From Balneolaceae bacterium (lineage in GTDB: Bacteria > Bacteroidota > Rhodothermia > Balneolales > Balneolaceae): 64,000 nt of DNA. The notes beneath the pieces were generated by a model. The model ran no database searches and was not told where the DNA came from. It worked only from the letters and a program-made list of their open reading frames with translations. Positions 1 through 64,000 of this stretch are shown here, one piece after another (position 1 is the first letter of the stretch; every line of letters starts with the position of its first letter). The position numbers and the translations under genes are program-made. The DNA is taken from assembly GCA_006969905.1 (NCBI GenBank), contig CP030887.1, positions 124,001 through 188,000 of the forward strand. Reading direction: 5' to 3'.

Positions 1-217
1 CAACAGGAGCACTTTGCAAAAAACCTGAGGCCGGCAACATCCTGTTCCAAAAATCCTCGTTTATCTTTCCATCAAATCGGAAATCTGTTTTTTCTGCATC
101 ATTTAACTGGTATGCCTGTACCGTTTTGCCATCCTCACTTACCGATTGAAATGCATATGTATTTGTATGAATAGCCAGTAAAACGACTACCGGTAAAATG
201 CCCTTTAGATTCTTCAA
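1..217 (-). CDS. Partial secreted DUF5916-like protein (N terminus only)
   Basis: The gene runs off the left edge, so only about 72 residues are visible. Reading leftward from a TTG at 217-215, the product opens with a hydrophobic signal-like segment (KNLKGILPVVVLLAIHTNTYA). The mature part then contains FDGKINEDFWNRM.PASGFLQ, which resembles the carbohydrate-binding (CBM9-like) start of outer-membrane-associated DUF5916 proteins (usual pattern DG.ldE..W..A.p...F.Q). The in-frame TAA upstream leaves no ATG. AAAGGA lies about nine bases before the TTG, which supports that start. Family assignment is an inference from a short stretch. Confidence 0.55.
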   Translation of the reverse strand, partial: MKNLKGILPVVVLLAIHTNTYAFQSVSEDGKTVQAYQLNDAEKTDFRFDGKINEDFWNRMLPASGFLQSAPV

Positions 218-481
218 TATATCGTAAATCCTTTCATCAAATGGTTACAAGCACCTAAAATAGGATTCGTCTTTTTGCCAAGAAGTAAAAAGATGTGCAC
301 TCTTAGAATGGGGCCATAGATCAAGAAATAGAACGTTTAGCTTTATCATTTAGCTCTGCTTCAGATATTACTGCTATTCTCTACAGATGCTGAAATAAAC
401 CTGATTCATTTCAGATCTCCTCCTCTTCAATTACACCAACTCTTGTAGTTTTTAAATCTTGCATCATTGAATAGATTATTT
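218..481. other. Intergenic region, divergent
   Basis: This gap separates the leftward gene from the rightward regulator locus and should hold promoters for both. I see no recognisable RNA gene or strong hairpin in it. Confidence 0.5.
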
Positions 482-500
482 TACTTTGTAATTCAAAGTA
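482..500. promoter_or_regulatory. Inverted-repeat operator 1
   Basis: A perfect palindrome TACTTTG-TAATT-CAAAGTA lies just 6 bases before the ATG of the gene at 507. A near-identical palindrome sits before the gene at 1510, and a winged-helix regulator gene lies between them. I infer that both are binding sites for that regulator, so the locus would control itself. Confidence 0.6.
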
Positions 501-506
501 CTTTCT

Positions 507-1112
507 ATGAATAAAGAACAAGACCAACTTCAAAATCTTGCCGAGATACGTTCCATGATGGAGCGCTCATCCAGGTTCATGTCCCTTTCCGGTTTAGCCG
601 GCGTAATGGCAGGAATCTATGCACTGGCAGGAGCCGCTATTGTTTTTACCCGATTCAATTTTAATCCCGATAGCATCGTTACTAAACCGGATCAACTGAC
701 CTATGTAATTTTTACAGCCATTTCTGTAATGGTTCTTGCTATCGGCACTGCGATTATCCTTTCGATAAAAAATGCCAGAAACAAAGAGGAAAAAGCCTGG
801 AATGCTACTTCACGCCGGCTTTTGGTTAATTTCGCTGTCCCACTATTCGCAGGTGGAATCCTGATGTTGATTTTACTATCAAAAGAACTTGTGGGGTTAA
901 TGGCTCCTTTCAGCCTCATCTTTTATGGTATTGCTTTATACAGTGCCAGTAAATTCACTTTTGACAATGTTAAGTTTTTGGGACTAATCCAGATCGTATT
1001 AGGACTAACAGGTACTTACTTCATCGAGTACAGCTTGCTATGCTGGACTATAGGTTTTGGAGTCATTCATATTGTGTATGGATTGTATTTGCATTTCAGG
1101 TACGAGCGGTGA
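507..1112 (+). CDS. Integral membrane protein, unknown function
   Basis: A 201-residue protein with about five to six hydrophobic segments (around residues 27-48, 62-85, 105-125, 128-146, 152-170 and 175-195) and a polar N terminus. I do not recognise a named family. It is followed after 6 bases by a winged-helix regulator gene, a pairing often seen in Bacteroidota-type genomes, where a small membrane protein and an HTH_34-type regulator are co-transcribed. The operator-like palindrome immediately upstream suggests the pair is autoregulated. No catalytic motif is visible, so function is open. Confidence 0.8.
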   Translation: MNKEQDQLQNLAEIRSMMERSSRFMSLSGLAGVMAGIYALAGAAIVFTRFNFNPDSIVTKPDQLTYVIFTAISVMVLAIGTAIILSIKNARNKEEKAWNATSRRLLVNFAVPLFAGGILMLILLSKELVGLMAPFSLIFYGIALYSASKFTFDNVKFLGLIQIVLGLTGTYFIEYSLLCWTIGFGVIHIVYGLYLHFRYER

Positions 1113-1118
1113 AACGAG

Positions 1119-1418
1119 GTGAAAGTATCAATAGATGGTTTACATAAAGCTTTTGAGAACCGTATCAGGCTTGGGATTATGTCGGCATTAGCCGTTAATG
1201 ACAAACTCGATTTCAATTCCCTGAAAGAATACCTGGATGTGACCGATGGCAACCTGGCAAGCCACATAAAAACCCTGGAAAAAGAAAAATTTATAGGTAT
1301 TGAAAAAACCTTTATCGACCGAAAACCCAACACCCGTTACTTTATGACTTTGGAAGGCAGAAAAGCTTTTGAAGATCACCTCAAGGTGTTGGAACAAATC
1401 ATCAAGTCGCAAAAATAA
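1119..1418 (+). CDS. Winged-helix transcriptional regulator (HTH_34/ArsR-MarR-like)
   Basis: A 99-residue DNA-binding protein. It shows the pattern of the small winged-helix family common in Bacteroidota: FENRIRLGIMSAL (helix 1), a recognition region LKEYLDVTDGNLASHIKTLE, and a wing with KTFIDRKPNTRYFMTLEGRKAFEDHL. The start is GTG at 1119, preceded by GAGGTG-type purine-rich sequence and only 6 bases after the upstream gene, so the two are probably co-transcribed. The likely targets are the two matching ACTTTG-N5-CAAAGT palindromes at 482-500 and 1456-1474. No sensor domain is visible; the effector is unknown. Confidence 0.85.
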   Translation: MKVSIDGLHKAFENRIRLGIMSALAVNDKLDFNSLKEYLDVTDGNLASHIKTLEKEKFIGIEKTFIDRKPNTRYFMTLEGRKAFEDHLKVLEQIIKSQK

Positions 1419-1455
1419 TATAAACTCTATGCCATAAATAATTTTTTTACTCTTT

Positions 1456-1474
1456 CACTTTGAAATACAAAGTG
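1456..1474. promoter_or_regulatory. Inverted-repeat operator 2
   Basis: CACTTTG-AAATA-CAAAGTG is a perfect 7+7 palindrome with a 5-base centre, 35 bases before the ATG at 1510. It shares the half site ACTTTG and the spacing with the palindrome at 482-500, which makes a common regulator likely. Confidence 0.6.
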
Positions 1475-1509
1475 GATTAATTTTAATCTTACTTAATAGA
1501 GATAACCCT

Positions 1510-2067
1510 ATGAATACAGAAAAACCCTCCTATCAAACTTTAATTCTTCCTGCAATAATAACCGGTGTTATTTTACTGATACCGTTAATAGCCATGCAAT
1601 TTACCACCGAAGTAACCTGGGATCTGACTGATTTCATTTTGGCGGGCATACTTATTTTTGGCACCGGTACTGCCTATACCCTGATAACCAGAAAATCGGA
1701 AAAAACTACTTACCGATATGCTGTAGGTCTTGCACTTTTTTCGGCCTTGCTCCTTATCTGGGTAAATGGTGCTGTTGGTATTATAGGATCGGAGAACAGC
1801 CCTATAAACCTTTCGTATTTTGGAGTAATTGCAGTTGGAATTACAGGAGCTGTAGTTGCCCGCTTCAAATCAAAAGAAATGACACTTACGCTATTTGCCA
1901 TGGCATTTACGATGGCGATGATAGCCGGAATCGCACTTTTAAGAGGAGCATACCAATTACCGGGAAGTTCTGTAATCGAAATCCTGGGTGTGAATGGGTT
2001 CTTTATTATGCTTTTTCTGGTATCGGGTATGTTGTTTAAACGTGCTGCCAGAGAGATACTGGAATAG
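1510..2067 (+). CDS. Integral membrane protein, unknown function
   Basis: A 185-residue, strongly hydrophobic protein with five to six predicted membrane helices (about 12-31, 39-59, 70-88, 98-116, 122-143 and 155-175). No family was recognised. It lies downstream of the winged-helix regulator and carries its own copy of the same palindromic operator, so it is probably a second target of that regulator. The first membrane protein of the locus (201 residues) has a similar size and helix count but no clear sequence identity. Confidence 0.8.
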   Translation: MNTEKPSYQTLILPAIITGVILLIPLIAMQFTTEVTWDLTDFILAGILIFGTGTAYTLITRKSEKTTYRYAVGLALFSALLLIWVNGAVGIIGSENSPINLSYFGVIAVGITGAVVARFKSKEMTLTLFAMAFTMAMIAGIALLRGAYQLPGSSVIEILGVNGFFIMLFLVSGMLFKRAAREILE

Positions 2068-2144
2068 AAGTGATGTAGAAGTCGATGTTTTAAATTGTCT
2101 CTTCAGATGCTAAAACATATCTATCTACAGATTACATCTTCACA

Positions 2145-2169
2145 GATCCTGAAACGAGTTCAGGATGAC
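2145..2169. repeat. Dispersed palindromic repeat, family A
   Basis: A 25-base imperfect palindrome of the form GATCCTGAAAC-G-AGTTCAGGATGAC. Five related copies occur in other gaps of this window (near 24883, 26561, 26643, 43770 and 43948). It lies between convergent genes. Confidence 0.75.
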
Positions 2170-2182
2170 CATAGCGGTTATA

Positions 2183-2683
2183 CTATGTCATATACAAATA
2201 GGGCTTCCAGGGCTCCTGTACCCCTCCGTTCATATCCCGGAAAAAAGTGATAGGAATGGGACGATATGGTTTGGCGGCCAGCTCCATTTGAGCTTCTCTT
2301 GGGGTGCGGTTGCCTTTTTTTACGTTACACTTTTCGCAGGCGGTAGTGAGATTTTCCCACACATCTCTGCCTCCCCTGCTTTTGGGAAGCACATGATCAA
2401 TAGTAAGGTCAGATTTCTTCCCACAATACTGGCAAATAAAATTATCCCTTCGCATTACATTTCTTCGTGAAAGCACAATTTTTGTATAGGGCACACGAAT
2501 ATATCTTCGCAGGCGGATTACAGAAGGAAAGGAATACTCTTCGCGGGGAGAGCGAAGTTTCTTCTCCGGGTCATCGTGTAGAAGCTCTGCTTTTTCCAGA
2601 AAAATAAGCTTCATAGACCGCTGTATTGAGCATATGCTCAAGGGTTGATAATCCTGATTAAGAACCAGTACATTGGCGTTCAT
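2183..2683 (-). CDS. HNH endonuclease family protein
   Basis: A 166-residue protein with a clear HNH fold core. Zinc-type cysteines C84/C87 and C116/C119 bracket the motif IDHVLPKSRGG (D96, H97), and N111 and N120 complete the HNH pattern, ending in RTPREAQM. The N terminus (MNANVLVLNQDYQPLSI) is typical of the stand-alone chromosomal HNH proteins found widely in Bacteroidota, Cyanobacteria and others. Members are metal-dependent DNA nucleases; the physiological role of this subgroup is not settled. No methylase or phage gene is next to it, so a restriction role is not suggested by context. Confidence 0.9.
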   Translation of the reverse strand: MNANVLVLNQDYQPLSICSIQRSMKLIFLEKAELLHDDPEKKLRSPREEYSFPSVIRLRRYIRVPYTKIVLSRRNVMRRDNFICQYCGKKSDLTIDHVLPKSRGGRDVWENLTTACEKCNVKKGNRTPREAQMELAAKPYRPIPITFFRDMNGGVQEPWKPYLYMT

Positions 2684-2758
2684 AGTGCATCCGTTTTAGG
2701 ATTGAGGTAATAGCTTTTTTTCTTTCAGGGAGAATGCAGAATCATGAACCATAAAAAA

Positions 2759-2784
2759 GGCGTACACACTGCAGTATGTACGCC
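2759..2784 (-). terminator. Intrinsic terminator of the PiT-like gene
   Basis: An 8-bp GC-rich stem (GGCGTACA with TGTACGCC) around a 10-base loop. On the minus strand it is followed directly by a run of six Ts. It sits 28 bases past the stop codon of the leftward transporter gene. Confidence 0.8.
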
Positions 2785-2811
2785 CTAGTATCAGATATTT
2801 GGATATTAAAT

Positions 2812-3939
2812 TCAAATGCCAATCATTTGGAAAATTTCACGCCGCACATCTTCATTAATAGAAATTGCCAGAATTATTGATACTAACAAACCTATCAAGG
2901 CATAGGATAAATCTTTAAATACCATTTTAAGAACTTTACCCATCGGCTTACCCATGCCTTGGCTGTCCATAATACTCATCCCGATTTCGCGGCCGGCAAG
3001 AAGCCCTAAAAACACCCAGGTTGTACTCATCGGTACTGTGCTTACTGTGAGTTTGTAAACCAACAGTAACGCATAAATAAAATCAATAATAGTAGCCGAG
3101 CGAATATCTGTAACCCGGGATTTCTCGGTTACAATCCGCTGAATCTTGTCACCACGCAAATAGAAAAGTATTCCCAATCCGAAAAAGATAAAGAGTGCAA
3201 AACCTAAGAATTGGGTGAAGCTCATCGAACGAGGTAAATAAACGGCTATATTTGCCGCATCCTGCATTACCCATACTGCCCATAAACTACCTGAGGTAAA
3301 CCACTGTATAGGTAACCAGTACCCCTTGGCCTTGCCTGTAAACTTCTTCTCCATGATCTTGGTTATGGAAAGCCAAACTATTAAACCAGCAGCAAAAGCA
3401 AGGAAATATCCTGAAAGGCTTTTGCCCAATACAGAAGTAATACCTGCAGTATTTGCGGCGAAACAGCTTAAGAGCAAAAAAGTGGTGGAAACCGGCATTC
3501 TCATCCGGGTAAGAATCAAAAGAAAAACAGGGGCTGCAACCTGGAGAAAAGTAAAACTAGTCGGAGTTTCACTGAAACCTTTGGAAGTTAATCTCTGATA
3601 ACTAACATCGCCATCATACAAGAAAAAACTGGCCGAAACCGTAACCAGGAAAATCCCCCCTATATATATCCAGAGAACCCACCATTTTTTGTCATGATTT
3701 GATGCAAGGAAAGTACCTATAGTCTGGATACTGTCATTTGCTATGGCAGAATAACCTGCAAATGCGAAACCGACCCACATAGCGATTTCTGCATAAGGAA
3801 ATGTGATTCCCGCAATCAGGAAAAAAAAACCAATAAGGCCGATAAAAATTCGCTCTTGCCGAAAAACCGTATAAAAACTTTCCGGGATTAAACTTTGCGC
3901 AACACTTCTTCCATTCCCCGAATTAGAATTATCCGCCAT
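2812..3939 (-). CDS. PiT-family (PHO4) inorganic phosphate transporter-like protein
   Basis: A 375-residue inner-membrane protein with about ten hydrophobic segments. Two internally repeated motifs fit the PiT family: AIANDSIQTIGT near residue 65 (family pattern GANDVANaiGT) and the pair MPVSTTFLLLSCFAANT (about 148-164) and VPMSTTWVFLGLLAGREIG (about 305-323), matching the inverted-repeat pattern PVSTTH..vG. Transport would be ion-coupled phosphate or another oxyanion uptake. The GANDVAN signature is degenerate, so substrate is uncertain. It stands alone, with a terminator behind it and no PhoU neighbour. Confidence 0.75.
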   Translation of the reverse strand: MADNSNSGNGRSVAQSLIPESFYTVFRQERIFIGLIGFFFLIAGITFPYAEIAMWVGFAFAGYSAIANDSIQTIGTFLASNHDKKWWVLWIYIGGIFLVTVSASFFLYDGDVSYQRLTSKGFSETPTSFTFLQVAAPVFLLILTRMRMPVSTTFLLLSCFAANTAGITSVLGKSLSGYFLAFAAGLIVWLSITKIMEKKFTGKAKGYWLPIQWFTSGSLWAVWVMQDAANIAVYLPRSMSFTQFLGFALFIFFGLGILFYLRGDKIQRIVTEKSRVTDIRSATIIDFIYALLLVYKLTVSTVPMSTTWVFLGLLAGREIGMSIMDSQGMGKPMGKVLKMVFKDLSYALIGLLVSIILAISINEDVRREIFQMIGI

Positions 3940-4099
3940 TTGTATCTGATTTTAAAATTAGTCACCAGTTTACCGAAAATATGTTAACACAGTATTATCA
4001 GCTGTTGATAATTTGCTTTTCTTTCTAGCATGGATATGCTAGTGGCTAACAAAAAAAGTTTTGTTTTAATTTTATCTGGCGTTTAACTAATCAATATTC

Positions 4100-5116
4100 A
4101 TGACACTTAGAGTTACCCTTCTGCTTTCTGTCATAGTTTTCTTACTGTCTTACCTATCATCCCCGGATGAACCCTATTCTCCTGGATTTCCTGATACCAT
4201 TAATGCTGTAATTGGAGATATTTCTTTTGTAGAAAAATTCAATCGCGAACCCAATGAATTTGACTCTGAGTCAACGCGAATTATTACACACCTGGAGTAC
4301 GTAGTATCAAAACTGGAAACCGCTGAAGCATATAACCTTTCAGACGAGCAGCTTTTAAACAGAAAAGAGATAATCGGTCATTTGAAAAAATATATAGCGA
4401 ATCAGGAGTTTCCAAGTAACTATGATTATGAAGAGACAAGACGACCCACTTTTATTAATAAAGATGGTAATATATGTGCGGTAGGTTATCTTGTTGCTCA
4501 AACGGCTGGATTAGAAGTAGCTGAAGCTTTGAACGAAGAATTTAAGTATGACTATATCTATAATATGAACTCTCCTATGTTAGATGAATGGCTTCTTGAA
4601 TTTGGACTAACAAAAAAAGAGGCGGCCATGATTCAACCTTCCTATCGACCTGGTCCGAAAGAAGATAATAATGACGATGTACACGTGGATAGCCATTTTG
4701 AAATATCATACGGTCTTGGTTCAGCTTTACTTGCAGGTACCCAGATAGTACTTTCCGGTTACGGAATCTTTTCTGATGCATCGTCAGGAACTAAAAAAAG
4801 AGCATTGTTGGGATCAGTAGGTCTTGGGGTTACATCGGCGTTGTTTGGGCTCATCAATCTAGAAAACTCTAAATCATACAGTGCAGAAGGGGATTGTTGT
4901 TTAGCAAGTAACTTTGAGAAGAAAAATATTTCCCGCAGAAACCTATCCATTGCAAATGTAGCCTTTGGGTCGGCATCTGCTATTTTCAACGGCCTGCAAT
5001 ATTTTTCTCTTAAAAAGGAAGAGTCGCAACGAGCTTTAAGAGTTACAACCACCCAACTGTATGTACCTGAAATCAATACTATGGCTCCTGCTCTTAATGT
5101 AAATTGGAGATTCTAA
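4100..5116 (+). CDS. Secreted/membrane-anchored hypothetical protein
   Basis: A 338-residue protein with an N-terminal hydrophobic signal or anchor (residues 3-20). The central part contains FINKDGNICAVGYLVAQTAG followed by alpha-helical sequence (residues about 118-165). I have seen this type of CAVGYL motif in unnamed secreted proteins of Bacteroidota, but it has no assigned function. The second half holds small-residue-rich hydrophobic stretches (about 200-240 and 280-300) that may be membrane segments, separated by a CC pair (C265/C266). It has no operon partner. Function unknown. Confidence 0.7.
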   Translation: MTLRVTLLLSVIVFLLSYLSSPDEPYSPGFPDTINAVIGDISFVEKFNREPNEFDSESTRIITHLEYVVSKLETAEAYNLSDEQLLNRKEIIGHLKKYIANQEFPSNYDYEETRRPTFINKDGNICAVGYLVAQTAGLEVAEALNEEFKYDYIYNMNSPMLDEWLLEFGLTKKEAAMIQPSYRPGPKEDNNDDVHVDSHFEISYGLGSALLAGTQIVLSGYGIFSDASSGTKKRALLGSVGLGVTSALFGLINLENSKSYSAEGDCCLASNFEKKNISRRNLSIANVAFGSASAIFNGLQYFSLKKEESQRALRVTTTQLYVPEINTMAPALNVNWRF

Positions 5117-5226
5117 AATAAGCGGCTTTAGCAGGCCTTTATTTATTTTTTTGTTTAGTTGTTTTGACTTTGTTCTTATATTTGGAAGCGCTTTTCTAAT
5201 TCTTAAAAATAACTATACAATCATCC

Positions 5227-6534
5227 ATGTCTCAGCTCAAAGACGTACTTTCAAGCAGCTATTACAAAGAACCCGTACCACATATAGAAAAGGATTCTCC
5301 ATTTGCTTCGATGATGGAGCGATTCAGGTTTGCATCGGAGATTCTGGATCTGGATCCCGGGGTTTTTAAATATTTATCAAGCCCTGAACGAGTGATCATT
5401 GTCGCCATTCCGATTACAATGGATGACGGGCGTATTGAAGTATTTGACGGATACCGTGTGATACATAACAGTATTCTCGGGCCGTCTAAAGGTGGTATTC
5501 GATATGCACATGATGTAAGCCTGGATGAAGTAAAAGCACTTGCAGCCTGGATGACATGGAAATGTGCCTGTGTAAATGTTCCCTTTGGTGGAGCGAAAGG
5601 CGGAATTCGTGTCAATCCAAAAAACTTATCTCAACATGAGTTGGAAAGGCTTACCCGTAGATACACCGCAAATATGCTGGATGTTTTTGGGCCAGACAGG
5701 GATATACCTGCTCCTGACATGAACACAAATGAGCAAACCATGGCCTGGATCATGGATACCTACAGCATGAAAAACCAACGTACTGAAAAAGCTGTTGTAA
5801 CAGGCAAACCAATTATACTTGGGGGATCAAAAGGCAGAAAAGAAGCTACAGGCCGTGGGGTAATCACTACTACCCTTGCGGCATTAAGCAAACTCAGGAT
5901 TTCTCCAAGTAATGCTACCGTTGTTGTACAAGGTTTTGGGAATGTGGGATCTGTTTCTGCTCAATTAATCTATGAGCAAGGTGCTAAAGTGATCGCAATT
6001 AGTGATGTAACCGGGGGGTATTATAATGCTGGAGGAATTGATATACCGGAAGCAATACATTATTCAATGACTAATGGGTTTTCACTTGAAGGTTTTGACG
6101 GAGCTGAGCCAATCGGTAACGATGAACTACTGGAGCTGGACTGCGATGTTTTAATTCCTGCTGCAAAAGAAAACCAGATTAACATTGAAAATGCACCAAA
6201 AATAAAAGCAAAGATTATTGCAGAAGGAGCAAACGGACCTGTAACGGCTAATGCCGATAAAATACTTGAAGAAAACGGTATTATGGTTGTTCCCGATATC
6301 TTAGCAAACGCAGGGGGTGTAACGGTCTCCTATTTTGAATGGGTACAAGACAGGCATGGATATTTCTGGACTGAAGAGCGGGTGAACCGTCGCCTAAACC
6401 GAATGATGAGAGAATCTTTTGATAACTTGTTTATGGTAAGTGAAAAGTATAGTATTACGCTTCGTCAGGCAGCGTATGTCTATGCAATAGATCGCGTGGC
6501 CACGACGCTTAAATTACGTGGCATCTATGCATAA
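5227..6534 (+). CDS. gdhA: Glutamate dehydrogenase (Glu/Leu/Phe/Val dehydrogenase family)
   Basis: A 435-residue cytosolic enzyme, the usual length of hexameric glutamate dehydrogenases. It interconverts glutamate with 2-oxoglutarate and ammonia using NAD(P). Visible signatures are the substrate/catalytic segment VPFGGAKGGI with K124, PAPDMNT near residue 162, and the dinucleotide-binding loop GFGNVG (236-241). The start ATG at 5227 gives a normal N terminus (MSQLKDVLSSSYYKEP). The next gene, an anti-sigma-type ATPase, begins 3 bases after the stop, so they are likely co-transcribed. Coenzyme preference cannot be read with certainty. Confidence 0.95.
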   Translation: MSQLKDVLSSSYYKEPVPHIEKDSPFASMMERFRFASEILDLDPGVFKYLSSPERVIIVAIPITMDDGRIEVFDGYRVIHNSILGPSKGGIRYAHDVSLDEVKALAAWMTWKCACVNVPFGGAKGGIRVNPKNLSQHELERLTRRYTANMLDVFGPDRDIPAPDMNTNEQTMAWIMDTYSMKNQRTEKAVVTGKPIILGGSKGRKEATGRGVITTTLAALSKLRISPSNATVVVQGFGNVGSVSAQLIYEQGAKVIAISDVTGGYYNAGGIDIPEAIHYSMTNGFSLEGFDGAEPIGNDELLELDCDVLIPAAKENQINIENAPKIKAKIIAEGANGPVTANADKILEENGIMVVPDILANAGGVTVSYFEWVQDRHGYFWTEERVNRRLNRMMRESFDNLFMVSEKYSITLRQAAYVYAIDRVATTLKLRGIYA

Positions 6535-6537
6535 ATA

Positions 6538-6939
6538 ATGAAGATTCGGAAGGAACTGGTTTTAAAATCCACTTATGAAGAAGTTGAAAAGGTTGAGCAC
6601 CTTTTAAACGATTTACAAGCAGAACTTGGCTTTGATGATGAACTATATGCTAAGCTCATGCTCACGGTAAGTGAGGCTGCAACAAATGGAATTGTTCACG
6701 GTAACCAGCTGGATGAGACTAAGAAAGTTTATATGGTTGCCGAGAGTGATGGCAAAACGCTTACAGTAAGTTCCCAGGATGAAGGCGAAGGTTTTAGCCC
6801 AAACGAAGTACCCGATCCATTGGCCGAAGAAAACCTGCTTAAGCCCAGTGGAAGAGGAGTGTTTTTAATGAGAGAGTATGCTGACGAAGTACAGTATGCC
6901 AATAACGGAACCAAACTAGTATTGACTTTCAAGCTTTAG
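6538..6939 (+). CDS. Anti-sigma regulatory factor-like ATP-binding protein (RsbW/SpoIIAB type)
   Basis: A 133-residue stand-alone GHKL ATPase domain. The N-box is seen in LTVSEAATNGIVHGNQ (about 42-57) and the G1/G2 boxes in DEGEGFSP and GRGVFLMREYADEV. Proteins of this HATPase_c_2 type are serine kinases that phosphorylate STAS-domain anti-anti-sigma partners or bind sigma factors. No STAS protein or sigma factor is encoded nearby, so the partner is elsewhere. It follows gdhA by 3 bases, which is an unusual pairing and probably reflects shared transcription rather than shared function. Confidence 0.85.
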   Translation: MKIRKELVLKSTYEEVEKVEHLLNDLQAELGFDDELYAKLMLTVSEAATNGIVHGNQLDETKKVYMVAESDGKTLTVSSQDEGEGFSPNEVPDPLAEENLLKPSGRGVFLMREYADEVQYANNGTKLVLTFKL

Positions 6940-6978
6940 CTGACCAAATCATTTCCAATACACTTTATAGAAGCAGGT

Positions 6979-8313
6979 TTATTCCGTACGGTTCAGCAAC
7001 CTTCCACTTAGCCTGAGAAGTTCAGTCTCTGCTCTTTTGGCTTCTATTTGTGCCACAATTAGCCGGTTTTCGGCATTCAATAAACTAAGCTGTGCTTCGC
7101 GTAACTCTACAGAATTGATGGTTCCTAAACGATAGCGCTCAAGGGCGATATCAAGGCTTTGATTTGTGTATTGTAGGTTCTCTTTCTCAAGCTCAATAAG
7201 TTCCAGGGCATCGGTATACTGTGCGTGTGTTTGCTTTACCTGAGATGTAATTTGAAGTTGTAGTTCCTCAGTTCGAAGCTGTTCATTTTTTAACCTTATC
7301 TGTGCATTTTGTTTTCTCCTGCTCCTGTTAAGGCCATCAAATAAACTCAGCCTGGCGGTAATCCCGTAGTTAAACCCGGTTGTTTCAGAAAAATCGGTGA
7401 ACCCAGCACTCGATTCTACCCGGCTGTATCCATAACCGCCACTCAAATCAATTTGGGGAAACCATTCTCCGGTTATTTCCCGAACTTCTGTTTTAGCAAC
7501 CGATTCATTCATTCGTGTAATGCTCAACTCCCTGTTCTGTCTATTCGCATCACTAATCAGGCTATTCAGCTCCAACCGCTCTCCCATTTCAATATTGGCT
7601 TGTACTTCAAAATCTGAAAATGAAGAGTCGGATAGTATTTCGTTGATAAGAATCTTCACTTGTTTTAAAGAGGTTCCGGATCTTATTAACGCAGCCCGGT
7701 CTGCATTTAAATCTGCACGGGCCTGGAGCAAATCATACTCTGAACCTGAACCCAGGTCATTTTTGGTTTCTGCAATTCTTATTCGTTCCCTTGAAATGTC
7801 AAGGGTATTTTCTAGTATTTGATATGCTTGTTGCTGGCCAACAACCTGGTAATAACCTGAGATCAAATCAGCCAGTAACATTTCAACCTGTAATTGAGCC
7901 TCTATATCTCCAATATCTGCTTCCAGAGAAAGCCTGTCTAAAGTGGCAAACATGGTTAATCCATCAAAAACAGTCCAGTTTGCATCAATACCATAATTAT
8001 ATACTGTGGTTTCCACACCTATGTCATTTCGGTCAGGGATGTTATCAGAAGAAAACTCAGTGACATTATCCTCAACCCGCCTATTGATGCTTCCATCTGA
8101 TGATAGCACAGGCAGCATACCTGCATTCCCCATACTATTATTATTCCCGGCTATACGTGCATCGTTTCTTGCTATACGTATTGCAAAGTTCTTTTCAAGC
8201 GCTAACCGAATTGCTTCTTCGACCCTTAACGTGTCCTGAGCTTCTACACTTAATGGAAAAACTGAAATCAATAAAAGCCCCGCAGCAATATTTCTGATAA
8301 ACTTCATTTTCAT
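6979..8313 (-). CDS. TolC-family outer membrane efflux protein
   Basis: A 444-residue protein with a signal peptide (KFIRNIAAGLLLISVFPLSVEAQ) and two TolC-type repeats of long helical hairpins, each starting with the L.EA...AL..N...... pattern (LRVEEAIRLALEKNFAIRIARND; later LGTINSVELREAQLSLLNAENRL). Such proteins form trimeric outer-membrane channels. It is the last gene of a three-gene efflux operon (adaptor, RND pump, channel) read leftward; its ATG follows the pump stop codon by one base, showing tight coupling. Confidence 0.93.
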   Translation of the reverse strand: MKMKFIRNIAAGLLLISVFPLSVEAQDTLRVEEAIRLALEKNFAIRIARNDARIAGNNNSMGNAGMLPVLSSDGSINRRVEDNVTEFSSDNIPDRNDIGVETTVYNYGIDANWTVFDGLTMFATLDRLSLEADIGDIEAQLQVEMLLADLISGYYQVVGQQQAYQILENTLDISRERIRIAETKNDLGSGSEYDLLQARADLNADRAALIRSGTSLKQVKILINEILSDSSFSDFEVQANIEMGERLELNSLISDANRQNRELSITRMNESVAKTEVREITGEWFPQIDLSGGYGYSRVESSAGFTDFSETTGFNYGITARLSLFDGLNRSRRKQNAQIRLKNEQLRTEELQLQITSQVKQTHAQYTDALELIELEKENLQYTNQSLDIALERYRLGTINSVELREAQLSLLNAENRLIVAQIEAKRAETELLRLSGRLLNRTE

Positions 8314-8314
8314 A

Positions 8315-11300
8315 TCAAGCGGTTACAACCTTGTATTCTTTTTCTGCTTTCTGAATTTCTTCAACTGTAATAAGATCACTTTCTGATTTTACCGTTGATA
8401 GATAGGTATACATGGCAGGTATTACGTATAAGGTGAGTAAACTTCCAATGATCAACCCGCCAATTACCGCAATACCCATCGAAGTACGGCTTTCAGCACC
8501 GGCTCCCAGTGCCAAAGCAATAGGTAGGATGCCAAGTACCGTGGATATACTTGTCATTAAAATCGGACGAAAACGGGCCGCTGAGGCATCCAGGATTGCC
8601 TCCATAATGGTAAGGCCTTGTCGCTGCCTTTGATTGGCAAATTCTACAATTAAAATGCCGTTTTTAGTAACCAAACCAATCAGCATGATCATCCCAATCT
8701 GGCTGAAGATGTTCAGTGTTTGATTGAAGTACCACATACAAAATAAAGCTCCGGAAAGAGCTAAAGGTACGGTCAGCATGATAGTGAACGGATCACGGAA
8801 ACTCTCAAACTGTGCCGATAGCACTAGATAAACAAGAGCCAAAGCCAGTACAAAAATAAACCATAAACTGGATGAGCTTTCTACGAAGTCTCGTGAAGGA
8901 CCTGATAAACTGGTTGAAAAGGTATCATCCAGAACCTGAGCGCCTATCGCATCCATAGCTACAATTCCATCAGCAATTGTCTGGCCTGGTGCAAGACTGG
9001 CAGAAATTGTAGCGGATGGGTATCGGTTAAAACGATATAGCTGTGGGGGACTGCTTTGTTCCGCTACCTTTACGAGATTATCTAATTGGATCAATCGCCC
9101 TTCATTATTTCGAACATATAAACTTTTTAAATCAACAGGTTCATTTCTATCTCCCCTGTCTACCTGGCCGATAACCTGGTACTGCTTGCTGTTCATAATG
9201 AAGAAATCGAAGCGTTGACCACTGAGGGAAAATTGTAGGGTTTGAGCAATATCACGAACGGAAACTCCCAGGGCCTGGGCTCTTTCCCTGTCAATCTGAA
9301 CCTGTAGTTCGGGCTTGTTGAATTTCAGATTCACATCCTGGTAAGTAAATGTAGGATCTTTTCTCACCTCATCAAGAAAAGTAGGTATTACTTCTTTAAG
9401 CTTTTCAAAATTCTGGTTCTGAAGTACATACTGAACGGGAAGCCCACCAAGCCCCCCGCCGCCAATAGTTTGCTCCTGTGACACAAATGTTCTTGCACCG
9501 GTTAGTTCAGAAACCAAACCTGCCAGCCGGTCTGCCACCTGGAACTGGCTAGCCTGGCGTTCAGCAGGATCTTTCAAAATGGCAAAGGCAAAAGCAGAGT
9601 TCACCGAACTGGAAGCACCAAATCCCGGTGAAGTTACAGATATAACCGATTGAGCTGCGGGGATACTGTCCCTGACCATTTGCACTAATCGGTCAGCATA
9701 ATTATCCATATACTCGAAGGAGGCACCTTCCGGAGCCAATGCAAACATACGGACCCGGCTCCTGTCTTCAAGCGGGGCAGTTTCTTGCGGAAGCGTCATC
9801 ATAAACAAATAAATCAGCCCTCCGCTCAAAAGAATAACCACAAATCCCAGCCATCGTTTACTCATAAAGCTTTGAAGGGAACTTTTATACGCCTCATTGA
9901 TGGCTACAAAAAATGGTTCCGTTTTATTGTAAAACCAATTATGGTTTTCTCTCTTCTTCAACAGTTTTGTGGACAACATTGGGGTTAGGGTCAATGCTAC
10001 AAACGAGGAAATAATTACCGCTCCGGCTATCACAACTCCAAACTCCCTGAACAACCGCCCGGTAATTCCTCCAAGAAACAGGATGGGCATAAATACAGAA
10101 ACCAGGGCCGCTGATGTAGCAACTACTGCAAAGAAAATTTCCTTGGAACCCAGTATGCCCGCCATGATAGGTTGCTGACCCAGCTCTATTTTGGAATAGA
10201 TATTCTCTAAAACCACGATTGCATCATCTACTACCAAACCTATGGCTAATACAATTGCCAATAACGTCAATACATTGATAGAGAATCCGGCTATATACAT
10301 CACAAAGAAGGCTCCTATAAGGGAAATAGGAATTACAACAACCGGTATAATGGTTGTACGCCAGTCTCGCAGGAACAGGAAAATTATAGTGATTACAAGA
10401 AAGAAAGCTATAAAAATAGTTTGCTGAACTTCATCTATCGATGCACGAACATAGGTAGTGGTATCAAACCCAATGGCTGTTTCAATATCAGGGGGAAGAT
10501 CTTTCTCAATATTTTCTGCGCGCCGGTAAAACTCATCAGCAATATCAATCTGGTTAGCACCGGGTTGCGGAATTAATACAACTCCAACCATGGGTATCCC
10601 ATCCCTTTTCAGAATGGTACGCTCATTTTGAGGGCCCAGCTCTGCGTAGCCCAGATCGCGCAGTTTGATAGTACTTCCCTCGGTCTGCCTCACAATAAGA
10701 TTATTGAACTCTTCTACGCTTGTCATTCGTCCCATAGTCCGAACAGTGAGTTCAGTCATATCTCCTTCTATACGACCGGATGGCAACTCCACATTTTCCC
10801 TCGTTAACGCATTTCTGACATCAATAGGGGTTAAATTATAAGCAGCCAGTTTCATCGGGTCTAACCATAAACGCATTGAATATGCCTTATCACCCCAGAT
10901 TTGCACATTACTTACCCCAGGTATAGTTTGAACCCTTTCTTTAAAATAGTTTTCAGCGATGTCGCTGAGTTGGAGCAAATTTCTTGAGTCACTTTTGATA
11001 TTAAAGAAAAGTATAGGCCTAGCATCTGCATCTGATTTAGACACTATCGGTGGATCTGCGTCAGGTGGCAGGTTACCCACAGCCCGGGATACCCTGGAGC
11101 GAACATCATTAGCTGCTGTCTCCAAATCCACATCCAGGTCAAACTCAACAGTTACCGTACTTCTCCCCTCACGACTTACTGAGGTAAGGTTTTTGATGCC
11201 GGCAATTCCATTAATCTGGTCTTCCAGAGGCTCGGTAATCTGGGATTCTATTACATCGGCATTCGCCCCAATATAGCTGGTGCTTACCGTTACAATGGGA

Positions 11301-11425
11301 GGATCAACCGCAGGATATTCTCTAACCGGCAGATAATTGAATCCAATAATCCCGAAAAGAACTATTACTATTGAGAAAACAGTGGCAAGTACAGGTCTGC
11401 GGATACTTAATGATGATAAACTCAT
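8315..11425 (-). CDS. RND-family efflux pump (AcrB/MexB-like, HAE1)
   Basis: About 1036 residues, the standard size for an RND multidrug pump. It begins with the typical MSLSSLSIRRPVLATVFSI and has twelve membrane helices in two halves with large periplasmic loops. The proton-relay pair of aspartates is present in AIGLVVDDAIVVLENI, and the matching helix-10 region has GLVTKNGILIVEF. I place the start at the ATG at 11425, not the upstream in-frame TTG at 11440, because GGGAG lies 6 bases before this ATG. It overlaps no gene: the adaptor stop ends one base upstream. Substrate range (drugs, lipids or organic toxins) is not readable. Confidence 0.95.
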   Translation of the reverse strand: MSLSSLSIRRPVLATVFSIVIVLFGIIGFNYLPVREYPAVDPPIVTVSTSYIGANADVIESQITEPLEDQINGIAGIKNLTSVSREGRSTVTVEFDLDVDLETAANDVRSRVSRAVGNLPPDADPPIVSKSDADARPILFFNIKSDSRNLLQLSDIAENYFKERVQTIPGVSNVQIWGDKAYSMRLWLDPMKLAAYNLTPIDVRNALTRENVELPSGRIEGDMTELTVRTMGRMTSVEEFNNLIVRQTEGSTIKLRDLGYAELGPQNERTILKRDGIPMVGVVLIPQPGANQIDIADEFYRRAENIEKDLPPDIETAIGFDTTTYVRASIDEVQQTIFIAFFLVITIIFLFLRDWRTTIIPVVVIPISLIGAFFVMYIAGFSINVLTLLAIVLAIGLVVDDAIVVLENIYSKIELGQQPIMAGILGSKEIFFAVVATSAALVSVFMPILFLGGITGRLFREFGVVIAGAVIISSFVALTLTPMLSTKLLKKRENHNWFYNKTEPFFVAINEAYKSSLQSFMSKRWLGFVVILLSGGLIYLFMMTLPQETAPLEDRSRVRMFALAPEGASFEYMDNYADRLVQMVRDSIPAAQSVISVTSPGFGASSSVNSAFAFAILKDPAERQASQFQVADRLAGLVSELTGARTFVSQEQTIGGGGLGGLPVQYVLQNQNFEKLKEVIPTFLDEVRKDPTFTYQDVNLKFNKPELQVQIDRERAQALGVSVRDIAQTLQFSLSGQRFDFFIMNSKQYQVIGQVDRGDRNEPVDLKSLYVRNNEGRLIQLDNLVKVAEQSSPPQLYRFNRYPSATISASLAPGQTIADGIVAMDAIGAQVLDDTFSTSLSGPSRDFVESSSSLWFIFVLALALVYLVLSAQFESFRDPFTIMLTVPLALSGALFCMWYFNQTLNIFSQIGMIMLIGLVTKNGILIVEFANQRQRQGLTIMEAILDASAARFRPILMTSISTVLGILPIALALGAGAESRTSMGIAVIGGLIIGSLLTLYVIPAMYTYLSTVKSESDLITVEEIQKAEKEYKVVTA

Positions 11426-11426
11426 A

Positions 11427-12497
11427 TCAATCTCCCTCAATGCTTTTTATGGCAACCGGCATATCAGGTCGAACCTGTAATAAACCGGTAGTAAGTACCG
11501 TATCACCGGCTGAAACTCCGCTCAGAATCTGAACCCTCGCCTCATTTCGCAAGCCTGTCTTCACGCTCTTAGGAACCACCAATCCATTTTTTATGATGTA
11601 AACCTTCTGGCCTTCTAATTCAGGCACTAAAGAAATGGAGGGTACCATCAATGCGTCTTCTATAGTTTCTAAGGTAAGCTCCAGATTTGCAAACGCGCCT
11701 GGAAGCAGTTTCCCATCTTTGTTGTTGCTCTCAGCACGTACCTGTAACGTCCTGGTATCAGGATCGATCTTCGATTCCATTGCATATACTTCAGCAACCA
11801 TAGGTTCTTCAATCCCCTGGATGGAAAAAAGTACTTTGTTTCCAACTTCAATTTGTGTGGCATAGCGTTCGGAAACTGAGAAATCAATCTTGATAGGGTC
11901 AATATCCTGCAGGCCTGCAATTCGGGAACTGGGTGAAATATAAGCCCCGTCACTCACATACTTTAAACCCAGCTTTCCTGAAAAAGGAGCACGGATTTCT
12001 GTTTTTTCAATCTGGGCGTTTATCAGCGCAACCTCTGCACGAAGTACATTTACTTCATTTAAAGTTGCATCATATTCTTCCTGGCTAATCCCTCCTTTTT
12101 CGAGAAGTTGTTTTTGCCTTCTTTCCCGCTCTTCGGCAAGATTTAGCCGAAACTCAGCTCGACGAAACTGCGCCCGTAATTCACTATCATTAATCTTAAC
12201 CAGCAAGTCCCCTTTTCGAACATTACTTCCTTCCTTCAGGTAAATCTCTTCAATCAGACCGGAGCTTTCACTTGCCAACTCTACTTCTTCGGAAGCCCGG
12301 AGGGTTCCTGTCATAAAAATTTTATTCTCGATGGTATCCGGCTTAACAACAAATACATCTACTTGTAAAATTGAATTATTTCCACTTGAAGCTGCCGGAC
12401 CTGAGTTCTCAGAAGTGAAGTAGTCGGATACTTTTGGATATGCAAGCAGGGCAAATACTACAATAATACCCACGATACTTAATATTCTTTTCATCAA
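11427..12497 (-). CDS. RND periplasmic adaptor (membrane fusion protein)
   Basis: A 356-residue HlyD/AcrA-type adaptor. It has an N-terminal membrane anchor (residues 4-20), a lipoyl half-motif (ASESSGLIEEIYLKEGSNVRKGDLLVKIND), a coiled-coil hairpin around residues 100-150, the second lipoyl half (IRAPFSGKLGLKYVSDGAYI) and a beta-barrel domain. It bridges the inner-membrane pump and the TolC channel. It is first in the leftward operon and its stop lies one base from the pump start. No local regulator of the TetR or MarR type is seen. Confidence 0.93.
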   Translation of the reverse strand: MMKRILSIVGIIVVFALLAYPKVSDYFTSENSGPAASSGNNSILQVDVFVVKPDTIENKIFMTGTLRASEEVELASESSGLIEEIYLKEGSNVRKGDLLVKINDSELRAQFRRAEFRLNLAEERERRQKQLLEKGGISQEEYDATLNEVNVLRAEVALINAQIEKTEIRAPFSGKLGLKYVSDGAYISPSSRIAGLQDIDPIKIDFSVSERYATQIEVGNKVLFSIQGIEEPMVAEVYAMESKIDPDTRTLQVRAESNNKDGKLLPGAFANLELTLETIEDALMVPSISLVPELEGQKVYIIKNGLVVPKSVKTGLRNEARVQILSGVSAGDTVLTTGLLQVRPDMPVAIKSIEGD

Positions 12498-12624
12498 CGC
12501 TGTTGTGTACTAATAATTTAATGTTATAGTAACTATACATTTTGACTGAGCATTCTATTGTGATGCAAAGGGTTGTAAAAATAGAACCTCACAATATACT
12601 TGTTTTTCAAATAGCTCAAACAAA
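12498..12624. promoter_or_regulatory. Promoter region of the efflux operon
   Basis: This AT-rich gap lies between the efflux adaptor start and the thioredoxin terminator, so it should hold the leftward efflux promoter. I see no operator-like palindrome in it. Confidence 0.4.
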
Positions 12625-12655
12625 AAAAGCCGGACAGTTTCACAGTCCGGCTTTT
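12625..12655 (-). terminator. Intrinsic terminator of trxA
   Basis: An 11-bp perfect stem (AAAAGCCGGAC with GTCCGGCTTTT) with a 9-base loop, located 22 bases after the thioredoxin stop. A and T runs on both sides allow it to work in both directions; no rightward gene needs it. Confidence 0.9.
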
Positions 12656-12677
12656 AGTAAATATTTTAAAAAAGCTT

Positions 12678-13004
12678 TTAAGCTAACTGAGCATCTAATT
12701 GCTTAGTTAGATGCGGCTTAGGTACAGCACCTACGATCTGATCAACAACCTGCCCGTTTTTGAAAATCAATAATGCCGGAATACTTCTGATACCATATTT
12801 GATAGAAACTTCAGGATTATGATCTACATTTACTTTTCCAATTTTAGCTTTCCCTTCATATTCGCCGGCAAGCTCTTCTACAACTGGCCCGATCATACGG
12901 CAAGGTCCACACCACTCTGCCCAAAAATCTACCAATACGGGATGTTCTGAGTTAAGAACCTCTTGTTCAAAATTGCTGTCTGTAAGTTCTACAGGTTTTG
13001 CCAT
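12678..13004 (-). CDS. trxA: Thioredoxin
   Basis: A 108-residue cytosolic thioredoxin with the classic active site WCGPC (C32, C35) and the conserved cis-proline loop [13 protein letters not shown]. It reduces protein disulfides with electrons from thioredoxin reductase, which is not in the window. It is a single gene with its own terminator. The nearby dnaE lies upstream on the same strand with a gap of about 135 bases, so independent transcription is likely. Confidence 0.97.
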
Positions 13005-13139
13005 AATACATTTACCTCAATTTAATTTTAATACTTTCTTTAATTTCGTTGCCAAATATCGGCATTTTCAAACAAATTGTTCACATTGTTAATCGTTATG
13101 AGTTCTATTGCTTAAGTTGATGAGAACTTCACTACCTGA

Positions 13140-16100
13140 TCAGGAAGCAAATACCAATTCTACGGATCCTTCTCCCAATACATCTCTTAAACCATTCAAA
13201 AGCTCATCGGTAGGCTCAACTACAAAATTACGCACATTCATTTTGATTGGGGCATTAGCCTCTTTACTGTGTACGGCAAATTTTACCATGGTTGAACCTT
13301 TATTCAATTCAAAAAGAGTTTCCATCTGATTCAAATCATCTCCTGTTAACCCCTCTGTCTTAATATTGATATTAAGCCGAAGTTTATCCTGGTTTTTTTC
13401 TCTCAGGTTTTCGATTCGTTCCACAGAATTCAGGATAATGCTATTGCCCCTGTCTCTTTTGCTATACCTGCCATGTATGTACACTACATTATCAACCTCA
13501 AGGAGAGTAGCATATTGGTCAAATTGTTTACTGAACACACAAACTTCCACCGCAGACGAAAGGTCTTCTACCTGGAGGAAAGCAATAGGCCGGCCTTTTT
13601 TGTCTGTTGTTTGCCTTTTACCGGTAATAATGGCGATGAAACGAATATCCGAATCATGCTGCAGGCGACCTAAGCTTTCTTCACTTAAGTCTTGTTTGCC
13701 GAATAGATTAATATCTTCCCTGTATTTGGTCAGTGGATGTCCACTCAGGTAAAATCCAATCAACTCTCTTTCTTTATTAAGCCGTTCTATCTGGCTCCAT
13801 TTAGGAACCGGTTTCAGCTTTGGTTCTTGTGCAGCTGCATTTCCTTCTGCTCCTCCGAACATATTCACCTGGTTCATCCGTAACTCTTCCTGCTTTCGGG
13901 ATGCATAGGATAAAATATCTTCAACTCCCATTAAGAGCTGGGCACGGTTTGGATCCAGTTCATCAAAAGCCCCTGCAATGATTAAACTTTCCAATGTCCT
14001 GCGGTTGCAAATGCGGGAATCAACCCGGCCGGCAAAATCAAAGATACTTTTAAACAAACCATTTGATTCTCTTTCTTCTACAATATGTGCAATAGCTGAA
14101 GAACCCACTCCCTTTATAGCCGACATTCCGTACTGCACTCGCCCCTCTTTAGCTACAAATTTACCCCTTGCCGTATTTATATTTGGTGGATCAACCGGGA
14201 TATGCATTCTCTGGCATTCCTCAATAAAAGAAGCCACTTTCTTGATATCATTCATGTTATGGCTCATAACAGCCGCCATATACTCAGCCGGGTAGTTGGC
14301 TTTGAAATACATGGTATGATATGCCACTACTGAATAGGCTGCAGAGTGCGATTTATTAAATCCATAACCGGCAAACATGGCCATTTTATCAAATACATCT
14401 TTGGCTACTTTCTCTTCATATCCAAGTTCTTTTGCCTGCTTAACAAACTTTTCCTCTTCAGGTGGTAGAAGCTCCGGTTTCTTTTTACCCATGATCCTGC
14501 GAAGAACATCTGCTTCTCCTAATGTGTAGCCGCCCATCTGCTGTGCCACTTTCATGATCTGCTCCTGGTAGATCATAATACCGTAAGTATTATTGAGAAG
14601 CGGTATCAAGTCATCATGATCGTACTCTACTTTTTCCCTTCCGTGCTTACGATCAATATAATTCGGAATGAACTGCATTGGCCCGGGGCGGTACAGAGCA
14701 TTCATTGCAATCAGGTCATTGATATCTGTGGGCTTCAGGTCTTTGAGATACTTGCGCATCCCCTCACTCTCAAACTGGAAAGTACCAAGTGTCCCTCCTT
14801 TCTGATAAAGCTTGTAGGTTTTTTCATCGTCCAGAGGAATATCATCCAGGTTATATTCCTTACCATAATTTTCTTTTACGTATCCAATGGCTGTTTTTAA
14901 GATGGAAAGAGTTTTGAGACCTAAAAAATCCATCTTTAACATACCTGCGTACTCAATTACACTTCCGTCAAACTGAGTTACAGTCAGGTCAGCATCTTTT
15001 GCAGTACTTACAGGAATAAATTCGGTTAAATCATCCGGGGCAATAATAATACCTGCTGCATGAGTTCCCGTATTTCGCACTGAACCTTCTAAAACATGTG
15101 CCATTTTGAGTGTCTCGGCTTCCAGTCCTTCCCCTGCTTTTATTTCGCGCAGTTCTTTCACTTCAGAAAAAGCATCATCCAGAGAAGTGCCCGGACGTTC
15201 AGGAACCAACTTAGCAATCCTGTCTGCATCAGAAAGCGGTAAATCCAGCACCCTCGCAACATCGCGAACAGATGATCTGGCTGCCATTGAACCAAATGTG
15301 ATAATATGTGCAACCTGATCTTTTCCATACTTATCAACCACGTAATCAATAACCTTCTGCCGCCCGTCATCATCAAAATCTATATCAATATCCGGCATCG
15401 AAACCCGCTCAGGGTTCAAAAAACGCTCAAAAAGTAAATCATACTCCAGAGGATCAATATTGGTAATCCCCGTACAGTAGGCGACTACCGAACCGGCTGC
15501 AGAACCTCTTCCAGGGCCAACATAAACACCCATATCACGAGCAGCTGCGATAAAGTCCTGAACAATCAAAAAGTAACCGGGAAAGCCCATACCTTTGATG
15601 ATACCCAACTCCAAATCTATCCGGTCCTGAATTTCTTCAGTGATTATCTCATATCTCTCTTTTGCCCCTTCCAGGGTAAGGTGCCGCAAATAATCATCTT
15701 CATCACCAAAATCTTCAGGAATTTCAAATTTTGGTAGAATTACTTCCCGCTCAAGATCAATTACTTCAACCTTGTCTACAATTTCCTGTGTATTGGCAAC
15801 TGCCTCGGGCATGTCAGCAAAAAGCTCCTGCATGGCTTCCGTAGTCTTGAAGTAAAACTCCTGATTTGGAAAGCCATATCTAAAATCCCTTCCCCTGCCA
15901 ATGGGCGTGCTTACTAATGTTCCGTCATCAATACAGATTAAAGCATCGTGAGCTTTCGCATCTTCTTTATCCAGGTAAAAAACGTTATTGGTAGCTACCA
16001 GCTTTACATCATGCTTTTTTGAAAACTCACGAAGAACCTCATTCACTCTCTGTTCTTCTTCTAACCCATGATTTACAACTTCCAGGTAAAAATCATCACC

Positions 16101-17345
16101 AAAAGTTTCTTTCCACCAAAGCAATTCTTCTTCAGCAAACTGCTCACCTTTGTTCAGGATAAGATCAGGAATCCAACCACGAATACCCCCGCTCAAACAG
16201 ATAACATCTTTGCTGTATTTCTTTATTACTTCTTTATCTATCCGGGCAAATTTATAGTAATACCCTTCCGTAAAACCTATAGAGCTTAACTTGGCAAGGT
16301 TTTTATACCCATTCTGATTTTTAGCCAACATAGGAATTTGATATCTCTTGTCGCGATGCTCCCTTGTAAACTTCTTTTGGTGCCGATCTTCAACCACATA
16401 AAACTCACAGCCCACAATGGGTTTAATGCCTGCCGCATTAGCAGCTGATACAAATGAAAAAGCTCCGTACATATTTCCCTGGTCAGTAAGGGCCACTGCG
16501 GGCATTCCCTCTTCTTTTGCCTTCTTTACCAGCTCTTTTACACCTGCAGTAGCCTTTAATACCGAGAACTTGGAATGACAATGCAGATGTGTAAAAGCAA
16601 AGTCTTTATCTATTTCAACTTCTGTGTCATCAACAACCGGGGTGTCAGGCGTAGATTCTTCTACCTGATTATCTTTTTTTTTAAGACGTGAAGGAGAGAC
16701 TAGATCAATATAGTTTTCACGTTTTATGTAGCTATCCGAACTTTCATACAATCGGGCATCCAAAGGAAAGTTTACTTTAATAACCCCAATCCTTACCAGT
16801 TCCAGAAAAGCGCGGGTGGTTGCTTCAACATCAGCTGCTGCATCGTGGGCATCTTCAAAATCTACCCCGAAAAGCTTTTTGTGCAACTCAGACAGGGTTG
16901 GCCATTTGTATCCCCTGGCCCCCGGAATGGCACAATATTCAGTGCTTTCATCTTTGGTATCAATCTTGGGCTTATCCATAATTGCAGAAGCAACTCTCTT
17001 CCGAAGAAACTCCGCTCCCATTACCTTCTCATCAAATGAGACATTATGGCCAATCAGGAAATAAGCCTTATCAATATCCTTTCTAAATTCCCGCAATACA
17101 AATTCGAGATCGTGCCCTTCTTTCAATGCCCTTTCTGTGGAAATCCCATGTACTTTCTCTGAGTTAAACGGGATCGTAAATCCTTCGGGTTTTACAATAA
17201 AATTACCGTGCGAAGTAAGCTTCCCGGTATGATCATGTAATTGCCACGCCAATTGCACCAAACGAGGCCAGTTATCTAAATCAGTAATAGGTGCAGAATA
17301 ATTTTGTGGTAAACCAGTTGTTTCGGTATCGAAGATTAAGTACAT
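13140..17345 (-). CDS. dnaE: DNA polymerase III alpha subunit with fused N-terminal 3'-5' exonuclease
   Basis: A 1401-residue replicative polymerase, longer than the roughly 1160 of E. coli DnaE. The extra N terminus (residues 1 to about 200) is a DnaQ-type DEDDh exonuclease: FDTETTGL (ExoI), IGHNVSFDEKVM (ExoII) and DAHDAAADVEATTRAF (ExoIII). A charged linker (about 215-245) leads to the PHP domain (FTHLHCHSKFSVL) and the polymerase palm with the catalytic PDIDIDF triad, then helix-hairpin-helix and OB domains. Proofreading is therefore covalently joined to synthesis. It has a normal ATG start and no operon partner. Confidence 0.96.
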   Translation of the reverse strand: MYLIFDTETTGLPQNYSAPITDLDNWPRLVQLAWQLHDHTGKLTSHGNFIVKPEGFTIPFNSEKVHGISTERALKEGHDLEFVLREFRKDIDKAYFLIGHNVSFDEKVMGAEFLRKRVASAIMDKPKIDTKDESTEYCAIPGARGYKWPTLSELHKKLFGVDFEDAHDAAADVEATTRAFLELVRIGVIKVNFPLDARLYESSDSYIKRENYIDLVSPSRLKKKDNQVEESTPDTPVVDDTEVEIDKDFAFTHLHCHSKFSVLKATAGVKELVKKAKEEGMPAVALTDQGNMYGAFSFVSAANAAGIKPIVGCEFYVVEDRHQKKFTREHRDKRYQIPMLAKNQNGYKNLAKLSSIGFTEGYYYKFARIDKEVIKKYSKDVICLSGGIRGWIPDLILNKGEQFAEEELLWWKETFGDDFYLEVVNHGLEEEQRVNEVLREFSKKHDVKLVATNNVFYLDKEDAKAHDALICIDDGTLVSTPIGRGRDFRYGFPNQEFYFKTTEAMQELFADMPEAVANTQEIVDKVEVIDLEREVILPKFEIPEDFGDEDDYLRHLTLEGAKERYEIITEEIQDRIDLELGIIKGMGFPGYFLIVQDFIAAARDMGVYVGPGRGSAAGSVVAYCTGITNIDPLEYDLLFERFLNPERVSMPDIDIDFDDDGRQKVIDYVVDKYGKDQVAHIITFGSMAARSSVRDVARVLDLPLSDADRIAKLVPERPGTSLDDAFSEVKELREIKAGEGLEAETLKMAHVLEGSVRNTGTHAAGIIIAPDDLTEFIPVSTAKDADLTVTQFDGSVIEYAGMLKMDFLGLKTLSILKTAIGYVKENYGKEYNLDDIPLDDEKTYKLYQKGGTLGTFQFESEGMRKYLKDLKPTDINDLIAMNALYRPGPMQFIPNYIDRKHGREKVEYDHDDLIPLLNNTYGIMIYQEQIMKVAQQMGGYTLGEADVLRRIMGKKKPELLPPEEEKFVKQAKELGYEEKVAKDVFDKMAMFAGYGFNKSHSAAYSVVAYHTMYFKANYPAEYMAAVMSHNMNDIKKVASFIEECQRMHIPVDPPNINTARGKFVAKEGRVQYGMSAIKGVGSSAIAHIVEERESNGLFKSIFDFAGRVDSRICNRRTLESLIIAGAFDELDPNRAQLLMGVEDILSYASRKQEELRMNQVNMFGGAEGNAAAQEPKLKPVPKWSQIERLNKERELIGFYLSGHPLTKYREDINLFGKQDLSEESLGRLQHDSDIRFIAIITGKRQTTDKKGRPIAFLQVEDLSSAVEVCVFSKQFDQYATLLEVDNVVYIHGRYSKRDRGNSIILNSVERIENLREKNQDKLRLNINIKTEGLTGDDLNQMETLFELNKGSTMVKFAVHSKEANAPIKMNVRNFVVEPTDELLNGLRDVLGEGSVELVFAS

Positions 17346-17435
17346 AGCTCAATAATAATTAATCTAATCATTAGTTTGTATCTTAATCATGTAACTATGA
17401 TTTTAAAATCTAACTTTTAGACTTACCTCGGAAAA

Positions 17436-18140
17436 ATGAAAACAAAAATTGTCACTTTTTTTATTTCAATTCTTATCCCTGTTTCAGCTTTTGGACAGGT
17501 CGAATTTGATGACTTCATAAAAGATATTGGTGAAGAATTCAGGGTTAACAGACCAGGCGCTCAAATAACAACTGTTAGAGCCGTTGACGTAGAAGGCAAT
17601 CCATATAATGAGGAGGGCTGGATGACTGCATCTCTTCTCACAGGAAACCAAAGAACTAAGCCACTCACCCTTCGTTTCAACCTTGCTGATGATAATATTC
17701 AGGTACGTAGAGGTGATAACATTACAATTATATACCCCTTCATGATCGATGCGATCGAAGTTACTGTTCCTGAAAAGAAGACATTTAAAAATGGCTACCT
17801 CACATTTAAAGAAAAGAATGTAAACGATGAAACACTATTCAGAGTAATTCATGAAGGCAAGGTCACTATTCTTGAAAAAGAGACTGTTAAACTTATGAAA
17901 GATGTTTCAAGTTATGGGACAGCAACCCGGCAGGATTTTTACAACAGATCAAAAAGATATTATGCTTCAAAAGAAAACTCCTTTAAAAAAATTAAACTAA
18001 GAAAAAAGGATATTCTCCGATTGTATCCTGATAATTCAAAAGAAATTGATAGGTATGTAAAACAAAACAAGCTCAAATATGATAATGAGCAAAACCTCAT
18101 ACGTATTCTGAGATATGCCGATTCGTTAAATACTCAGTGA
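17436..18140 (+). CDS. Secreted hypothetical protein
   Basis: A 234-residue protein with a signal peptide (KTKIVTFFISILIPVSAFGQ), so probably periplasmic. The mature part is mixed alpha/beta and lysine-rich towards the C terminus (KKIKLRKKDILRLYPDNSKEIDRYVKQNKL). I do not recognise the family. It ends 11 bases before an oxyR-like gene, so the two may share a transcript, but a role in oxidative stress is only a guess from position. Confidence 0.7.
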   Translation: MKTKIVTFFISILIPVSAFGQVEFDDFIKDIGEEFRVNRPGAQITTVRAVDVEGNPYNEEGWMTASLLTGNQRTKPLTLRFNLADDNIQVRRGDNITIIYPFMIDAIEVTVPEKKTFKNGYLTFKEKNVNDETLFRVIHEGKVTILEKETVKLMKDVSSYGTATRQDFYNRSKRYYASKENSFKKIKLRKKDILRLYPDNSKEIDRYVKQNKLKYDNEQNLIRILRYADSLNTQ

Positions 18141-18151
18141 GGTAAAAGTAA

Positions 18152-19084
18152 ATGACCCTCACCCAACTCTCCTACATAGTTGCTGTTGACAAGTACCGGC
18201 ATTTTGCAACAGCTGCGCAAAAAATTTATATCACTCAACCTACCTTAAGTATGCAAATTCAAAAGCTGGAGGATGAGTTAGGGGTGTTGATCTTTGACCG
18301 TTCAAAAAGCCCGGTAGTTCCTACTGAAATGGGCGAACGTATTATTGAACAAGCTAAGGTGATACTGAGTGGATCCAAGCACATTGAAGATATGGTATCC
18401 GTGAAAGACGGAGAGCTGAGTGGCACCTTCAGAGTAGGCATCATACCTACAATTGCTCCTTATCTTGTACCTTTATTTCTTAAGTCCTTTGTAGAAAAGT
18501 ACCCAAATGTTAAGTTGGTATTTGAAGAAGCGCTGACAAGTGAAGTACTGGAAGGCCTGCAAGAAGACCATTTTGACATAGGACTGATTGCCACCTCAAC
18601 GAGTCAACATGTGTTTGAAGAAGAGCTTTTTCATGAACCCTTTTTAGCCTACCTCTCTAGCACTCATGAATTTGCCCAAAAAGACAAACTGTGTATAGAT
18701 AACCTATATTCGGAAGACCTTTGGTTGTTGAATGAGGGGCATTGTTTCAGGGACCAAACCATAAAGCTTTGTAAGCAAGACAATGAAAAAAAGAAGAAAG
18801 CCTCCGTTGTATTTGAAAGCGGCAACCTTGAGACATTAAAGCGCCTCGTGGAACAGGATTTTGGGATAACCTTGATGCCTTACCTTGCTATGCAGGATCA
18901 TGAAGCAGGATGTGCAAATGGAGTTATTAAAGAATTTGAAGAGCCTATACCAACCCGGGTTGTTCGTCTGGTTTACAGCCGTGAATTTTTAAAAAAAAAT
19001 ATCATATCCGCGTTTGCTCAAAACATCAAGGACTCCATTCCTGAAAAGCTCAAAATACCTGTCGAAGAATTGGTAATGGACTAG
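18152..19084 (+). CDS. oxyR: OxyR-type hydrogen peroxide-responsive LysR regulator
   Basis: A 310-residue LysR-family activator. The N-terminal winged helix (TQLSYIVAVDKYRHFATAAQKIYITQPTLS) is followed by a substrate-binding-like domain. The redox signature is present: LLNEGHCFRDQTIKLCK holds C198 and C207, corresponding to the two disulfide-forming cysteines of E. coli OxyR (GHCLRDQ...C), with the usual spacing. It should switch on peroxide defence genes when oxidised. It lies between two unrecognised genes, 11 bases after one and 1 base before the next, so it is probably part of a small transcription unit. No catalase or peroxiredoxin is in view. Confidence 0.92.
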   Translation: MTLTQLSYIVAVDKYRHFATAAQKIYITQPTLSMQIQKLEDELGVLIFDRSKSPVVPTEMGERIIEQAKVILSGSKHIEDMVSVKDGELSGTFRVGIIPTIAPYLVPLFLKSFVEKYPNVKLVFEEALTSEVLEGLQEDHFDIGLIATSTSQHVFEEELFHEPFLAYLSSTHEFAQKDKLCIDNLYSEDLWLLNEGHCFRDQTIKLCKQDNEKKKKASVVFESGNLETLKRLVEQDFGITLMPYLAMQDHEAGCANGVIKEFEEPIPTRVVRLVYSREFLKKNIISAFAQNIKDSIPEKLKIPVEELVMD

Positions 19085-19085
19085 A

Positions 19086-19856
19086 ATGACCCGAATTGAA
19101 AAGTCTTATAAATTCTTTTCCGCAAATGGATTCAAGTTTCTGATCTTTGAATTGATCATTGTCTTCCTCGGTGTATATGGTGCTTTTCTTTTTCAGAGTT
19201 ACAGTGAAAGCAAGAAACTCGAATCTGAGAAAGAAAAGATAATGATCGGACTTAAGGCCGACCTGGAATATTTCAGAATTTTCTTTCCCGGCTTTGCTTC
19301 CAGTATGAATACAAATATCTCAAAATGGGATGAGTTACTAACAGAGCAAAAATATGAAGACTTTTCGAGCTGGAGGTTTATTCAACCACAATATGATTAT
19401 ACCGTAGTTGAGTATGCTCTTAATGTAGGAGCTGAATTAATCGACTTTGAAATGAATTCTTTGCTTTCTCAACTATATACGGAACTTGAGAAACTGCGCC
19501 AGGCAGAGGAACTGATAACCTTAACCGCCCAAAATTATAAAGCTGTTCCTGCTAATGTTGAGCAAACTTCTGAAATACAAATGGCTCACCAAAATAATTT
19601 ACTCAATCTAAAAAGGCTTCGCGATCGTGCTGAAGACCGGGTAAAGATAATGGGCCGTGTAGCTTCGCTCTCGGAGGAAAATTTGAAATTGGTAAATGCT
19701 GAATTCTCGTTGCAGCAGTTACGGGAAGTTGAACTATTACTGATTAAAAAAAGAGGAGCCTCAGCTACTGAGCAAGAGAAGCAGTTTTACTTGAATATTC
19801 TGGGACAGTATTTCCCTAACCTCACTAAAGAAGAAATTAAAGAAGCTCTAGAGTGA
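19086..19856 (+). CDS. Membrane-anchored hypothetical protein
   Basis: A 256-residue protein with one N-terminal membrane helix (about 15-35, FKFLIFELIIVFLGVYGAFLFQSY) and a long, mostly helical, charged region after it. I recognise the layout as a type common in Bacteroidota and Rhodothermota, often left unnamed (similar in layout to DUF6090-like proteins), but cannot assign a function. It begins one base after the oxyR stop, so it is likely co-transcribed with oxyR. Confidence 0.7.
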   Translation: MTRIEKSYKFFSANGFKFLIFELIIVFLGVYGAFLFQSYSESKKLESEKEKIMIGLKADLEYFRIFFPGFASSMNTNISKWDELLTEQKYEDFSSWRFIQPQYDYTVVEYALNVGAELIDFEMNSLLSQLYTELEKLRQAEELITLTAQNYKAVPANVEQTSEIQMAHQNNLLNLKRLRDRAEDRVKIMGRVASLSEENLKLVNAEFSLQQLREVELLLIKKRGASATEQEKQFYLNILGQYFPNLTKEEIKEALE

Positions 19857-19968
19857 TGAATAAGACAGAACTCATCCTTAATTTCTGTTTTGTTGTTTTT
19901 TACCCCTTTCTTTGTTCATGGCAAATAAGTAATCTTTTTTACTGTTAGTTCTTTAAAGATCAAGAGCT

Positions 19969-21663
19969 GTGTTCAGAAAAATTAAAGTGTTTCTACCGGT
20001 TTTCATTGCCATCAGCTTGCTTTTGCAAAACAAAATTTCTGCAAAGCAATCGTCAGTAGAATTCACAGACTCAAATCTTCCAATTGTTATCATTGATACA
20101 GGTGGAAAAGATATTCCTCCTGACGACCCAAGAATTATTGCCGATATGCATATCATTTTCAATGAAAATGGGCAGCGTAATTTCCTTGACAGCTCAGAAA
20201 GCCATTATTCCGGGAAAATAAGTATCGAAATTCGTGGTGAGAGCTCCGCAGGCTGGGATATAAAAAGTTATGGATTTGAAACACAAAACCAGGACGGAAG
20301 CAATCGAAATGTTTCGTTATTAGGTTTGCCAGAAGATAATGACTGGATACTCCATGCCCCATTCTATGATCGCTCCCTAATGCGAAACGTACTAAGCTAT
20401 CACCTGGCACGCGGAATGGGTTGGTATGCTTCCCGAACAGTGTATTGCGAGCTGGTTTTAAATGGAGAATACCAAGGAGTTTATGTTCTTATGGAGAAGA
20501 TAAAACGAGGTGAAAACAGAGTTGATATTGCCCGGCTTTCACCGGACGAAATTTCCGGAGATGATGTAACAGGTGGCTATATACTCAGAGTGGACAAAGA
20601 ACCGTGGAATGCAGGCTTTGATTCACCCTTTCCTGCAGAGGGAAATTCACAGAAAAAAATCCGGTACCAATACTTTTATCCAAAAGGAGATGAAATTGTA
20701 CCCGAACAGGAAACATATATAGAAGCCTTCATATCTGATTTTGAAGTGATGATGTATAATGGAGCTAACTCTGATCAGACGTTAGCATATGAAGACTTTC
20801 TAAATGTGGATTCCTTTGTCGATTATGTGATTTTGAATGAATTGAGCCGTAATGTGGATGGTTATCGCCTCAGTTCTTATTTGACTAAACAGAAAGACAG
20901 TGATGGAGGTAAACTGATTGCCGGCCCCGTTTGGGATTACAACTTCAGTTTTGGAAATGCAGGATATTATGATTCCTATTTAACGGAAGGATGGCAACTT
21001 CTCTTTTTTGTCAATAGTTCTTTTTTTCATCAAAGAGATGGTTTTCTGATTCCCTTTTGGTGGAAGGTACTTTTCAAAGACAGGGTTTTTGATGAAAAAC
21101 TTATCCAGCGCTGGGAGGAGTTACGACAGGATATCTTATCCCTGGAAACACTATACCAAACGATGGATGACTTTGCAGATACACTTGCAGAGGCAAGAGT
21201 TCGAAATTTTGAAGTACGCCCCGCGCCCGGTTCCACTGATTTAGGCGGCGGCTGGCACCCTGATGATCCCAGAAGCGATCAAATAAATTCATATGAAGAT
21301 GAACTTGCTGTAACAAAAACCTGGATTGCAGACCGGATCGCCTGGATCGATTCCAACATCCACTTGTTAGTATCTGTTGATGAAGAAGAAAATATCCCAA
21401 ACTCTTACCTGCTGAAACAGAACTATCCCAATCCCTTCAATCCTTCAACCAATATCAGTTTTGAGTTACCGAAATCAGCTTTTGTAAATCTCAGTATCTA
21501 TAACATTAAAGGGCAGTTGGTCCTGAAGCTTGTGAATCAGACATTGTCCCAAGGAATTCACGAGGTGGAATTTAACGGGGAGAACGTCTCCAGCGGAATC
21601 TATTTTTACAGCCTTAAAACCGCTGATTTCAGTCAGACCCAAAAAATGATGTTAATAAAATAA
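19969..21663 (+). CDS. CotH-like secreted protein with T9SS type A sorting domain
   Basis: A 564-residue exported protein starting at a GTG. A signal-like N terminus (residues 5-24) precedes a CotH kinase-like domain (about 60-440): ISIEIRGESSAGW, LYDR-type FYDRSLMRNVLSY, ELVLNGEYQGVYVLMEKIKRG and the later GPVWDYNFSFGNAGY, the expected Mg/catalytic region. The last about 80 residues are a classical T9SS C-terminal domain (NYPNPFNPSTNISFELPK ... VSSGIYFYSL ... KMMLIK), which directs export by the type IX system and cell-surface attachment or release. Spore-coat CotH proteins are atypical kinases; what this relative phosphorylates, if anything, is not known. Confidence 0.9.
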   Translation: MFRKIKVFLPVFIAISLLLQNKISAKQSSVEFTDSNLPIVIIDTGGKDIPPDDPRIIADMHIIFNENGQRNFLDSSESHYSGKISIEIRGESSAGWDIKSYGFETQNQDGSNRNVSLLGLPEDNDWILHAPFYDRSLMRNVLSYHLARGMGWYASRTVYCELVLNGEYQGVYVLMEKIKRGENRVDIARLSPDEISGDDVTGGYILRVDKEPWNAGFDSPFPAEGNSQKKIRYQYFYPKGDEIVPEQETYIEAFISDFEVMMYNGANSDQTLAYEDFLNVDSFVDYVILNELSRNVDGYRLSSYLTKQKDSDGGKLIAGPVWDYNFSFGNAGYYDSYLTEGWQLLFFVNSSFFHQRDGFLIPFWWKVLFKDRVFDEKLIQRWEELRQDILSLETLYQTMDDFADTLAEARVRNFEVRPAPGSTDLGGGWHPDDPRSDQINSYEDELAVTKTWIADRIAWIDSNIHLLVSVDEEENIPNSYLLKQNYPNPFNPSTNISFELPKSAFVNLSIYNIKGQLVLKLVNQTLSQGIHEVEFNGENVSSGIYFYSLKTADFSQTQKMMLIK

Positions 21664-21689
21664 GCATCCGATTTAAGCTGCTAATTTAT

Positions 21690-24407
21690 TTACCCCGTAT
21701 TCTTCAATCCGCTGGATATTGAATTAATAATGGTTAACAGCTTGGTTAACAGCTTTTCTGCCTCTTCGGGAGAATCGTGCCGTATTGCCCTCCATTCTTT
21801 CATGTATTTAATCTGAAGCTGATGGAGTAACTGCAATTCCTTTTCCCTTCTTTGCAGGTTTTCAATCTGGCTTACCCTACGCTCCTCAATAGGCTCTCCA
21901 AGTAAAGAACCAATTTGAAGTAAGCCTTCTTCATAATCAGCCAGAATTATTCCCATGAAATCATTTCTGATCTTCTCGTCAGTAACCAGTTCCGAGTAGG
22001 CTTTCATAATACCCGGATCAGCATTCATCAGGTTGGTTTCAATATGAATGAGGATATATCTCAAAAAGGACCAGCTATTAATCAATTCCTTCAGTTGCTC
22101 ATATTCTTCCGGTGATTGATCCTTTAGCTTCTTCAGTGCGTAACCCACACCAAACCATCCGGTAATATTAAACCGGGATTGATTCCAGCTAAACACCCAG
22201 GGTATCGCGCGAAGATCTGCCAGCGATCTTTCCCCCGTTCGCCTTGCAGGCCGTGAACCTATCTTACTTTGTTCCAGTACATCAATAGGTGTGGCTTCAC
22301 TATAGAATTTCATGAAATCGGGATGTTCTTTCATCTCCTGGAAATACCCGGATGACCATGAAGCAATTTTTTCCACTAACTCAAATGGAAAGTCCGTCTC
22401 TTTTCCATTTGACCGATTCAGCATCGCCTGCCTTGCGGTACCTGAAAGCAACATCTCCAGGTTGTAGGTGGCGTTCAAAAGGTTCGCAAACTGGTGTGAG
22501 ATCGTTTCCCCCTGCACGGTAAGCTTTATACTTCCGCTTACTGCATTTGGCGGCATGCTTTCCAAAAAGCGATGGTACTTTCCTCCGCCACGGCTGATTG
22601 TGCCTCCAATACCATGAAAAAAGCATAATTTTACGCCGTGCTTATTTCCGATTTCAGTAAGCCTCTGTTCAGCCTTATATACATTCCAACGGCTCGCCAG
22701 AATTCCGCCATCCTTATTGCTATCACTGTAACCCAGCATCACCTCCTGTACAGGAATTAACTCTTTTATCCGCTTTTGAGTTAAAGGATGGCTCAAAAAC
22801 TCATCCAGGATACGGCTTCCGTTTTCCAGGTCTTCAATGGTCTCGAACAGCGGAACCACTTTAAACGGCTCGTTCAATATTCTCACTTCCCTCATGAAAA
22901 TATACACTACCAATAAGTCACTTAATCCACGTGTCATACTTACGATGAAGGATCCGATACCTTCTGTACCATAGGCATCAACATGTTCCCTTACCACACG
23001 ATAATATGCCAACACACGGTCTGCTTCCTCTCCGCAACTTGTTCCCTGTACCACAAACGGGCGATGAGGGTTTTTCTCCAACTCTTCAATCAAAAACCGA
23101 ACACGCTTCTCCTCATCCCAACTGGTATAGTCAACATCATACCCGGCTTTTTTCAGGAGCTGGTTAAGTGCTTTTTCGTGGTACGTACTGTTTTGCCGGA
23201 TATCCAACTTTGCCAGGTGAAACCCAAAGCATTGCAAGTGGCGCTCTATAGGGAATAGCAGCTCCTGTGAAAGCTTATTCGCCCCGATTTCGTACAAAGA
23301 TTTCCTCAAAAGTTTTAAATCTTTTCCAAGCTCTTTTGGGGAAGAATAGAATAAAGCGGGATTCTTCGTTTTTTCCGAAATGGTATTTTTGAGACCAAGT
23401 ACCAACAGGTTTATATATTGCCGCCAGGGCTCCATGGGATTACGTTCCACTGCTTTCTTCCCGCTTTTGCCAAAAGCTTTTGATTTCTCAAGAATCGCTT
23501 CTTCGAGGTAGGCAGGTACCGGATTGGTATTTGAGGAAATGGCCAGCCTGGAAGCCAGTTTCATTAGTTTTTCATGCATCAGGGAAAGCGCCATATTGCG
23601 ATGGGTCCTCAGGGTGTCCCTGGTAAATTCTGCGCTCACAAAGGGGTGCCCATCCCTGTCTCCACCTACCCAGCTACTGAATTGCAGCAACGGATATTGC
23701 TCGGGTTCTGTCAGTTTTTCGGGATCCAGCCCCATCGAAATCCAGGAGCTCTTCAGCTTCTGGTCACTCTGATCAAGCGCTAAGGGAAAAACTTTACTGA
23801 AATAGTACGCCACGTTATTGCGCTCATCGATAAGTTCCGGCTTTTCAAGGTATACTTCACCGGTGCGCCACCATCTTTCCAGCAGGGCTTTTAAATCTTC
23901 CCTGATTGCGTCCCTTTCCGTTTTTGACCAGGTGGTATTTTCATTCTTAACCAGCAACAGGTAGATCTCACGATGTAATTCCAGTACTGAAACCCGTTTC
24001 GCTTCCGTTGGGTGAGCCGTGAGAACAGGCATAATATCCAGGGTGGGGAGAAGCTCAGCCATTTCTGATTCACTAATCCCTTCTTCCTTCCAGATCTTCA
24101 GTGTTTCTGCCCACGAACCCCGTATAGCAGGTAAACCAAGTTTGTTTTCGAGTGTTCTCCGGAATTGAGTGGCCACATTTTCCTCCACCAAATTGGTAAG
24201 CTGAAAATATATACTCAACGCCTGCACCAGTTTTTCATCTGCTACATCACGGGCCTTTGCGACTTCAGAATCCGTTCCGTGATTTTGTATTAATTCCGCA
24301 ATCTCTTTTTCGTGCAAATCCATTAACATCTCTTTGTAGATAGAGATCACAAAATTTACATCATCGTTAATTTTCTGCAGCCCTAAGCCTTCAATTTCCT
24401 GCTTCAT
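21690..24407 (-). CDS. ppc: Phosphoenolpyruvate carboxylase
   Basis: A 905-residue enzyme that makes oxaloacetate from PEP and bicarbonate, refilling the TCA cycle. Key motifs are VLTAHPTEAKR with catalytic H132, GYSDSNKDGG, and the glycine-rich loop FHGIGGTISRGGG; the C terminus ends ...SISSGLKNTG, matching the conserved NTG end of the family. Length is normal. It is a single gene convergent with the CotH-like gene, with 26 bases between stops. No terminator hairpin was obvious in that short gap. Confidence 0.96.
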   Translation of the reverse strand: MKQEIEGLGLQKINDDVNFVISIYKEMLMDLHEKEIAELIQNHGTDSEVAKARDVADEKLVQALSIYFQLTNLVEENVATQFRRTLENKLGLPAIRGSWAETLKIWKEEGISESEMAELLPTLDIMPVLTAHPTEAKRVSVLELHREIYLLLVKNENTTWSKTERDAIREDLKALLERWWRTGEVYLEKPELIDERNNVAYYFSKVFPLALDQSDQKLKSSWISMGLDPEKLTEPEQYPLLQFSSWVGGDRDGHPFVSAEFTRDTLRTHRNMALSLMHEKLMKLASRLAISSNTNPVPAYLEEAILEKSKAFGKSGKKAVERNPMEPWRQYINLLVLGLKNTISEKTKNPALFYSSPKELGKDLKLLRKSLYEIGANKLSQELLFPIERHLQCFGFHLAKLDIRQNSTYHEKALNQLLKKAGYDVDYTSWDEEKRVRFLIEELEKNPHRPFVVQGTSCGEEADRVLAYYRVVREHVDAYGTEGIGSFIVSMTRGLSDLLVVYIFMREVRILNEPFKVVPLFETIEDLENGSRILDEFLSHPLTQKRIKELIPVQEVMLGYSDSNKDGGILASRWNVYKAEQRLTEIGNKHGVKLCFFHGIGGTISRGGGKYHRFLESMPPNAVSGSIKLTVQGETISHQFANLLNATYNLEMLLSGTARQAMLNRSNGKETDFPFELVEKIASWSSGYFQEMKEHPDFMKFYSEATPIDVLEQSKIGSRPARRTGERSLADLRAIPWVFSWNQSRFNITGWFGVGYALKKLKDQSPEEYEQLKELINSWSFLRYILIHIETNLMNADPGIMKAYSELVTDEKIRNDFMGIILADYEEGLLQIGSLLGEPIEERRVSQIENLQRREKELQLLHQLQIKYMKEWRAIRHDSPEEAEKLLTKLLTIINSISSGLKNTG

Positions 24408-24589
24408 TGCTTTGTACTTCTGTTCCTGATGAATTATTAGTCTTTATGAATGCCATAGAAATATTTTACCGTTCCCACAGCTTCGTTCTTGACCCAACCT
24501 TAGCCCCTTATTATGGAATTCAGCGATAAACCAAGCGGCTATAAAATAAATATTCCTGCTTTTATATACCGTTAAATCGGTGTTAAAGG

Positions 24590-24880
24590 CCAAAAAGCGA
24601 ATCATTGAAGAAATATGCAAACAAGCGCTTACACAAAGTACCGAAAGAAAAAAGCTTCATTTTAGTATTTCTTTTTGGAGCTAGCCGTTCCGTAAAAGAG
24701 TAAGGACACGGGATTCCAAACCATTGATATGCTTTTGCATGAAGCCGGATTTAGATTTTTAGCTAGTGTTCAACCTAGTAAACCTTTTGCCGGTATTCGT
24801 GAGCTTATCCTGGAGATTGCTTCGTCGGTTAAATGGGAGAAATTCAAGAATACATTAACTCTTCGCAAAGACTTTTAATT
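24590..24880 (+). pseudogene. Probable gene relic, possibly nucleotidyltransferase-like
   Basis: The gap 24408-24944 holds protein-like sequence broken by stops and frame changes. A first stretch reads KRIIEEICKQALTQSTERKK, a shifted frame reads LFGASRSVKE before a stop, and a final stretch reads DMLLHEAGFRFLASVQPSK and continues for about 30 residues to a TAA at 24880. The FGASRS..E piece recalls the GSRA.G motif of small nucleotidyltransferases, but that is weak. The whole looks like a decayed gene. Confidence 0.35.
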
Positions 24881-24882
24881 CT

Positions 24883-24930
24883 GTCATGCTGAATTCATTT
24901 CAGCACCGGCACTTGCGCTAGTTGGGGCTG
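24883..24930. repeat. Family A palindrome plus shared 38-base flank
   Basis: GTCATGCTGAATTCATTTCAGCACC is a family A palindrome. The sequence from GAATTCATTTCAGCACCGGC onwards, through CTTGCGCTAGTTGGGG, recurs at 26831-26866 with few changes, so this gap and the one before the retron share DNA. Confidence 0.6.
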
Positions 24931-24944
24931 ATCCGGCCTGGGTA

Positions 24945-25487
24945 CTATCGAACTAAGTCATACGTCATTATCTGAAGACCATTTTCGTATAAGGATGTGT
25001 CAATGAGATTCCACTTCGTTGAAAGCTTCGTATCTCCAAATAAAGGTGTACCTGCACCAAGAGTAATTGGATTCAGTTTGATCTTTAGCTGATCAATTAA
25101 ATTGTTCTCCAGAAGCCAACCTGCAAAAACGCCACCACCACATAAATAGACATCTGTTTCTGATTGATCCCTGATTTCTTTTATCCGCTTGATACTTCGT
25201 TCTTTCACTACATGAACCTGAGGATGTGCTTTCTCAAAATCCAGAGTTTCTGAAAAAATGTAATGCTGCATATGCGGGTAAGCAGGCTGACCGGCTGGCA
25301 AACCAAATTTATATCCAAACTCATAGGTTTTTCTACCCATAATTACCGTTGTGAATCCCTGCAAATCTGCTACATACTGTTCTACCCCGTTTCCGCCTCC
25401 CACAAACATACTGATGTCTTCATCCTCACCACTTATAAAGCCATCCAAAGAAGTAGCAACGTAGTAAATAATCTTATTTCTGTTCAT
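24945..25487 (-). CDS. Dihydrofolate reductase-family protein (RibD C-terminal-like)
   Basis: A 180-residue protein of the RibD_C/DHFR-like fold. It opens IIYYVATSLDGFISGEDEDI, has the VIMGRKTYEFG motif and the nucleotide-binding VYLCGGGVFAGWLL segment, followed by L.I...PI.LG.GTPLFG. Members are NADPH-dependent reductases of unknown physiological substrate, often called YwjB/YyaP-like, and are not true folate-pathway enzymes. It stands alone in a repeat-rich region. Confidence 0.9.
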   Translation of the reverse strand: MNRNKIIYYVATSLDGFISGEDEDISMFVGGGNGVEQYVADLQGFTTVIMGRKTYEFGYKFGLPAGQPAYPHMQHYIFSETLDFEKAHPQVHVVKERSIKRIKEIRDQSETDVYLCGGGVFAGWLLENNLIDQLKIKLNPITLGAGTPLFGDTKLSTKWNLIDTSLYENGLQIMTYDLVR

Positions 25488-25624
25488 TCAGTTCTTTTCT
25501 TTCTTTTTGGGTATCTCATTTCAAGATACAGAATTAAAGAAAGTTCAAATCATAGAGATTATTAAAACTGAAACCAGAAATCAGAGTTTTGCTAGTGGGG
25601 GAAATTGTATTGCACAGGTGCAGA

Positions 25625-25721
25625 GTATCATCCTGAGGATACCTCCGAAGGATCTGCATAATATTCAGACTTGCAGATTCTTCGCTTTCGCCTGTCTGCC
25701 GACAGGCCGGCTCAGAACGAC
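25625..25721. repeat. Palindromic intergenic element, family B
   Basis: An element beginning ATCATCCTGAGG..CCGAAGGATCTGCA and ending TTGCAGATTC....CTCAGAACGAC. Its arms are roughly complementary and it shares most of its core with the copy at 28967-29050, downstream of the retron. Confidence 0.7.
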
Positions 25722-25733
25722 TAAATAAAAAAC

Positions 25734-26456
25734 CTACTCCGCATTATAAATCACCGGCATCTGCCCCTTCCACTGCTCAAACAAGCCGGGATCATAACAC
25801 AGCCGAGCCATAAAATTGGCAATGTTGATCCTGCTGGTTTTGCCGGAATCAAATATAACTCCTCGTACAGGGGAAGGTTCCAATGTATACGGTGTCACAG
25901 TTTCTTCATCAATAAGTGAATCCGGGCGGACTGCCACCCATTCAATATTCGGATGTTGGTTCCCGATTTGAGTTCTCAGATATTCAGCCGCTTCGATATT
26001 ATCGGTATGAGGCGGAAGAAGAATCTCCAACAGCTTGAGAATGAACCGTTCTTTTAAAGCATAATGCTCTTCTAAATCACGATTGGTATTCCCGTTTGTA
26101 TTCATCAATATGAATTTAACCGGATTTTCGGGCCGGTTGGCTTCGATAGCTGAACACAATTTCATCAATGAATCACGAACCAGTCTCCGGGGCTTGCCAT
26201 ACATTCCTTTAAAGCTCAGGTTGTGCCCAAGGCAGGAGCACACCGAATCACAATCTTCAAGAATATCAGCTAATTCCACATCGCTCATTGCCAGGACAGT
26301 ACCTTTTATCTGGATAAGCCTGGGATAGGTTTCTTCCAGTTCAGAAAGTTTTTCTTTTGAACGGACAACGGCTTTAACAGAATGCCCTTCGTCCAGTAAC
26401 TGCTTTACCAATAAACGTCCGGTTGCTCCTGTTGCCCCAACTACTAAAATGGTCAT
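25734..26456 (-). CDS. NAD(P)H-binding, NmrA/SDR-like oxidoreductase or epimerase-like protein
   Basis: A 240-residue atypical short-chain dehydrogenase. The N terminus has the Rossmann loop ILVVGATGATGRLLVKQLL and a second strand VKAVVRSKEKL, typical of NmrA-like and YwnB-like proteins that bind NAD(P). The active-site region is not canonical, so it may be a redox sensor or reductase of unknown substrate. It stands alone, transcribed leftward, with repeat-rich DNA on both sides. Confidence 0.85.
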   Translation of the reverse strand: MTILVVGATGATGRLLVKQLLDEGHSVKAVVRSKEKLSELEETYPRLIQIKGTVLAMSDVELADILEDCDSVCSCLGHNLSFKGMYGKPRRLVRDSLMKLCSAIEANRPENPVKFILMNTNGNTNRDLEEHYALKERFILKLLEILLPPHTDNIEAAEYLRTQIGNQHPNIEWVAVRPDSLIDEETVTPYTLEPSPVRGVIFDSGKTSRINIANFMARLCYDPGLFEQWKGQMPVIYNAE

Positions 26457-27038
26457 AGTGTATTTCTGATTTTTTGAACAGGAGTAATAACGTTCTTTTG
26501 GTTGAAAAGTTCAGGGTTTGATTTATTCGCACTGGAAGAGACTGAATCAGGTCAGACTAGGTCATCCCGGACTTGATCCGGGATCTTTAGAGAGTGATAC
26601 TTTGATCAAGTTCTTTTCCTGAACAGCGCTCTTATCCCCACAGATGCTGAATCAAGTTCAGCATGACAACAACCTAAATGTAATTAATGGTCCGCTCGTT
26701 CCGAACCTCCGGTTTGGAATGCCTATCGGAGGCTCCCGCTTCCTTGCGTCCCTTTGAAGCAGAGCTTCAGGAGAGCATCACGCAGCGGAGCTACGTGATG
26801 AGATTAATTTATTCGCACAATCGGATACTGAATTATATTCAGCACAGGCAGCTTGCGCTAGTTGGGGAGCTCAAAAGTTCAGGGTTTGGTTTATTCGCGT
26901 AAGTGGATGCTTGAAATAGGTATAACAAAATGGTTCGTCTCGTTTTAAATGAGAAATATTAGACAAATTTAATTATTAACTATCAGTTAATAATCGCATA
27001 TTCAAATAGTTCTTTGAATTAGTGTGATAACTTTTGGA
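26457..27038. other. Repeat-rich gap before the retron
   Basis: No gene was recognised here. The gap holds a 26-base direct repeat (26505-26530 and 26873-26898, one mismatch, AAAAGTTCAGGGTTTG then TTTATTCGC), two family A palindromes (26561-26585 and 26643-26667), a hairpin CATCACG/CGTGATG (26776-26782 with 26794-26800), and a 38-base repeat shared with 24893-24930. The last 100 bases before 27039 are AT-rich and probably carry the retron promoter. Confidence 0.6.
26505..26898. repeat. Direct repeat pair bracketing about 340 bases
   Basis: The two copies (26505-26530 and 26873-26898) match at 25 of 26 positions. They enclose the palindromic repeats but not the retron, so they do not by themselves mark an insertion of the retron. 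Confidence 0.7.
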
Positions 27039-27294
27039 TTTAATCAAATAAACTAGGCTGAAAACAATGAAGCCAATTAAGTTTGGCAGCGATAGTATCG
27101 CCGATACTAATTGTGCATGGGAGTGTTCACCTATTAATTAGAGTAACACTTACCCTCACTGCTTAATTGCTTTGATCACAATTAGCCTATGCACTTCTAA
27201 AGTATTCTTGATTGTAATAATTAAGGATTAGGGGGGCAGGTGAAATTGAGGGATCGTAGTAACACCCGTCGTACAGTAGTTTATTTGGTTTAAA
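27039..27294 (+). ncRNA. Candidate retron msr-msd RNA
   Basis: TTTAATCAAATAAACTA at 27039-27055 is complementary to TAGTTTATTTGGTTTAAA at 27277-27294: 11 continuous pairs, one G-U, one bulged base and 5 more pairs. This is what an a1/a2 stem should look like. Next to the left arm are two short hairpins fit for msr, GCCAA/TTGGC (27072-27087) and TAGTAT/ATACTA (27093-27109). The rest can fold as one nested msd hairpin: 27120-27127 with 27261-27267, 27153-27158 with 27247-27252, 27162-27168 with 27219-27225, and 27178-27182 with 27211-27215. Alternative pairings exist (GTGCATGGG with CCTATGCAC; TTCACCT with AGGTGAA). The branching guanosine is not identified. The retron RT 630 bases downstream makes this reading likely. 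Confidence 0.75.
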
Positions 27295-27327
27295 AGGGCA
27301 GGCATGCATAAGCATGTTTTAACCTTA
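27288..27327 (+). other. Hairpin between the retron RNA and its first gene
   Basis: GGTTTAAAA ... CATGC-ATAA-GCATG ... TTTTAACC can form a stem-loop with a perfect 5-bp tip and an 8-bp base. It overlaps the a2 arm and lies just before the ATG at 27340. It may attenuate transcription into the protein genes or mark the RNA 3' end. Confidence 0.45.
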
Positions 27328-27339
27328 AACTAAATTATT

Positions 27340-27576
27340 ATGAAAATAATAAAGGAAGTCCGAGAGGCCAGGAAGTGTGCACGCATTCTTCTTGAATCAC
27401 ACCGGGAGTTACTCTCGGGTAATGAAATCGAAGCACTTGAAAATGCGGAACGCGCGTTTTCTGATTTATCAGATAGCATTGATAGTGAAACCCGTAAGTC
27501 TTCAATGAAATCTTTAGCAGTAGATGTGCTTGCACTCGTAGCTAAAGTAGGAATTAAAGTCTTTACGGAGGAATAA
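27340..27576 (+). CDS. Small helical protein of the retron locus, unknown
   Basis: A 78-residue protein with no family I recognise. It is predicted to be all-helical and charged at first (VREARKCARILLESHRELLSGNEIEALENAERAFSDL), ending in a hydrophobic amphipathic stretch (SLAVDVLALVAKVGIKVF, about 58-75). It lies 45 bases after the candidate msr-msd RNA and 61 bases before the HTH gene, all in one direction. Position suggests a retron accessory or effector, or a partner of the HTH protein. Only one cysteine (C13) and no enzyme motif are visible. Coding status rests on length, position and helix-like composition. Confidence 0.65.
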   Translation: MKIIKEVREARKCARILLESHRELLSGNEIEALENAERAFSDLSDSIDSETRKSSMKSLAVDVLALVAKVGIKVFTEE

Positions 27577-27637
27577 TCGTGTATTATTTAGAAGTCAAAA
27601 CCCAATCCCTCTTTTTCTGTTTTTTAAATACATCGAT

Positions 27638-27946
27638 ATGAAATTTGGAAATACTTTGAAGCAGCTACGCAAAAAAAAAGGCATCAATCAAGAATTGCTT
27701 GCAAAGCGTATTGGCATAACTCAAACCTATCTCTCTCTTCTTGAGTCTGAACAAAAAACTCCGAGTATTAAACTACTTAACTCTTTATCTAAAGAATTAG
27801 ATGTACCAGCTTCAATATTAGGTTACCTCTCATTAAATAAAGAAAAGATAAGTACTAATAAAATTCACTCTTTTGAGAAGTTAAATCCATTGATTGAAAG
27901 CTTAATTAAACAACTCATTTTAGATGAAGAAAATCCTAAATCTTGA
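27638..27946 (+). CDS. XRE/Cro-CI-type HTH protein of the retron locus
   Basis: A 102-residue protein with a textbook XRE helix-turn-helix at residues 4-60 (LKQLRKKKGINQELLAKRIGITQTYLSLLESEQKTPSIKLL), then a short helical tail. Its last 23 bases overlap the RT gene in the +1 frame, so the two are translationally coupled. HTH proteins are one of the known partner classes of retrons (the HTH-associated type, type VI in one published scheme, from memory). It could be a repressor of the locus, an antitoxin or the effector adaptor. Confidence 0.9.
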   Translation: MKFGNTLKQLRKKKGINQELLAKRIGITQTYLSLLESEQKTPSIKLLNSLSKELDVPASILGYLSLNKEKISTNKIHSFEKLNPLIESLIKQLILDEENPKS

Positions 27947-28808
27947 ACAAAATCTAATCTATAAAGATTCTCGTCTAAGCTTCGATTTCACTCAAAGTAT
28001 TGATAGGTTTTGCTACAAAATAGGAGTTCCAAAAAATCTAATAGAGAAAATTACTAACGATATTGAAGATTATTACAAAGAATGGAAATTTGCTAAAGAG
28101 CATAAAGACGGATCAAAAAAAGTAAAAAATGGAGTTGTACAGTATAGAGTTATAAACCCAAGTAAAAAAGACCTTAAATGGATACAAAAGAGAATTTGTG
28201 ATAGAATTCTTTCAAAGTTTCAATACCCCATTAATATACAAGGTGGGTTGAAAAAGAGAGACAATATTCAAAACGCTAAAATGCATCTAGGTAAGAAATT
28301 TCACTTAGTAACAGACCTTTCTAATTTTTTCCCTACCATAACACATAAAGCCGTTTATAATCGCTTACTTGAAATTGGTTTTTCTCCTGATGTGAGTAGA
28401 ATTATAACTTTACTATGCACTTATAATTATAAGATTCCTCAAGGCATAAGCCCTAGCACTTATCTTGCGAATCTCGTTTTTTACCCAATAGACCTATTAC
28501 TTATTGAAATCTGTAATAGATTAGATTTATTTTATACCCGCTTTGTAGATGATATTGCTATTTCAGGAAACTACGACTTCCATTTGAGAACTAATGAAAT
28601 ATTGAATGTTATTCATGATAGTAATTACAAAATTAATCACGCTAAAACATTTTACAGAGTAGGTAAAACAGAAATTACGGGAATTCTTGTTTCTAATAAT
28701 GTTTTAAACCCTAAAGATTCAATAGATCAAAGAATTAATGATCCTAATACGAATGAAAACTCTAGAAATTCATTAAAAGTCTACCGAAAAAGAATAAAGG
28801 ATATTTAG
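27924..28808 (+). CDS. Retron reverse transcriptase
   Basis: A 294-residue RT, close to the usual 300-330 of retron RTs. The retron hallmark NAxxH is present in region X (N117-A-K-M-H121) and the (I/V)TG motif in region Y (I251-T-G253). RT motifs follow in order: TDLSNFFPTIT with D131, QGISPST with Q173, and the catalytic box FVDD at 207-210 inside TRFVDDIAISG, where Phe replaces the usual Tyr. No maturase, Cas1 or CRISPR neighbour is present, which argues against group II intron or CRISPR RTs. Sequence is more AT-rich than the flanking genes, consistent with horizontal acquisition. It should make msDNA from the upstream RNA; most retrons studied act in phage defence. Confidence 0.93.
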   Translation: MKKILNLEQNLIYKDSRLSFDFTQSIDRFCYKIGVPKNLIEKITNDIEDYYKEWKFAKEHKDGSKKVKNGVVQYRVINPSKKDLKWIQKRICDRILSKFQYPINIQGGLKKRDNIQNAKMHLGKKFHLVTDLSNFFPTITHKAVYNRLLEIGFSPDVSRIITLLCTYNYKIPQGISPSTYLANLVFYPIDLLLIEICNRLDLFYTRFVDDIAISGNYDFHLRTNEILNVIHDSNYKINHAKTFYRVGKTEITGILVSNNVLNPKDSIDQRINDPNTNENSRNSLKVYRKRIKDI

Positions 28809-28882
28809 AAGTTCTCAGAAGTAACGAATTCTTTCTCATTTACTATGACATAACGTTGTCAGTGTGCTTGCCTATCTTAATC

Positions 28883-28935
28883 AATATTCAATTTCCAGCA
28901 GGGATTAATCAATGAACAAATTGGAATTGAATGTT
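28883..28935. repeat. Inverted repeat downstream of the retron
   Basis: AATATTCAATTTCC (28883-28896) is nearly complementary to GGAATTGAATGTT (28923-28935). It lies 75 bases past the RT stop. It could be a transcription end or a boundary of the inserted segment; no T-run follows. Confidence 0.4.
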
Positions 28936-28966
28936 CTTCAATGAATGTTGATTATTGAACTTAAAC

Positions 28967-29050
28967 GTCTTCCTGAGGCTACTGCCGAAGGATCTGCACA
29001 ATTATTCAGACTTGCAGATTCTTCTCCCGATTCCTCGGGATCAGAATGAC
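28967..29050. repeat. Palindromic intergenic element, family B
   Basis: The element runs from GTCTTCCTGA to TCAGAATGAC (complementary ends with one mismatch) and has an inner pair GATCTGCA/TTGCAGATT. It is closely similar to 25625-25721. It lies immediately before the exonuclease gene and is open in that gene's frame, which falsely lengthens the open reading frame upstream. Confidence 0.75.
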
Positions 29051-29062
29051 TGCACAGAAAAA

Positions 29063-30052
29063 ATGCTCAAAGTCGTTAAAGCCGGATATCATGGAATTTT
29101 GCTTCCCGAAGTGGGAATAGGGTTAGACTATTCGGGAAGCAAAGCTGAGTATATTTTTATCTCGCATGCTCATGCCGATCATGTTCCTAAAAATCGCAAG
29201 CTAAGCGTGTATGCCACGCCACCTACGGCCAGCTTTATGAAACTGCGGGGATTTGGCGGTGAAGTGAAACCGCTGGAGTTCGGCCAAACGCTTAAGACTG
29301 ACAAAGCCCGCATTACTTTCTACCCCGCCGGGCATATTCTTGGCTCAGCCATGACTTTTGTGGAATCAGAATTCGGGAATTTGTTGTATACCGGCGATTA
29401 CCGGACACCTCCTTCTCCTGCCACCGAGGGTTTTGAACTCCCCGATGCAAAGATCGATACGTTTATAACTGAAGCCACATTCAGTCTGCCTATTTATAAA
29501 TGGAAAACAGAGGAAGAGCTAGCTCAGCAAATCCGGACTTTTGCATCTCAAAACCTGGAAGAAGGATTCACTCCGGTTTTCACGGCTTATAATCTGGGCA
29601 AGGCTCAGGAACTCATGTTTATTCTGAAGGAGCTGAATCACCCTATGCAGATACATGGCGCCGGATTTAAACTCTGCAAGGTGTACGAGGAACATGGCTT
29701 TCCCTTGGGAGACTACGAAACCTACAACCGCGACACCTGCGAGGGCAAGATTTTAATTACCCCGAGCTCGGCGTTGGGAACCGGCTTCGCATCTAACGTA
29801 AAAAAGAAACGCGTTGCATATTGTTCGGGTTGGGCTGCCAATGAGTCGCGGCAAACGCAGCTTACGGTAGATGAACTGATTCCCATCTCCGACCATCTCG
29901 ATTTTTTCGAGCTAATTGACTTGTGCCAGAGACTGAATCCGAAAAAAGTGCTCATCACGCATACTCCCAATCCTAAAGTGGTACAGCATTATCTGGATGA
30001 GTTGGGGATTAATTCCGGGTTTTTAGATTTGGAGGCGGTTGACAATGAATAA
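29063..30052 (+). CDS. Metallo-beta-lactamase-fold exonuclease, DNA-ligase-associated
   Basis: A 329-residue protein of the beta-CASP-like MBL nuclease group found beside ATP-dependent ligases (TIGR04122-type). The zinc site is ISHAHADHVP (H35, H37, D39, H40), followed by AGHILGS, a phosphate-type LYTGDYRTPP and the late SDHLDFFEL. I start at the ATG at 29063; the frame is open back to 28955 but that part is a family B repeat and does not resemble the family. The ligase gene follows after two repeat elements. The pair is thought to process and seal DNA ends, independent of Ku/LigD. Confidence 0.88.
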   Translation: MLKVVKAGYHGILLPEVGIGLDYSGSKAEYIFISHAHADHVPKNRKLSVYATPPTASFMKLRGFGGEVKPLEFGQTLKTDKARITFYPAGHILGSAMTFVESEFGNLLYTGDYRTPPSPATEGFELPDAKIDTFITEATFSLPIYKWKTEEELAQQIRTFASQNLEEGFTPVFTAYNLGKAQELMFILKELNHPMQIHGAGFKLCKVYEEHGFPLGDYETYNRDTCEGKILITPSSALGTGFASNVKKKRVAYCSGWAANESRQTQLTVDELIPISDHLDFFELIDLCQRLNPKKVLITHTPNPKVVQHYLDELGINSGFLDLEAVDNE

Positions 30053-30057
30053 AACAA

Positions 30058-30169
30058 TGTCTTTGCGAGCATGGCGAAGCAATCTCCCTGAATTCAGCAT
30101 GGAAAATGAGATTGCCACGTCGAATTCTTTCTTAATAACATATTCAAGTAAAGCCTCCTCGCAATGACA
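30058..30169. repeat. Palindromic element, family C (TTGCGAG type)
   Basis: The ends TGTCTTTGCGAG (30058-30069) and CTCGCAATGACA (30158-30169) are complementary except for one base, and an inner pair GCAATCTC/GAGATTGC (30079-30086 with 30108-30115) stacks inside. A degenerate relative occurs at about 44046-44120. Confidence 0.8.
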
Positions 30170-30207
30170 GTCCATAGTTTTGAAGTTAAATACCGCTTTT
30201 TAAAACC

Positions 30208-30301
30208 CACCCCTCAATCCCCTCCGTGGGAGGGGACGCTCGTTGATATAGCTTTTAGTAAAATAAAAAAGTCTCCCCTCTTGAGAGGGGAACAAGGGGT
30301 G
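30208..30301. repeat. Palindromic element, family D, reaching into the ligase start
   Basis: Arms CACCCCT-N4-CCCCTC (30208-30224) and GAGGGG-N4-AGGGGTG (30285-30301) are perfectly complementary apart from the N4 gaps. Each arm also closes its own small hairpin: CCCCTC...GAGGGG lies at 30219-30235 (approximately) and 30275-30290. The element is about 94 bases long and its right end AGGGGTG is the best Shine-Dalgarno-like sequence for the ligase gene. Confidence 0.8.
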
Positions 30302-32022
30302 TGTCAGTGATAGCAAAACCAGGTTCCTTCAAGAAACTTGCCGAAACTGCACAAACCATATCCACTACACGGGGTAATAATGCCAAGATTAAACTGGCAG
30401 CTTCTTATTTTGAGTCTTTGCCTTTGGATACGAATCTAAAACTGGCAACACGCTATTTAAGCGAAGGGGCTTTTTCCAGTGTTTCGAGTAAAAAGGCTTC
30501 TGTCGGACACCGAACCATTGCCACCCTTGCTGCCAAATTTTGTGAAATCGATTACGATCTGGTGTTCAAACCGTCCCGTACGGCTACGGGCAGTTCTTCA
30601 GAAACCATTCAGCGATTGTTTGAAAACATACCCGAAGCAAGGGCTAAGTGGAATGACACTCAGCTAAACCTTCAGGACGTGGATGCGATCTTTAAACAAT
30701 TGTATATCACTTCCAAACGAGAGCTTAAGAACCAGGTTCTTTGGGATGCATGGACTAACATGACTCCGCTTGAGGTGAAATACTTTATCCGCATTCTGGG
30801 ACAGGGTTCACTACGCATCGGTTTCGAAACCAAGAGCGTAGAAAATGCCATCGCCAAAGCATTTGAGCAACCACTGGAAGCCGTGCGCTATGCCCGCATG
30901 ATTTCAGGAAGCATGGAAGAGACGGCGCTCATGGCAAAACGAGATCAGCTGAACCAGGCTACCTTTGAAATGTTCAGCCCCATAGCCTTTATGCTGGCCT
31001 CTCCGATTGAAAGTCGTACGGTGGACAATCTTTCTGAGTACATCGCTGAGGAAAAGTTTGATGGAATGCGTTGCCAGGCCCATATCGAAAACGGAAAGGT
31101 AAGACTGTACTCACGCGATCTGAATGAAATCACCGGGTCTTTTCCTGAGATAACTACCTTTTTTTCGGAAAGAAACCTACCTGCCACCGTTCTGGATGGT
31201 GAAATTTGTGTATTCAAGGATGACACCATCCTTCCATTCCAGATGCTGCAAAAGCGAATGGGTGTAAAGAAACCTTCGCAGAAGTTGCTGGAGGAATATC
31301 CTGTACTTTTTATTTCCTATGATCTTCTTTATTCAGATGGTAAACCTTTATTCGATGATTCGTTAATCGTTAGAAGAGATAAGCTTGAACAACTTGCTTC
31401 TGAGTTTTCATTGCCGATTACCTCTCAAATGGAATTGAGCAGCGAAGATGATGTTGAGCAGCTATTTCAACAGGCGTTAAATCACGGCAACGAAGGTTTG
31501 ATGCTGAAGCGAAAGGATTCGGTGTATGAATACGGTCAGCGAAAGAAATCCTGGTTAAAGGTAAAGAAGCCTAGTGGCTCACTGGATACGGTGATGTTGT
31601 ACGCCCATGCCGGAAGCGGGAAACGCGGAGGTACTTATTCCGACTTTACATTAGGAGTTTCCGTAAAAGAAGATGACCGCTATGAAGAAGAATTCATTCC
31701 CATCGGAAAAGCGTATGGAGGGTACTCGGATGAAGAGCTCAAAAAGATGAATGATCTTATCAAAAGCATCACTCTAGAACGCTTTGGCCCTACCCTGTTG
31801 CTAAAACCGCATCTGGTCATTGAACTTGAATTCGAGGACATCCAGATCAATAAACGAACCAAAGCCAAATACACCCTTCGGTTCCCCCGCTTTAAAGCTA
31901 TTCGCTGGGACCTTTCCCCTTCCGATGTCGACACATTAAAGTATGTGGAGCGGATGTATGAAGAGAAAATTAGTGTGGAAAGAGAAAGACAGGGAAAAAA
32001 TCCTTCCTTTGTTATAAAGTAA
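30301..32022 (+). CDS. ATP-dependent DNA ligase
   Basis: A 573-residue ligase. An N-terminal DNA-binding domain (about 1-220) is followed by the nucleotidyltransferase domain with motif I EKFDG (adenylated K252), motif III/IIIa DGEICVF, motif IV EGLMLKR, motif V SWLKVKK and a C-terminal OB domain ending LRFPRFKAIRWD. It fits the PP_1105/TIGR04120-type family that travels with the MBL exonuclease. The start is GTG at 30301 or, six bases later, GTG at 30307; the AGGGG of the preceding repeat favours 30307. It seals breaks using ATP, separate from the NAD-dependent LigA. Confidence 0.93.
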   Translation: MSVIAKPGSFKKLAETAQTISTTRGNNAKIKLAASYFESLPLDTNLKLATRYLSEGAFSSVSSKKASVGHRTIATLAAKFCEIDYDLVFKPSRTATGSSSETIQRLFENIPEARAKWNDTQLNLQDVDAIFKQLYITSKRELKNQVLWDAWTNMTPLEVKYFIRILGQGSLRIGFETKSVENAIAKAFEQPLEAVRYARMISGSMEETALMAKRDQLNQATFEMFSPIAFMLASPIESRTVDNLSEYIAEEKFDGMRCQAHIENGKVRLYSRDLNEITGSFPEITTFFSERNLPATVLDGEICVFKDDTILPFQMLQKRMGVKKPSQKLLEEYPVLFISYDLLYSDGKPLFDDSLIVRRDKLEQLASEFSLPITSQMELSSEDDVEQLFQQALNHGNEGLMLKRKDSVYEYGQRKKSWLKVKKPSGSLDTVMLYAHAGSGKRGGTYSDFTLGVSVKEDDRYEEEFIPIGKAYGGYSDEELKKMNDLIKSITLERFGPTLLLKPHLVIELEFEDIQINKRTKAKYTLRFPRFKAIRWDLSPSDVDTLKYVERMYEEKISVERERQGKNPSFVIK

Positions 32023-32094
32023 ATCAAGAATAATGGAATTAGGAATAGAACAGATAGGTTCTAATATTCCTAATTCCATTATTCCTAATTTATT

Positions 32095-33042
32095 ATGAGT
32101 TCCTGGACCCTAAAATCCATCCCTCCACACGACTGGTTTCTTTGCCTGGATGTAGAATCCTATTTCGATCATGAGCATAATGTAGAAGCCATTTTTGAGG
32201 AGGGTTTTACCCGGCCTGTCCCAATCGGGGATAGCGATGTTGTGGTAACTGTGTTCTTTAACGGGGATCCCGAAGCCCCTGAATTCCATATCGAGACTAA
32301 AGAATCTCTCTCCAAAGAAGAAATCGCACAGGCCAATAACAGCCTCGCGAAAATTCTGGGAACCGAAATGGACATCCGTCCTTTGTACGATCAGGCTTCA
32401 AATGATTCTCTGTTGGGTGATAAGCTAAGCTCCCTGTATGGATTAAAAAGAATGACCAGAGCTAACCTTTTTGAAGACATCCAGAACCGGATCGTGGAAA
32501 TGCAGATGAATCACAAGCCAACGGCCAAGAAAATGATGTTTGCAATTCGCGAAGCGTATGGAACAGCCCTGGTTCATAACGGGAAAGCCATCCCGGCCTG
32601 GCCTCGTCCTTTTCAACTTATGAAAGCTGATCCTGCTAATATCAGGAAACTTGGGCCTACCCTGCGCAAAGGCCAGTACCTGGTTGAGCTTGCCTCCAAT
32701 ATTGTGGGTGGCAATACCGATATGGAAATGATCACTAATGCTGACCCGCAAACAGCTTATGATGAGTTAATATCTATAAAAGGAATCGGGCCTACCGCCG
32801 GACAGGATTTAATGATGATGCGTGGTAAAACAGAAGCTGTCTTCCCCAGCAATAAGCAGAAAGAGGAAGAAAAAGGCCTTCGCCGCTGGATTATCTGGAG
32901 TTACGGAGGCGATCCCAACAATACATCGGAAGAAGAATTTCAAAAAATGATATCGAACTGGAAAGGGCAGGAGGCTTCTGCTCTGGAGTTTTTGTATGTG
33001 GATTGGATTTTGAGTGAAAAGGAAAAAAGGGCTAAAGGCTAG
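32095..33042 (+). CDS. HhH-GPD DNA glycosylase-like protein (AlkA-like), catalytic Asp replaced
   Basis: A 315-residue protein with an AlkA-like layout: an N-terminal beta domain, the helical core, and a helix-hairpin-helix ISIKGIGPTAGQDLMMMRG (about 227-244). In E. coli AlkA the base-excising Asp follows the HhH at FLPDDY; here the equivalent is VFPSNK, so N253 stands where that Asp is expected. Base-excision chemistry may therefore be lost, or my alignment may be off. It lies 72 bases after the ligase, in the same direction, and probably belongs to the same DNA-repair unit. Its stop overlaps the end of the converging kinase gene by 4 bases. Confidence 0.75.
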   Translation: MSSWTLKSIPPHDWFLCLDVESYFDHEHNVEAIFEEGFTRPVPIGDSDVVVTVFFNGDPEAPEFHIETKESLSKEEIAQANNSLAKILGTEMDIRPLYDQASNDSLLGDKLSSLYGLKRMTRANLFEDIQNRIVEMQMNHKPTAKKMMFAIREAYGTALVHNGKAIPAWPRPFQLMKADPANIRKLGPTLRKGQYLVELASNIVGGNTDMEMITNADPQTAYDELISIKGIGPTAGQDLMMMRGKTEAVFPSNKQKEEEKGLRRWIIWSYGGDPNNTSEEEFQKMISNWKGQEASALEFLYVDWILSEKEKRAKG

Positions 33043-34346
33043 TCATTTTTTGGTAATCGAATGTAGAAGGCCGTTCCCTTTCCTTCCTGGCTTTCCAGCC
33101 AAATCTTGCCATTATGCTTTTCTACAATAGTCTTTACAATCGACATACCTAAACCGGTAGTAGTTTCACCTTTTGTGCCCAATCTCCTCGCCTTTGAAAA
33201 CTTATCAAAGATATATTCCTTAAGCTGCTCAGGAATCCCTATACCATTATCTTCTATCTTAATTAAGACCTTGTCTTCTTTTTCATAAGCTTCAAGGGCC
33301 ACTTTTCCGGAATCATTAGTGAACTTCAAGGCATTGGTAATCAGGTTTTCGAGAACACGTGAAAACCTGTCCTTGTCAATTTCAACACTTGCATCCTGGG
33401 GCACTATATTCAGTTTAAGTTCAATATTCTTTTCGGACGCCTTGTACTCAAACTGTCTCAATACTGATTTAACATACTGCTCTAAATGGATAAGCTCGGT
33501 TTCTAAATGAAATTCGCTGCTTTCTAATAAGGAAATATCCAATAGTTCCTGTATTAACTTCTCAGCCTTAATACAAGATTCCAGGGATAAATCTATCATC
33601 ACCTTCTGCTCATCATTCAAATTTTCAGCATCACTTTTTAATATCTCCATAGTACCTTGCACCCCTGAAATCGGCCCCCGGATATCATGGGCTACAGTTG
33701 CCAGAATCCTGTCTTTACTTTCGTTAAGCTCTTCCAATTTTTTACTGTTGTTTTTCAATTCCCTCACTATCGGCTGAAAAATAAGTTTGAATTCCAGCCA
33801 TAACACAAGTAAGGAAACCGCAGCCAGGATTATTTCTATAATTACCAGTCGCTTAACTTTTGCTTCAGACTTCTCCCCAAATGCATAAACAATTGTGTTC
33901 ATTAAAGGCAAATATGCCTCTTCATTTTCCAAAATAACTGGAAGTAATGCTTCTATATCAGAGCTGCTTTCGATTGATTTTACTGCAGTATACATTGCCT
34001 GTTGGTAAGGTGTAATCTCTTCGAACAGCTCTGCTATGCTCTCAGATGTGTTTTCAGGAAGCTTTAAATAAGGATTTCCATATTGCAATCCCTGGTGAAT
34101 GGTATTCCAGAATTCGTTCTCTTTTTTTAACTCTGCTATATACTTTTCATTATCAATAGATTTGTAGACCAGTTCAGTAATTTTATGAGGTAACATTCTT
34201 TGCTTGCCTGCAAAATTTATTACCAAACTATCGCCCTTAATTTCTCTTAGAAGTTTTTGGATGATAAACTGGTTGGCTAAAATCAGTAACGCAACAGATA
34301 TTATTGCAATAAAATATAATTGCCTTTCCTTAAGCTTTGTTTCCAA
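33039..34346 (-). CDS. Sensor histidine kinase with PilJ-type sensor domain
   Basis: A 435-residue inner-membrane kinase. TM helices at about 9-30 and 167-190 flank a periplasmic helical domain that begins INFAGKQRMLPHKI, the type IV pilus/NarX-like (PilJ) sensor signature. The HisKA box ATVAHDIRGPISG carries H220, and the ATP domain shows N-box ENLITNALKFTND, DNGIGIP and TGLGMSIVK. The usual E after the phospho-His is D (HD rather than HE), still within family range. No response regulator is adjacent, so its partner is elsewhere. Confidence 0.92.
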   Translation of the reverse strand: METKLKERQLYFIAIISVALLILANQFIIQKLLREIKGDSLVINFAGKQRMLPHKITELVYKSIDNEKYIAELKKENEFWNTIHQGLQYGNPYLKLPENTSESIAELFEEITPYQQAMYTAVKSIESSSDIEALLPVILENEEAYLPLMNTIVYAFGEKSEAKVKRLVIIEIILAAVSLLVLWLEFKLIFQPIVRELKNNSKKLEELNESKDRILATVAHDIRGPISGVQGTMEILKSDAENLNDEQKVMIDLSLESCIKAEKLIQELLDISLLESSEFHLETELIHLEQYVKSVLRQFEYKASEKNIELKLNIVPQDASVEIDKDRFSRVLENLITNALKFTNDSGKVALEAYEKEDKVLIKIEDNGIGIPEQLKEYIFDKFSKARRLGTKGETTTGLGMSIVKTIVEKHNGKIWLESQEGKGTAFYIRLPKND

Positions 34347-34419
34347 AAGTACTCCTTAATATAAATTTTTCCTTTTATCGGCTTTCGTTCAATATTTTAA
34401 ACTGCTTTTTGAAATTAAA

Positions 34420-34449
34420 AAGCCTCAACACTTTAGTGTGCTGAGGCTT
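34420..34449 (-). terminator. Terminator-like hairpin in a divergent gap
   Basis: AAGCCTCA (34420-34427) pairs with TGAGGCTT (34442-34449), with an inner CAC/GTG. On the minus strand it is followed by a T-run. It lies between divergent genes, where no leftward gene needs ending, so it may end an antisense or small RNA. Confidence 0.55.
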
Positions 34450-34562
34450 AAGTATTTAATAAAAAAGGGCATGTCAGTTTGAAGCTTCGATTTCATTTTA
34501 AGAAACAAAATTCTTGATTCCCGATCTTAGACTTGCTTCCTTACAATCAAAAATCCGGGTCT

Positions 34563-36212
34563 ATGAGATTATCTGTTCTTATCCTGCTTCTAATACTTCC
34601 TTTGGCTGTTTTTTCACAGAGCAAACCTCATCATTCCATTATCCCTCTACCCAATCAGGTTGAATTTCATGAAGGTTCTTTTGTAGTTAATACGAATACA
34701 AAAATCCTGGTTGCCAGCCGCTCACTCATTAACTCTCCACTGGTTGCAGAAGTTGAACGCATACTTTACACCGCTACCTGGCTGAAGCCGGAAATCATCT
34801 ATTCAGCTACCGAAAAGGATACCGTTATTTCGATAGGTATTTTTAAGGCAAAAAAGATTCCTGATCCCGGGGCTTATAAGTTAAATGTGTCCCAAAACCG
34901 GATTGATATTATGGGTATTGATGAGGCGGGAGTTTTCTATGGAATTCAAACACTTCGACAACTTCTTCCCCCTCAAATTGAATATCATGATCCATCACTG
35001 GTACCCAATAACCAAAAGTGGGCAATTCCTTCTGTAAAAATCAGTGATGCACCACGATTTCAATATCGTGGAATGCACCTGGATGTGGGCCGACATTTCT
35101 TCCCTGTAGAGTTCATCAAAAAATATATTGACCTGCTCGCCATGCATAAAATGAACCGTTTTCACTGGCATTTAACGGAAGATCAGGGCTGGCGGATTGA
35201 GATCAAAAAGTATCCCAAGCTGACAGAAGTAGGTGCATGGAGAGATTCCACGCTTATTCGCAGGTACGGATCAAACACATACGATAACATCCGCTATGGA
35301 GGCTTTTACACGCAGGAGCAAATCAAAGAGGTTGTTGCCTATGCCCAATCAAAGTACATCACCGTAATCCCGGAAATAGAACTGCCCGGCCATTCAAGTG
35401 CGGCTTTGGCTGCCTACCCTGAGTTCGGCTGTTTTGATAAAGAGTATAAAGTGCAATCAACATGGGGGGTATTTGAGGATATTTACTGCCCCAAAGAAGA
35501 GACTTTTGATTTTCTCGAAGATGTACTGGATGAAGTTATTGCCCTGTTCCCAAGCAAATATATTCACATTGGCGGGGATGAAGCCCCAAAAAAGCAATGG
35601 CAAGAAAGCGAGATTGCCCAGGAGGTCATTAAAAGGGAAAACCTTAAAAACGAGCACGAACTGCAAAGCTATTTTATTACCCGGATTGAGAAGTACCTGA
35701 ATTCGAAAGGCCGTCAAATTATCGGTTGGGATGAAATCCTCGAAGGCGGACTGGCACCACAGGCTACGGTTATGTCTTGGCGTGGTGAAAAAGGAGGTAT
35801 AGAAGCCGCCCAAATGGGTCATGATGTTGTTATGACTCCCTGGAACTCTAATTACTTTGATCATTACCAGGCTACCCCTTCCTCAGAACCATTGGCTATA
35901 GGCGGGTTTACAACGCTGAAAGATGTATATCACTATGAACCTATTCCTGATGAATTATCCGAAAAGGAAGTCCGGCATGTTTTAGGTGCACAAGGTAATG
36001 TTTGGACGGAATACATGCATACCGGGAATAAAGTAGAGTACATGGCTTTCCCAAGAGCTGTTGCCCTGTCTGAGGTTTTATGGTCATCAAATGAACAAAA
36101 AGATTGGCTTAATTTCTGGGCACGTCTGCAACTCCATTTTCAACGCTTAGATATTCTTGAAGTGAATTATGCTCCTCATTATAAAGGGGCATTACCTGAG
36201 TTTGGGAAATAA
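34563..36212 (+). CDS. Beta-N-acetylhexosaminidase, glycoside hydrolase family 20
   Basis: A 549-residue secreted enzyme removing terminal beta-linked N-acetylhexosamines, useful for chitin oligomers or glycans. It has a signal peptide (MRLSVLILLLILPLAVFSQ), an N-terminal alpha/beta GH20b domain (about 25-155), and the TIM barrel with FHWHLTEDQGWR and the catalytic pair in HIGGDEAP (D339, E340); the late WTEYM is the usual substrate tryptophan. I start at ATG 34563 because it begins the signal peptide exactly; an in-frame ATG at 34533 adds ten residues that do not fit one. Confidence 0.95.
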   Translation: MRLSVLILLLILPLAVFSQSKPHHSIIPLPNQVEFHEGSFVVNTNTKILVASRSLINSPLVAEVERILYTATWLKPEIIYSATEKDTVISIGIFKAKKIPDPGAYKLNVSQNRIDIMGIDEAGVFYGIQTLRQLLPPQIEYHDPSLVPNNQKWAIPSVKISDAPRFQYRGMHLDVGRHFFPVEFIKKYIDLLAMHKMNRFHWHLTEDQGWRIEIKKYPKLTEVGAWRDSTLIRRYGSNTYDNIRYGGFYTQEQIKEVVAYAQSKYITVIPEIELPGHSSAALAAYPEFGCFDKEYKVQSTWGVFEDIYCPKEETFDFLEDVLDEVIALFPSKYIHIGGDEAPKKQWQESEIAQEVIKRENLKNEHELQSYFITRIEKYLNSKGRQIIGWDEILEGGLAPQATVMSWRGEKGGIEAAQMGHDVVMTPWNSNYFDHYQATPSSEPLAIGGFTTLKDVYHYEPIPDELSEKEVRHVLGAQGNVWTEYMHTGNKVEYMAFPRAVALSEVLWSSNEQKDWLNFWARLQLHFQRLDILEVNYAPHYKGALPEFGK

Positions 36213-36217
36213 AAAAA

Positions 36218-36241
36218 GGCTCTTCAGTTTCCTGAAGAGCC
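36218..36241. terminator. Convergent terminator (hexosaminidase and nhaA)
   Basis: GGCTCTTCAG-TTTC-CTGAAGAGCC is a perfect 10-bp stem with a 4-base loop. On the minus strand it is followed by seven Ts, so it is strongest for nhaA, whose stop lies 10 bases away. It can also end the rightward transcript. Confidence 0.9.
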
Positions 36242-36250
36242 TAAAATAGA

Positions 36251-37564
36251 TTAGGCTTCTTGTGGCTTAAGCTTAGCCTTTAAGAAGAAGTATCCCAGCA
36301 AACCACTAAGTAGTGAAGCAGCAAAGATACCTACTTTTGAATACTCGATAAGCTGCGGATCGGTAAACGAAAGCCCCCCGATAAAAAGCGACATGGTAAA
36401 ACCGATACCTGTTAAACAGGATATCCCATAAAAAATCGACCACACCTTATCAGACTCTGGTAACTTTACGAACCCAAGTTTTTGAGAAAGCCATACTGAA
36501 AGCATAATCCCAATCTGTTTTCCAAAAAACAATCCAAAAAGTATACCTAAGGTCAGCGTTGAAGAGAATGCAGCGACAGTACTCTCAGCTGAAAGAGCAA
36601 CCCCTGCATTTGCAAACGCAAATACCGGCATAATAAAATAGGCTACCAGCGGGTGTAGCTTATGCTCTAATTTATGCAACGGACTCTCCAGTTTTTCTGC
36701 ACTGCCCTCTATGTAGTGCAATGCTGTTTCTTCATCCTCTTTATCCTCAGTTTTGAAAGCAGCTTTCAACATATCCACTCCCTTACTGATCTGGTCTAAT
36801 AATCCTAAACGGTCTTTATGAGGTGTAGCCGGGATTAAAAACCCAAGTACCACACCTGCTATGGTTGCATGTACTCCTGATTTTAGTACAGCTACCCAAA
36901 GCACCAGGCCAACCAATAAGTAAGCCAGCAAAGAACGAATATTTGAAAAATTCATGATTAGCAGTACAACGATAGTCACACCTGCTACTCCCAGAGCCAT
37001 CACCGAAATTTTACTGGTATAGAAAAGTGCGATAACCACTACTGCAATTAAGTCATCAACTACAGCAACGGCAGTTAAAAATACTTTTGCCCAAATGGGT
37101 ACCCGACTGCCAAGTAATGCTAATACACCTAATGCAAATGCAATATCGGTGGCAATGGCAATCGCCCAACCATCAAGAAACTCTGTACCTGCGTTAAAGC
37201 CAAAAAAGATTAAACCCGGTACTAGTGCTCCACCAAATGCTGCAATTATGGGTAGTAAAGCAGTTTGTAACGTTGATAATTCTCCGTATTTGAGTTCTCT
37301 TTTTATTTCAAGTCCGATCAAAAGGAAGAATATGGCCATCAAACCATCATTCACCCAAAGTATAAGAGGTTTGGAAATGTTTGCATCCTGAAAACCCACC
37401 GTTAATTTAGCCTGAAAAAGATCTGTGTACAGACCCGCCAGGGGTGAGTTAGCTACAATCAAAGCTAAAATAGCTGAAAAAAGCAGCAGTATACCCGAAA
37501 ATGATTCTGTTTTCATGAACTCTTGCAGTGGTGCAAGAGGAGATGTTGAATTACTCCTATTCAT
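36251..37564 (-). CDS. nhaA: Na+/H+ antiporter NhaA
   Basis: A 437-residue, about twelve-helix inner-membrane antiporter that exports Na+ for protons and keeps cytosolic pH. The ion-binding aspartate pair is in AVAVVDDLIAVVVIALFYT, and the family patterns VNDGLMAIFFLLIGLEIKREL and CLTGIGFTMSLFIGGLSF are all present. A charged insertion (about 255-295, KDEEDEETALHYIEG) is somewhat longer than in E. coli NhaA. It is a single gene with its own terminator. Confidence 0.96.
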   Translation of the reverse strand: MNRSNSTSPLAPLQEFMKTESFSGILLLFSAILALIVANSPLAGLYTDLFQAKLTVGFQDANISKPLILWVNDGLMAIFFLLIGLEIKRELKYGELSTLQTALLPIIAAFGGALVPGLIFFGFNAGTEFLDGWAIAIATDIAFALGVLALLGSRVPIWAKVFLTAVAVVDDLIAVVVIALFYTSKISVMALGVAGVTIVVLLIMNFSNIRSLLAYLLVGLVLWVAVLKSGVHATIAGVVLGFLIPATPHKDRLGLLDQISKGVDMLKAAFKTEDKEDEETALHYIEGSAEKLESPLHKLEHKLHPLVAYFIMPVFAFANAGVALSAESTVAAFSSTLTLGILFGLFFGKQIGIMLSVWLSQKLGFVKLPESDKVWSIFYGISCLTGIGFTMSLFIGGLSFTDPQLIEYSKVGIFAASLLSGLLGYFFLKAKLKPQEA

Positions 37565-37633
37565 AAGATTTATTTTTTTAAATGTTGGTGATCAGTTTAA
37601 ACTGATTAAAGTAGATTAGTAACGAATGTAAAA

Positions 37634-37860
37634 CTAATGTTCTTCGAAATGATGCCGGGGACAGCCCAGAACCGGTGAAAAAGGCACTGTGGGACAACAA
37701 AAAAAGTTATCCTTCATTTTGTGCTCTTCAAAAATAAATAAGATATGTTCAGGCTTTAAAGACATTTCATGTATTATTTCGACGACACTAACCAATAAAT
37801 ACGCCCTACCATTCTCGGTAATTGAAATTTTAAATCCGGCTAAATCAATCTCTTTAAATC
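37634..37860 (-). CDS. Possible small protein between exchanger and nhaA
   Basis: An open frame of about 70 codons ends at 37634 and overlaps the end of the exchanger gene in another frame. The non-overlapping part reads like protein (EIIHEMSLKPEHILFIFEEH, then FFCCPTVPF). Start is unclear, with no good ribosome-binding site. It may be a real small gene or a chance frame. Confidence 0.3.
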
Positions 37861-38949
37861 TCTTCGGTGGATTATCACTCTTATAATCATATATAAAAGT
37901 GTTCCGGGTAATACTGCCCAAAGCACTATGTCTTCCATCAAACTTACATACGATGAATTAACTGCATCCAGAACCAGGTAAGTCAGGTACATGCTGTAGT
38001 AGAGCAGAAATATAATTCCATCCGATAAGGTAAGGTTAAAACCAGCTACAAAAATAGGAATACAGGCTATGCTTACCGCAACCATGAAGGGAAGGTCGAG
38101 GGCAAGGGCTGCACCCGAAACCAAAAGAATATTTGGTGCTATTACAAGGGTAAGCCCCATTGTCAGTAAAATGTTGTAGAGGTTACTCCCCAACACATTG
38201 GCCACAGCCATATCTGCATTGCCCTTCCTGATAGTTGCCACACTGGTTGCTACTTCGGGCAGGGAGGTCCCAACTGAAACGATTGTTAAACCAATCACCA
38301 ATTCAGAAAGGCCAAGAATAGTCGCAATTTCAATGGCACTATCCACCATCCATGATGAACCCAACACAATAAATGCTAAACCAATACCCAGAAAACCAAG
38401 ATTTTTTACGTAAAAAAACCAGCCGGTAGCCAGTGATTCTATTTCCTCTTTGGTTCGTTGTTCGGGAGGCCTGCCGTCTCTTTCTTTTTTTATCTGGAAA
38501 AAAGTAAATAGCGAATAAATAATTAACCCCAGTACTAACCAAACCCCGTCAAGGGTGGTAAGCTTACCATCTAAAGCAAGTACATATAAAAGGACACTGG
38601 CTCCAATAACAATGGGAACATCAATACGAACCACCCGCAAAGTAATAGCCAGTGGTTTTACCAGTGTGCAAATCCCAAGAATAAGCAGGATGTTTGCAAT
38701 ATTGCTGCCAATTATATTTCCCAGTACAAGATCAGCACTGCCACTAACAGCAGCTTGCAAACTGATGGCAAGCTCAGGCGCGCCAGTGGCAAAGGCAACT
38801 ACCGTAAGCCCCATAATTAAAGGAGAAATACCCCATTTAATTCCAAACCGGTCTACGCCTTTTAGAAAAAGCTCCGCCCCTCCTATCAGGCCAATTAATC
38901 CTGCAATAAATAGTATTACTACCATAGTTGTTCCGTTCAAATTGGGCAC
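37840..38949 (-). CDS. Na+/Ca2+ (cation/calcium) exchanger family protein
   Basis: A 369-residue inner-membrane antiporter of the CaCA superfamily (YrbG-like). The two inverted alpha-repeats are clear: VAFATGAPELAISL then LGNIIGSNIANILLILG (first), and VSVGTSLPEVATS then VANVLGSNLYNILLTMG (second), which together form the cation site. About ten membrane helices are present. It would extrude Ca2+ in exchange for Na+. It lies upstream of nhaA on the same strand, fitting a sodium-managing, salt-adapted organism. Confidence 0.94.
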   Translation of the reverse strand: MPNLNGTTMVVILFIAGLIGLIGGAELFLKGVDRFGIKWGISPLIMGLTVVAFATGAPELAISLQAAVSGSADLVLGNIIGSNIANILLILGICTLVKPLAITLRVVRIDVPIVIGASVLLYVLALDGKLTTLDGVWLVLGLIIYSLFTFFQIKKERDGRPPEQRTKEEIESLATGWFFYVKNLGFLGIGLAFIVLGSSWMVDSAIEIATILGLSELVIGLTIVSVGTSLPEVATSVATIRKGNADMAVANVLGSNLYNILLTMGLTLVIAPNILLVSGAALALDLPFMVAVSIACIPIFVAGFNLTLSDGIIFLLYYSMYLTYLVLDAVNSSYVSLMEDIVLWAVLPGTLLYMIIRVIIHRRDLKRLI

Positions 38950-39067
38950 AAAGATGCGGAATTTTCTACTCTAAAGTGCTATTTATTCGTTAAAAAAGGC
39001 AACTTCATCAATCATTCATATTTAAATAGTACGCTTCTTCATAAGCTGCATCTAATGAGGAAAAACT

Positions 39068-42000
39068 ATGGCTGCCATAAACAAAACAATGGATGGCAAT
39101 GAAGCTGCTGCCCATGTCGCATTTAAGACTAATGAAGTAATCGCCATTTACCCAATTACGCCCGCCTCCCCTATGGGGGAACTCGCTGATTTCTGGAGCG
39201 TTCATAAACAGCAAAATATTTGGGGGGATGTGCCAAAAATTGTTGAGATGCAATCAGAGGGTGGTGCTGCGGGTGCTGTACATGGTTCATTGCAGGGTGG
39301 TGCTTTAACCACCACGTTTACAGCCAGCCAGGGATTATTACTGATGATCCCAAACATGTACAAAATTGCAGGTGAGCTTACCCCTACTGTTTTTCATATT
39401 GCGGCCAGATCTGTAGCCACCCAGGCACTTTCTATTTTTGGTGACCATTCTGATGTAATGGGAGTTCGCTCTACAGGATGGGGAATGCTTTTTGCGAATT
39501 CAGTGCAGGAAGCGATGGATTTTGCCCTTATTTCCCAGGTTGCCACACTCAATTCCAGGATTCCATTCCTTCATATTTTTGACGGTTTTAGAACCTCTCA
39601 CGAGATATCCAAGATACAGGTAATCCCTGACGAAGTAATTCGAACAATGGTTGATGATGAGTTGGTAAATGCTCATCGCGATCGTGGTATGAACTCGGAT
39701 CAGCCTTTTATACGAGGCACCGCTCAAAACCCTGATGTTTTCTTTCAAGGCAGGGAAACTGTTAATCCTTTCTACCTGGCTACCCCGGAAATAGTGCTGA
39801 ATGCAATGGCTGAATTTGAAAAGCTTACAGGCCGCAGTTATAAACTGTTTGATTACATAGGTGCCCCTGATGCTGAAAAAGTAATTGTGATGATGGGTTC
39901 AGGTGCAGAAACTACAGAAGAAACCGTGCGTTATCTCACCGGGCAGGGCGAAAAAGTAGGAGTTATAAAAGTACGGTTATACAGGCCCTTCTCTGTAGAG
40001 CATTTGATAGCTGCGCTACCTGATACAGTTACATCCATCTCCGTTTTAGACCGCACAAAGGAACCCGGAAGCGCCGGTGAGCCACTCTACCAGGATGTAA
40101 TAACTGCTTTGATTGAAGATCAATCATCTGAGAAGCCTAAGTTTGATCGGATACCCAATGTTGTAGGCGGGAGATACGGGCTCTCCTCTAAGGAATTTGA
40201 TCCTGCTATGGTTAAAGCCATTTTTGACGAACTTGGAAAAGAAAAGCCTAAAAATCATTTTACAATTGGGATAAATGATGATGTGACCCATACTTCCCTT
40301 TCGTTTGACCCAGAATTTGATATTGAATCAGACAAAACAATACGTGCCGTTTTCTGGGGCTTGGGATCAGATGGTACCGTAGGTGCCAATAAAAACTCTA
40401 TAAAAATTATTGGGGAAGAAACCGACCAGCATGTACAAGGCTATTTTGTGTATGACTCCAAGAAATCCGGGGCACGGACTATTTCCCATTTGCGGTTCGG
40501 TGATCATCCCCTGAAAACTCCTTACCTGATTAAAAGTGCAAACTTTGTCGGGGTCCATCAGTTTGGATTTCTTCAAAGATACGATACTCTAAAGCTCGCA
40601 GCAGAAGGTGCAACTGTATTATTGAACAGTCCGTTTGGGCCGGATGAATTATGGGATAAACTTCCTGCTAATGTGCAGGAACAGATTATTACCAAAAATC
40701 TGAAGGTTTTTGTGGTGGATGGTTATACCGTTGCCAAAAAAGCTAACCTGGGGGTTCGCATAAATACCGTGATGCAGACCTGTTTCTTTGCCATATCGAA
40801 TGTGCTGCCGCCTGACCAGGCTATTTCGAAGATTAAAGAGTACATCAAAAAAACATACGGTAAACGTGGCGAAACTATAATTCAAATGAATTATAAGGCT
40901 GTTGACCTCTCTTTGGAAAATCTCCACGAAGTAAATATCCCGAAAAAAATAACTTCTAAGGTTAAAGCTCAGAGAACTGTTTCCGAAGAATCACCGGAGT
41001 TTGTTCAAAAAGTGATTGCCGAGATAATTAACGGCAATGGAGATGATCTGCCCGTAAGTGCCCTACCATGTGATGGAACTTATCCTTCCGGAACCACAAA
41101 GTGGGAAAAGCGGGATATTGCACTCGAAATACCTGTCTGGGATCCTGATATTTGTATTCAATGCGGAAAGTGCGTGATGGTTTGCCCTCATTCCGTAATT
41201 CGAGCAAAAGTTGTTGAACCTGAACTTCTTGTTGACTCACCCACTGAATTCAAAACCGCAGATGCAAAATGGAAAAACCTGAGCGGTCAAAAGTATACAC
41301 TCCAGGTTTCTGTGGATGACTGTACAGGATGTACCCTTTGCGTGGAAGCCTGCCCGGTTAAGGATAAAACCAATGTAAGCCGAAGGGCTATTAACATGGT
41401 AGCCAAAACAGACACCAAAGAAGAACAACGTGATAACTGGGATTTCTTCTTGTCGTTGCCGGAATTCAAGGCCATAGACCATGAAGAAATGACCTTTACC
41501 AAAACTAAAGATGTACAGCTTCTTGATCCTTATTTTGAATTTTCAGGAGCATGTGCAGGATGTGGTGAAACACCTTACCTCAGTTTATTGACCCGGTTGT
41601 TTGGGGATAGAATGATCATTGCCAATGCAACGGGCTGCTCAAGTATTTATGGAGGGAACCTCCCCACCACCCCGTGGAGTTGTGATTCTGATGGACGCGG
41701 GCCGGTATGGAACAACTCCCTGTTTGAGGATAATGCCGAGTTTGGATTGGGAATGCGCCTGGCTGCTGACAAACAAGCTGATGTAGCCAAAAGATTACTT
41801 TGGGAAGCACGAGGAAAAGCACTGCCCCAGATATTGGTGGACGAACTGATAAATGCAGATCAGTCAACCGAAGCAGGAATACAGGCTCAACGTTCAAGGA
41901 TAGAAGAGTTAAATAAGCGCCTGGCTACGAAAGCAGACCCTTCTTCACTGCGGCTAAAAGAATATGCCCATACACTGGTCGATAAATCCGTGTGGATTAT

Positions 42001-42661
42001 CGGTGGCGATGGCTGGGCCTACGATATAGGTTTCGGAGGCCTGGATCATGTACTTGCCTCCGGTGAAAATGTAAATGTACTGGTTATGGATACCGAGGTA
42101 TATTCCAATACCGGTGGCCAGGCATCGAAAGCAACCGGATTAGGGGCCATCGCAAAATTTGCCGCAGGTGGTAAGCCAACTCCTAAAAAAGATCTTGGTA
42201 AACTCGCCATGAGCTATGGATATGTATATGTAGCCCATGTAGCCATGGGTGCAAATGAAAACCAGCTAATCCGGGCCTTCAGGGAAGCTGAATCCTACAA
42301 CGGGCCTTCTCTGGTTATTGCCTACAGCCACTGCATCGCTCATGGAATCGATATGGCCAAAGGAATAAACCAGCAAAAGCTAGCTACCGAATCCGGGTAC
42401 TGGCCGTTATATCGATTTGATCCGAGATTGAGGCCGGAAGGAAAGAATCCTTTACAATTGGACTCAAAACCCGCAAAAATCAGGTTGAAAGACTATGCCT
42501 ACAATGAACAGCGCTACAAATTACTGGAACGTATGGATGCTAAGAAAGCCAAAGAGTTAATGGATCAGGCCCAGGAATGGGTAAATAACCAATGGGATAA
42601 CCTGGTTGACATGGCATCCGAAAAAACTGACCCCGAAAACACAAAAGAGGCAACATCATGA
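39068..42661 (+). CDS. nifJ: Pyruvate:ferredoxin (flavodoxin) oxidoreductase
   Basis: A 1197-residue single-chain PFOR converting pyruvate and CoA to acetyl-CoA and CO2 with reduced ferredoxin. Domains in order: N-terminal pyrimidine-binding region ([15 protein letters not shown]), domain II, the gamma-like domain, two [4Fe-4S] ferredoxin clusters ([12 protein letters not shown] and [12 protein letters not shown]), the proximal cluster cysteines in [11 protein letters not shown], and the TPP-binding end with [15 protein letters not shown] and [12 protein letters not shown]. Start ATG 39068 follows AGGAAAAACT. The next gene overlaps the stop by 4 bases. Oxygen-sensitive, so it suggests low-oxygen metabolism. 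Confidence 0.97.
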
Positions 42662-43674
42662 AGTTGAACACCAGCTATCTTGGATTATCCTTAAAGAATC
42701 CTCTAGTACCCTCCGCTTCTCCACTTTCCAAAGATCTGGAAACCATAGAAAAAATGGCAGAAGCCGGGGCTGGTGCTATTGTAATGCATTCTCTGTTTGA
42801 AGAACAGCTAACCGCATCCAGTATGGAAATTGATCACTTCCTGGATTCGGGTACAGAAAGTTTTGGGGAAGCCCTGAGTTACCTGCCGCAATGGGAGGCT
42901 TATGATGTAGGACCTGATACCTACCTTGAACATATTCATGAAGCTAAAAAAACGGTAGACATTCCCATCATTGGCAGCCTTAACGGGGTTTCAAACAGCG
43001 GCTGGATTACTTTCGCTAAAATGATTGAAGAAGCAGGGGCTGATGCGTTGGAACTCAATATCTATCATATTCCTACAGATGCTGATATCTCAGGAATAGA
43101 TGTGGAAGCAATGTATTTGGAAGTCATAAAGTCAGTTTGCAAAACAGTAGATATACCTGTAGCCGTTAAATTCGGACCTTTCTTTTCCTCTATTCCCAAT
43201 ATTTCAAAAAAGATGATTGAAGCCGGAGCTAAAGGCCTCGTCATGTTTAACCGGTTCTATCAAACTGATATTGATATTAATGAGTTGGAGGTGGTTCCAA
43301 ACCTGATTTTGAGTGAATCTTCCGAATTAAGACTTCCACTCCGGTGGACAGCCATACTTTATAATCGCATACAAGCCGATATTGCCATAACCAGCGGTAT
43401 CCATCAAAGCCTGGATGTGATTAAAGGAGTTATGGCCGGGGCCAGTGTAACCATGATGGCATCCGAACTGCTTGCAAACGGAATCAACAGGCTCAGCTCT
43501 ATCCAAAAAGGTATTGAGGTATGGATGGAAGAAAATGAGTATGAATCCATTGAGCAAATGAAAGGCAGCATGAGCCAGATGAATGTGGAAGAACCCGCAG
43601 CTTTTGTCCGTGCTAATTACGTGAAGGTACTGCAATCATTCCGGCCGGATCCAACCGGAAAATTAATCTGGTAA
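42658..43674 (+). CDS. Dihydroorotate dehydrogenase-like protein
   Basis: A 338-residue (alpha/beta)8 FMN protein related to PyrD. It opens [24 protein letters not shown] and includes the strand [12 protein letters not shown] and the phosphate loop region [13 protein letters not shown]. It overlaps nifJ by ATGA, so it is translationally coupled. Proteins of this kind are often found next to nifJ, and their real role is unknown; they are not thought to be the pathway enzyme for pyrimidines. The catalytic Cys/Ser of PyrD is not obvious here. Confidence 0.85.
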
Positions 43675-44188
43675 GTTATAACCGCTACTGTAGATGACAA
43701 TTTGCTCGTTGGAGAAATGTAAAATTCTCCCCTTAAAGGGAGATTTGGTGCGGAGTTCGTTATCAAAAGGTCATGCTGAACTTGTTTCAGTATCCTATGG
43801 AATGGCTCTTACCCATTTTAAGCATCTAGTCCAATAGTTAAGTAATTATTACTCTGAATGTAAATTGCATTTTTATATGGTGATGAGAAAAAAATGCAGT
43901 CTTTGTTCATAGTAAATAAGATCTTGTCAAGATTAAATCCTTACAAAGATCCTGAAACAAGTTCAGGATGACACTGGAAGTTTTCCTTAATTTGTGGAAA
44001 TCCTTTTCTATGGCTTGAGATCATTTCGTTACTAGTAAATGGGTACGTCTGCGAGCTATAGCGAAGCAGTCTCGGTTTGTGTGGCCGATGTCCTGAGATC
44101 ACTTCGCTCCGCTCGTGAATGAAGAGGGAATCAATAATTAGTTATATATTCTCCTCTTCGAAAACACTCGTTTCAAAGATAGGTTTTA
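43675..44188. other. Repeat-rich gap without a recognised gene
   Basis: The gap contains a family D-like fragment (TTCTCCCCTTAAAGGGAGA, about 43725-43745), two family A palindromes (43770-43794 and 43948-43972), and a decayed family C element (about 44046-44120, TGCGAG...GAAGCAGTCTC...GAGATCACTTCGCT). No ORF of note. Confidence 0.6.
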
Positions 44189-45166
44189 ATGTTTCCGGTG
44201 AGCCGGTATTTCTTTTATTTACTAATTGTATTACTCACGGTAGCGTGGATTTCCTGTTCACCGGAAGACCTGTATTGCAGTGAAGAGTACGCTCTTACAA
44301 AAAATAGTTCGATTTCTATTGACAGCAGCAAAGCCGGAAGAAATGTACTCATAATAGGGATTGATGGTTTCCGGTCTGATGCCATGCAGAAAAAAACTAC
44401 TCCCTTTTTGTACAATCTATCTAAAGATAGCGGTACCTATTTCAATGACCGCCATGAGGTGGAAAGTATCCCTAGCAGCGGATCTAACTGGGCCAGTTTG
44501 CTTACTGGCGCACACTGGTGTAAACACAAGGTTTCCGGCAATGACTTCAATGAATCAAAGCCTTTCAATTACCCTTCCTTTTTTCATTACCTGGAATCTG
44601 CAGATAGCACTATACATACTGCATCTGTAGTGAACTGGACTCCAATCAACAAAAATATCATATCGACACAACTGGATTACTCCTCAGACAGGGACTTAGT
44701 TGATTCGGAGGTTTTTGAAGAAGCGAAACAACTACTATCCGATAAAAAAGCTGATGATTCCGCAGTTCTTTTTCTTCATTTTGGGGAACTGGATGCTGCA
44801 GGCCAGGACTTTGGCTTCAGTGCTTCCGTACCGGAATACGCTGCTACACTCCGAACAACTGATAATTATGTGAACCAACTATTCGATATAGTTGAAAAGA
44901 AACGTGAAGGGGGAGAAAATTGGCTCATTTTTATCGTTTCTGATCATGGTGGAGAAGGAAAAACCCATACCAACATTTTTGTACGGACTTTTTGGAAAGA
45001 GTACATTTTCCGAACCATACTTTATGCCCATCACCCATCATTGGTTTTTGACACTACACTTGTGAGTTCCCAGCCGGATCTTGCTCCCACCTTGCTGGAT
45101 TTTATGGGAATTAACAGCCCTGAATTTGAGCATAATACGGATGGAGCCTCTCTTATATTTAATTGA
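44189..45166 (+). CDS. Alkaline-phosphatase-superfamily lipoprotein (nucleotide phosphodiesterase-like)
   Basis: A 325-residue protein with a lipobox-like signal (LLTVAWISCSPED), so probably anchored in an envelope membrane. The metal-binding pattern of the superfamily is visible: LIIGIDGFRSDAM with the first Asp (about residue 56), a Ser/Thr-rich SGSNWASLLTGAH around the nucleophile, HFGELDAAGQDFGF, and FIVSDHGGEGKTH with the late Asp-His. This matches the type I phosphodiesterase/nucleotide pyrophosphatase group. The normal nucleophile Thr is not certain here; S97 or nearby may serve. It has no operon partner. Confidence 0.8.
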   Translation: MFPVSRYFFYLLIVLLTVAWISCSPEDLYCSEEYALTKNSSISIDSSKAGRNVLIIGIDGFRSDAMQKKTTPFLYNLSKDSGTYFNDRHEVESIPSSGSNWASLLTGAHWCKHKVSGNDFNESKPFNYPSFFHYLESADSTIHTASVVNWTPINKNIISTQLDYSSDRDLVDSEVFEEAKQLLSDKKADDSAVLFLHFGELDAAGQDFGFSASVPEYAATLRTTDNYVNQLFDIVEKKREGGENWLIFIVSDHGGEGKTHTNIFVRTFWKEYIFRTILYAHHPSLVFDTTLVSSQPDLAPTLLDFMGINSPEFEHNTDGASLIFN

Positions 45167-45206
45167 TTGGTAAAGAGTTTTTGTTTTAAGGGAAATCGAT
45201 GATAAA

Positions 45207-46064
45207 CTACTTCAATCCAAACACCCGGTTTACGTTAAATCCAAGTCTGAAATCGCCCGCAAAAAAGTCATTGGTTGTACGGGCTAATAGATGTTGCTCG
45301 GTAAACCAATTCCCGCTCATAAAGAACATTTGAAATACATGACCTCCGGTATCAATTTGCCAGGATACTGCCATTGGATTTTTAGTTCCTTTGGTTCGGT
45401 CTCCAAGCACTGCGAAATATTCAAAAGAAACCGAGTGTTTCAGGTTAAACCGATATTCACCTCCGAACCCGGCTCCGTAATGGGTATGTTCCGGGTCCTG
45501 ATCAGCAGTTTCTATCACCACCGTATTGAAGTGTGAAACCATAGGAGCAACCTGGAAACTAAACGAATCACTAAACCTACGGGCTACTGCCACAGAACCA
45601 AACATATTTAACCGATCCTGAAAAGAAGGATCAAATCTTCGCTCTTCCTGGGTGTTGATTCCAATATCTCCTTTTATGGAAACCTCAACGGGTACTTTAT
45701 CAGACTTCATTTGTTGAAGTAGCATATATTTAAATCTCAGATCAACATTGTCTTCCCGGCTGGTTCTTCCTATCCCAACCGAAAACCTGTCCGTAATACC
45801 GTAATCAATCCCAAGTCGCACTGCTGCTCCCTGATCCAGACCCCAGAACTCTTCAATCCCGGTACTCACGAGCCCGAAATTGTGCATAATGGTGCTGTTC
45901 ATGTTGTTTTTCTGAAGATTGGATGTCGTTGACATTGTGATCAAAGACATCGTCAAAAATACCTCAAGCGGTTCATCAGTAACCGTTCGGCGGCGCTCCA
46001 TTTGCCCTAAGGCAATTTCTGAAACCAGAAATCCGATCAGAATAAATGCCCCGAACTTCTTCAT
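45207..46064 (-). CDS. DUF5777-type outer-membrane beta-barrel protein
   Basis: A 285-residue protein with a signal peptide (MKKFGAFILIGFLVSEIALG) and alternating beta-strand sequence ending in an aromatic C terminus. The start VFLTMSLITMSTTSNLQKNNMNSTIMHNFG and VRLGIDYGITDRFSVGIGRT fit the DUF5777 barrel family of Bacteroidota. It is the last gene of a cytochrome-YceI-DUF5777 operon and overlaps the YceI gene by 4 bases. Function unknown; the setting suggests lipid, respiratory or quinone-related envelope work. Confidence 0.82.
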   Translation of the reverse strand: MKKFGAFILIGFLVSEIALGQMERRRTVTDEPLEVFLTMSLITMSTTSNLQKNNMNSTIMHNFGLVSTGIEEFWGLDQGAAVRLGIDYGITDRFSVGIGRTSREDNVDLRFKYMLLQQMKSDKVPVEVSIKGDIGINTQEERRFDPSFQDRLNMFGSVAVARRFSDSFSFQVAPMVSHFNTVVIETADQDPEHTHYGAGFGGEYRFNLKHSVSFEYFAVLGDRTKGTKNPMAVSWQIDTGGHVFQMFFMSGNWFTEQHLLARTTNDFFAGDFRLGFNVNRVFGLK

Positions 46065-46606
46065 GATTCACCCCTGATTTTCAAAACAGCATTAATCTCG
46101 ATTTCCTGCTCCTGGTCTACTTTTATGAAAAGAAGCTTAGGTGGCTCTATTTCATAGTCTTCCAGTTTTAAAATCCATCCTGCTGTAAGATTTAGCTGAT
46201 CTCCTTCCGGAGTGAGTTTTCCGGTTACTTCTATATTTTGCTCTTTCCCGTGAATTTTAAACACTCCTTCAACGGTGACGTCCTGAGCTTCTTCTAAGTC
46301 GGGATTGAATTCTGAGGTGATTTTACCAAAAAACTCTCCAAACGGATGATTTTCGGTATCAAGGGTTAGTCTCATATCCTTATCACGTTTCCCATTCCCC
46401 GTATCCAGAGTGGCTAAATCAAGGTAAAAATCAACGGTTCTCTTTTCCAGGTCGATAAGCCCGGTTAAGTTTTCGGATGTTCCGGAAAATGTATGCAGCG
46501 GAACTTTTGAATGGAAAACAACAGTACCCGAATCAGTGAAATAACTTTGTGAATAGCCATGAATGCTTATGGTCAGCAAAAAGGCTGTGAGTATTAATTT
46601 TTTCAT
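46061..46606 (-). CDS. YceI-family lipid-binding protein
   Basis: A 181-residue secreted protein with a signal peptide (MKKLILTAFLLTISIHGYSQS). The YceI beta-barrel pattern is present: S.V.FHSKVPLHTFSGTSENLTG, LDTGNGKRDKDMRLTLDTENHPFGEF and the C-terminal ...INAVLKIRGES. Members bind polyisoprenoid or amphiphilic molecules in the periplasm. It lies 9 bases after the cytochrome-like gene and overlaps the DUF5777 gene by 4 bases, so the three form one operon. Confidence 0.9.
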   Translation of the reverse strand: MKKLILTAFLLTISIHGYSQSYFTDSGTVVFHSKVPLHTFSGTSENLTGLIDLEKRTVDFYLDLATLDTGNGKRDKDMRLTLDTENHPFGEFFGKITSEFNPDLEEAQDVTVEGVFKIHGKEQNIEVTGKLTPEGDQLNLTAGWILKLEDYEIEPPKLLFIKVDQEQEIEINAVLKIRGES

Positions 46607-46615
46607 GGGAGCCTC

Positions 46616-47026
46616 CTAATTATTCTTAGCACCTTCGTTAATCCAAACCCGAATGGTTTGAATTTCTGTAGTTGTTAACGCACCGCCAATAGGCATGCGG
46701 GAACCATGCTCAGGATTTGGTTCAATTTTGTCCACCAGGCCACTTGCATCAGCATCACCTGGTACTACTACATTATTACCGTAATTATTTCCAGTGCTAC
46801 CCATCAATGCAGCAAATGACGTAAGCCTTACCGCGCCACTTGCACCATGGCATCCGGTGCAACTATTATTAAAAATTGGTTGAACATTATTTGCATAGCT
46901 GATTTCTTCAATGGGGTCTTTGTCGTCATCGTCATCAGGCGCTGCAACCAGGTTCTCTGTATTCTCTGAACATGCTAATCCTGCTGCGATCAGGAAAAGC
47001 AGGATAAATAGATTAAGATTTTTCAT
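46616..47026 (-). CDS. c-type cytochrome domain lipoprotein
   Basis: A 136-residue protein with a lipobox-type signal (LFLIAAGLACSE), an acidic stretch (DDDDDKDPIEE), and a single haem-binding motif CTGCH followed by GSRMPIGGALTTTEIQTIRVWINEGAK, the typical methionine-ligand segment. It is an electron carrier or a sensing cytochrome at the cell envelope. I start at ATG 47026; the frame is open to a TTG three codons upstream. It is the first gene of the YceI/DUF5777 operon. Confidence 0.88.
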   Translation of the reverse strand: MKNLNLFILLFLIAAGLACSENTENLVAAPDDDDDKDPIEEISYANNVQPIFNNSCTGCHGASGAVRLTSFAALMGSTGNNYGNNVVVPGDADASGLVDKIEPNPEHGSRMPIGGALTTTEIQTIRVWINEGAKNN

Positions 47027-47208
47027 ACTCCACAAACTTTGTTTTGATTTCGATAAATGGTGATTAAGAAGTAAATACAGACTTAGTATTACTTCCCTGA
47101 TACAAGATTAATCAGTTTTTCTGAGTTTGAGGTATCAATAAAGCGCCAAATGTTTATCCATTTCCGACCTCAGATATACACCGGACTATAACAAATCCGA
47201 CATTTTAT

Positions 47209-48912
47209 TTAACCGTAGGCTTCCTGTAGCTCAGTTGGAGTTTTCCCAAACTCCTTTTTAAAGCACTTTGAAAAGTAGGATGGGCTGGAAAACCCTGTCT
47301 GATAACATGCTTCCGAAATATTACTCTCTCCTGAGAGTATCAACTCTTTTGCCCGATGAAGTCGCACTGAAGTGATTAATTGATTGGGAGTTTTATTTGT
47401 GATTTGCTTCAGTTTTCGCTGGAGCTGACGCTCGCTCATACCTACTTCTCTGCTAAGGATTTCCACTCCATAACTTTCATCATTTAAATGCTCATCAATA
47501 CTTTTAAGAACACTATCCAACAGCGAGCCTTTTAAAGGGATATTATTTAATAGTGAACCGGCATGATCAGAATCATATGCCCTGGCTTCATCGATGGTAA
47601 ATAATGCTGAAATCTCCGGGATGGTTTCTCTTTGTGGATTATAGCTGGTAAAACTAAGCCCTGCACCTGACAAGAGATGCTTTACTGTTTCTGTTACGAT
47701 GATTGAATCAGAATCAACATTGGTTAACAGTGCATCAAAAAATGCTGCGGCTTTGTCTCCCGGCGTATTAATTTCTTCGATGGCTGATTCTTTGATATAA
47801 GCGCCTATTTTGATGTGGCCTTTAAGACTTGAAACAGCTTTTACAATATCCAACCCGTAATGAACTGCTTTGCTTGGACCTTCAAAAGCTGCAGTGAATG
47901 AATCCTGATTGAGCTCTACAATTCTTCCCCGGTGCTCGCCCACGAACTGGCCTATGATTCCCTGTAAATCCAATGAGTCTTCATTGCCGGATGAATCGAT
48001 TTTTCCTTTAATAATAGTCAAAAGCTGTCTCCTGTGGTTTTCAATGGGCTTCATTGTTCTGAGAAAGCCCTTCATCTCATCAAGAATTTCCTGAGTATTT
48101 CCAGCCCAGAACAAGTGATCGCTTCCTGAAAACTCTACGAACTTTGCCCCCTCAATATGTTCGGCTATAAAGCGCCCCTCCTCAATTTTTACATCAATAT
48201 CATTTGTGCGCTGCATGATTAGTGTAGGCACCTTGATTGAACTCAAAATATCAATAATGTCTACCTGGGTATTCATTTTTGTGAGTACCATAGCCGCACT
48301 TGGACTGGCACCTGATCGAAAATAATTAGCCAGCCAACTCATAAACTCAGGATCGTCTGCTTTTGATGGAGCAAGAGATTCCAGCTCCATATCTCCTCCT
48401 CCCCAGCTGTTTTCGATCATGTCATATACTTTCTGACGTTCCTCATCGGTAGGTGCCCATGGATAATTAGGGGAATATTGTCGCTTGGCAAAAATTCCGA
48501 ATGCAATTAACGCGCTTGTCCGGCTTGGATAGGTAGCTGCAAATAGCGCCGAAACAGAACCTCCCTCTGAGTGACCAAACAACACTGCTTTTTCAGAACC
48601 AACCGCATCCATAACCGCACGGATATCATCCATCCGTTCTTCCAATGTGGATACGTCCACAACCCGGTCAGAAAGTCCTGTGCCCCTTTTATCAAAAAGA
48701 ATGATTCTAGCAACTTTGCTCAGTTCTTCAAAGAAATGAACCAGCTCAGGACAATCCCACATAAGGTCAATATTAGAAACCCATCCCGGGATGTATACAA
48801 TATCTACCGGGCCGGACCCAAATACCTGATAAGCGATATTTATTCGCCCGCTTTTTGTGTACTGTGTTACTGGTTTCATGAGATCAACTGTGACGCTGGC
48901 ATCAAGATACAT
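47209..48912 (-). CDS. Three-part fusion: alpha/beta hydrolase, degenerate class III cyclase domain, AraC DNA-binding domain
   Basis: A 567-residue protein in three parts. Residues 12-290 are an alpha/beta hydrolase with nucleophile S115 in GHSEGG and SDHLFW for the catalytic His. Residues about 297-440 look like a class III nucleotide cyclase (VGEHRGRIVELNQDSFTAAFEGPSKAVHYGL; SDSIIVTETVKHLLSGAGLSF), but the metal-binding FTDI and GDG positions are lost, so it should not make cyclic nucleotides. Residues about 465-567 are an AraC domain (LSREVGMSERQLQRKLKQIT ... SEACYQTGFSSPSYFSKCFKKEFGKTP). The start is ATG 48912; ATG 48879 (MKPVTQY) is an alternative that better matches free-standing relatives. 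I infer a one-protein regulator sensing a hydrolysable ligand. Confidence 0.85.
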   Translation of the reverse strand: MYLDASVTVDLMKPVTQYTKSGRINIAYQVFGSGPVDIVYIPGWVSNIDLMWDCPELVHFFEELSKVARIILFDKRGTGLSDRVVDVSTLEERMDDIRAVMDAVGSEKAVLFGHSEGGSVSALFAATYPSRTSALIAFGIFAKRQYSPNYPWAPTDEERQKVYDMIENSWGGGDMELESLAPSKADDPEFMSWLANYFRSGASPSAAMVLTKMNTQVDIIDILSSIKVPTLIMQRTNDIDVKIEEGRFIAEHIEGAKFVEFSGSDHLFWAGNTQEILDEMKGFLRTMKPIENHRRQLLTIIKGKIDSSGNEDSLDLQGIIGQFVGEHRGRIVELNQDSFTAAFEGPSKAVHYGLDIVKAVSSLKGHIKIGAYIKESAIEEINTPGDKAAAFFDALLTNVDSDSIIVTETVKHLLSGAGLSFTSYNPQRETIPEISALFTIDEARAYDSDHAGSLLNNIPLKGSLLDSVLKSIDEHLNDESYGVEILSREVGMSERQLQRKLKQITNKTPNQLITSVRLHRAKELILSGESNISEACYQTGFSSPSYFSKCFKKEFGKTPTELQEAYG

Positions 48913-48957
48913 TAACTTTCTTATAAGCGTAAAAAGTAATTCGGAACTTGATTTAAC

Positions 48958-48992
48958 AAAAAACCCTCGCTCAACTGAATGAACGAGGGTTT
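48958..48992 (-). terminator. Intrinsic terminator of groES-groEL
   Basis: A perfect 9-bp stem, AAACCCTCG (48961-48969) with CGAGGGTTT (48984-48992), and a T-run on the minus strand. It lies 34 bases past the groEL stop. Confidence 0.9.
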
Positions 48993-49026
48993 AAATCTGT
49001 CAGAGATTTATGGATGAGAAATGATC

Positions 49027-50694
49027 TTACATCATTCCGCCCATGCCTCCCATTCCACCCATATCAGGCATTGCAGGCCCGCCTTTATCTTCTTCAGGCT
49101 TGTCTGAGATTACTGCCTCAGTGGTTAGTAACAATCCTGCTACAGAAGCTGCATTTTGTAATGCTGCCCTGGTAACTTTAGTAGGATCAATTACACCAGC
49201 ATTAATCAAGTCTTCGTAAACCTCAGTACGTGCGTTGTAACCAAAAGCACCTTTTCCTTCCATTACTTTTTGTACTACAATAGCACCTTCTACACCTGCA
49301 TTATTTGCAATGGTACGAAGTGGTGACTCTAGTGCTTTTTTAATAATCTGGAAACCAACTGCTTCGTCTTCGTTGGCACCTTTTAATTTATCAAGCGCTC
49401 CAAGAGTTCTCAGAAGTGCTACACCACCACCAGGAACAATTCCTTCTTCCACAGCGGCACGTGTTGCATGAAGTGCATCTTCCACACGGTCTTTCTTTTC
49501 TTTCATTTCTACTTCAGAAGCAGCACCAATGTAAAGAACCGCAACACCACCGCTTAGTTTAGCTAAGCGCTCTTGCAGCTTTTCACGGTCATAATCAGAT
49601 GTAGTGGTTTCGATCTGTGATTTGATCTGGTTTACACGAGCTTTGATATCATCCGCTTTTCCGGCACCATCAACAATAATAGTATTGTCTTTGTCGATGC
49701 TTACGGTGGCAGCCTGGCCTAAGAAATCAAGCGTAGCGTTTTCTAATTTGTATCCACGCTCTTCAGAAATAACCGTACCACCCGTTAGAATGGCAATGTC
49801 TTCCAGCATAGCTTTTCTTCTGTCACCAAAACCAGGGGCTTTTACCGCAGCGATTTTTAGTGATCCGCGTAGTTTGTTAACTACTAAAGTAGCCAGTGCT
49901 TCGCCTTCGATATCTTCAGCGATAATCAATAGCGGCTTACCAGACTGTACTACTTTTTCCAATACAGGAAGAAGATCTTTCATCGCAGAAATCTTCTTAT
50001 CGAAGATAAGGATGTAAGGATTTTCCAGCTCGGTGGTCATTTTTTCAGAATCGGTTACGAAGTAAGGAGAAAGGTATCCACGGTCAAACTGCATACCTTC
50101 TACAGTTTCCAGTGTGGTTTCAATTCCTTTTGCTTCTTCAACAGTAATTACACCTGTATTATTAAAGGTACCGTCATCACTCTTACCTACTTTTTCATAA
50201 GCGCTGGCAATCATCGTACCGATTTCTTCATCACCATTGGCAGAAATGGTAGCAATCTGCTTCAATTTGTCGATGTCTTTGTCCACATCAATTTTTACAT
50301 CCCCCAGAGCCTCAACAACTGCATTTACAGCCTTGTCGATTCCTGCTTTCAAATCCATTGGGTTCGCACCAGCTGTAACATTCTTTAAACCGGTACTGAT
50401 AATAGCTTGTGCAAGTACTGTTGCTGTGGTTGTGCCGTCACCGGCATTATCATTGGTTTTAGAAGCCACTTCTTTCACCATCTGAGCACCCATGTTCTCA
50501 ACTTTATCGGAGAGCTCAATTTCTTTTGCAACAGTTACACCGTCTTTCGTGATTTTTGGTGCACCAAATGACTTTTCAATTACAACATTGCGTCCACGTG
50601 GGCCTAATGTAACTTTAACGGCATCAGCAAGTTTGTCGACACCTTTTTTTAGGGCATCACGTGCTTCCACATCATAGTGAACTAACTTAGACAT
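49027..50694 (-). CDS. groEL: Chaperonin GroEL (60 kDa)
   Basis: A 555-residue chaperonin subunit, normal length. Signatures include [17 protein letters not shown], the ATP site [11 protein letters not shown], and the flexible C-terminal GGM tail ([14 protein letters not shown]). It forms the double-ring that refolds proteins with GroES. It follows groES by 53 bases on the same strand. No CIRCE palindrome (TTAGCACTC-N9-GAGTGCTAA) was found upstream of the operon, so HrcA control is not supported. Confidence 0.98.
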
Positions 50695-50747
50695 AGTATT
50701 CTTTCTTTTTAATTTTTGAGTTTAATTTTCTTTTAATGAAGCCTGAT

Positions 50748-51035
50748 TTAAGACAGGATTCCAACAATGTCAGACTCGCGCATGATCAGGTACTCTTCTC
50801 CATCTAGTGTTACTTCCGTACCTGCATATTTTCCGTAGAGAACCTTATCTCCCTTTTTTACGGTCATCGCAATTTTGTTACCGTTTTCTACTTTTCCTTC
50901 TCCAACAGCAATTACAGTACCCTGCTGGGGTTTTTCTTTAGCTGTATCTGGTATATACAGACCAGAGCTGGTTACTTCTTCAGCCGCGTCCGCTTGAACT
51001 AATACGCGATCGCCTAAAGGTTTAATGCTAGCCAT
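50748..51035 (-). CDS. groES: Co-chaperonin GroES (10 kDa)
   Basis: A 95-residue co-chaperonin. It has the family start [11 protein letters not shown], the mobile loop region [22 protein letters not shown] and the pattern [22 protein letters not shown]. It caps the GroEL cavity. It is first in the leftward operon with groEL. Confidence 0.97.
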
Positions 51036-51122
51036 GTGTATGACTCCTATTTATTTTTTTGGTTAGTAGTTAATTTCGGGCATTGCCCATTTCGTAAACA
51101 TCAATGCAACTACCGTACCAAA

Positions 51123-51896
51123 TCATTCCAGCTTTCCCAAGCTTTCTAAATGGGCTGTCAATTTTGCATAGGTGGCAGGTTCCCAATTTTCCGCTCTCTC
51201 ATTAAAATTATATCCCTCTGGGAAATAATCCCCTAGAACGGGCTTCAGCGAATTACTGAGTTTTTTTCTTCTTTGATTAAAAGCCGTGCGTACTACTGTT
51301 TTTAAATTCTTATCCGAACACGGCATTTCAGGTTGATCAAAGGTGAGCCTGATGACAGAACTTTCAACTTTTGGGGGTGGGTTGAATGAATTGGGAGACA
51401 CATTAAATAGTATTTCAGGGGTGCTCATCAGTTGAGTTTGCACAGAGAGTATTCCATAGTCTTTATTTGATGGATTGGCCACCAACCGAAGGGCTACTTC
51501 TTTCTGCATCATCAAAATTGCTTCAGAGAAAAAAGACCTGTGTTCCAGAAGCGCGAAAAGAATCGGGCTGGTTATATAATATGGCAGATTTCCGATAACA
51601 TTAGTTACAGCTGTTTCTGATAGCAGATTCTGCCAATTCACTTTTAAGACATCGGTCTGGTGAATGGCAATACCCTCTACTTCTTTTTTTAAAACCTGAA
51701 TGGCCCGTTCATCAACTTCAATTACATGTATATCGTCATATTTTTGTACCAGCCATTTGGTCAAAGCTCCCGTTCCGGGGCCTATTTCAATAATACGGGC
51801 CTCTTTTGGAGCATTAATCGAATCAATAATTTTATAAATGATATTATTATCGGTAAGAAAATGCTGCCCAAGACTTTTTTTGGTTTTGAAGCTCAA
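51123..51896 (-). CDS. rsmA: 16S rRNA dimethyladenosine transferase (KsgA)
   Basis: A 257-residue methyltransferase that dimethylates the two adjacent adenines in the loop of 16S helix 45. It shows KSLGQHFLTDNNIIYKI, the SAM loop EIGPGTGALT and the active-site NLPYYITSP. The C-terminal helical domain (AFNQRRKKLSNSLK) is normal. It is divergent from the HD-domain gene and lies 88 bases upstream of groES on the same strand. Confidence 0.97.
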   Translation of the reverse strand: MSFKTKKSLGQHFLTDNNIIYKIIDSINAPKEARIIEIGPGTGALTKWLVQKYDDIHVIEVDERAIQVLKKEVEGIAIHQTDVLKVNWQNLLSETAVTNVIGNLPYYITSPILFALLEHRSFFSEAILMMQKEVALRLVANPSNKDYGILSVQTQLMSTPEILFNVSPNSFNPPPKVESSVIRLTFDQPEMPCSDKNLKTVVRTAFNQRRKKLSNSLKPVLGDYFPEGYNFNERAENWEPATYAKLTAHLESLGKLE

Positions 51897-51978
51897 ATCA
51901 AAAAGAAAATGTGAATGGTTAATTACTCATATTTGATTTGTAAATTAACCAACGCTTGGTATACTTCTAAGCGAATCA

Positions 51979-54375
51979 ATGATTTTATTTATGGGACTAC
52001 TCGAAAAACTGGGGCTTGCACAAAAAAAGAAGGAAATGGCCCCTCTTATAGGCGAAAAGCTAAAAAAGGAAAAAGAAGCGTATTCTTTGAAGAGAAATCC
52101 TTACATCAGAGCTTTTATCTTTGTTTGCTTCATAGGTATTTCTATGCTTTCTTTGCCGCACGCAACTATCAACTCCGGGCTTAATTATACTGTTGGCCAA
52201 CCCTGGAGGGCTGAAGACCTTACTGCACCCTACACCTTTGCCCTTAAAAAAACCTCCTCCGAAATTGAGCAAGAGCAAGAAACCCTTCGCAGTCAGGTAG
52301 CTCCGATTTACCTTGTTGACCCTAATGCAAGCATTTCAGTTCAAACGCGTATAGATTCCCTTTATCGAAACATACAGCCTGTACTTGAAAGCTATGCTAT
52401 TTGGAGAATACACAAAGAAAATGAGGAACTGACTGTATTTGATGACAGCATCAGGTTTGCCCAGGAATATGCTGATGCCGCTATTGATTTAACAGAGCCA
52501 TCATGGAATGTTCTTTTTGAAAGCTATTATGACGTTCAGGCTAATAACCGTTCCTCTAATCAATTTATTGGAGTTTCAGTAAAGCAAGAATTGGAACAAC
52601 TCATCGGACAACTGCTGAATGAAGGCATAATCAACGTAGCCAAATCTAATATACAGGGTAATGAGCTTACGCTAAGGAATCAAAGAAACAGTACAGAACA
52701 ACTTGTAAACTTAACCCGGGTCAGAGATCGCAGAGAAGCAAATGAGTTTGCTCAATTCCGTATGAACAGGGAATTTGATGAAAGGGTGGCACAATTGGCT
52801 ATGGAGCTGTATAACAAATCTATTCTACCCAATTATATGTTTAGCCAAGCAGATACTGAAGCAAAAATCCAAGAAGCTATTGCTACTATTTCTGATAACA
52901 AAGGTGCTGTTGCACAAGGCCAGGTTATTATACGAAAAGGTGATCTGGTAACAGAAGAGCGTGCCAACGTGCTTAGAAGTTTTGCTGAAGCCCGGTCTGA
53001 AAATGCATCCGAAGCTGAGCGCTGGCTTCGGTTTTCGGGAGGTGCTATTGCTATTATAGCAATAGCACTGGTTTTCTTTATGTACCTCTATCTTTACAGA
53101 AGGCCAATCAGCGGACATAACGGGTTATTCTTCTTAGTGTTCTTAACTATGAGCCTTGTTACAGCTACCAGTGCTGTAATATTTAAGCTCGATCTTGCCT
53201 CTCCTTATATAATACCTATTGCTATTGCTCCCATAATTTTGACTATCATATTTGATTCCAGAGTTGGCATTATTGCTTCTGTTACACTGGCGTCTCTTAT
53301 TGGTTTAGTAAATGGAAATGATTTTGAGTTTACTATTGCCACCATTTGTGCATGTAGCATGGGTGTATTTTCTGTTCGGGATATCAAAGACCGTTCACAG
53401 TTTTTCTTCACAACCCCGGGCATAGTATTCGCTACTTATGTGATTGTAACAGGTGCTTTTGGGCTTGCAAAATTAGGTGGATGGGAAGCTTATTTCAATC
53501 AGCTCATGTTTATAGCTTTCAATGCACTGCTTATTCTTTTTACATACCCCTTAATACTACTCTTTGAAAAATTATTCGGTGTTACTACAGATTTTACCCT
53601 ACTGGAATTGGGTGATACAAACCGTCCGGTTCTGAAAGAACTGATGAATAAAGCACCGGGTACGTTTCATCACAGCCTACAGGTCGCCAACCTGAGTGAG
53701 GCCGCTGCCTCAGCTATTCATGCAAATCCATTACTGTGCCGTGTTGGCGCCCTTTATCATGATATTGGGAAAATGGTTAAGCCATCTTACTTTGTAGAAA
53801 ATCAAGGTGGCGGAAATAATGAGCATGATAATCTGAAACCCCAAATGAGTGCCATGATTATAAAAGCGCATGTGAGCGAAGGGGTTAAAATGGCCGAAGA
53901 ATATAACCTGCCCGAAAAAATAGTTGAATTTATCGCAACCCACCATGGAACCTCTGTAATTCGCTATTTCTATGAAAAAGCCCGCGAAGATGAATCTTAT
54001 AAAGAAATGCTCAATGAAGAACAATTCAGGTATGAAGGGCCTCTTCCATCCACTAAGGAAACCGGTATTCTTTTACTGGCTGATGGGATAGAAGCTGCTT
54101 CCCGAGCTATGAAAAACCCTACGTATGTGAAACTCGAAAACCTGGTTAATAAAATGATCGAAGACCGGGTGGCTGAAGGACAATTAAGCAAATGTCCCCT
54201 GACTTTTCGTGATATAGATATGATTAAGGAAAGCTTTTTGAACATACTGGTTGGTGTATATCATAACCGAATTGAATACCCGGAAGAAAAGAAAGAGATA
54301 AAGGATAGTTCAAATGGAAAGGAGCAACTTCCTGAAAAAAAGCCTGACCAGCAGACTGAAAACGAAACTAACTAA
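51979..54375 (+). CDS. 7TMR-HDED membrane phosphodiesterase (PgpH/YqfF-like)
   Basis: A 798-residue protein. The N-terminal extracellular 7TMR-HDED domain (about 65-330) follows a membrane helix (FIFVCFIGISMLSL). Seven helices follow (about 355-540) and then a cytosolic HD domain with FHHSLQVANLSEAAASAIHANPLLCRVGALYHDIGKM and later HHGTSVIRYF. Relatives such as PgpH degrade cyclic di-AMP. Two in-frame ATGs lie at 51979 and 51991; the second gives MGLLEKLGLA and I cannot choose with certainty. Its stop overlaps the next start by one base. Confidence 0.92.
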   Translation: MILFMGLLEKLGLAQKKKEMAPLIGEKLKKEKEAYSLKRNPYIRAFIFVCFIGISMLSLPHATINSGLNYTVGQPWRAEDLTAPYTFALKKTSSEIEQEQETLRSQVAPIYLVDPNASISVQTRIDSLYRNIQPVLESYAIWRIHKENEELTVFDDSIRFAQEYADAAIDLTEPSWNVLFESYYDVQANNRSSNQFIGVSVKQELEQLIGQLLNEGIINVAKSNIQGNELTLRNQRNSTEQLVNLTRVRDRREANEFAQFRMNREFDERVAQLAMELYNKSILPNYMFSQADTEAKIQEAIATISDNKGAVAQGQVIIRKGDLVTEERANVLRSFAEARSENASEAERWLRFSGGAIAIIAIALVFFMYLYLYRRPISGHNGLFFLVFLTMSLVTATSAVIFKLDLASPYIIPIAIAPIILTIIFDSRVGIIASVTLASLIGLVNGNDFEFTIATICACSMGVFSVRDIKDRSQFFFTTPGIVFATYVIVTGAFGLAKLGGWEAYFNQLMFIAFNALLILFTYPLILLFEKLFGVTTDFTLLELGDTNRPVLKELMNKAPGTFHHSLQVANLSEAAASAIHANPLLCRVGALYHDIGKMVKPSYFVENQGGGNNEHDNLKPQMSAMIIKAHVSEGVKMAEEYNLPEKIVEFIATHHGTSVIRYFYEKAREDESYKEMLNEEQFRYEGPLPSTKETGILLLADGIEAASRAMKNPTYVKLENLVNKMIEDRVAEGQLSKCPLTFRDIDMIKESFLNILVGVYHNRIEYPEEKKEIKDSSNGKEQLPEKKPDQQTENETN

Positions 54376-55289
54376 TGGAACATTTCAAGCGAGAGATTGA
54401 GCTCTATATTCAATTCATAAAGCTTGAAAAAGGACTATCCAAGAATTCTATTGTTTCTTATCGGAATGATATAGAGCGGTATTTAAACTATTTGCTGGTT
54501 CATAAAAAAATATCTGATTTATCGGGTGTTACTCTTTCTCATATTGAAGACTTCCTGGATTACCTGATTGACAGTGAACTACTTTCTTCAAGCTCTTTAG
54601 CCCGGAATATATCCAGCATTCGGGGATTTCATGAATTTGCCACCGTTGAGGGTTTTGCCAAAGCTAATCCGGCTGAACTTATCGAACTCCCCAAAAAAGC
54701 AAAAAAACTCCCTGAGGTGTTAACAACCCAGGAAGTGGAAGCCCTTTTAGCTACTCCTAACATAGAAACGCCTGCCGGAATCAGGGATAAAGCCATTCTG
54801 GAAACTTTGTACGGAACCGGAATGCGTGTAAGTGAGTTAACAAATCTTGAAATGAATCAACTCTTTTTTGAAATCGGTTTTATTCGAGTAATTGGAAAAG
54901 GAAACAAGGAACGCCTTGTACCTGTTGGAGAAGTTGCCCAGGAGGCTATTGAGCACTATGTTGAATACGTAAGGTCTTTATTTTTTAAACCTAAGAATGC
55001 TGAAAAAGCAAAAAATAGAATTTTTTTGAATCAACGTGGGGGAGCATTAACCCGAATGAGTATTTGGAATATTGTACAAAAAGCAGCTTTACAGGCTGAA
55101 ATATCAAAACCGGTTTATCCGCATATTTTCAGGCATTCTTTTGCAACCCACCTTTTAGAAGGAGGTGCAGATTTACGTGCTGTTCAGGAAATGCTGGGAC
55201 ACGCCTCCATACTAACCACCGAAATTTACACACATATTGATCGTTCATTTCTGCATCAGGTTCATAAAGAATTTCACCCAAGAGCATAA
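54375..55289 (+). CDS. Tyrosine recombinase XerC/XerD-type
   Basis: A 304-residue site-specific recombinase. All catalytic residues are present: R151 (GTGMRVSEL), K175 (GKGNKER), H250 and R253 (HIFRHSFATHL), H276 (MLGHASI) and nucleophile Y285 (IYTHID). The N-terminal SAM-like core-binding domain is at about 1-85. In this phylum the chromosomal dimer resolvase XerC/D fits this size; a phage or integron integrase is less likely because no mobile-element genes adjoin. It overlaps pgpH by one base, so it is probably transcribed with it. Confidence 0.92.
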   Translation: MEHFKREIELYIQFIKLEKGLSKNSIVSYRNDIERYLNYLLVHKKISDLSGVTLSHIEDFLDYLIDSELLSSSSLARNISSIRGFHEFATVEGFAKANPAELIELPKKAKKLPEVLTTQEVEALLATPNIETPAGIRDKAILETLYGTGMRVSELTNLEMNQLFFEIGFIRVIGKGNKERLVPVGEVAQEAIEHYVEYVRSLFFKPKNAEKAKNRIFLNQRGGALTRMSIWNIVQKAALQAEISKPVYPHIFRHSFATHLLEGGADLRAVQEMLGHASILTTEIYTHIDRSFLHQVHKEFHPRA

Positions 55290-55290
55290 T

Positions 55291-56973
55291 ATGAAAACCA
55301 TTTTTACACTCCTTTTACTCTGCTTCATTTCCTTTCAATCTTTCGCCCAAACCGGTTGGACCAAAAAGTTTGATCAGGCATTGGTTGTTTCTGCCGAAGT
55401 ATATGCCTCAGAGGTCGGGAAACAAATTCTCCAACAAGGCGGTAATGCTGTTGATGCTGCTGTAGCTGTTCAGTTTGCACTTGCTGTCACCCTGCCAAGA
55501 GCCGGGAATATAGGAGGAGGGGGTTTCATGGTCATCAGGCTTGCTGATGGAACAGTCACATCCCTCGATTTCAGAGAGAAAGCGCCTATGCGCTCTTCCA
55601 GAGATATGTATATACAAAATGGAGAGTTTCAACCTGAACTTAGCCAAAAAGGAATACTTTCAGTAGGCGTTCCGGGCACTGTGGATGGAATGGTAACTGC
55701 CCTGCAGCGATATGGCAGAATGCCACTTGAGGTAGTACTGCAACCGGCTATTGAATTAGCAAAAGATGGTTTCTACCTGTCATATTCTCAAGCTGCTTCT
55801 TTAAACAATAAGGTCGAAGCTTTTTCTAAATACGAAGGGTCTAAAAAATATTTTGTTAAAGATAATGGAAAGCCTTTCAAAGATGGGGATCTGTTTATAC
55901 AAGAAGACCTTGCTAATTCTCTTGAACAAATTGCCCGCTATGGACGAGAAGGATTTTACTCTGGGTCGGTTGCAGATGCAATTGTGCAGGAAATGAGAAA
56001 GATGGGGGGAATTATTTCCTACCGGGATCTCCAAAGCTACAGGAGCAAATGGAGAGAGCCTGTGGAAGTTAATTTTAAAGACTACAAGTTATTCATTATG
56101 CCACCTCCAAGTAGTGGAAGTATCGCTGTTGCCCAAATCCTGGAGGCTATTGAGAGCTACGATATTGATAGCCTTGGGCATAATTCAGCGGATTATGTCC
56201 ATCTATTGGCTGAAGCTATGAGACGGGCTTTTGCAGATCGTTCTTTTTATTTGGGAGATCCTGATTTTTGGGAAGTACCTCAGGAAGAATTAACAAGTAC
56301 TGCGTACAATGCGAACCGTATGAACTCATTTTCTATGGATACGGTAACCCTTTCTGAAAACCTGAGTCATGGAGCTATAGCAGGCTACTCAGAATCTGAT
56401 GAAACTACTCACTTTTCTGTTATTGACAGTGAGGGTAATGCGGTTGCTGTTACTACTACACTAAATGGTTCGTTCGGAAGTGATGTAGCTGTTACTAATG
56501 CGGGCTTCTTTTTAAATAATGAAATGGATGACTTTTCTGCACGCCCGGGAGTCCCTAATATGTATGGGTTGATTGGTGGGGAAGGAAATGCCATTGAGCC
56601 AGGCAAACGGATGCTTAGTAGTATGACACCTACTATCGTCACTAAAGATGGAGACGTAAAAATGATTTTAGGTGCGGCTGGCGGCCCAAGAATTATTACC
56701 TCTGTATTACAAAATTTTCTGAATGTGGCACTTTTTGACATGAATGCCCAGCAAGCTGTTGCGGCTCCAAGAATTCATCACCAGTGGCTGCCTGATAAGT
56801 TGTATTACGAAGAATTTGGGTTATCGCCCGATACTATTGAAAGGCTAAAAAGTAAAGGGCATTCAGTAGCAACCCGAAGTATTGCCCGGTCCCATATAAT
56901 TGTTGTAAATAATGACGGACAACTAACCAGTGGTGTAGATCCAAGAGGTGATGGGTATGCAGCAGGCTACTGA
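55291..56973 (+). CDS. ggt: Gamma-glutamyltranspeptidase
   Basis: A 560-residue secreted enzyme that splits glutathione-type gamma-glutamyl bonds. It is an N-terminal nucleophile hydrolase that cuts itself into two subunits before the catalytic threonine, here T372 in ESDETTHFSVID. Family features include GGNAVDAAVAV, GNIGGGGFMV and the substrate loop DFSARPGVPNMYG. The signal peptide MKTIFTLLLLCFISFQSFAQ shows export, so I start at ATG 55291; the frame is open to 55237 but that would overlap the recombinase gene. Its end overlaps the convergent ytxJ by 7 bases. Confidence 0.95.
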   Translation: MKTIFTLLLLCFISFQSFAQTGWTKKFDQALVVSAEVYASEVGKQILQQGGNAVDAAVAVQFALAVTLPRAGNIGGGGFMVIRLADGTVTSLDFREKAPMRSSRDMYIQNGEFQPELSQKGILSVGVPGTVDGMVTALQRYGRMPLEVVLQPAIELAKDGFYLSYSQAASLNNKVEAFSKYEGSKKYFVKDNGKPFKDGDLFIQEDLANSLEQIARYGREGFYSGSVADAIVQEMRKMGGIISYRDLQSYRSKWREPVEVNFKDYKLFIMPPPSSGSIAVAQILEAIESYDIDSLGHNSADYVHLLAEAMRRAFADRSFYLGDPDFWEVPQEELTSTAYNANRMNSFSMDTVTLSENLSHGAIAGYSESDETTHFSVIDSEGNAVAVTTTLNGSFGSDVAVTNAGFFLNNEMDDFSARPGVPNMYGLIGGEGNAIEPGKRMLSSMTPTIVTKDGDVKMILGAAGGPRIITSVLQNFLNVALFDMNAQQAVAAPRIHHQWLPDKLYYEEFGLSPDTIERLKSKGHSVATRSIARSHIIVVNNDGQLTSGVDPRGDGYAAGY

Positions 56974-57368
56974 CAAAGTAACCCTAATGCTTTCTCAACA
57001 TTATTCCTGTTAACTGCTCTGTGTGAATCACTCCATGCAACCTCTTCATCCTTGATGATGAAAAGCTGGGGAGATTCATGCCTGATTCCAACTTTATCAG
57101 CGAGGTATAATGAAACAGATCGATTCTTGATTACATCTATTATGTAAAGCTTTGCATTTTCCCCCTCCCAGAAATTGGTAGACTCAAGGTCTCTTTTAAC
57201 AAAAAAACTGGTCCCGCAGCTATTACTATGCTTTAGGATAATCTGAGTGGTTGAAGCAGAGTCAATAAATAACTGGTCAACCTGATCATTTTCTGATATT
57301 GATGTCCAAATTTCTTCCTTTGCCTCCTTTTCACCCAACCATTCATGTACCTTTTTAAACAAACTCAT
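56967..57368 (-). CDS. ytxJ: Monothiol bacilliredoxin YtxJ-like
   Basis: A 133-residue protein of the YtxJ (DUF2847) family. It has a thioredoxin-like fold with a single active-site cysteine, C51, in LKHSNSCGTSFFV, and the conserved DVIKNRSVSLYLADKVGIRHESPQLFIIKDEEVAWSDSH. These proteins remove bacillithiol from mixed disulfides. Its presence indicates bacillithiol as the low-molecular-weight thiol, which fits this phylum. It ends within the last codons of the convergent ggt gene. Confidence 0.9.
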   Translation of the reverse strand: MSLFKKVHEWLGEKEAKEEIWTSISENDQVDQLFIDSASTTQIILKHSNSCGTSFFVKRDLESTNFWEGENAKLYIIDVIKNRSVSLYLADKVGIRHESPQLFIIKDEEVAWSDSHRAVNRNNVEKALGLLCQ

Positions 57369-57469
57369 ATACTATAATAATGCTTTTACTAATTCTTTGG
57401 AACGCTGAAAGCAAGCTTCTCTTTTTTTATATTCATTAAACAGATTATAACAACATTTTTCTCATTACT

Positions 57470-58180
57470 ATGGATACTAAACTCAAAGGTTATTGGTTAG
57501 GACACTCAGCATTTAAATTTATAAGCCCTAATGGCAATATTATTTTTGTAGATCCTTTTTTGAAGGACAACCCTTCCACACCTGAAGAACTCAAAACGGT
57601 TACAGAAGCCGATTTCATATTATTAACGCATGGACATGAAGATCACGTGGGTGATACTCTTGAAATTGCTGCTACCACCGGTTGTAAAGTTGTAGGTATT
57701 CCCGAACTTCTGGGGTTGCTTAAAAAACATGGTTTAAAAGAAGAACAGGCAATAGAGTTTAATAAAGGCGGAACTGTACACTTTGACGATTTTTCAGTGA
57801 CTATGGTTTCGGCGAATCACAGTTCTTCATTCAGAGGAGAATATGCAGGAGATCCGGCAGGTTTGATCATTTCTTTTGAAGATGATCTTTGTATTTATCA
57901 CATGGGTGATACAAATATATTTTCAGATCTGAGTTTATATGGTGAGCTTTATGAGCCCCATATCGTACTTGCACCAATTGGTGATCATTATACTATGGGG
58001 CCAGAAGAAGCTGCTTATGCTGTAGAAATGATTAACCCAGAGCTTGCGATTCCTATTCACTATGGCACCTGGCCCCCTCTGGCTGGCGATCCTAATGATT
58101 TTAAATCAATATTAGAAGAAATCTCCGAAGTAGATGTAGTTATACCAAAGATTGGACAAAATCTTTTAGCTAAAAGTTAG
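57470..58180 (+). CDS. UPF0173 metal-dependent hydrolase (MBL fold)
   Basis: A 236-residue metallo-beta-lactamase-fold protein of the UPF0173 family. It opens LKGYWLGHSAFKFISPNGN and carries the metal motif LTHGHEDHVGD and later MGDTNIF and IPIHYGTWPPL. The substrate is unknown in this conserved family. It is divergent from ytxJ and has its own short promoter gap. Confidence 0.93.
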   Translation: MDTKLKGYWLGHSAFKFISPNGNIIFVDPFLKDNPSTPEELKTVTEADFILLTHGHEDHVGDTLEIAATTGCKVVGIPELLGLLKKHGLKEEQAIEFNKGGTVHFDDFSVTMVSANHSSSFRGEYAGDPAGLIISFEDDLCIYHMGDTNIFSDLSLYGELYEPHIVLAPIGDHYTMGPEEAAYAVEMINPELAIPIHYGTWPPLAGDPNDFKSILEEISEVDVVIPKIGQNLLAKS

Positions 58181-58213
58181 GCTGTATTCTTCTGGTGGTG
58201 TAAAAAAGGAAAA

Positions 58214-59515
58214 TCACCAAGTTTCATCTTTCAACCTGAAATTAATAGTCTTGTAAGAACCATTTCTGTATACAATTAGATTTATCTTTTTCCCATCTTC
58301 TTTTTGTAGCAAGCTATTAATAGCATTAAGATCATAATCATAAATCTTTTTATAATTTATTTTATAAAGTACATCCAGTCTTTTTACACCAGCAAGATCA
58401 GCTGGTGAGCCCTCTCTTACTTTAGAAACCACATAGTATGGAAGGTTTGCATATGGTGTACTTATTTCCATACCACTCATATTATAGTTAAAACTTTGAT
58501 TAAACCACCTATTAGGTCTAACAAGCATTGATCCATCTAAATAATTAAAATATACTTTAAATCTTCTAAGTAATTCCGATCCGATACTTCCATGCCTGTC
58601 TTCTGTCCTTAGAGCAGCCTGTATTCCCTCTTCATTGGGGTAAGCAACTACTGGACGTGTAATAGTCAAATCACTAATTTTTACTTCATCGACCCTTGCT
58701 ATCTTTCCATATAGTTCACCGTTTAAACCAGTGCCTAAAAATGAACTAATTGACTTGTTTGATATTTCTATGCGATCATTTGAAGTCGGAAATAAAAAGA
58801 AAGTATGACTTGCTCCAGAATCAACCAAAAGCTGCACTTCAAAAAAAGTACCATCTTCTCCCTTTATTTCTGCTGTTATATATGGCTTCCTCTCAAGAAT
58901 TGTGACAGGTATTTCTGACCATTTCCTATCCTTTTTTAGCTTCGAATATTTCGCTTTAAAGAAATCTGGATCATGAAAAAATAACTTCTTGGAACGATAA
59001 TCTAATTCAACAATAAAGCTTTCAAAAAAATCATATCCAATCAGACCATTAACTGTTTTCCCCATAAACTTTGACAGATTAAATGACCCATCAAGTAGAA
59101 CTACTACATCATGATTCTTCCCTCTTATTCCTTTGAGTCTTATCTCATTGTTTCTTGAAAGTAAAGCAGCAATAGGTTCCGAATCACCCAAACCAACAAT
59201 TTCAATTTCTTCATCATAATTAATCTCGAACTCGCTACCCGGATCTAGCTCTGTTATAATAGTTTGCCTGACCCCTGTATCTAAAATGAAATGCAAAGTA
59301 TCTGAATTATTGATTCTAAGAGGTATCACAACGAGATTATTGATTAACTCAAAAGGAACACTAATCGAAGTACGATTAGGATTATTAAACTGAATATCCC
59401 TTTCTACCCTTTGGATAGCTACATCAGTAGAGACACACCCTAGTAAAGTTACTGTTAGCAATAGACTAATAATCAAGATTAAAATGTTAAATGTACTTTT
59501 GATCATTCTTTCCAT
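58214..59515 (-). CDS. Retropepsin-like aspartyl protease lipoprotein with PDZ domain
   Basis: A 433-residue protein with a lipobox (LLTVTLLGC, C27), so membrane-anchored. Two retropepsin-like repeats follow: ILDTGVRQTIIT with D79 (the usual DTGA/DSGA is DTGV here) and LLVDSGASHTFF with D232. A PDZ domain (about 345-430, YVVSKVREGSPADLAGVKRLD) sits at the C terminus. The tandem arrangement is common in secreted Bacteroidota aspartyl proteases. Substrate unknown. Transcribed leftward alone; the gene is AT-rich compared with neighbours. Confidence 0.88.
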   Translation of the reverse strand: MERMIKSTFNILILIISLLLTVTLLGCVSTDVAIQRVERDIQFNNPNRTSISVPFELINNLVVIPLRINNSDTLHFILDTGVRQTIITELDPGSEFEINYDEEIEIVGLGDSEPIAALLSRNNEIRLKGIRGKNHDVVVLLDGSFNLSKFMGKTVNGLIGYDFFESFIVELDYRSKKLFFHDPDFFKAKYSKLKKDRKWSEIPVTILERKPYITAEIKGEDGTFFEVQLLVDSGASHTFFLFPTSNDRIEISNKSISSFLGTGLNGELYGKIARVDEVKISDLTITRPVVAYPNEEGIQAALRTEDRHGSIGSELLRRFKVYFNYLDGSMLVRPNRWFNQSFNYNMSGMEISTPYANLPYYVVSKVREGSPADLAGVKRLDVLYKINYKKIYDYDLNAINSLLQKEDGKKINLIVYRNGSYKTINFRLKDETW

Positions 59516-59738
59516 TTTTGTCTCATTTATGCCAAAAGAATACTAATTTTGGTTTTTAAAAAAGACTTTTTATAAAAATAAGATGAATTGATAAATAGTT
59601 TATTTTGAATTATAAACATTTACTTGTTTTTGATTTATTTTTCTTGCCAGATAGTGACTATATGATCGACCCAAAAATGTCTTTGTATGAACTCTTGAAG
59701 CATTTTTTGTATTTTAAGGAATTAATTAAAGTACTCCC

Positions 59739-60839
59739 ATGCCAGAAAAAGTTAGATTTAACAATAAGATTGATCGTGAATTCAGCAAAGAAGTAAAAGA
59801 CAGGGTTGAGACTTACTTCATAGAAAACAACCTTGCCAAACATGCCAATGCTTCAATGGTTTTGAAAACATTCATTATTCTTGGAGTATATTTTGGTGCC
59901 TATGCACTAATAATATCCGGCAACTTTTCTTTGGGTGTAATGTGGGCTTTGACACTTCTAATGGGCATAGGTATGGCCGGTATTGGATTTTCTATTGCTC
60001 ATGATGCTCTTCATGGTGCTTATTCATCCAACAATAAAATCAATTACTTATTAGGCCTTACCTTCGATATTGGAGGTGCCAATGGATATATCTGGAAAAT
60101 CACACATAATGTTATTCACCATACGTACACCAACATTCATGGACATGATGAGGATTTAGAAGTAGCAGAGTTTATTCGATTGTCTCCTCACTCTGAATAT
60201 AAACCTGTTCACCGGCTACAACATATTCTGGCTTTTCCTGCTTACAGTTTCGCAACTATATTTTGGGTATTTGTAAAGGACTACTGGTACTTCTTTAAGC
60301 CTGAGCTGGGACCTTATGAAAATAAAAAACATCCCTTAAAAGAATGGGTTACATTGATTGTTACAAAAATCATTTACTATGGTTATACACTTGTACTACC
60401 CCTCCTCCTTCTTGATATAACCTGGTATCAGCTACTCATCGGTTTTTTTACTATGCACCTGACTGCCGGCCTTATTCTTGGTGTTATTTTCCAGTTGGCT
60501 CACGTGGTGGAAGAAACTACCCACCCTATCCCAGATGAGGATAATATGATTCAAAACCATTGGGTAATTCATGAAATGTATACGACTAACAATTTCGCAA
60601 GGCGTAACAAAGTGCTTTCATGGTACATTGGTGGACTTAATTATCAGATAGAGCACCACCTGTTTCCAAAAATCTGCAGTGTTCATTATCCACAAATAAG
60701 CCCAATTGTAGAAGAAGTAGCCAACGAGTTTGGTATTCCCTATAACTGCCACGATACTTTCCGGGAAGCAGTAGCATCTCATTACCGTACACTTAAAAAA
60801 TTTGGAGACCCGGATTTCACATGGTCACCCACAGTTTGA
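59739..60839 (+). CDS. Membrane fatty acid desaturase (acyl-lipid type)
   Basis: A 366-residue integral membrane desaturase with about four helices. The three histidine boxes that hold the di-iron centre are AHDALHG, HNVIHHTYTN and QIEHHLFP, the last with QxxHH typical of front-end or acyl-lipid enzymes. It adds a double bond to membrane fatty acids and helps keep membranes fluid. A strong terminator follows. Confidence 0.93.
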   Translation: MPEKVRFNNKIDREFSKEVKDRVETYFIENNLAKHANASMVLKTFIILGVYFGAYALIISGNFSLGVMWALTLLMGIGMAGIGFSIAHDALHGAYSSNNKINYLLGLTFDIGGANGYIWKITHNVIHHTYTNIHGHDEDLEVAEFIRLSPHSEYKPVHRLQHILAFPAYSFATIFWVFVKDYWYFFKPELGPYENKKHPLKEWVTLIVTKIIYYGYTLVLPLLLLDITWYQLLIGFFTMHLTAGLILGVIFQLAHVVEETTHPIPDEDNMIQNHWVIHEMYTTNNFARRNKVLSWYIGGLNYQIEHHLFPKICSVHYPQISPIVEEVANEFGIPYNCHDTFREAVASHYRTLKKFGDPDFTWSPTV

Positions 60840-60852
60840 AATTCTAATACTT

Positions 60853-60878
60853 AAAGGCTCCTTTTTGGAGCCTTTTTT
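60853..60878 (+). terminator. Intrinsic terminator of the desaturase
   Basis: AAAGGCTCC-TTTTT-GGAGCCTTT followed by more Ts: a perfect 9-bp stem with a 5-base loop, 13 bases past the desaturase stop. Confidence 0.92.
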
Positions 60879-60924
60879 ATTTCAATTCTCTAAATTGTCG
60901 CAAATTTTTTAACATGGTTAAGGG

Positions 60925-63291
60925 ATGGGGTTAATAAAGTTTAAATTTTCTTCCGGATTTCTTCTACTTTTGATTGGCTTATTTAGTAGTCTCTTTAGCA
61001 TATATCTTCATGCTCAACCGGTTGCTGAAAAAGGAGTCCTTGACCTAAGGAACCATGATTTTGAATCTAGTGAATTTATTCCGCTCAACGGTGAGTGGGA
61101 GTTCTTATGGAAACAGCTTGCCCTAAAAGACTCTGCCGTATCAAACTCTGCTCGTTTCGTAGATATGCCTCATTTATGGAATAAAGATAGTAAAATCTCT
61201 TCGTTTGGATACGCATCTTACAAACTCAAGATAATTCTACCTGAATCTTACCCGGCATTAGCTTTTAGTATCCCCGATTTGTATACCTCCTATGTTTTTT
61301 ATGTAGAAGGAAAGGAGCTTGCAAAAAATGGTATTGTTGCAAAAAATAAAAAAAACTATGAAGCCCAGTGGTTACCAGTTACCGTACCCCTAGATCATTT
61401 TGACAAACAGGAAATCACAATCGTTTTTGAAGTAGCCAATTATTTACATCAAAAAGGAGGCATTCGAATCCCTGTGCTTTTTGGAAATGAAAAAGAACTC
61501 CTTTTAAAGCGAGAGTTGGAACTAGGCTACGCTTTTTTATTAACTGGGAGCCTGATCATGGGCGGGTTCTTTTTTTTAGGATTATACCTCTTCGGAAGAA
61601 ATGAAAAACCTATACTCTATTTTTCACTATTCTGCTTCAGCTATAGCTATCGCATTTTTGGCACTGAGCTTTACCCTTTGCATCTAATCATGCAAAACAT
61701 CCCCTGGAGCATTACTGCGAGGCTTGAATATCTTTCACTTTATTTCTCACCAATTCTCTTTGGGCTTTTTGTTAAACATCTATATCCCCATGAATCCAAC
61801 AAACATGTTATAAATGGTTTTAATGGAGTATTTCTCTTCTTTTGTCTTGCAGTTCTGTTCTTATCTCCTTTTTATTTTACCCAGCTTATCAATCTCTTTT
61901 TCGTAATAATTCCAGGCTATATAATTTATACAACATGGGTTTTTGTTTTAGCTATTATTAATAAAAGAAATGGTGCCCGGTTTGCCGCTGCAGGTGTAAT
62001 TGTGATATTCCTGGTATTCATTCATAACCTACTGGAGTATTTAGTACTGATAGAAGAAAACCTCTTCATAAATGTAACCGGGTACATTCTGTTTTTCTTT
62101 CTTCAATCACTGGTCCTTTCAAATCGTGCTGCACATTCTTTAATAAAAGCCAAAGAAAAAGCTGAGCAGGCATCAGTAGCAAAAGGTCAGTTTCTTTCTA
62201 CCATGAGCCATGAACTCCGAACCCCTCTTAATGCGGTTATTGGATTCTCAGAACTATTAGTTGATACTAATTCTGCAAAAGAAAGAGTTGAATTTGCACA
62301 AAACATTAAGAAAAGTGGTGAAAGCCTACTAGGTATCATTAACAACATACTCGACTACTCCAAAATTGAGTCTAACGACTCTTCACTTAATCTCCAAACA
62401 ATACATTTGCCCTCTTTTGTTGAAGAAACCATTAAAACTCTTTCTGGCCTTACTTCTTCAAAGGATTTGGAACTTGGATTTGAATACAAACTAAATGAAA
62501 CCGAGTATGTAAGTATAGACGCCACCAGGCTTAGACAGGTACTAATAAACCTTGTTGGAAATGCTGTAAAATTTACTGATAAAGGTAGTATTAAAGTAAT
62601 TGTTGCAAAGAACAATTTAAATGATGCCCCTGGGAATATCCTATTCTCCGTTGAAGACACAGGCATTGGAATACCAACTGATCAAATACAAAAACTCTTT
62701 CAAGAATTTTCACAATTAGATTCCAGTATAAATCGAAAATTTGGTGGAACCGGGCTTGGCCTCGCAATTTCTAAAAAACTGGTAGAGCAAATGGGAGGAA
62801 CGATTTGGCTAACCAGTGCTCCAGATGAAGGAAGTATATTCTTTTTTACTATTGCAGCAGATATTGTGCTAAAGACTGAACCTCTCCCTCAAAAAGAATC
62901 TCTGCCAATACCTGATAAAAAAGTTGCTCAAATTTTGATTGTTGAAGATAACCAGGTAAATCAAAAGGTTACAATAAAGCTCTTAGAAAGGCTTGGGTAT
63001 AATAATTACCACATTGCTGCAAATGGATATGAGGCTGTTGAACAGGTTAAGAAGAATGAATTTGATTTAATCCTCATGGATATTGAAATGCCTGTTATGA
63101 ATGGACTGGAAGCCACTAAAACCATTCTGCAACTTAGGAATCTTAAAAAAATGCCGATAATAATTGCAGTTACTGCCAATGCTACCAATGAAGATAGGGA
63201 ACGCTGTATGGGGTCTGGAATGAATGATTTTTTGGCCAAGCCTATTACTTTAGAATCACTTGGAATAACCATCAAAAAATGGATCGCTTGA
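60925..63291 (+). CDS. Hybrid sensor histidine kinase, 7TMR-DISM type
   Basis: A 788-residue kinase. It has a signal helix, an extracellular sensor domain (about 33-190; 7TMR-DISMED2-like, LNGEWEFLWKQ ... HLWNKD), seven membrane helices (about 200-400), HisKA with H429 in STMSHELRTPLN, an HATPase with NAVKFTDKG and GTGLGLAISKKL, and a C-terminal receiver domain with phospho-acceptor D719 in LILMDIEMPVMNG. No separate phosphotransfer or output domain is attached. A paralog follows 48 bases later. Confidence 0.94.
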   Translation: MGLIKFKFSSGFLLLLIGLFSSLFSIYLHAQPVAEKGVLDLRNHDFESSEFIPLNGEWEFLWKQLALKDSAVSNSARFVDMPHLWNKDSKISSFGYASYKLKIILPESYPALAFSIPDLYTSYVFYVEGKELAKNGIVAKNKKNYEAQWLPVTVPLDHFDKQEITIVFEVANYLHQKGGIRIPVLFGNEKELLLKRELELGYAFLLTGSLIMGGFFFLGLYLFGRNEKPILYFSLFCFSYSYRIFGTELYPLHLIMQNIPWSITARLEYLSLYFSPILFGLFVKHLYPHESNKHVINGFNGVFLFFCLAVLFLSPFYFTQLINLFFVIIPGYIIYTTWVFVLAIINKRNGARFAAAGVIVIFLVFIHNLLEYLVLIEENLFINVTGYILFFFLQSLVLSNRAAHSLIKAKEKAEQASVAKGQFLSTMSHELRTPLNAVIGFSELLVDTNSAKERVEFAQNIKKSGESLLGIINNILDYSKIESNDSSLNLQTIHLPSFVEETIKTLSGLTSSKDLELGFEYKLNETEYVSIDATRLRQVLINLVGNAVKFTDKGSIKVIVAKNNLNDAPGNILFSVEDTGIGIPTDQIQKLFQEFSQLDSSINRKFGGTGLGLAISKKLVEQMGGTIWLTSAPDEGSIFFFTIAADIVLKTEPLPQKESLPIPDKKVAQILIVEDNQVNQKVTIKLLERLGYNNYHIAANGYEAVEQVKKNEFDLILMDIEMPVMNGLEATKTILQLRNLKKMPIIIAVTANATNEDRERCMGSGMNDFLAKPITLESLGITIKKWIA

Positions 63292-63339
63292 AGTCAAATA
63301 AGTAAAAAATAGTTCGCATATCTTTTTATTAGCACTCTA

Positions 63340-64000
63340 ATGAAGCTAGCACCTGTATATAAAATCCTTTTGTGTTTTCCTTTTTTGATCGGAAGCCCCT
63401 ATTCCTCACTATCAGCTCAAGCATATCCCGAAATTCAAAAAGGTGTACTTGATGCTTCTTTTTTTGAATTCAAAAGAGGTGAAAAAATAGAGCTTACCGG
63501 AGATTGGGAATTTTATTGGGATTCTCTTTTAAGTCCCGGTCAGTTTCCAATAATTACTAAGCCAACTTATTACACTTTTCCAAAACTGTGGAATGAAGAT
63601 TTTCACGCATTTGGCTATGCTACCTATCGCTTAACAATAAAATTACCTGAAGACCATCCGCCTCTTGCTCTTTCTATTCCAGACTTCTATTCAGCATATA
63701 AACTATATATAAACGGAGAAATAGCTGCCCAAAACGGAAATGTTGGAAAAAGTAAAAGTAATTACATACCCAAATGGATTCCGCAAACTATTCCTATTGA
63801 AGAGTACGAAAACCATAAATTAGAACTCATCCTTCAAATAGCGAATTTTGACCACAGTAAAGGTGGGCCCAAACAAACCATTGAATTAGGAACTACCGGA
63901 GACCTGTATAGTGCCCGTGAATTAGAACTTGGTTATGCTTACGGGCTTACAGGAGCCCTGATTATGGGAGGGTTGTTCTTTTTTGGGTTATTCTTATTTG
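63340..64000 (+). CDS. Partial 7TMR-DISM sensor protein (cut by the window end)
   Basis: The gene begins at ATG 63340 and runs off the right edge after about 220 codons. The product has a signal peptide and the same domain as the preceding kinase: GVLDASFFEFKRGEKIELTGDWEFYWDSLL, then LWNEDFHAFGYATYRLTI, SIPDFYSAYKLYINGE, then RELELGYAYGLTGALIMGGLFFFGLFLF at the first membrane helix. It is therefore a tandem paralog, likely another kinase, 48 bases downstream. Confidence 0.85.
   Translation, partial: MKLAPVYKILLCFPFLIGSPYSSLSAQAYPEIQKGVLDASFFEFKRGEKIELTGDWEFYWDSLLSPGQFPIITKPTYYTFPKLWNEDFHAFGYATYRLTIKLPEDHPPLALSIPDFYSAYKLYINGEIAAQNGNVGKSKSNYIPKWIPQTIPIEEYENHKLELILQIANFDHSKGGPKQTIELGTTGDLYSARELELGYAYGLTGALIMGGLFFFGLFLF

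Follow-up and report, generated by a model that had tools for sequence, protein, structure and literature searches.

Judging from sequence, positions 27039-27294 of the window (the whole 64,000-nucleotide stretch of DNA analysed here) encode the RNA that serves a type VI retron as its template. Retrons are reverse-transcriptase elements of a kind known in anti-phage defence, and type VI is reportedly a retron class of Mestre et al. 2020. Taken by itself, the RNA adds one more member to a class already known. The surprise is the conserved boxA leader that precedes it, which sets the class apart as a distinct variant. boxA is a short signal that bacteria use in making ribosomal RNA. This leader, common to nearly all relatives, has apparently not been described before: a literature search outside of which Mestre 2020 lay gave no description of a type VI ncRNA or of a boxA leader, and one for boxA in combination with retrons gave nothing relevant (Mestre 2020, the 2024 retron census and supplements lay outside it). 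We consider it quite probable that we are dealing with the operon of a type VI retron, in which a boxA-led msr-msd RNA is made with the assistance of Nus factors, the HTH protein acts as a regulator and the small protein acts as an effector. The features on which the argument draws are as follows (+ denotes the forward strand).

26972-26994, no strand: candidate operator, a perfect palindrome ATTATTAACT-ATC-AGTTAATAAT with 10-bp arms and a 3-nt spacer
27009-27017, +: boxA, an element of the rRNA antitermination type, GTTCTTTGA, 21 nt before a1 and just outside the coordinates of the earlier note
27039-27055, +: a1, left arm of the long-range stem, TTTAATCAAATAAACTA, partner of 27277-27294
27056-27057, +: GG directly after a1, candidate priming guanosine by position only
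27072-27087, +: msr hairpin 1, GCCAA-UUAAGU-UUGGC, with the conserved loop AUUNAGUU
27089-27101, +: msr hairpin 2, GCGAU-AGU-AUCGC
27167-27262, +: long imperfect hairpin of minimum-energy helices with probabilities of 0.64-0.92, apex stem 27204-27214/27218-27228
27267-27273, +: CGTCGTA just 5' of a2, kept as CGnCGnA in close relatives
27277-27294, +: a2, right arm of the long-range stem, pairing with a1
27340-27576, +: small auxiliary protein of 78 aa, probable effector by position and conservation
27638-27946, +: HTH (Xre-type) protein; PADLOC HTH_VI E 2.5e-23, best of 18 families; HTH_3 E 5.5e-14
27924-28808, +: retron RT, type VI, 294 aa; RT_VI E 2.7e-64, next best family 2.1e-47

The assignment to type VI comes from the genes. 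The earlier note had placed a retron RT downstream of the RNA, and the profiles specify it as type VI; it also matches RVT_1 (E 6.5e-15). Its motifs are intact, namely N117-A118-H121 (NAxxH), FVDD at 207-210 with the catalytic DD, and ITG at 251-253 (xTG). The RNA does not lie exactly upstream of the RT, as had been thought: two small genes (27340-27576 and 27638-27946) separate them, and the order is ncRNA, 78-aa small protein, HTH protein, RT. Both of these genes and the candidate operator are absent from the earlier note. With RT_VI and HTH_VI as the best profiles and a small auxiliary protein, the locus has the composition with which a type VI retron has been described, that is, an RT, a DNA-binding protein and a small auxiliary protein (PMC8541194). 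Genomes, genome contigs and viral contigs provided 54 distinct type VI loci. A single-sequence RT scan of the genome contigs found nothing, and an alignment-based scan succeeded. Generic HTH similarity made the HTH_VI family search match nearly every genome, and its top matches alone are type VI.

The element has a GC content of ~30%, compared with 42-48% in the flanking regions. The RT is absent from all seven other genomes of the genus that were searched; six of these keep the downstream gene, and homology begins only at ~28,967-29,063 of the window. The GC contrast, the absence from these genomes and the homology edge fit a horizontal acquisition. Imperfect direct repeats AAAAGTTCAGGGTTTGATTTATTCGC and shorter copies, located upstream of the retron at 26505-26530, 26808-26829 and 26873-26898, are possibly remnants of a mobile element.

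GTTCTTTGA is the most widely shared 9-mer in the upstream regions of type VI retrons. Of 51 type VI loci, 49 have the exact sequence ahead of the small gene, where shuffles lead one to expect 0.18. The distance between boxA and a1, 21 nt in the window, is ~8-26 nt in clear cases. One locus (L003) has GTTCTCTGA at the boxA position. The element is also present in plasmid copies from Bacteroides uniformis and Aureispira (L194 and L195). Taken together, these comparisons are strong evidence that boxA is conserved across type VI retrons. Two Riemerella loci, L061 and L193, have no boxA upstream. Both keep the type VI genes; in L061 (Riemerella columbipharyngis) other sequence fills the upstream region, and in L193 (a plasmid of R. 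anatipestifer) an IS4351 element is located close upstream of the small gene. There is no boxA in two phage type VI-like loci (L192, and L191 upstream of its genes) or in 17 other retron or RT loci of the same phylum (L149-L154 and L156-L166). Four loci (L002, L087, L138 and L139) have a type VI RT, a boxA-like element and the retron RNA, and no HTH gene was detected in them; boxA is present in the first three and L139 has GTTCTTTGC. Distant HTH-bearing relatives from Nitrospirae, Levybacteria, Phycisphaerae and Chlamydiia have GGTCTTTGA, GATCTTTGA, GCTCTTTGA and GTTCTTTGA at a matching distance, a boxA-like pattern that can be written as [GA]NTCTTTGA; other distant loci have no boxA-like element. 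An occurrence of GCTCTTTGA in Shewanella phage MuM16-1 was rejected as boxA, being inside the HTH gene.

The classical places of boxA are the 16S leader and the 16S-23S spacer. In the rRNA operon of the host, GTTCTCTGA occurs 119 nt before 16S and GTTCTTTGA occurs in the 16S-23S spacer, and the boxA of the retron is identical to this spacer boxA of the same genome. In other hosts, L169, L174 and L176 have exact copies in the 16S leader and/or the spacer. The rRNA loci of other hosts have variants such as GTTCATTGA or GATCTTTGA, and some flanks have none within the available sequence, so that identity between retron and rRNA is not proved in every host. In many homologues boxA is preceded, at a distance of ~8-17 nt, by the motif TAnnTTTG, which we take to be the Bacteroidota -7 promoter consensus; the window has only a weak and unclear form of it. 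In the homologues boxA stands between this promoter-like motif and a1, and by the distance from the motif the transcript would begin almost directly with boxA.

That location allows a different suggestion. With a real msr-msd RNA, GTTCTTTGA may still only resemble boxA and instead belong to the promoter as an initial-transcribed element, or be the site at which the RT or the HTH protein binds. Apart from its proximity to the presumed start site, the exact 9-mer is kept more strictly than rRNA boxA usually is, and some host rRNA spacers have GTTCATTGA or GATCTTTGA instead. We regard this suggestion as rather unlikely. Many homologues have a separate promoter motif, TAnnTTTG, further upstream; GTTCTTTGA matches the boxA in the rRNA spacer of its own genome letter for letter, lies outside the RNA closed by a1/a2, persists in loci without the HTH gene and is absent from the other retron types of the phylum that were sampled. 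Our preferred reading is that the element is a boxA in function as well as in sequence.

A second shared sequence lies upstream of boxA. Sites resembling TTAACTnnCAGTTAAT, ~33-43 nt before boxA, score at least 10/14 in 30 of the 49 HTH-bearing loci; in the four HTH-less loci the score is 8-9/14 and the promoters lack the palindrome. The mean score is 9.8 against 8.5 for shuffled sequences (of 14), a modest enrichment, and among shared 9-mers TTATTAACT ranks second to boxA (21 of 51 loci). The HTH protein of the operon probably binds the palindrome at 26972-26994, which makes it a candidate for autoregulation; as the enrichment is modest, autoregulation is reasonable to infer rather than a result.

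A small protein of similar size is encoded in the same place in nearly all of the 54 type VI loci, and 44 sequences make up its alignment. It has no match in Pfam or PADLOC. A three-helix model is predicted (pLDDT 70); this model has no match in PDB, and a fold search returned generic helical bundles only. From its position and conservation, and by analogy with the effectors of other retrons, this small helical protein is likely to be a toxic effector. Three loci (L017, L018 and L021) contain a small protein that aligns with the type VI ones together with an HTH_VI protein, without an RT, the retron RNA or boxA; in them the small protein is preceded by an unrelated protein of 222-224 aa that has no confident Pfam match. 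These loci suggest a toxin-antitoxin-like core that retron parts later joined or from which they were lost.

One might also suppose that the RNA chiefly serves a toxin-antitoxin operon, formed by the small protein and the HTH protein, as its regulatory leader (attenuator), with msDNA synthesis being secondary or lost. The occurrence of the pair without RT or retron RNA in L017, L018 and L021 would agree with such a role, as would the candidate HTH operator in the promoter. But the RT is intact, with its catalytic DD and NAxxH/ITG motifs, the RNA is kept in relatives that have the RT and lack the HTH gene, and the msr hairpins and the motif before a2 are conserved. We find an attenuator very unlikely and continue to treat the RNA as the template of the RT.

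Its framework is the long-range stem. The earlier note had paired 27039-27055 with 27277-27294 over 17 bp with one G-U and one bulge; both arms are found at these coordinates, and a recount gives the same 17 pairs, one G-U and one bulge. The core is a perfect 11-bp match between 27045-27055 (CAAATAAACTA) and 27277-27287 (TAGTTTATTTG), beyond which come one U-G, two A-U, a bulged T (27041) and three U-A. An unbiased repeat finder returned the same arm pair (as I3). The minimum-energy fold of 27030-27330, which had been recommended as a check, closes on the a1/a2 stem (MFE -86.3, z -4.0; 0 of 100 shuffles equally stable), with pair probabilities of 0.97-1.0 for 27044-27053. Among 1000 dinucleotide shuffles ~0.5% match the best stem in the same positional range (p ~0.005), and when the a2 region alone is shuffled 1.7% reach an equal stem (p ~0.017). 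The earlier opinion that a chance match is unlikely stands at p ~0.005-0.017, but the odds are not overwhelming, the sequence being AT-rich. Since the stem judged alone is only moderately unlikely, it is the homologues that decide its reality.

In ~50 type VI retrons there is an equivalent stem or two-hairpin RNA in the same place and with a different sequence. Examples of stems of different sequence at the same position relative to the small gene are those of L010, L039, L043, L052-L054, L059, L062, L063, L069 and L078. In L139, a locus from the same family as the host, a1 is CAAGCGTTATC and a2 is GATAGCGCTTG, with no sequence relation to the arms of the window. The lack of compensatory changes in homologues had been put forward as an argument that could be turned against the RNA; such changes are found both in the a1/a2 stems and in the msr hairpin. 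A pure stem-score search yielded 16 of 50 loci at p <= 0.05, a low number because the search fails where the arms are bulged. It was replaced by a test in which the inner a1/a2 ends of 20 loci were anchored by conserved flanks and not by pairing. Cognate arms form 8.0 of 10 Watson-Crick pairs versus 6.3 for arms swapped between loci; the permutation p ~5e-5 is the minimum possible with 20,000 shuffles, and close relatives are among the 20 loci, their shared ancestry being uncorrected. When 11 sequences (the window and ten homologues) were folded singly, all of them closed on their own a1/a2.

The two short hairpins that had been expected inside the left arm are borne out at 27072-27087 and 27089-27101. 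In 13 sequences hairpin 1 has 100% of its cells paired, with double-sided changes in three of its five pairs; its covariation is 0.672 against 0.249 for shuffled alignments, and none of 500 shuffles reaches the score. An equivalent of hairpin 2 follows hairpin 1 in almost all loci, and the single-sequence minimum-energy fold of the window favours an alternative pairing at 27089-27101. A covariance model of homologous upstream regions, the other check that had been proposed, was built from 16 relatives with the window excluded (model R1); it spans boxA to hairpin 2 and not the full length of the RNA. Its top site, in the window (E 2e-5) as in the genome, is 27009-27101 at 37.8 bits, a score partly due to the boxA included in the model. 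The next genome site scores 23.9 bits, and the next two genome matches are in coding sequence; nothing above 19.4 bits was found in 41 control loci. Rfam at the gathering threshold has no match within the window.

That AT-rich DNA produced the a1/a2 stem by chance as an inverted repeat, as its moderate significance when taken alone (p ~0.005-0.017) might allow, is extremely improbable and already contradicted by covariation: the relatives have equivalent stems of other sequence in the same place, cognate pairing reaches p ~5e-5, the 11 folded sequences all close on a1/a2, and an independent covariance model matches the adjoining msr. By these comparisons, the a1/a2 pairing of 27039-27294 is confirmed and the RNA is real.

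Four nested inner pairings had been offered as a possible msd. In the fold they appear as one long imperfect hairpin at 27167-27262. It is the probable core of the msd according to the folding; covariation gave no confirmation of this hairpin. In relatives, the position after a1 is G or A. The motif before a2 reads CGACGTA in L139, CGACGAA in L039 and CGACGGA in L013 in the alignment, and the other large group of relatives has GAACATTGTTTAC at this position. Both motifs (27267-27273 and GAACATTGTTTAC) are candidates for the msd 3' end, where reverse transcription would start. A 14-nt near-repeat, CTATGCACTT(C/A)TAA, occurs in the msd region (27187-27200) and in the RT gene (28413-28426) with 13 of 14 positions identical, possibly by chance.

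The arrangement resembles Retron-Eco1 (Ec86), which likewise has an a1/a2 stem, a G after a1 (in Eco1 the priming G), small msr stem-loops, a larger msd stem and the RT downstream (PMC11754653). It differs in having CUAGGC and no UAGC after a1, AUUNAGUU and not UUU as the msr loop, and two genes between the RNA and the RT.

What might boxA do in front of such an RNA? In E. coli rRNA, boxA binds NusB/S10 and stays attached to the polymerase, and it has been proposed that the leader arm is thereby kept close to the exit channel for as long as the trailer arm has yet to emerge (PMC10250234). In Enterobacteriaceae, boxC lies within the leader strand of the rRNA helix, 18-19 nt after boxA, and activity is lowered when 6-12 nt are added between the two (PMC10250234). 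In reporter contexts boxA blocks Rho termination on untranslated RNA (PMC4807359). In the rRNA leader, boxA is followed after ~20 nt by the left arm of a helix whose distant strands enclose a long untranslated RNA (PMC10250234); here the enclosed RNA is a stable 260-nt template for reverse transcription and not rRNA. Since the geometry of type VI retrons (boxA, ~8-26 nt, left arm, long untranslated RNA, right arm) is the same, we think that boxA may protect the transcript and aid the closing of a1/a2. Reuse of the Nus complex outside rRNA is known: boxA is found at suhB and at a ParE-like toxin gene of Citrobacter koseri (PMC5725501), and it precedes CRISPR arrays, a defence-related non-coding RNA (PMC7862264). 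Unlike in those cases, boxA is tied here to one retron type and has a fixed place before a1.

Proceeding from the gene content, the a1/a2 and msr structure, the conservation of boxA and its identity to the host rRNA boxA, we can outline how the operon may work; Nus recruitment, tethering, operator function, msDNA and the role of the effector are what we infer. The promoter would overlap the palindrome that the HTH protein probably binds, and transcription would start immediately ahead of boxA (27009). The first ~330 nt would be untranslated and would fold into the msr-msd RNA, with its a1/a2 stem, two msr hairpins and long msd hairpin. At the 5' end, boxA would recruit NusB, S10 and other rRNA antitermination factors, and Rho would thereby be kept from stopping the polymerase in the untranslated stretch. 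Because boxA would stay tethered to the polymerase, a1 would be held nearby until a2 emerges ~220 nt later, in line with the proposal for the leader-trailer helix of 16S rRNA. The RT would then prime on the G after a1 and copy the msd into branched msDNA. RT, msDNA and the HTH protein together may restrain or regulate the small helical protein, which phage interference with the complex would set in action.

The present comparison places the template RNA of type VI retrons and supports it by covariation, which opens the type to msDNA assays and engineering. Constructs that start at a1, without the boxA leader, may be poorly transcribed or misfolded, which would explain simply how such retrons might appear inactive. 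Use of the Nus complex would tie the retron to the transcription machinery of rRNA, in parallel to boxA at CRISPR arrays. We lean, with some reserve, towards the general view that in all type VI retrons an obligatory boxA, ~10-25 nt before a1, brings in the rRNA antitermination/chaperone complex for the making and folding of the template RNA, and that this coupling to host Nus factors makes interference with NusB, S10 or boxA a possible signal for freeing the effector. Phages hijack host Nus factors, and lambda-like phages depend on them. Should the retron use the Nus complex, the need of lambda-like phages for the same factors would give a testable idea of what type VI retrons sense.

Follow-up and report, generated by a model that had tools for sequence, protein, structure and literature searches.

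The minus-strand gene at 47209-48912 of the window (the whole 64,000-nucleotide stretch of Balneolaceae DNA analysed here) probably encodes a soluble one-component activator, in which an alpha/beta hydrolase would act as the receptor, a cyclase-derived middle domain as the coupling module and an AraC domain, seated on an array of DNA repeats, as the output that controls the next operon. Within this reading we infer the ligand, its hydrolysis, the direction of regulation and the role of the middle domain. Hydrolase-cyclase proteins and AraC regulators are both already known, and their union is best called a one-component regulator with a hydrolase receptor. What is new here is a mapped candidate operator and promoter, which supports a link between the AraC part and the next operon. 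In the portions of the literature searched, mostly outside subscription journals, no description of the hydrolase-cyclase-AraC architecture or of its operator was found. The gene and its parts are as follows.

47209..48912, minus strand: whole gene, alpha/beta hydrolase - degenerate class III cyclase domain - AraC DNA-binding domain (ORF, Pfam, NCBIfam)
48052..48879, minus strand: alpha/beta hydrolase, residues 12-287 (Pfam, conservation, triad)
48568-48570, minus strand: triad Ser115 (alignment)
48199-48201, minus strand: triad Asp238 (alignment)
48115-48117, minus strand: triad His266 (alignment)
47527..48051, minus strand: degenerate class III cyclase domain, residues 288-462, with Lys304 in place of the first metal Asp (profile, fold, alignment)
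47221..47457, minus strand: AraC-type double helix-turn-helix, HTH_18, residues 486-564 (Pfam)
48961..48992, minus strand: terminator-like hairpin between groEL and the hydrolase-cyclase-AraC gene (pattern match only)

The gene is one uninterrupted ORF of 567 aa. In most homologs the start corresponds to the second Met (Met12, window 48879); translation may begin there, leaving residues 1-11 untranslated. Pfam places Abhydrolase_1 at residues 38-267 (E 8e-15) and HTH_18 at residues 486-564 (E 2.5e-24), the latter at 85.8 bits against a gathering score of 33.6, as expected of the double helix-turn-helix of the AraC/XylS family. The middle alone gave no Pfam cyclase match. The LipJ lipase/adenylate cyclase model (NCBIfam NF058673) aligned over residues 13-423 (E 4.7e-70) with 236.5 bits, short of its curated cut-off of 800 bits. 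The first-pass annotation had traced three parts by motif, a hydrolase with GHSEGG, a cyclase-like middle and an AraC C terminus; this layout is borne out by the single ORF, the Pfam and NCBIfam matches and the predicted fold. The terminator-like hairpin, identified by pattern match only, separates the gene from groEL; the gene therefore probably forms a transcription unit of its own, and co-transcription with groEL is unlikely. A defence system was also considered and set aside: the single PADLOC match (PDLC01094, E 1.3e-4) covers only the hydrolase part and was taken as a general hydrolase match.

Relatives came from one scan of bacterial and archaeal genomes, which gave 79 loci; loci of the host's own family and phylum were added to it, and three (L001, L086, L087) were dropped as duplicates of the window, L007 and L032. 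The full-length protein with the same domain order is present in 63 loci including the window, and the order is therefore not a chance fusion; the search for it had been proposed in the first-pass annotation, and the 62 other loci answer it. Nearly all of these belong to Bacteroidota/Balneolota, mainly Flavobacteriaceae, cytophagal families, Saprospiraceae and Balneolaceae, and two (L011, L013) lie in MAGs labelled Pseudomonadota, labels which may be wrong. Occurrence is patchy, as for a gene gained and lost, since it was found in 4 of 92 genomes of the host's family (host included), in none of the other 7 members of the host's genus, and in a sample of the host's phylum where 5 of 394 genomes matched at 1e-40, one of them (G103) through the hydrolase only. 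LipJ-type relatives on plasmids (Sinorhizobium, Paraburkholderia and others) share about 40% identity with the window protein over residues 4-447, and 0 of 122 plasmid records cover 80% of it.

The hydrolase is the best-conserved part of the protein. Averaged over all pairs of 59 aligned rows, identity reaches 77% in the hydrolase and 62% in the AraC part but falls to 30% in the middle. GHSEGG occupies residues 113-118, and Ser115, Asp238 and His266 are identical in 59/59 aligned relatives, so that both the fold and the Ser-Asp-His triad of an alpha/beta hydrolase are present. By sequence and by fold its nearest solved relatives include RsbQ and the plant receptors D14/KAI2, and also plain or true esterases; the kinship with RsbQ and D14/KAI2 would allow a receptor role without proving it. 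The hydrolase superfamily is also fused to LuxR-type or AraC-type outputs without any cyclase. Related hydrolases are joined to a LuxR-type helix-turn-helix in Balneolaceae and in one genome of the same class, and at L089 (genome G103) the hydrolase is joined directly to an AraC domain in a protein of 398 aa with no middle. The LuxR-linked proteins and the absence of the middle at L089 mark the hydrolase as a reusable input module and the cyclase as a dispensable middle.

Some further features of these relatives were observed. The LuxR-type fusions lie at L095, L096, L097, L099 and L101 (GerE, with Pfam on L095, L096 and L099), and in some of them Cys replaces the Ser nucleophile (GFCQGG). Genome G103 has two hydrolase-AraC places, L089 (1507-2703) and L100, 8.6 kb apart and with equal scores, and other repeated words, perhaps an operator of its own, were seen by eye in the DNA after the L089 gene. 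In a hydrolase tree rooted by the very long branch of L089, with unsettled bootstrap, the Saprospiraceae copies seem early-branching, which is a hint only.

The profile, the sequence and the predicted fold all indicate that the middle is cyclase-derived. A profile of the middle from 52 members, with Saprospiraceae left out, had as its top match among solved proteins 1ybt, the cyclase domain of LipJ/Rv1900c (E 1.2e-15), and the window's own 175 middle residues alone had the same best match (1.1e-4). Predicted alone (pLDDT 86.6), the middle matched class III cyclases in all 50 Foldseek matches listed. Rv1900c (1ybu_B) was best by VIA-align, with Z 18.6 and rmsd 2.5 over 148 aligned residues (rows within 1 were counted as tied). 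Both profile and fold therefore match the catalytic domain of the class III nucleotide cyclases. The first-pass annotation had named a profile unrelated to class III cyclases as the outcome that would overturn its reading; such an unrelated origin is ruled out by the profile, by the protein's own sequence and by the fold, the structure prediction it had suggested giving a class III cyclase fold.

The metal residues of the cyclase are not conserved. The first cyclase metal Asp is Lys304 in the window protein, and the second metal position aligns to Asp337, which stands in QDS rather than GDG, with no GDG turn. The earlier statement that the metal sites are missing thus stands for the first position and not for the second, which is still an Asp though without its turn. 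The window protein does not have the two metal-binding Asp residues of LipJ, and its sequence predicts no cyclase activity. Both metal Asps are found in 1 of 59 aligned relatives, L059 of the Saprospiraceae, whose middle passes the Pfam Guanylate_cyc threshold (22.0 vs 21.9) and aligns to Rv1900c with E 1e-19. At 6001-7710 of that locus the hydrolase-cyclase-AraC order is combined with both Asps, possibly a live cyclase in a DNA-binding protein.

Repeated words resembling TGTCGGATTTGTTATAG were noticed in the DNA just 3′ of the regulator gene. These resolve into 17-bp direct repeats, TGTCGGAwwTGTTATAG, with a core spacing of 21 bp, lying directly after the gene and ahead of the next operon. 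Several loci carry half-sites a, b, c and d at about 0, +19/20, +41/42 and +62/63. In the window the array and the proposed target operon are laid out as follows.

47186..47202, minus strand: half-site a, TGTCGGATTTGTTATAG, sole perfect copy in the 3.49-Mb genome (motif, genome scan)
47153..47169, minus strand: half-site c, degenerate here (motif)
47132..47148, minus strand: half-site d, degenerate, 21 bp from c (motif)
47103..47110, minus strand: candidate -7 promoter box TAATCTTG, TAnnTTTG with one mismatch, 21 bp after d (consensus of PMC9723704)
46616..47035, minus strand: first gene of the proposed target operon, small PSCyt1-type cytochrome c protein (ORF, Pfam)
46061..46606, minus strand: second gene, YceI-like protein (ORF, Pfam)
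45207..46064, minus strand: third gene, DUF5777 membrane beta-barrel protein (ORF, Pfam)

One of the 63 loci is too short for this count; of the other 62, 24 contain the 7-mer TGTCGGA in the stretch after the gene, where random stretches of the same loci lead us to expect 1.2. A weight matrix was trained on nine loci, picked after the motif had been spotted by eye, and applied to the 54 others: it found a half-site pair at spacing 21 in 23/54 loci, while spacings 19, 20 and 22 gave 5, 4 and 5 loci and the remaining spacings from 15 to 28 gave none. Control stretches of the same loci had the pair in 8/1007 cases, shuffles in 0/1080 and opposite strands in 0/54. Upstream of the gene the operator was found in 0/54 held-out loci, and in 5/63 at a loose threshold, which is near background; auto-regulation through an upstream operator was rejected on these counts.

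The array leads up to a candidate promoter. The main sigma factor of flavobacteria has a TAnnTTTG box at -12 to -5, according to the part of PMC9723704 available. The final matrix, which was trained on the stretches it counts, gives 39 loci a c-d pair of 14 bits or more. In 33 of these this -7 box (with at most one mismatch) lies 20 or 21 bp after site d, and at any other offset from 0 to 36 it is present in at most 1 locus. The fixed distance is independent evidence because the matrix does not contain these bases. Site d spans about -50 to -33, a position that would be that of a polymerase-touching activator.

With the same final matrix, and a counting threshold of 18 bits, the operator plus box was found 66 times in 1.52 Mb around the gene on both strands, in 49/62 loci; these counts come from the training stretches, the nine-against-54 test alone being held out. 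Thirty-eight of the 66 units lie no more than 260 bases past the gene; of the remaining 28, all but one are on the same strand. Two control sets gave none: 15 loci with other AraC proteins (327 kb) and 27 loci that have DUF5777 but lack the regulator gene (199 kb). The complete operator-promoter is absent in 13/62 loci, including the window's closest relatives (L007, L032), both of which keep partial sites. In the window itself the core pair c-d reaches 14.4 bits together, below the counting threshold. Five loci (L008, L024, L028, L029, L063) have further operator-promoter units a few kb from the regulator, up to 6.5 kb before it, and because of these extra units some genomes appear to have a local regulon around the regulator.

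Within the host's family the perfect half-site is found in 3 of 92 genomes, once each and always beside the regulator gene, and in none of the 88 genomes without the gene; in G123, the remaining family genome with the gene, the copy at the same place has three mismatches. A global regulator in the host genome was rejected: with three mismatches allowed the motif gave 29 matches, against 79 for a reversed-pattern control. Position and co-occurrence suggest that the AraC domain of the window protein would read the 17-bp repeat.

A homolog of the PSCyt1-type gene is next or next-but-one after the regulator in 16/63 loci. In two other family genomes the DUF5777 protein beside the regulator is 82-83% identical to that of the window, whereas the host's own second, distant copy is 54% identical, and so the regulator and the cytochrome/YceI/DUF5777 operon seem to travel together. 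One further family genome with the regulator (G104) had no DUF5777 match at the threshold used. Elsewhere the same regulator-operator unit precedes unrelated operons of curli, contractile-injection, adhesin and nitrogen genes. Downstream of the regulator are, among others, curli genes CsgE/CsgF/CsgG at L016, genes for Pvc16 and the sheath of a contractile injection system at L033, BspA-type adhesins at L043, glutamine synthetase, glutaminase or an ammonium transporter at L021, L027 and L022, and Lipoprotein_15 at L014. This diversity of targets points to no single signal.

Several of these neighbourhoods recur. Curli assembly genes CsgE, CsgF and CsgG lie 3′ of the regulator in L015 and L016 (Pfam on L016 only), and the contractile injection set (Pvc16, tail sheath) in L033, L034, L038 and L028 of Aquimarina and Flavobacterium (Pfam on L033 only). 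Small secreted-looking GPxAKN-repeat proteins recur under the operator-promoter in L008, L021, L022, L024, L026, L027 and L088; that of L027, the one run against Pfam, had no match. In some Flavobacteriaceae a TPR protein with a terminal LuxR-type helix-turn-helix is encoded just before the regulator (L033 3940-5709, L043 4169-5839). Neighbour clusters were formed mechanically, and cluster c0 mixes histidine kinases with TPR-LuxR proteins.

Taken together, these data suggest the following mechanism. The hydrolase would be the receptor, binding and perhaps cleaving a small ester- or lactone-like molecule. Its change would be relayed through the cyclase-derived middle, which would make no cyclic nucleotide and would serve as a coupling or pairing module, and would alter the seating of two or more AraC domains on the 17-bp repeat array 3′ of the gene. 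The last repeat ends 20-21 bp short of the -7 box, in the place usually taken by a -33 element, and the protein bound there would therefore most likely recruit RNA polymerase to the next operon (here cytochrome-YceI-DUF5777). The one-protein switch proposed in the first-pass annotation gains from these results, in that the operator and promoter connect the AraC part with the operon that follows, and conservation is highest in the hydrolase.

The usual sensor of AraC/XylS regulators is a cupin or a similar pocket, and their operators are typically direct-repeat half-sites spaced by about 21 bp next to the promoter. Such half-sites were found across the present family, with the window's core pair weak at 14.4 bits. 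The window protein thus resembles these one-component regulators in its HTH_18 domain and in half-sites 21 bp apart next to a promoter, and differs in that its sensor is an alpha/beta hydrolase with a degenerate cyclase and its operator lies 3′ of the regulator gene. RsbQ and D14/KAI2, which are among both the sequence and the fold matches, are likewise hydrolases with an intact triad that signal, a role we infer here. They act through partner proteins, whereas the window protein carries its output domain in the same chain. Hydrolase-as-receptor action has been argued mainly for plant hormones and for RsbQ, the partners being separate proteins. KAI2 and RsbQ share a topology, according to the part of PMC3548789 available.

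The hydrolase-cyclase fusions that the first-pass annotation named as known are of the LipJ/Rv1900c type (NF058673; 1ybt, 1ybu), in which the same hydrolase precedes the same class III cyclase domain; unlike these, the window protein has lost a cyclase metal residue and gained an AraC DNA-binding domain. Mycobacterial cyclase-ATPase-HTH proteins also combine a class III cyclase domain with a helix-turn-helix in one protein, but in the part of PMC3938503 available they are described without a hydrolase, with an AAA-ATPase in the middle and with the cyclase treated as catalytic. The DUF2652 cyclase-like proteins of Bacteroidetes were rejected as another architecture, being single-domain with one exception in the portion of PMC4886424 consulted.

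Other readings of the same data are possible in differing degree. The hydrolase might be a trigger enzyme, that is, a working enzyme within the metabolic pathway under control, whose substrate turnover, rather than mere binding, sets DNA binding. The complete triad in 59/59 relatives, the 77% mean identity and the true esterases among the best solved relatives would all suit this; the controlled genes, however, vary widely while the hydrolase stays constant, which is ill-suited to one fixed pathway, and the superfamily is attached to several output domains, so we consider this somewhat unlikely. That the middle still binds a nucleotide as a second input, as the first-pass annotation had allowed, is harder to maintain and appears quite improbable: the fold is retained and L059 keeps both Asps and passes the Guanylate_cyc threshold, but Lys304 replaces the first metal Asp, both Asps survive in 1/59, the metal residues and most of the domain are unconserved (30% mean identity), and the domain is absent in L089.

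On the DNA side, the protein could repress the downstream operon instead of activating it, since site d abuts the core promoter and a repressor could also block there. The rigid 20-21 bp between d and the box (33/39) fits what direct contact with polymerase would require, while a repressor needs no such spacing, and repression is accordingly an unlikely reading. It is very improbable that the array belongs to a leader RNA or to some other regulator and just happens to lie beside the gene; a TPR-LuxR regulator does precede the gene in L033 and L043, but the array follows the regulator gene ahead of unrelated operons, and the perfect half-site is found in three of the four family genomes with the gene and in 0/88 others. 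Activation of the next operon by a hydrolase-receptor protein is the reading we prefer.

Since sensor, output and probable DNA target are adjacent, a reporter and a direct ligand screen are feasible. Moreover, the family grades from a cyclase domain that keeps both metal residues, by way of worn-out ones, to no such domain at all, a series that lets one ask why a dead signalling enzyme should be kept. It is possible, though we put it forward tentatively, that the protein does in bacteria what the hydrolase hormone receptors do in plants, with receptor and DNA-binding output joined in one chain, and that the receptor gene and its operator-promoter form a portable cassette that across Bacteroidota came to stand before operons as unrelated as those for redox, curli, contractile injection, adhesins and nitrogen, presumably all answering one conserved diffusible ester or lactone. 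That one conserved sensor stands ahead of curli, contractile-injection and adhesin operons hints at a common cue behind the surface behaviour of Bacteroidota.
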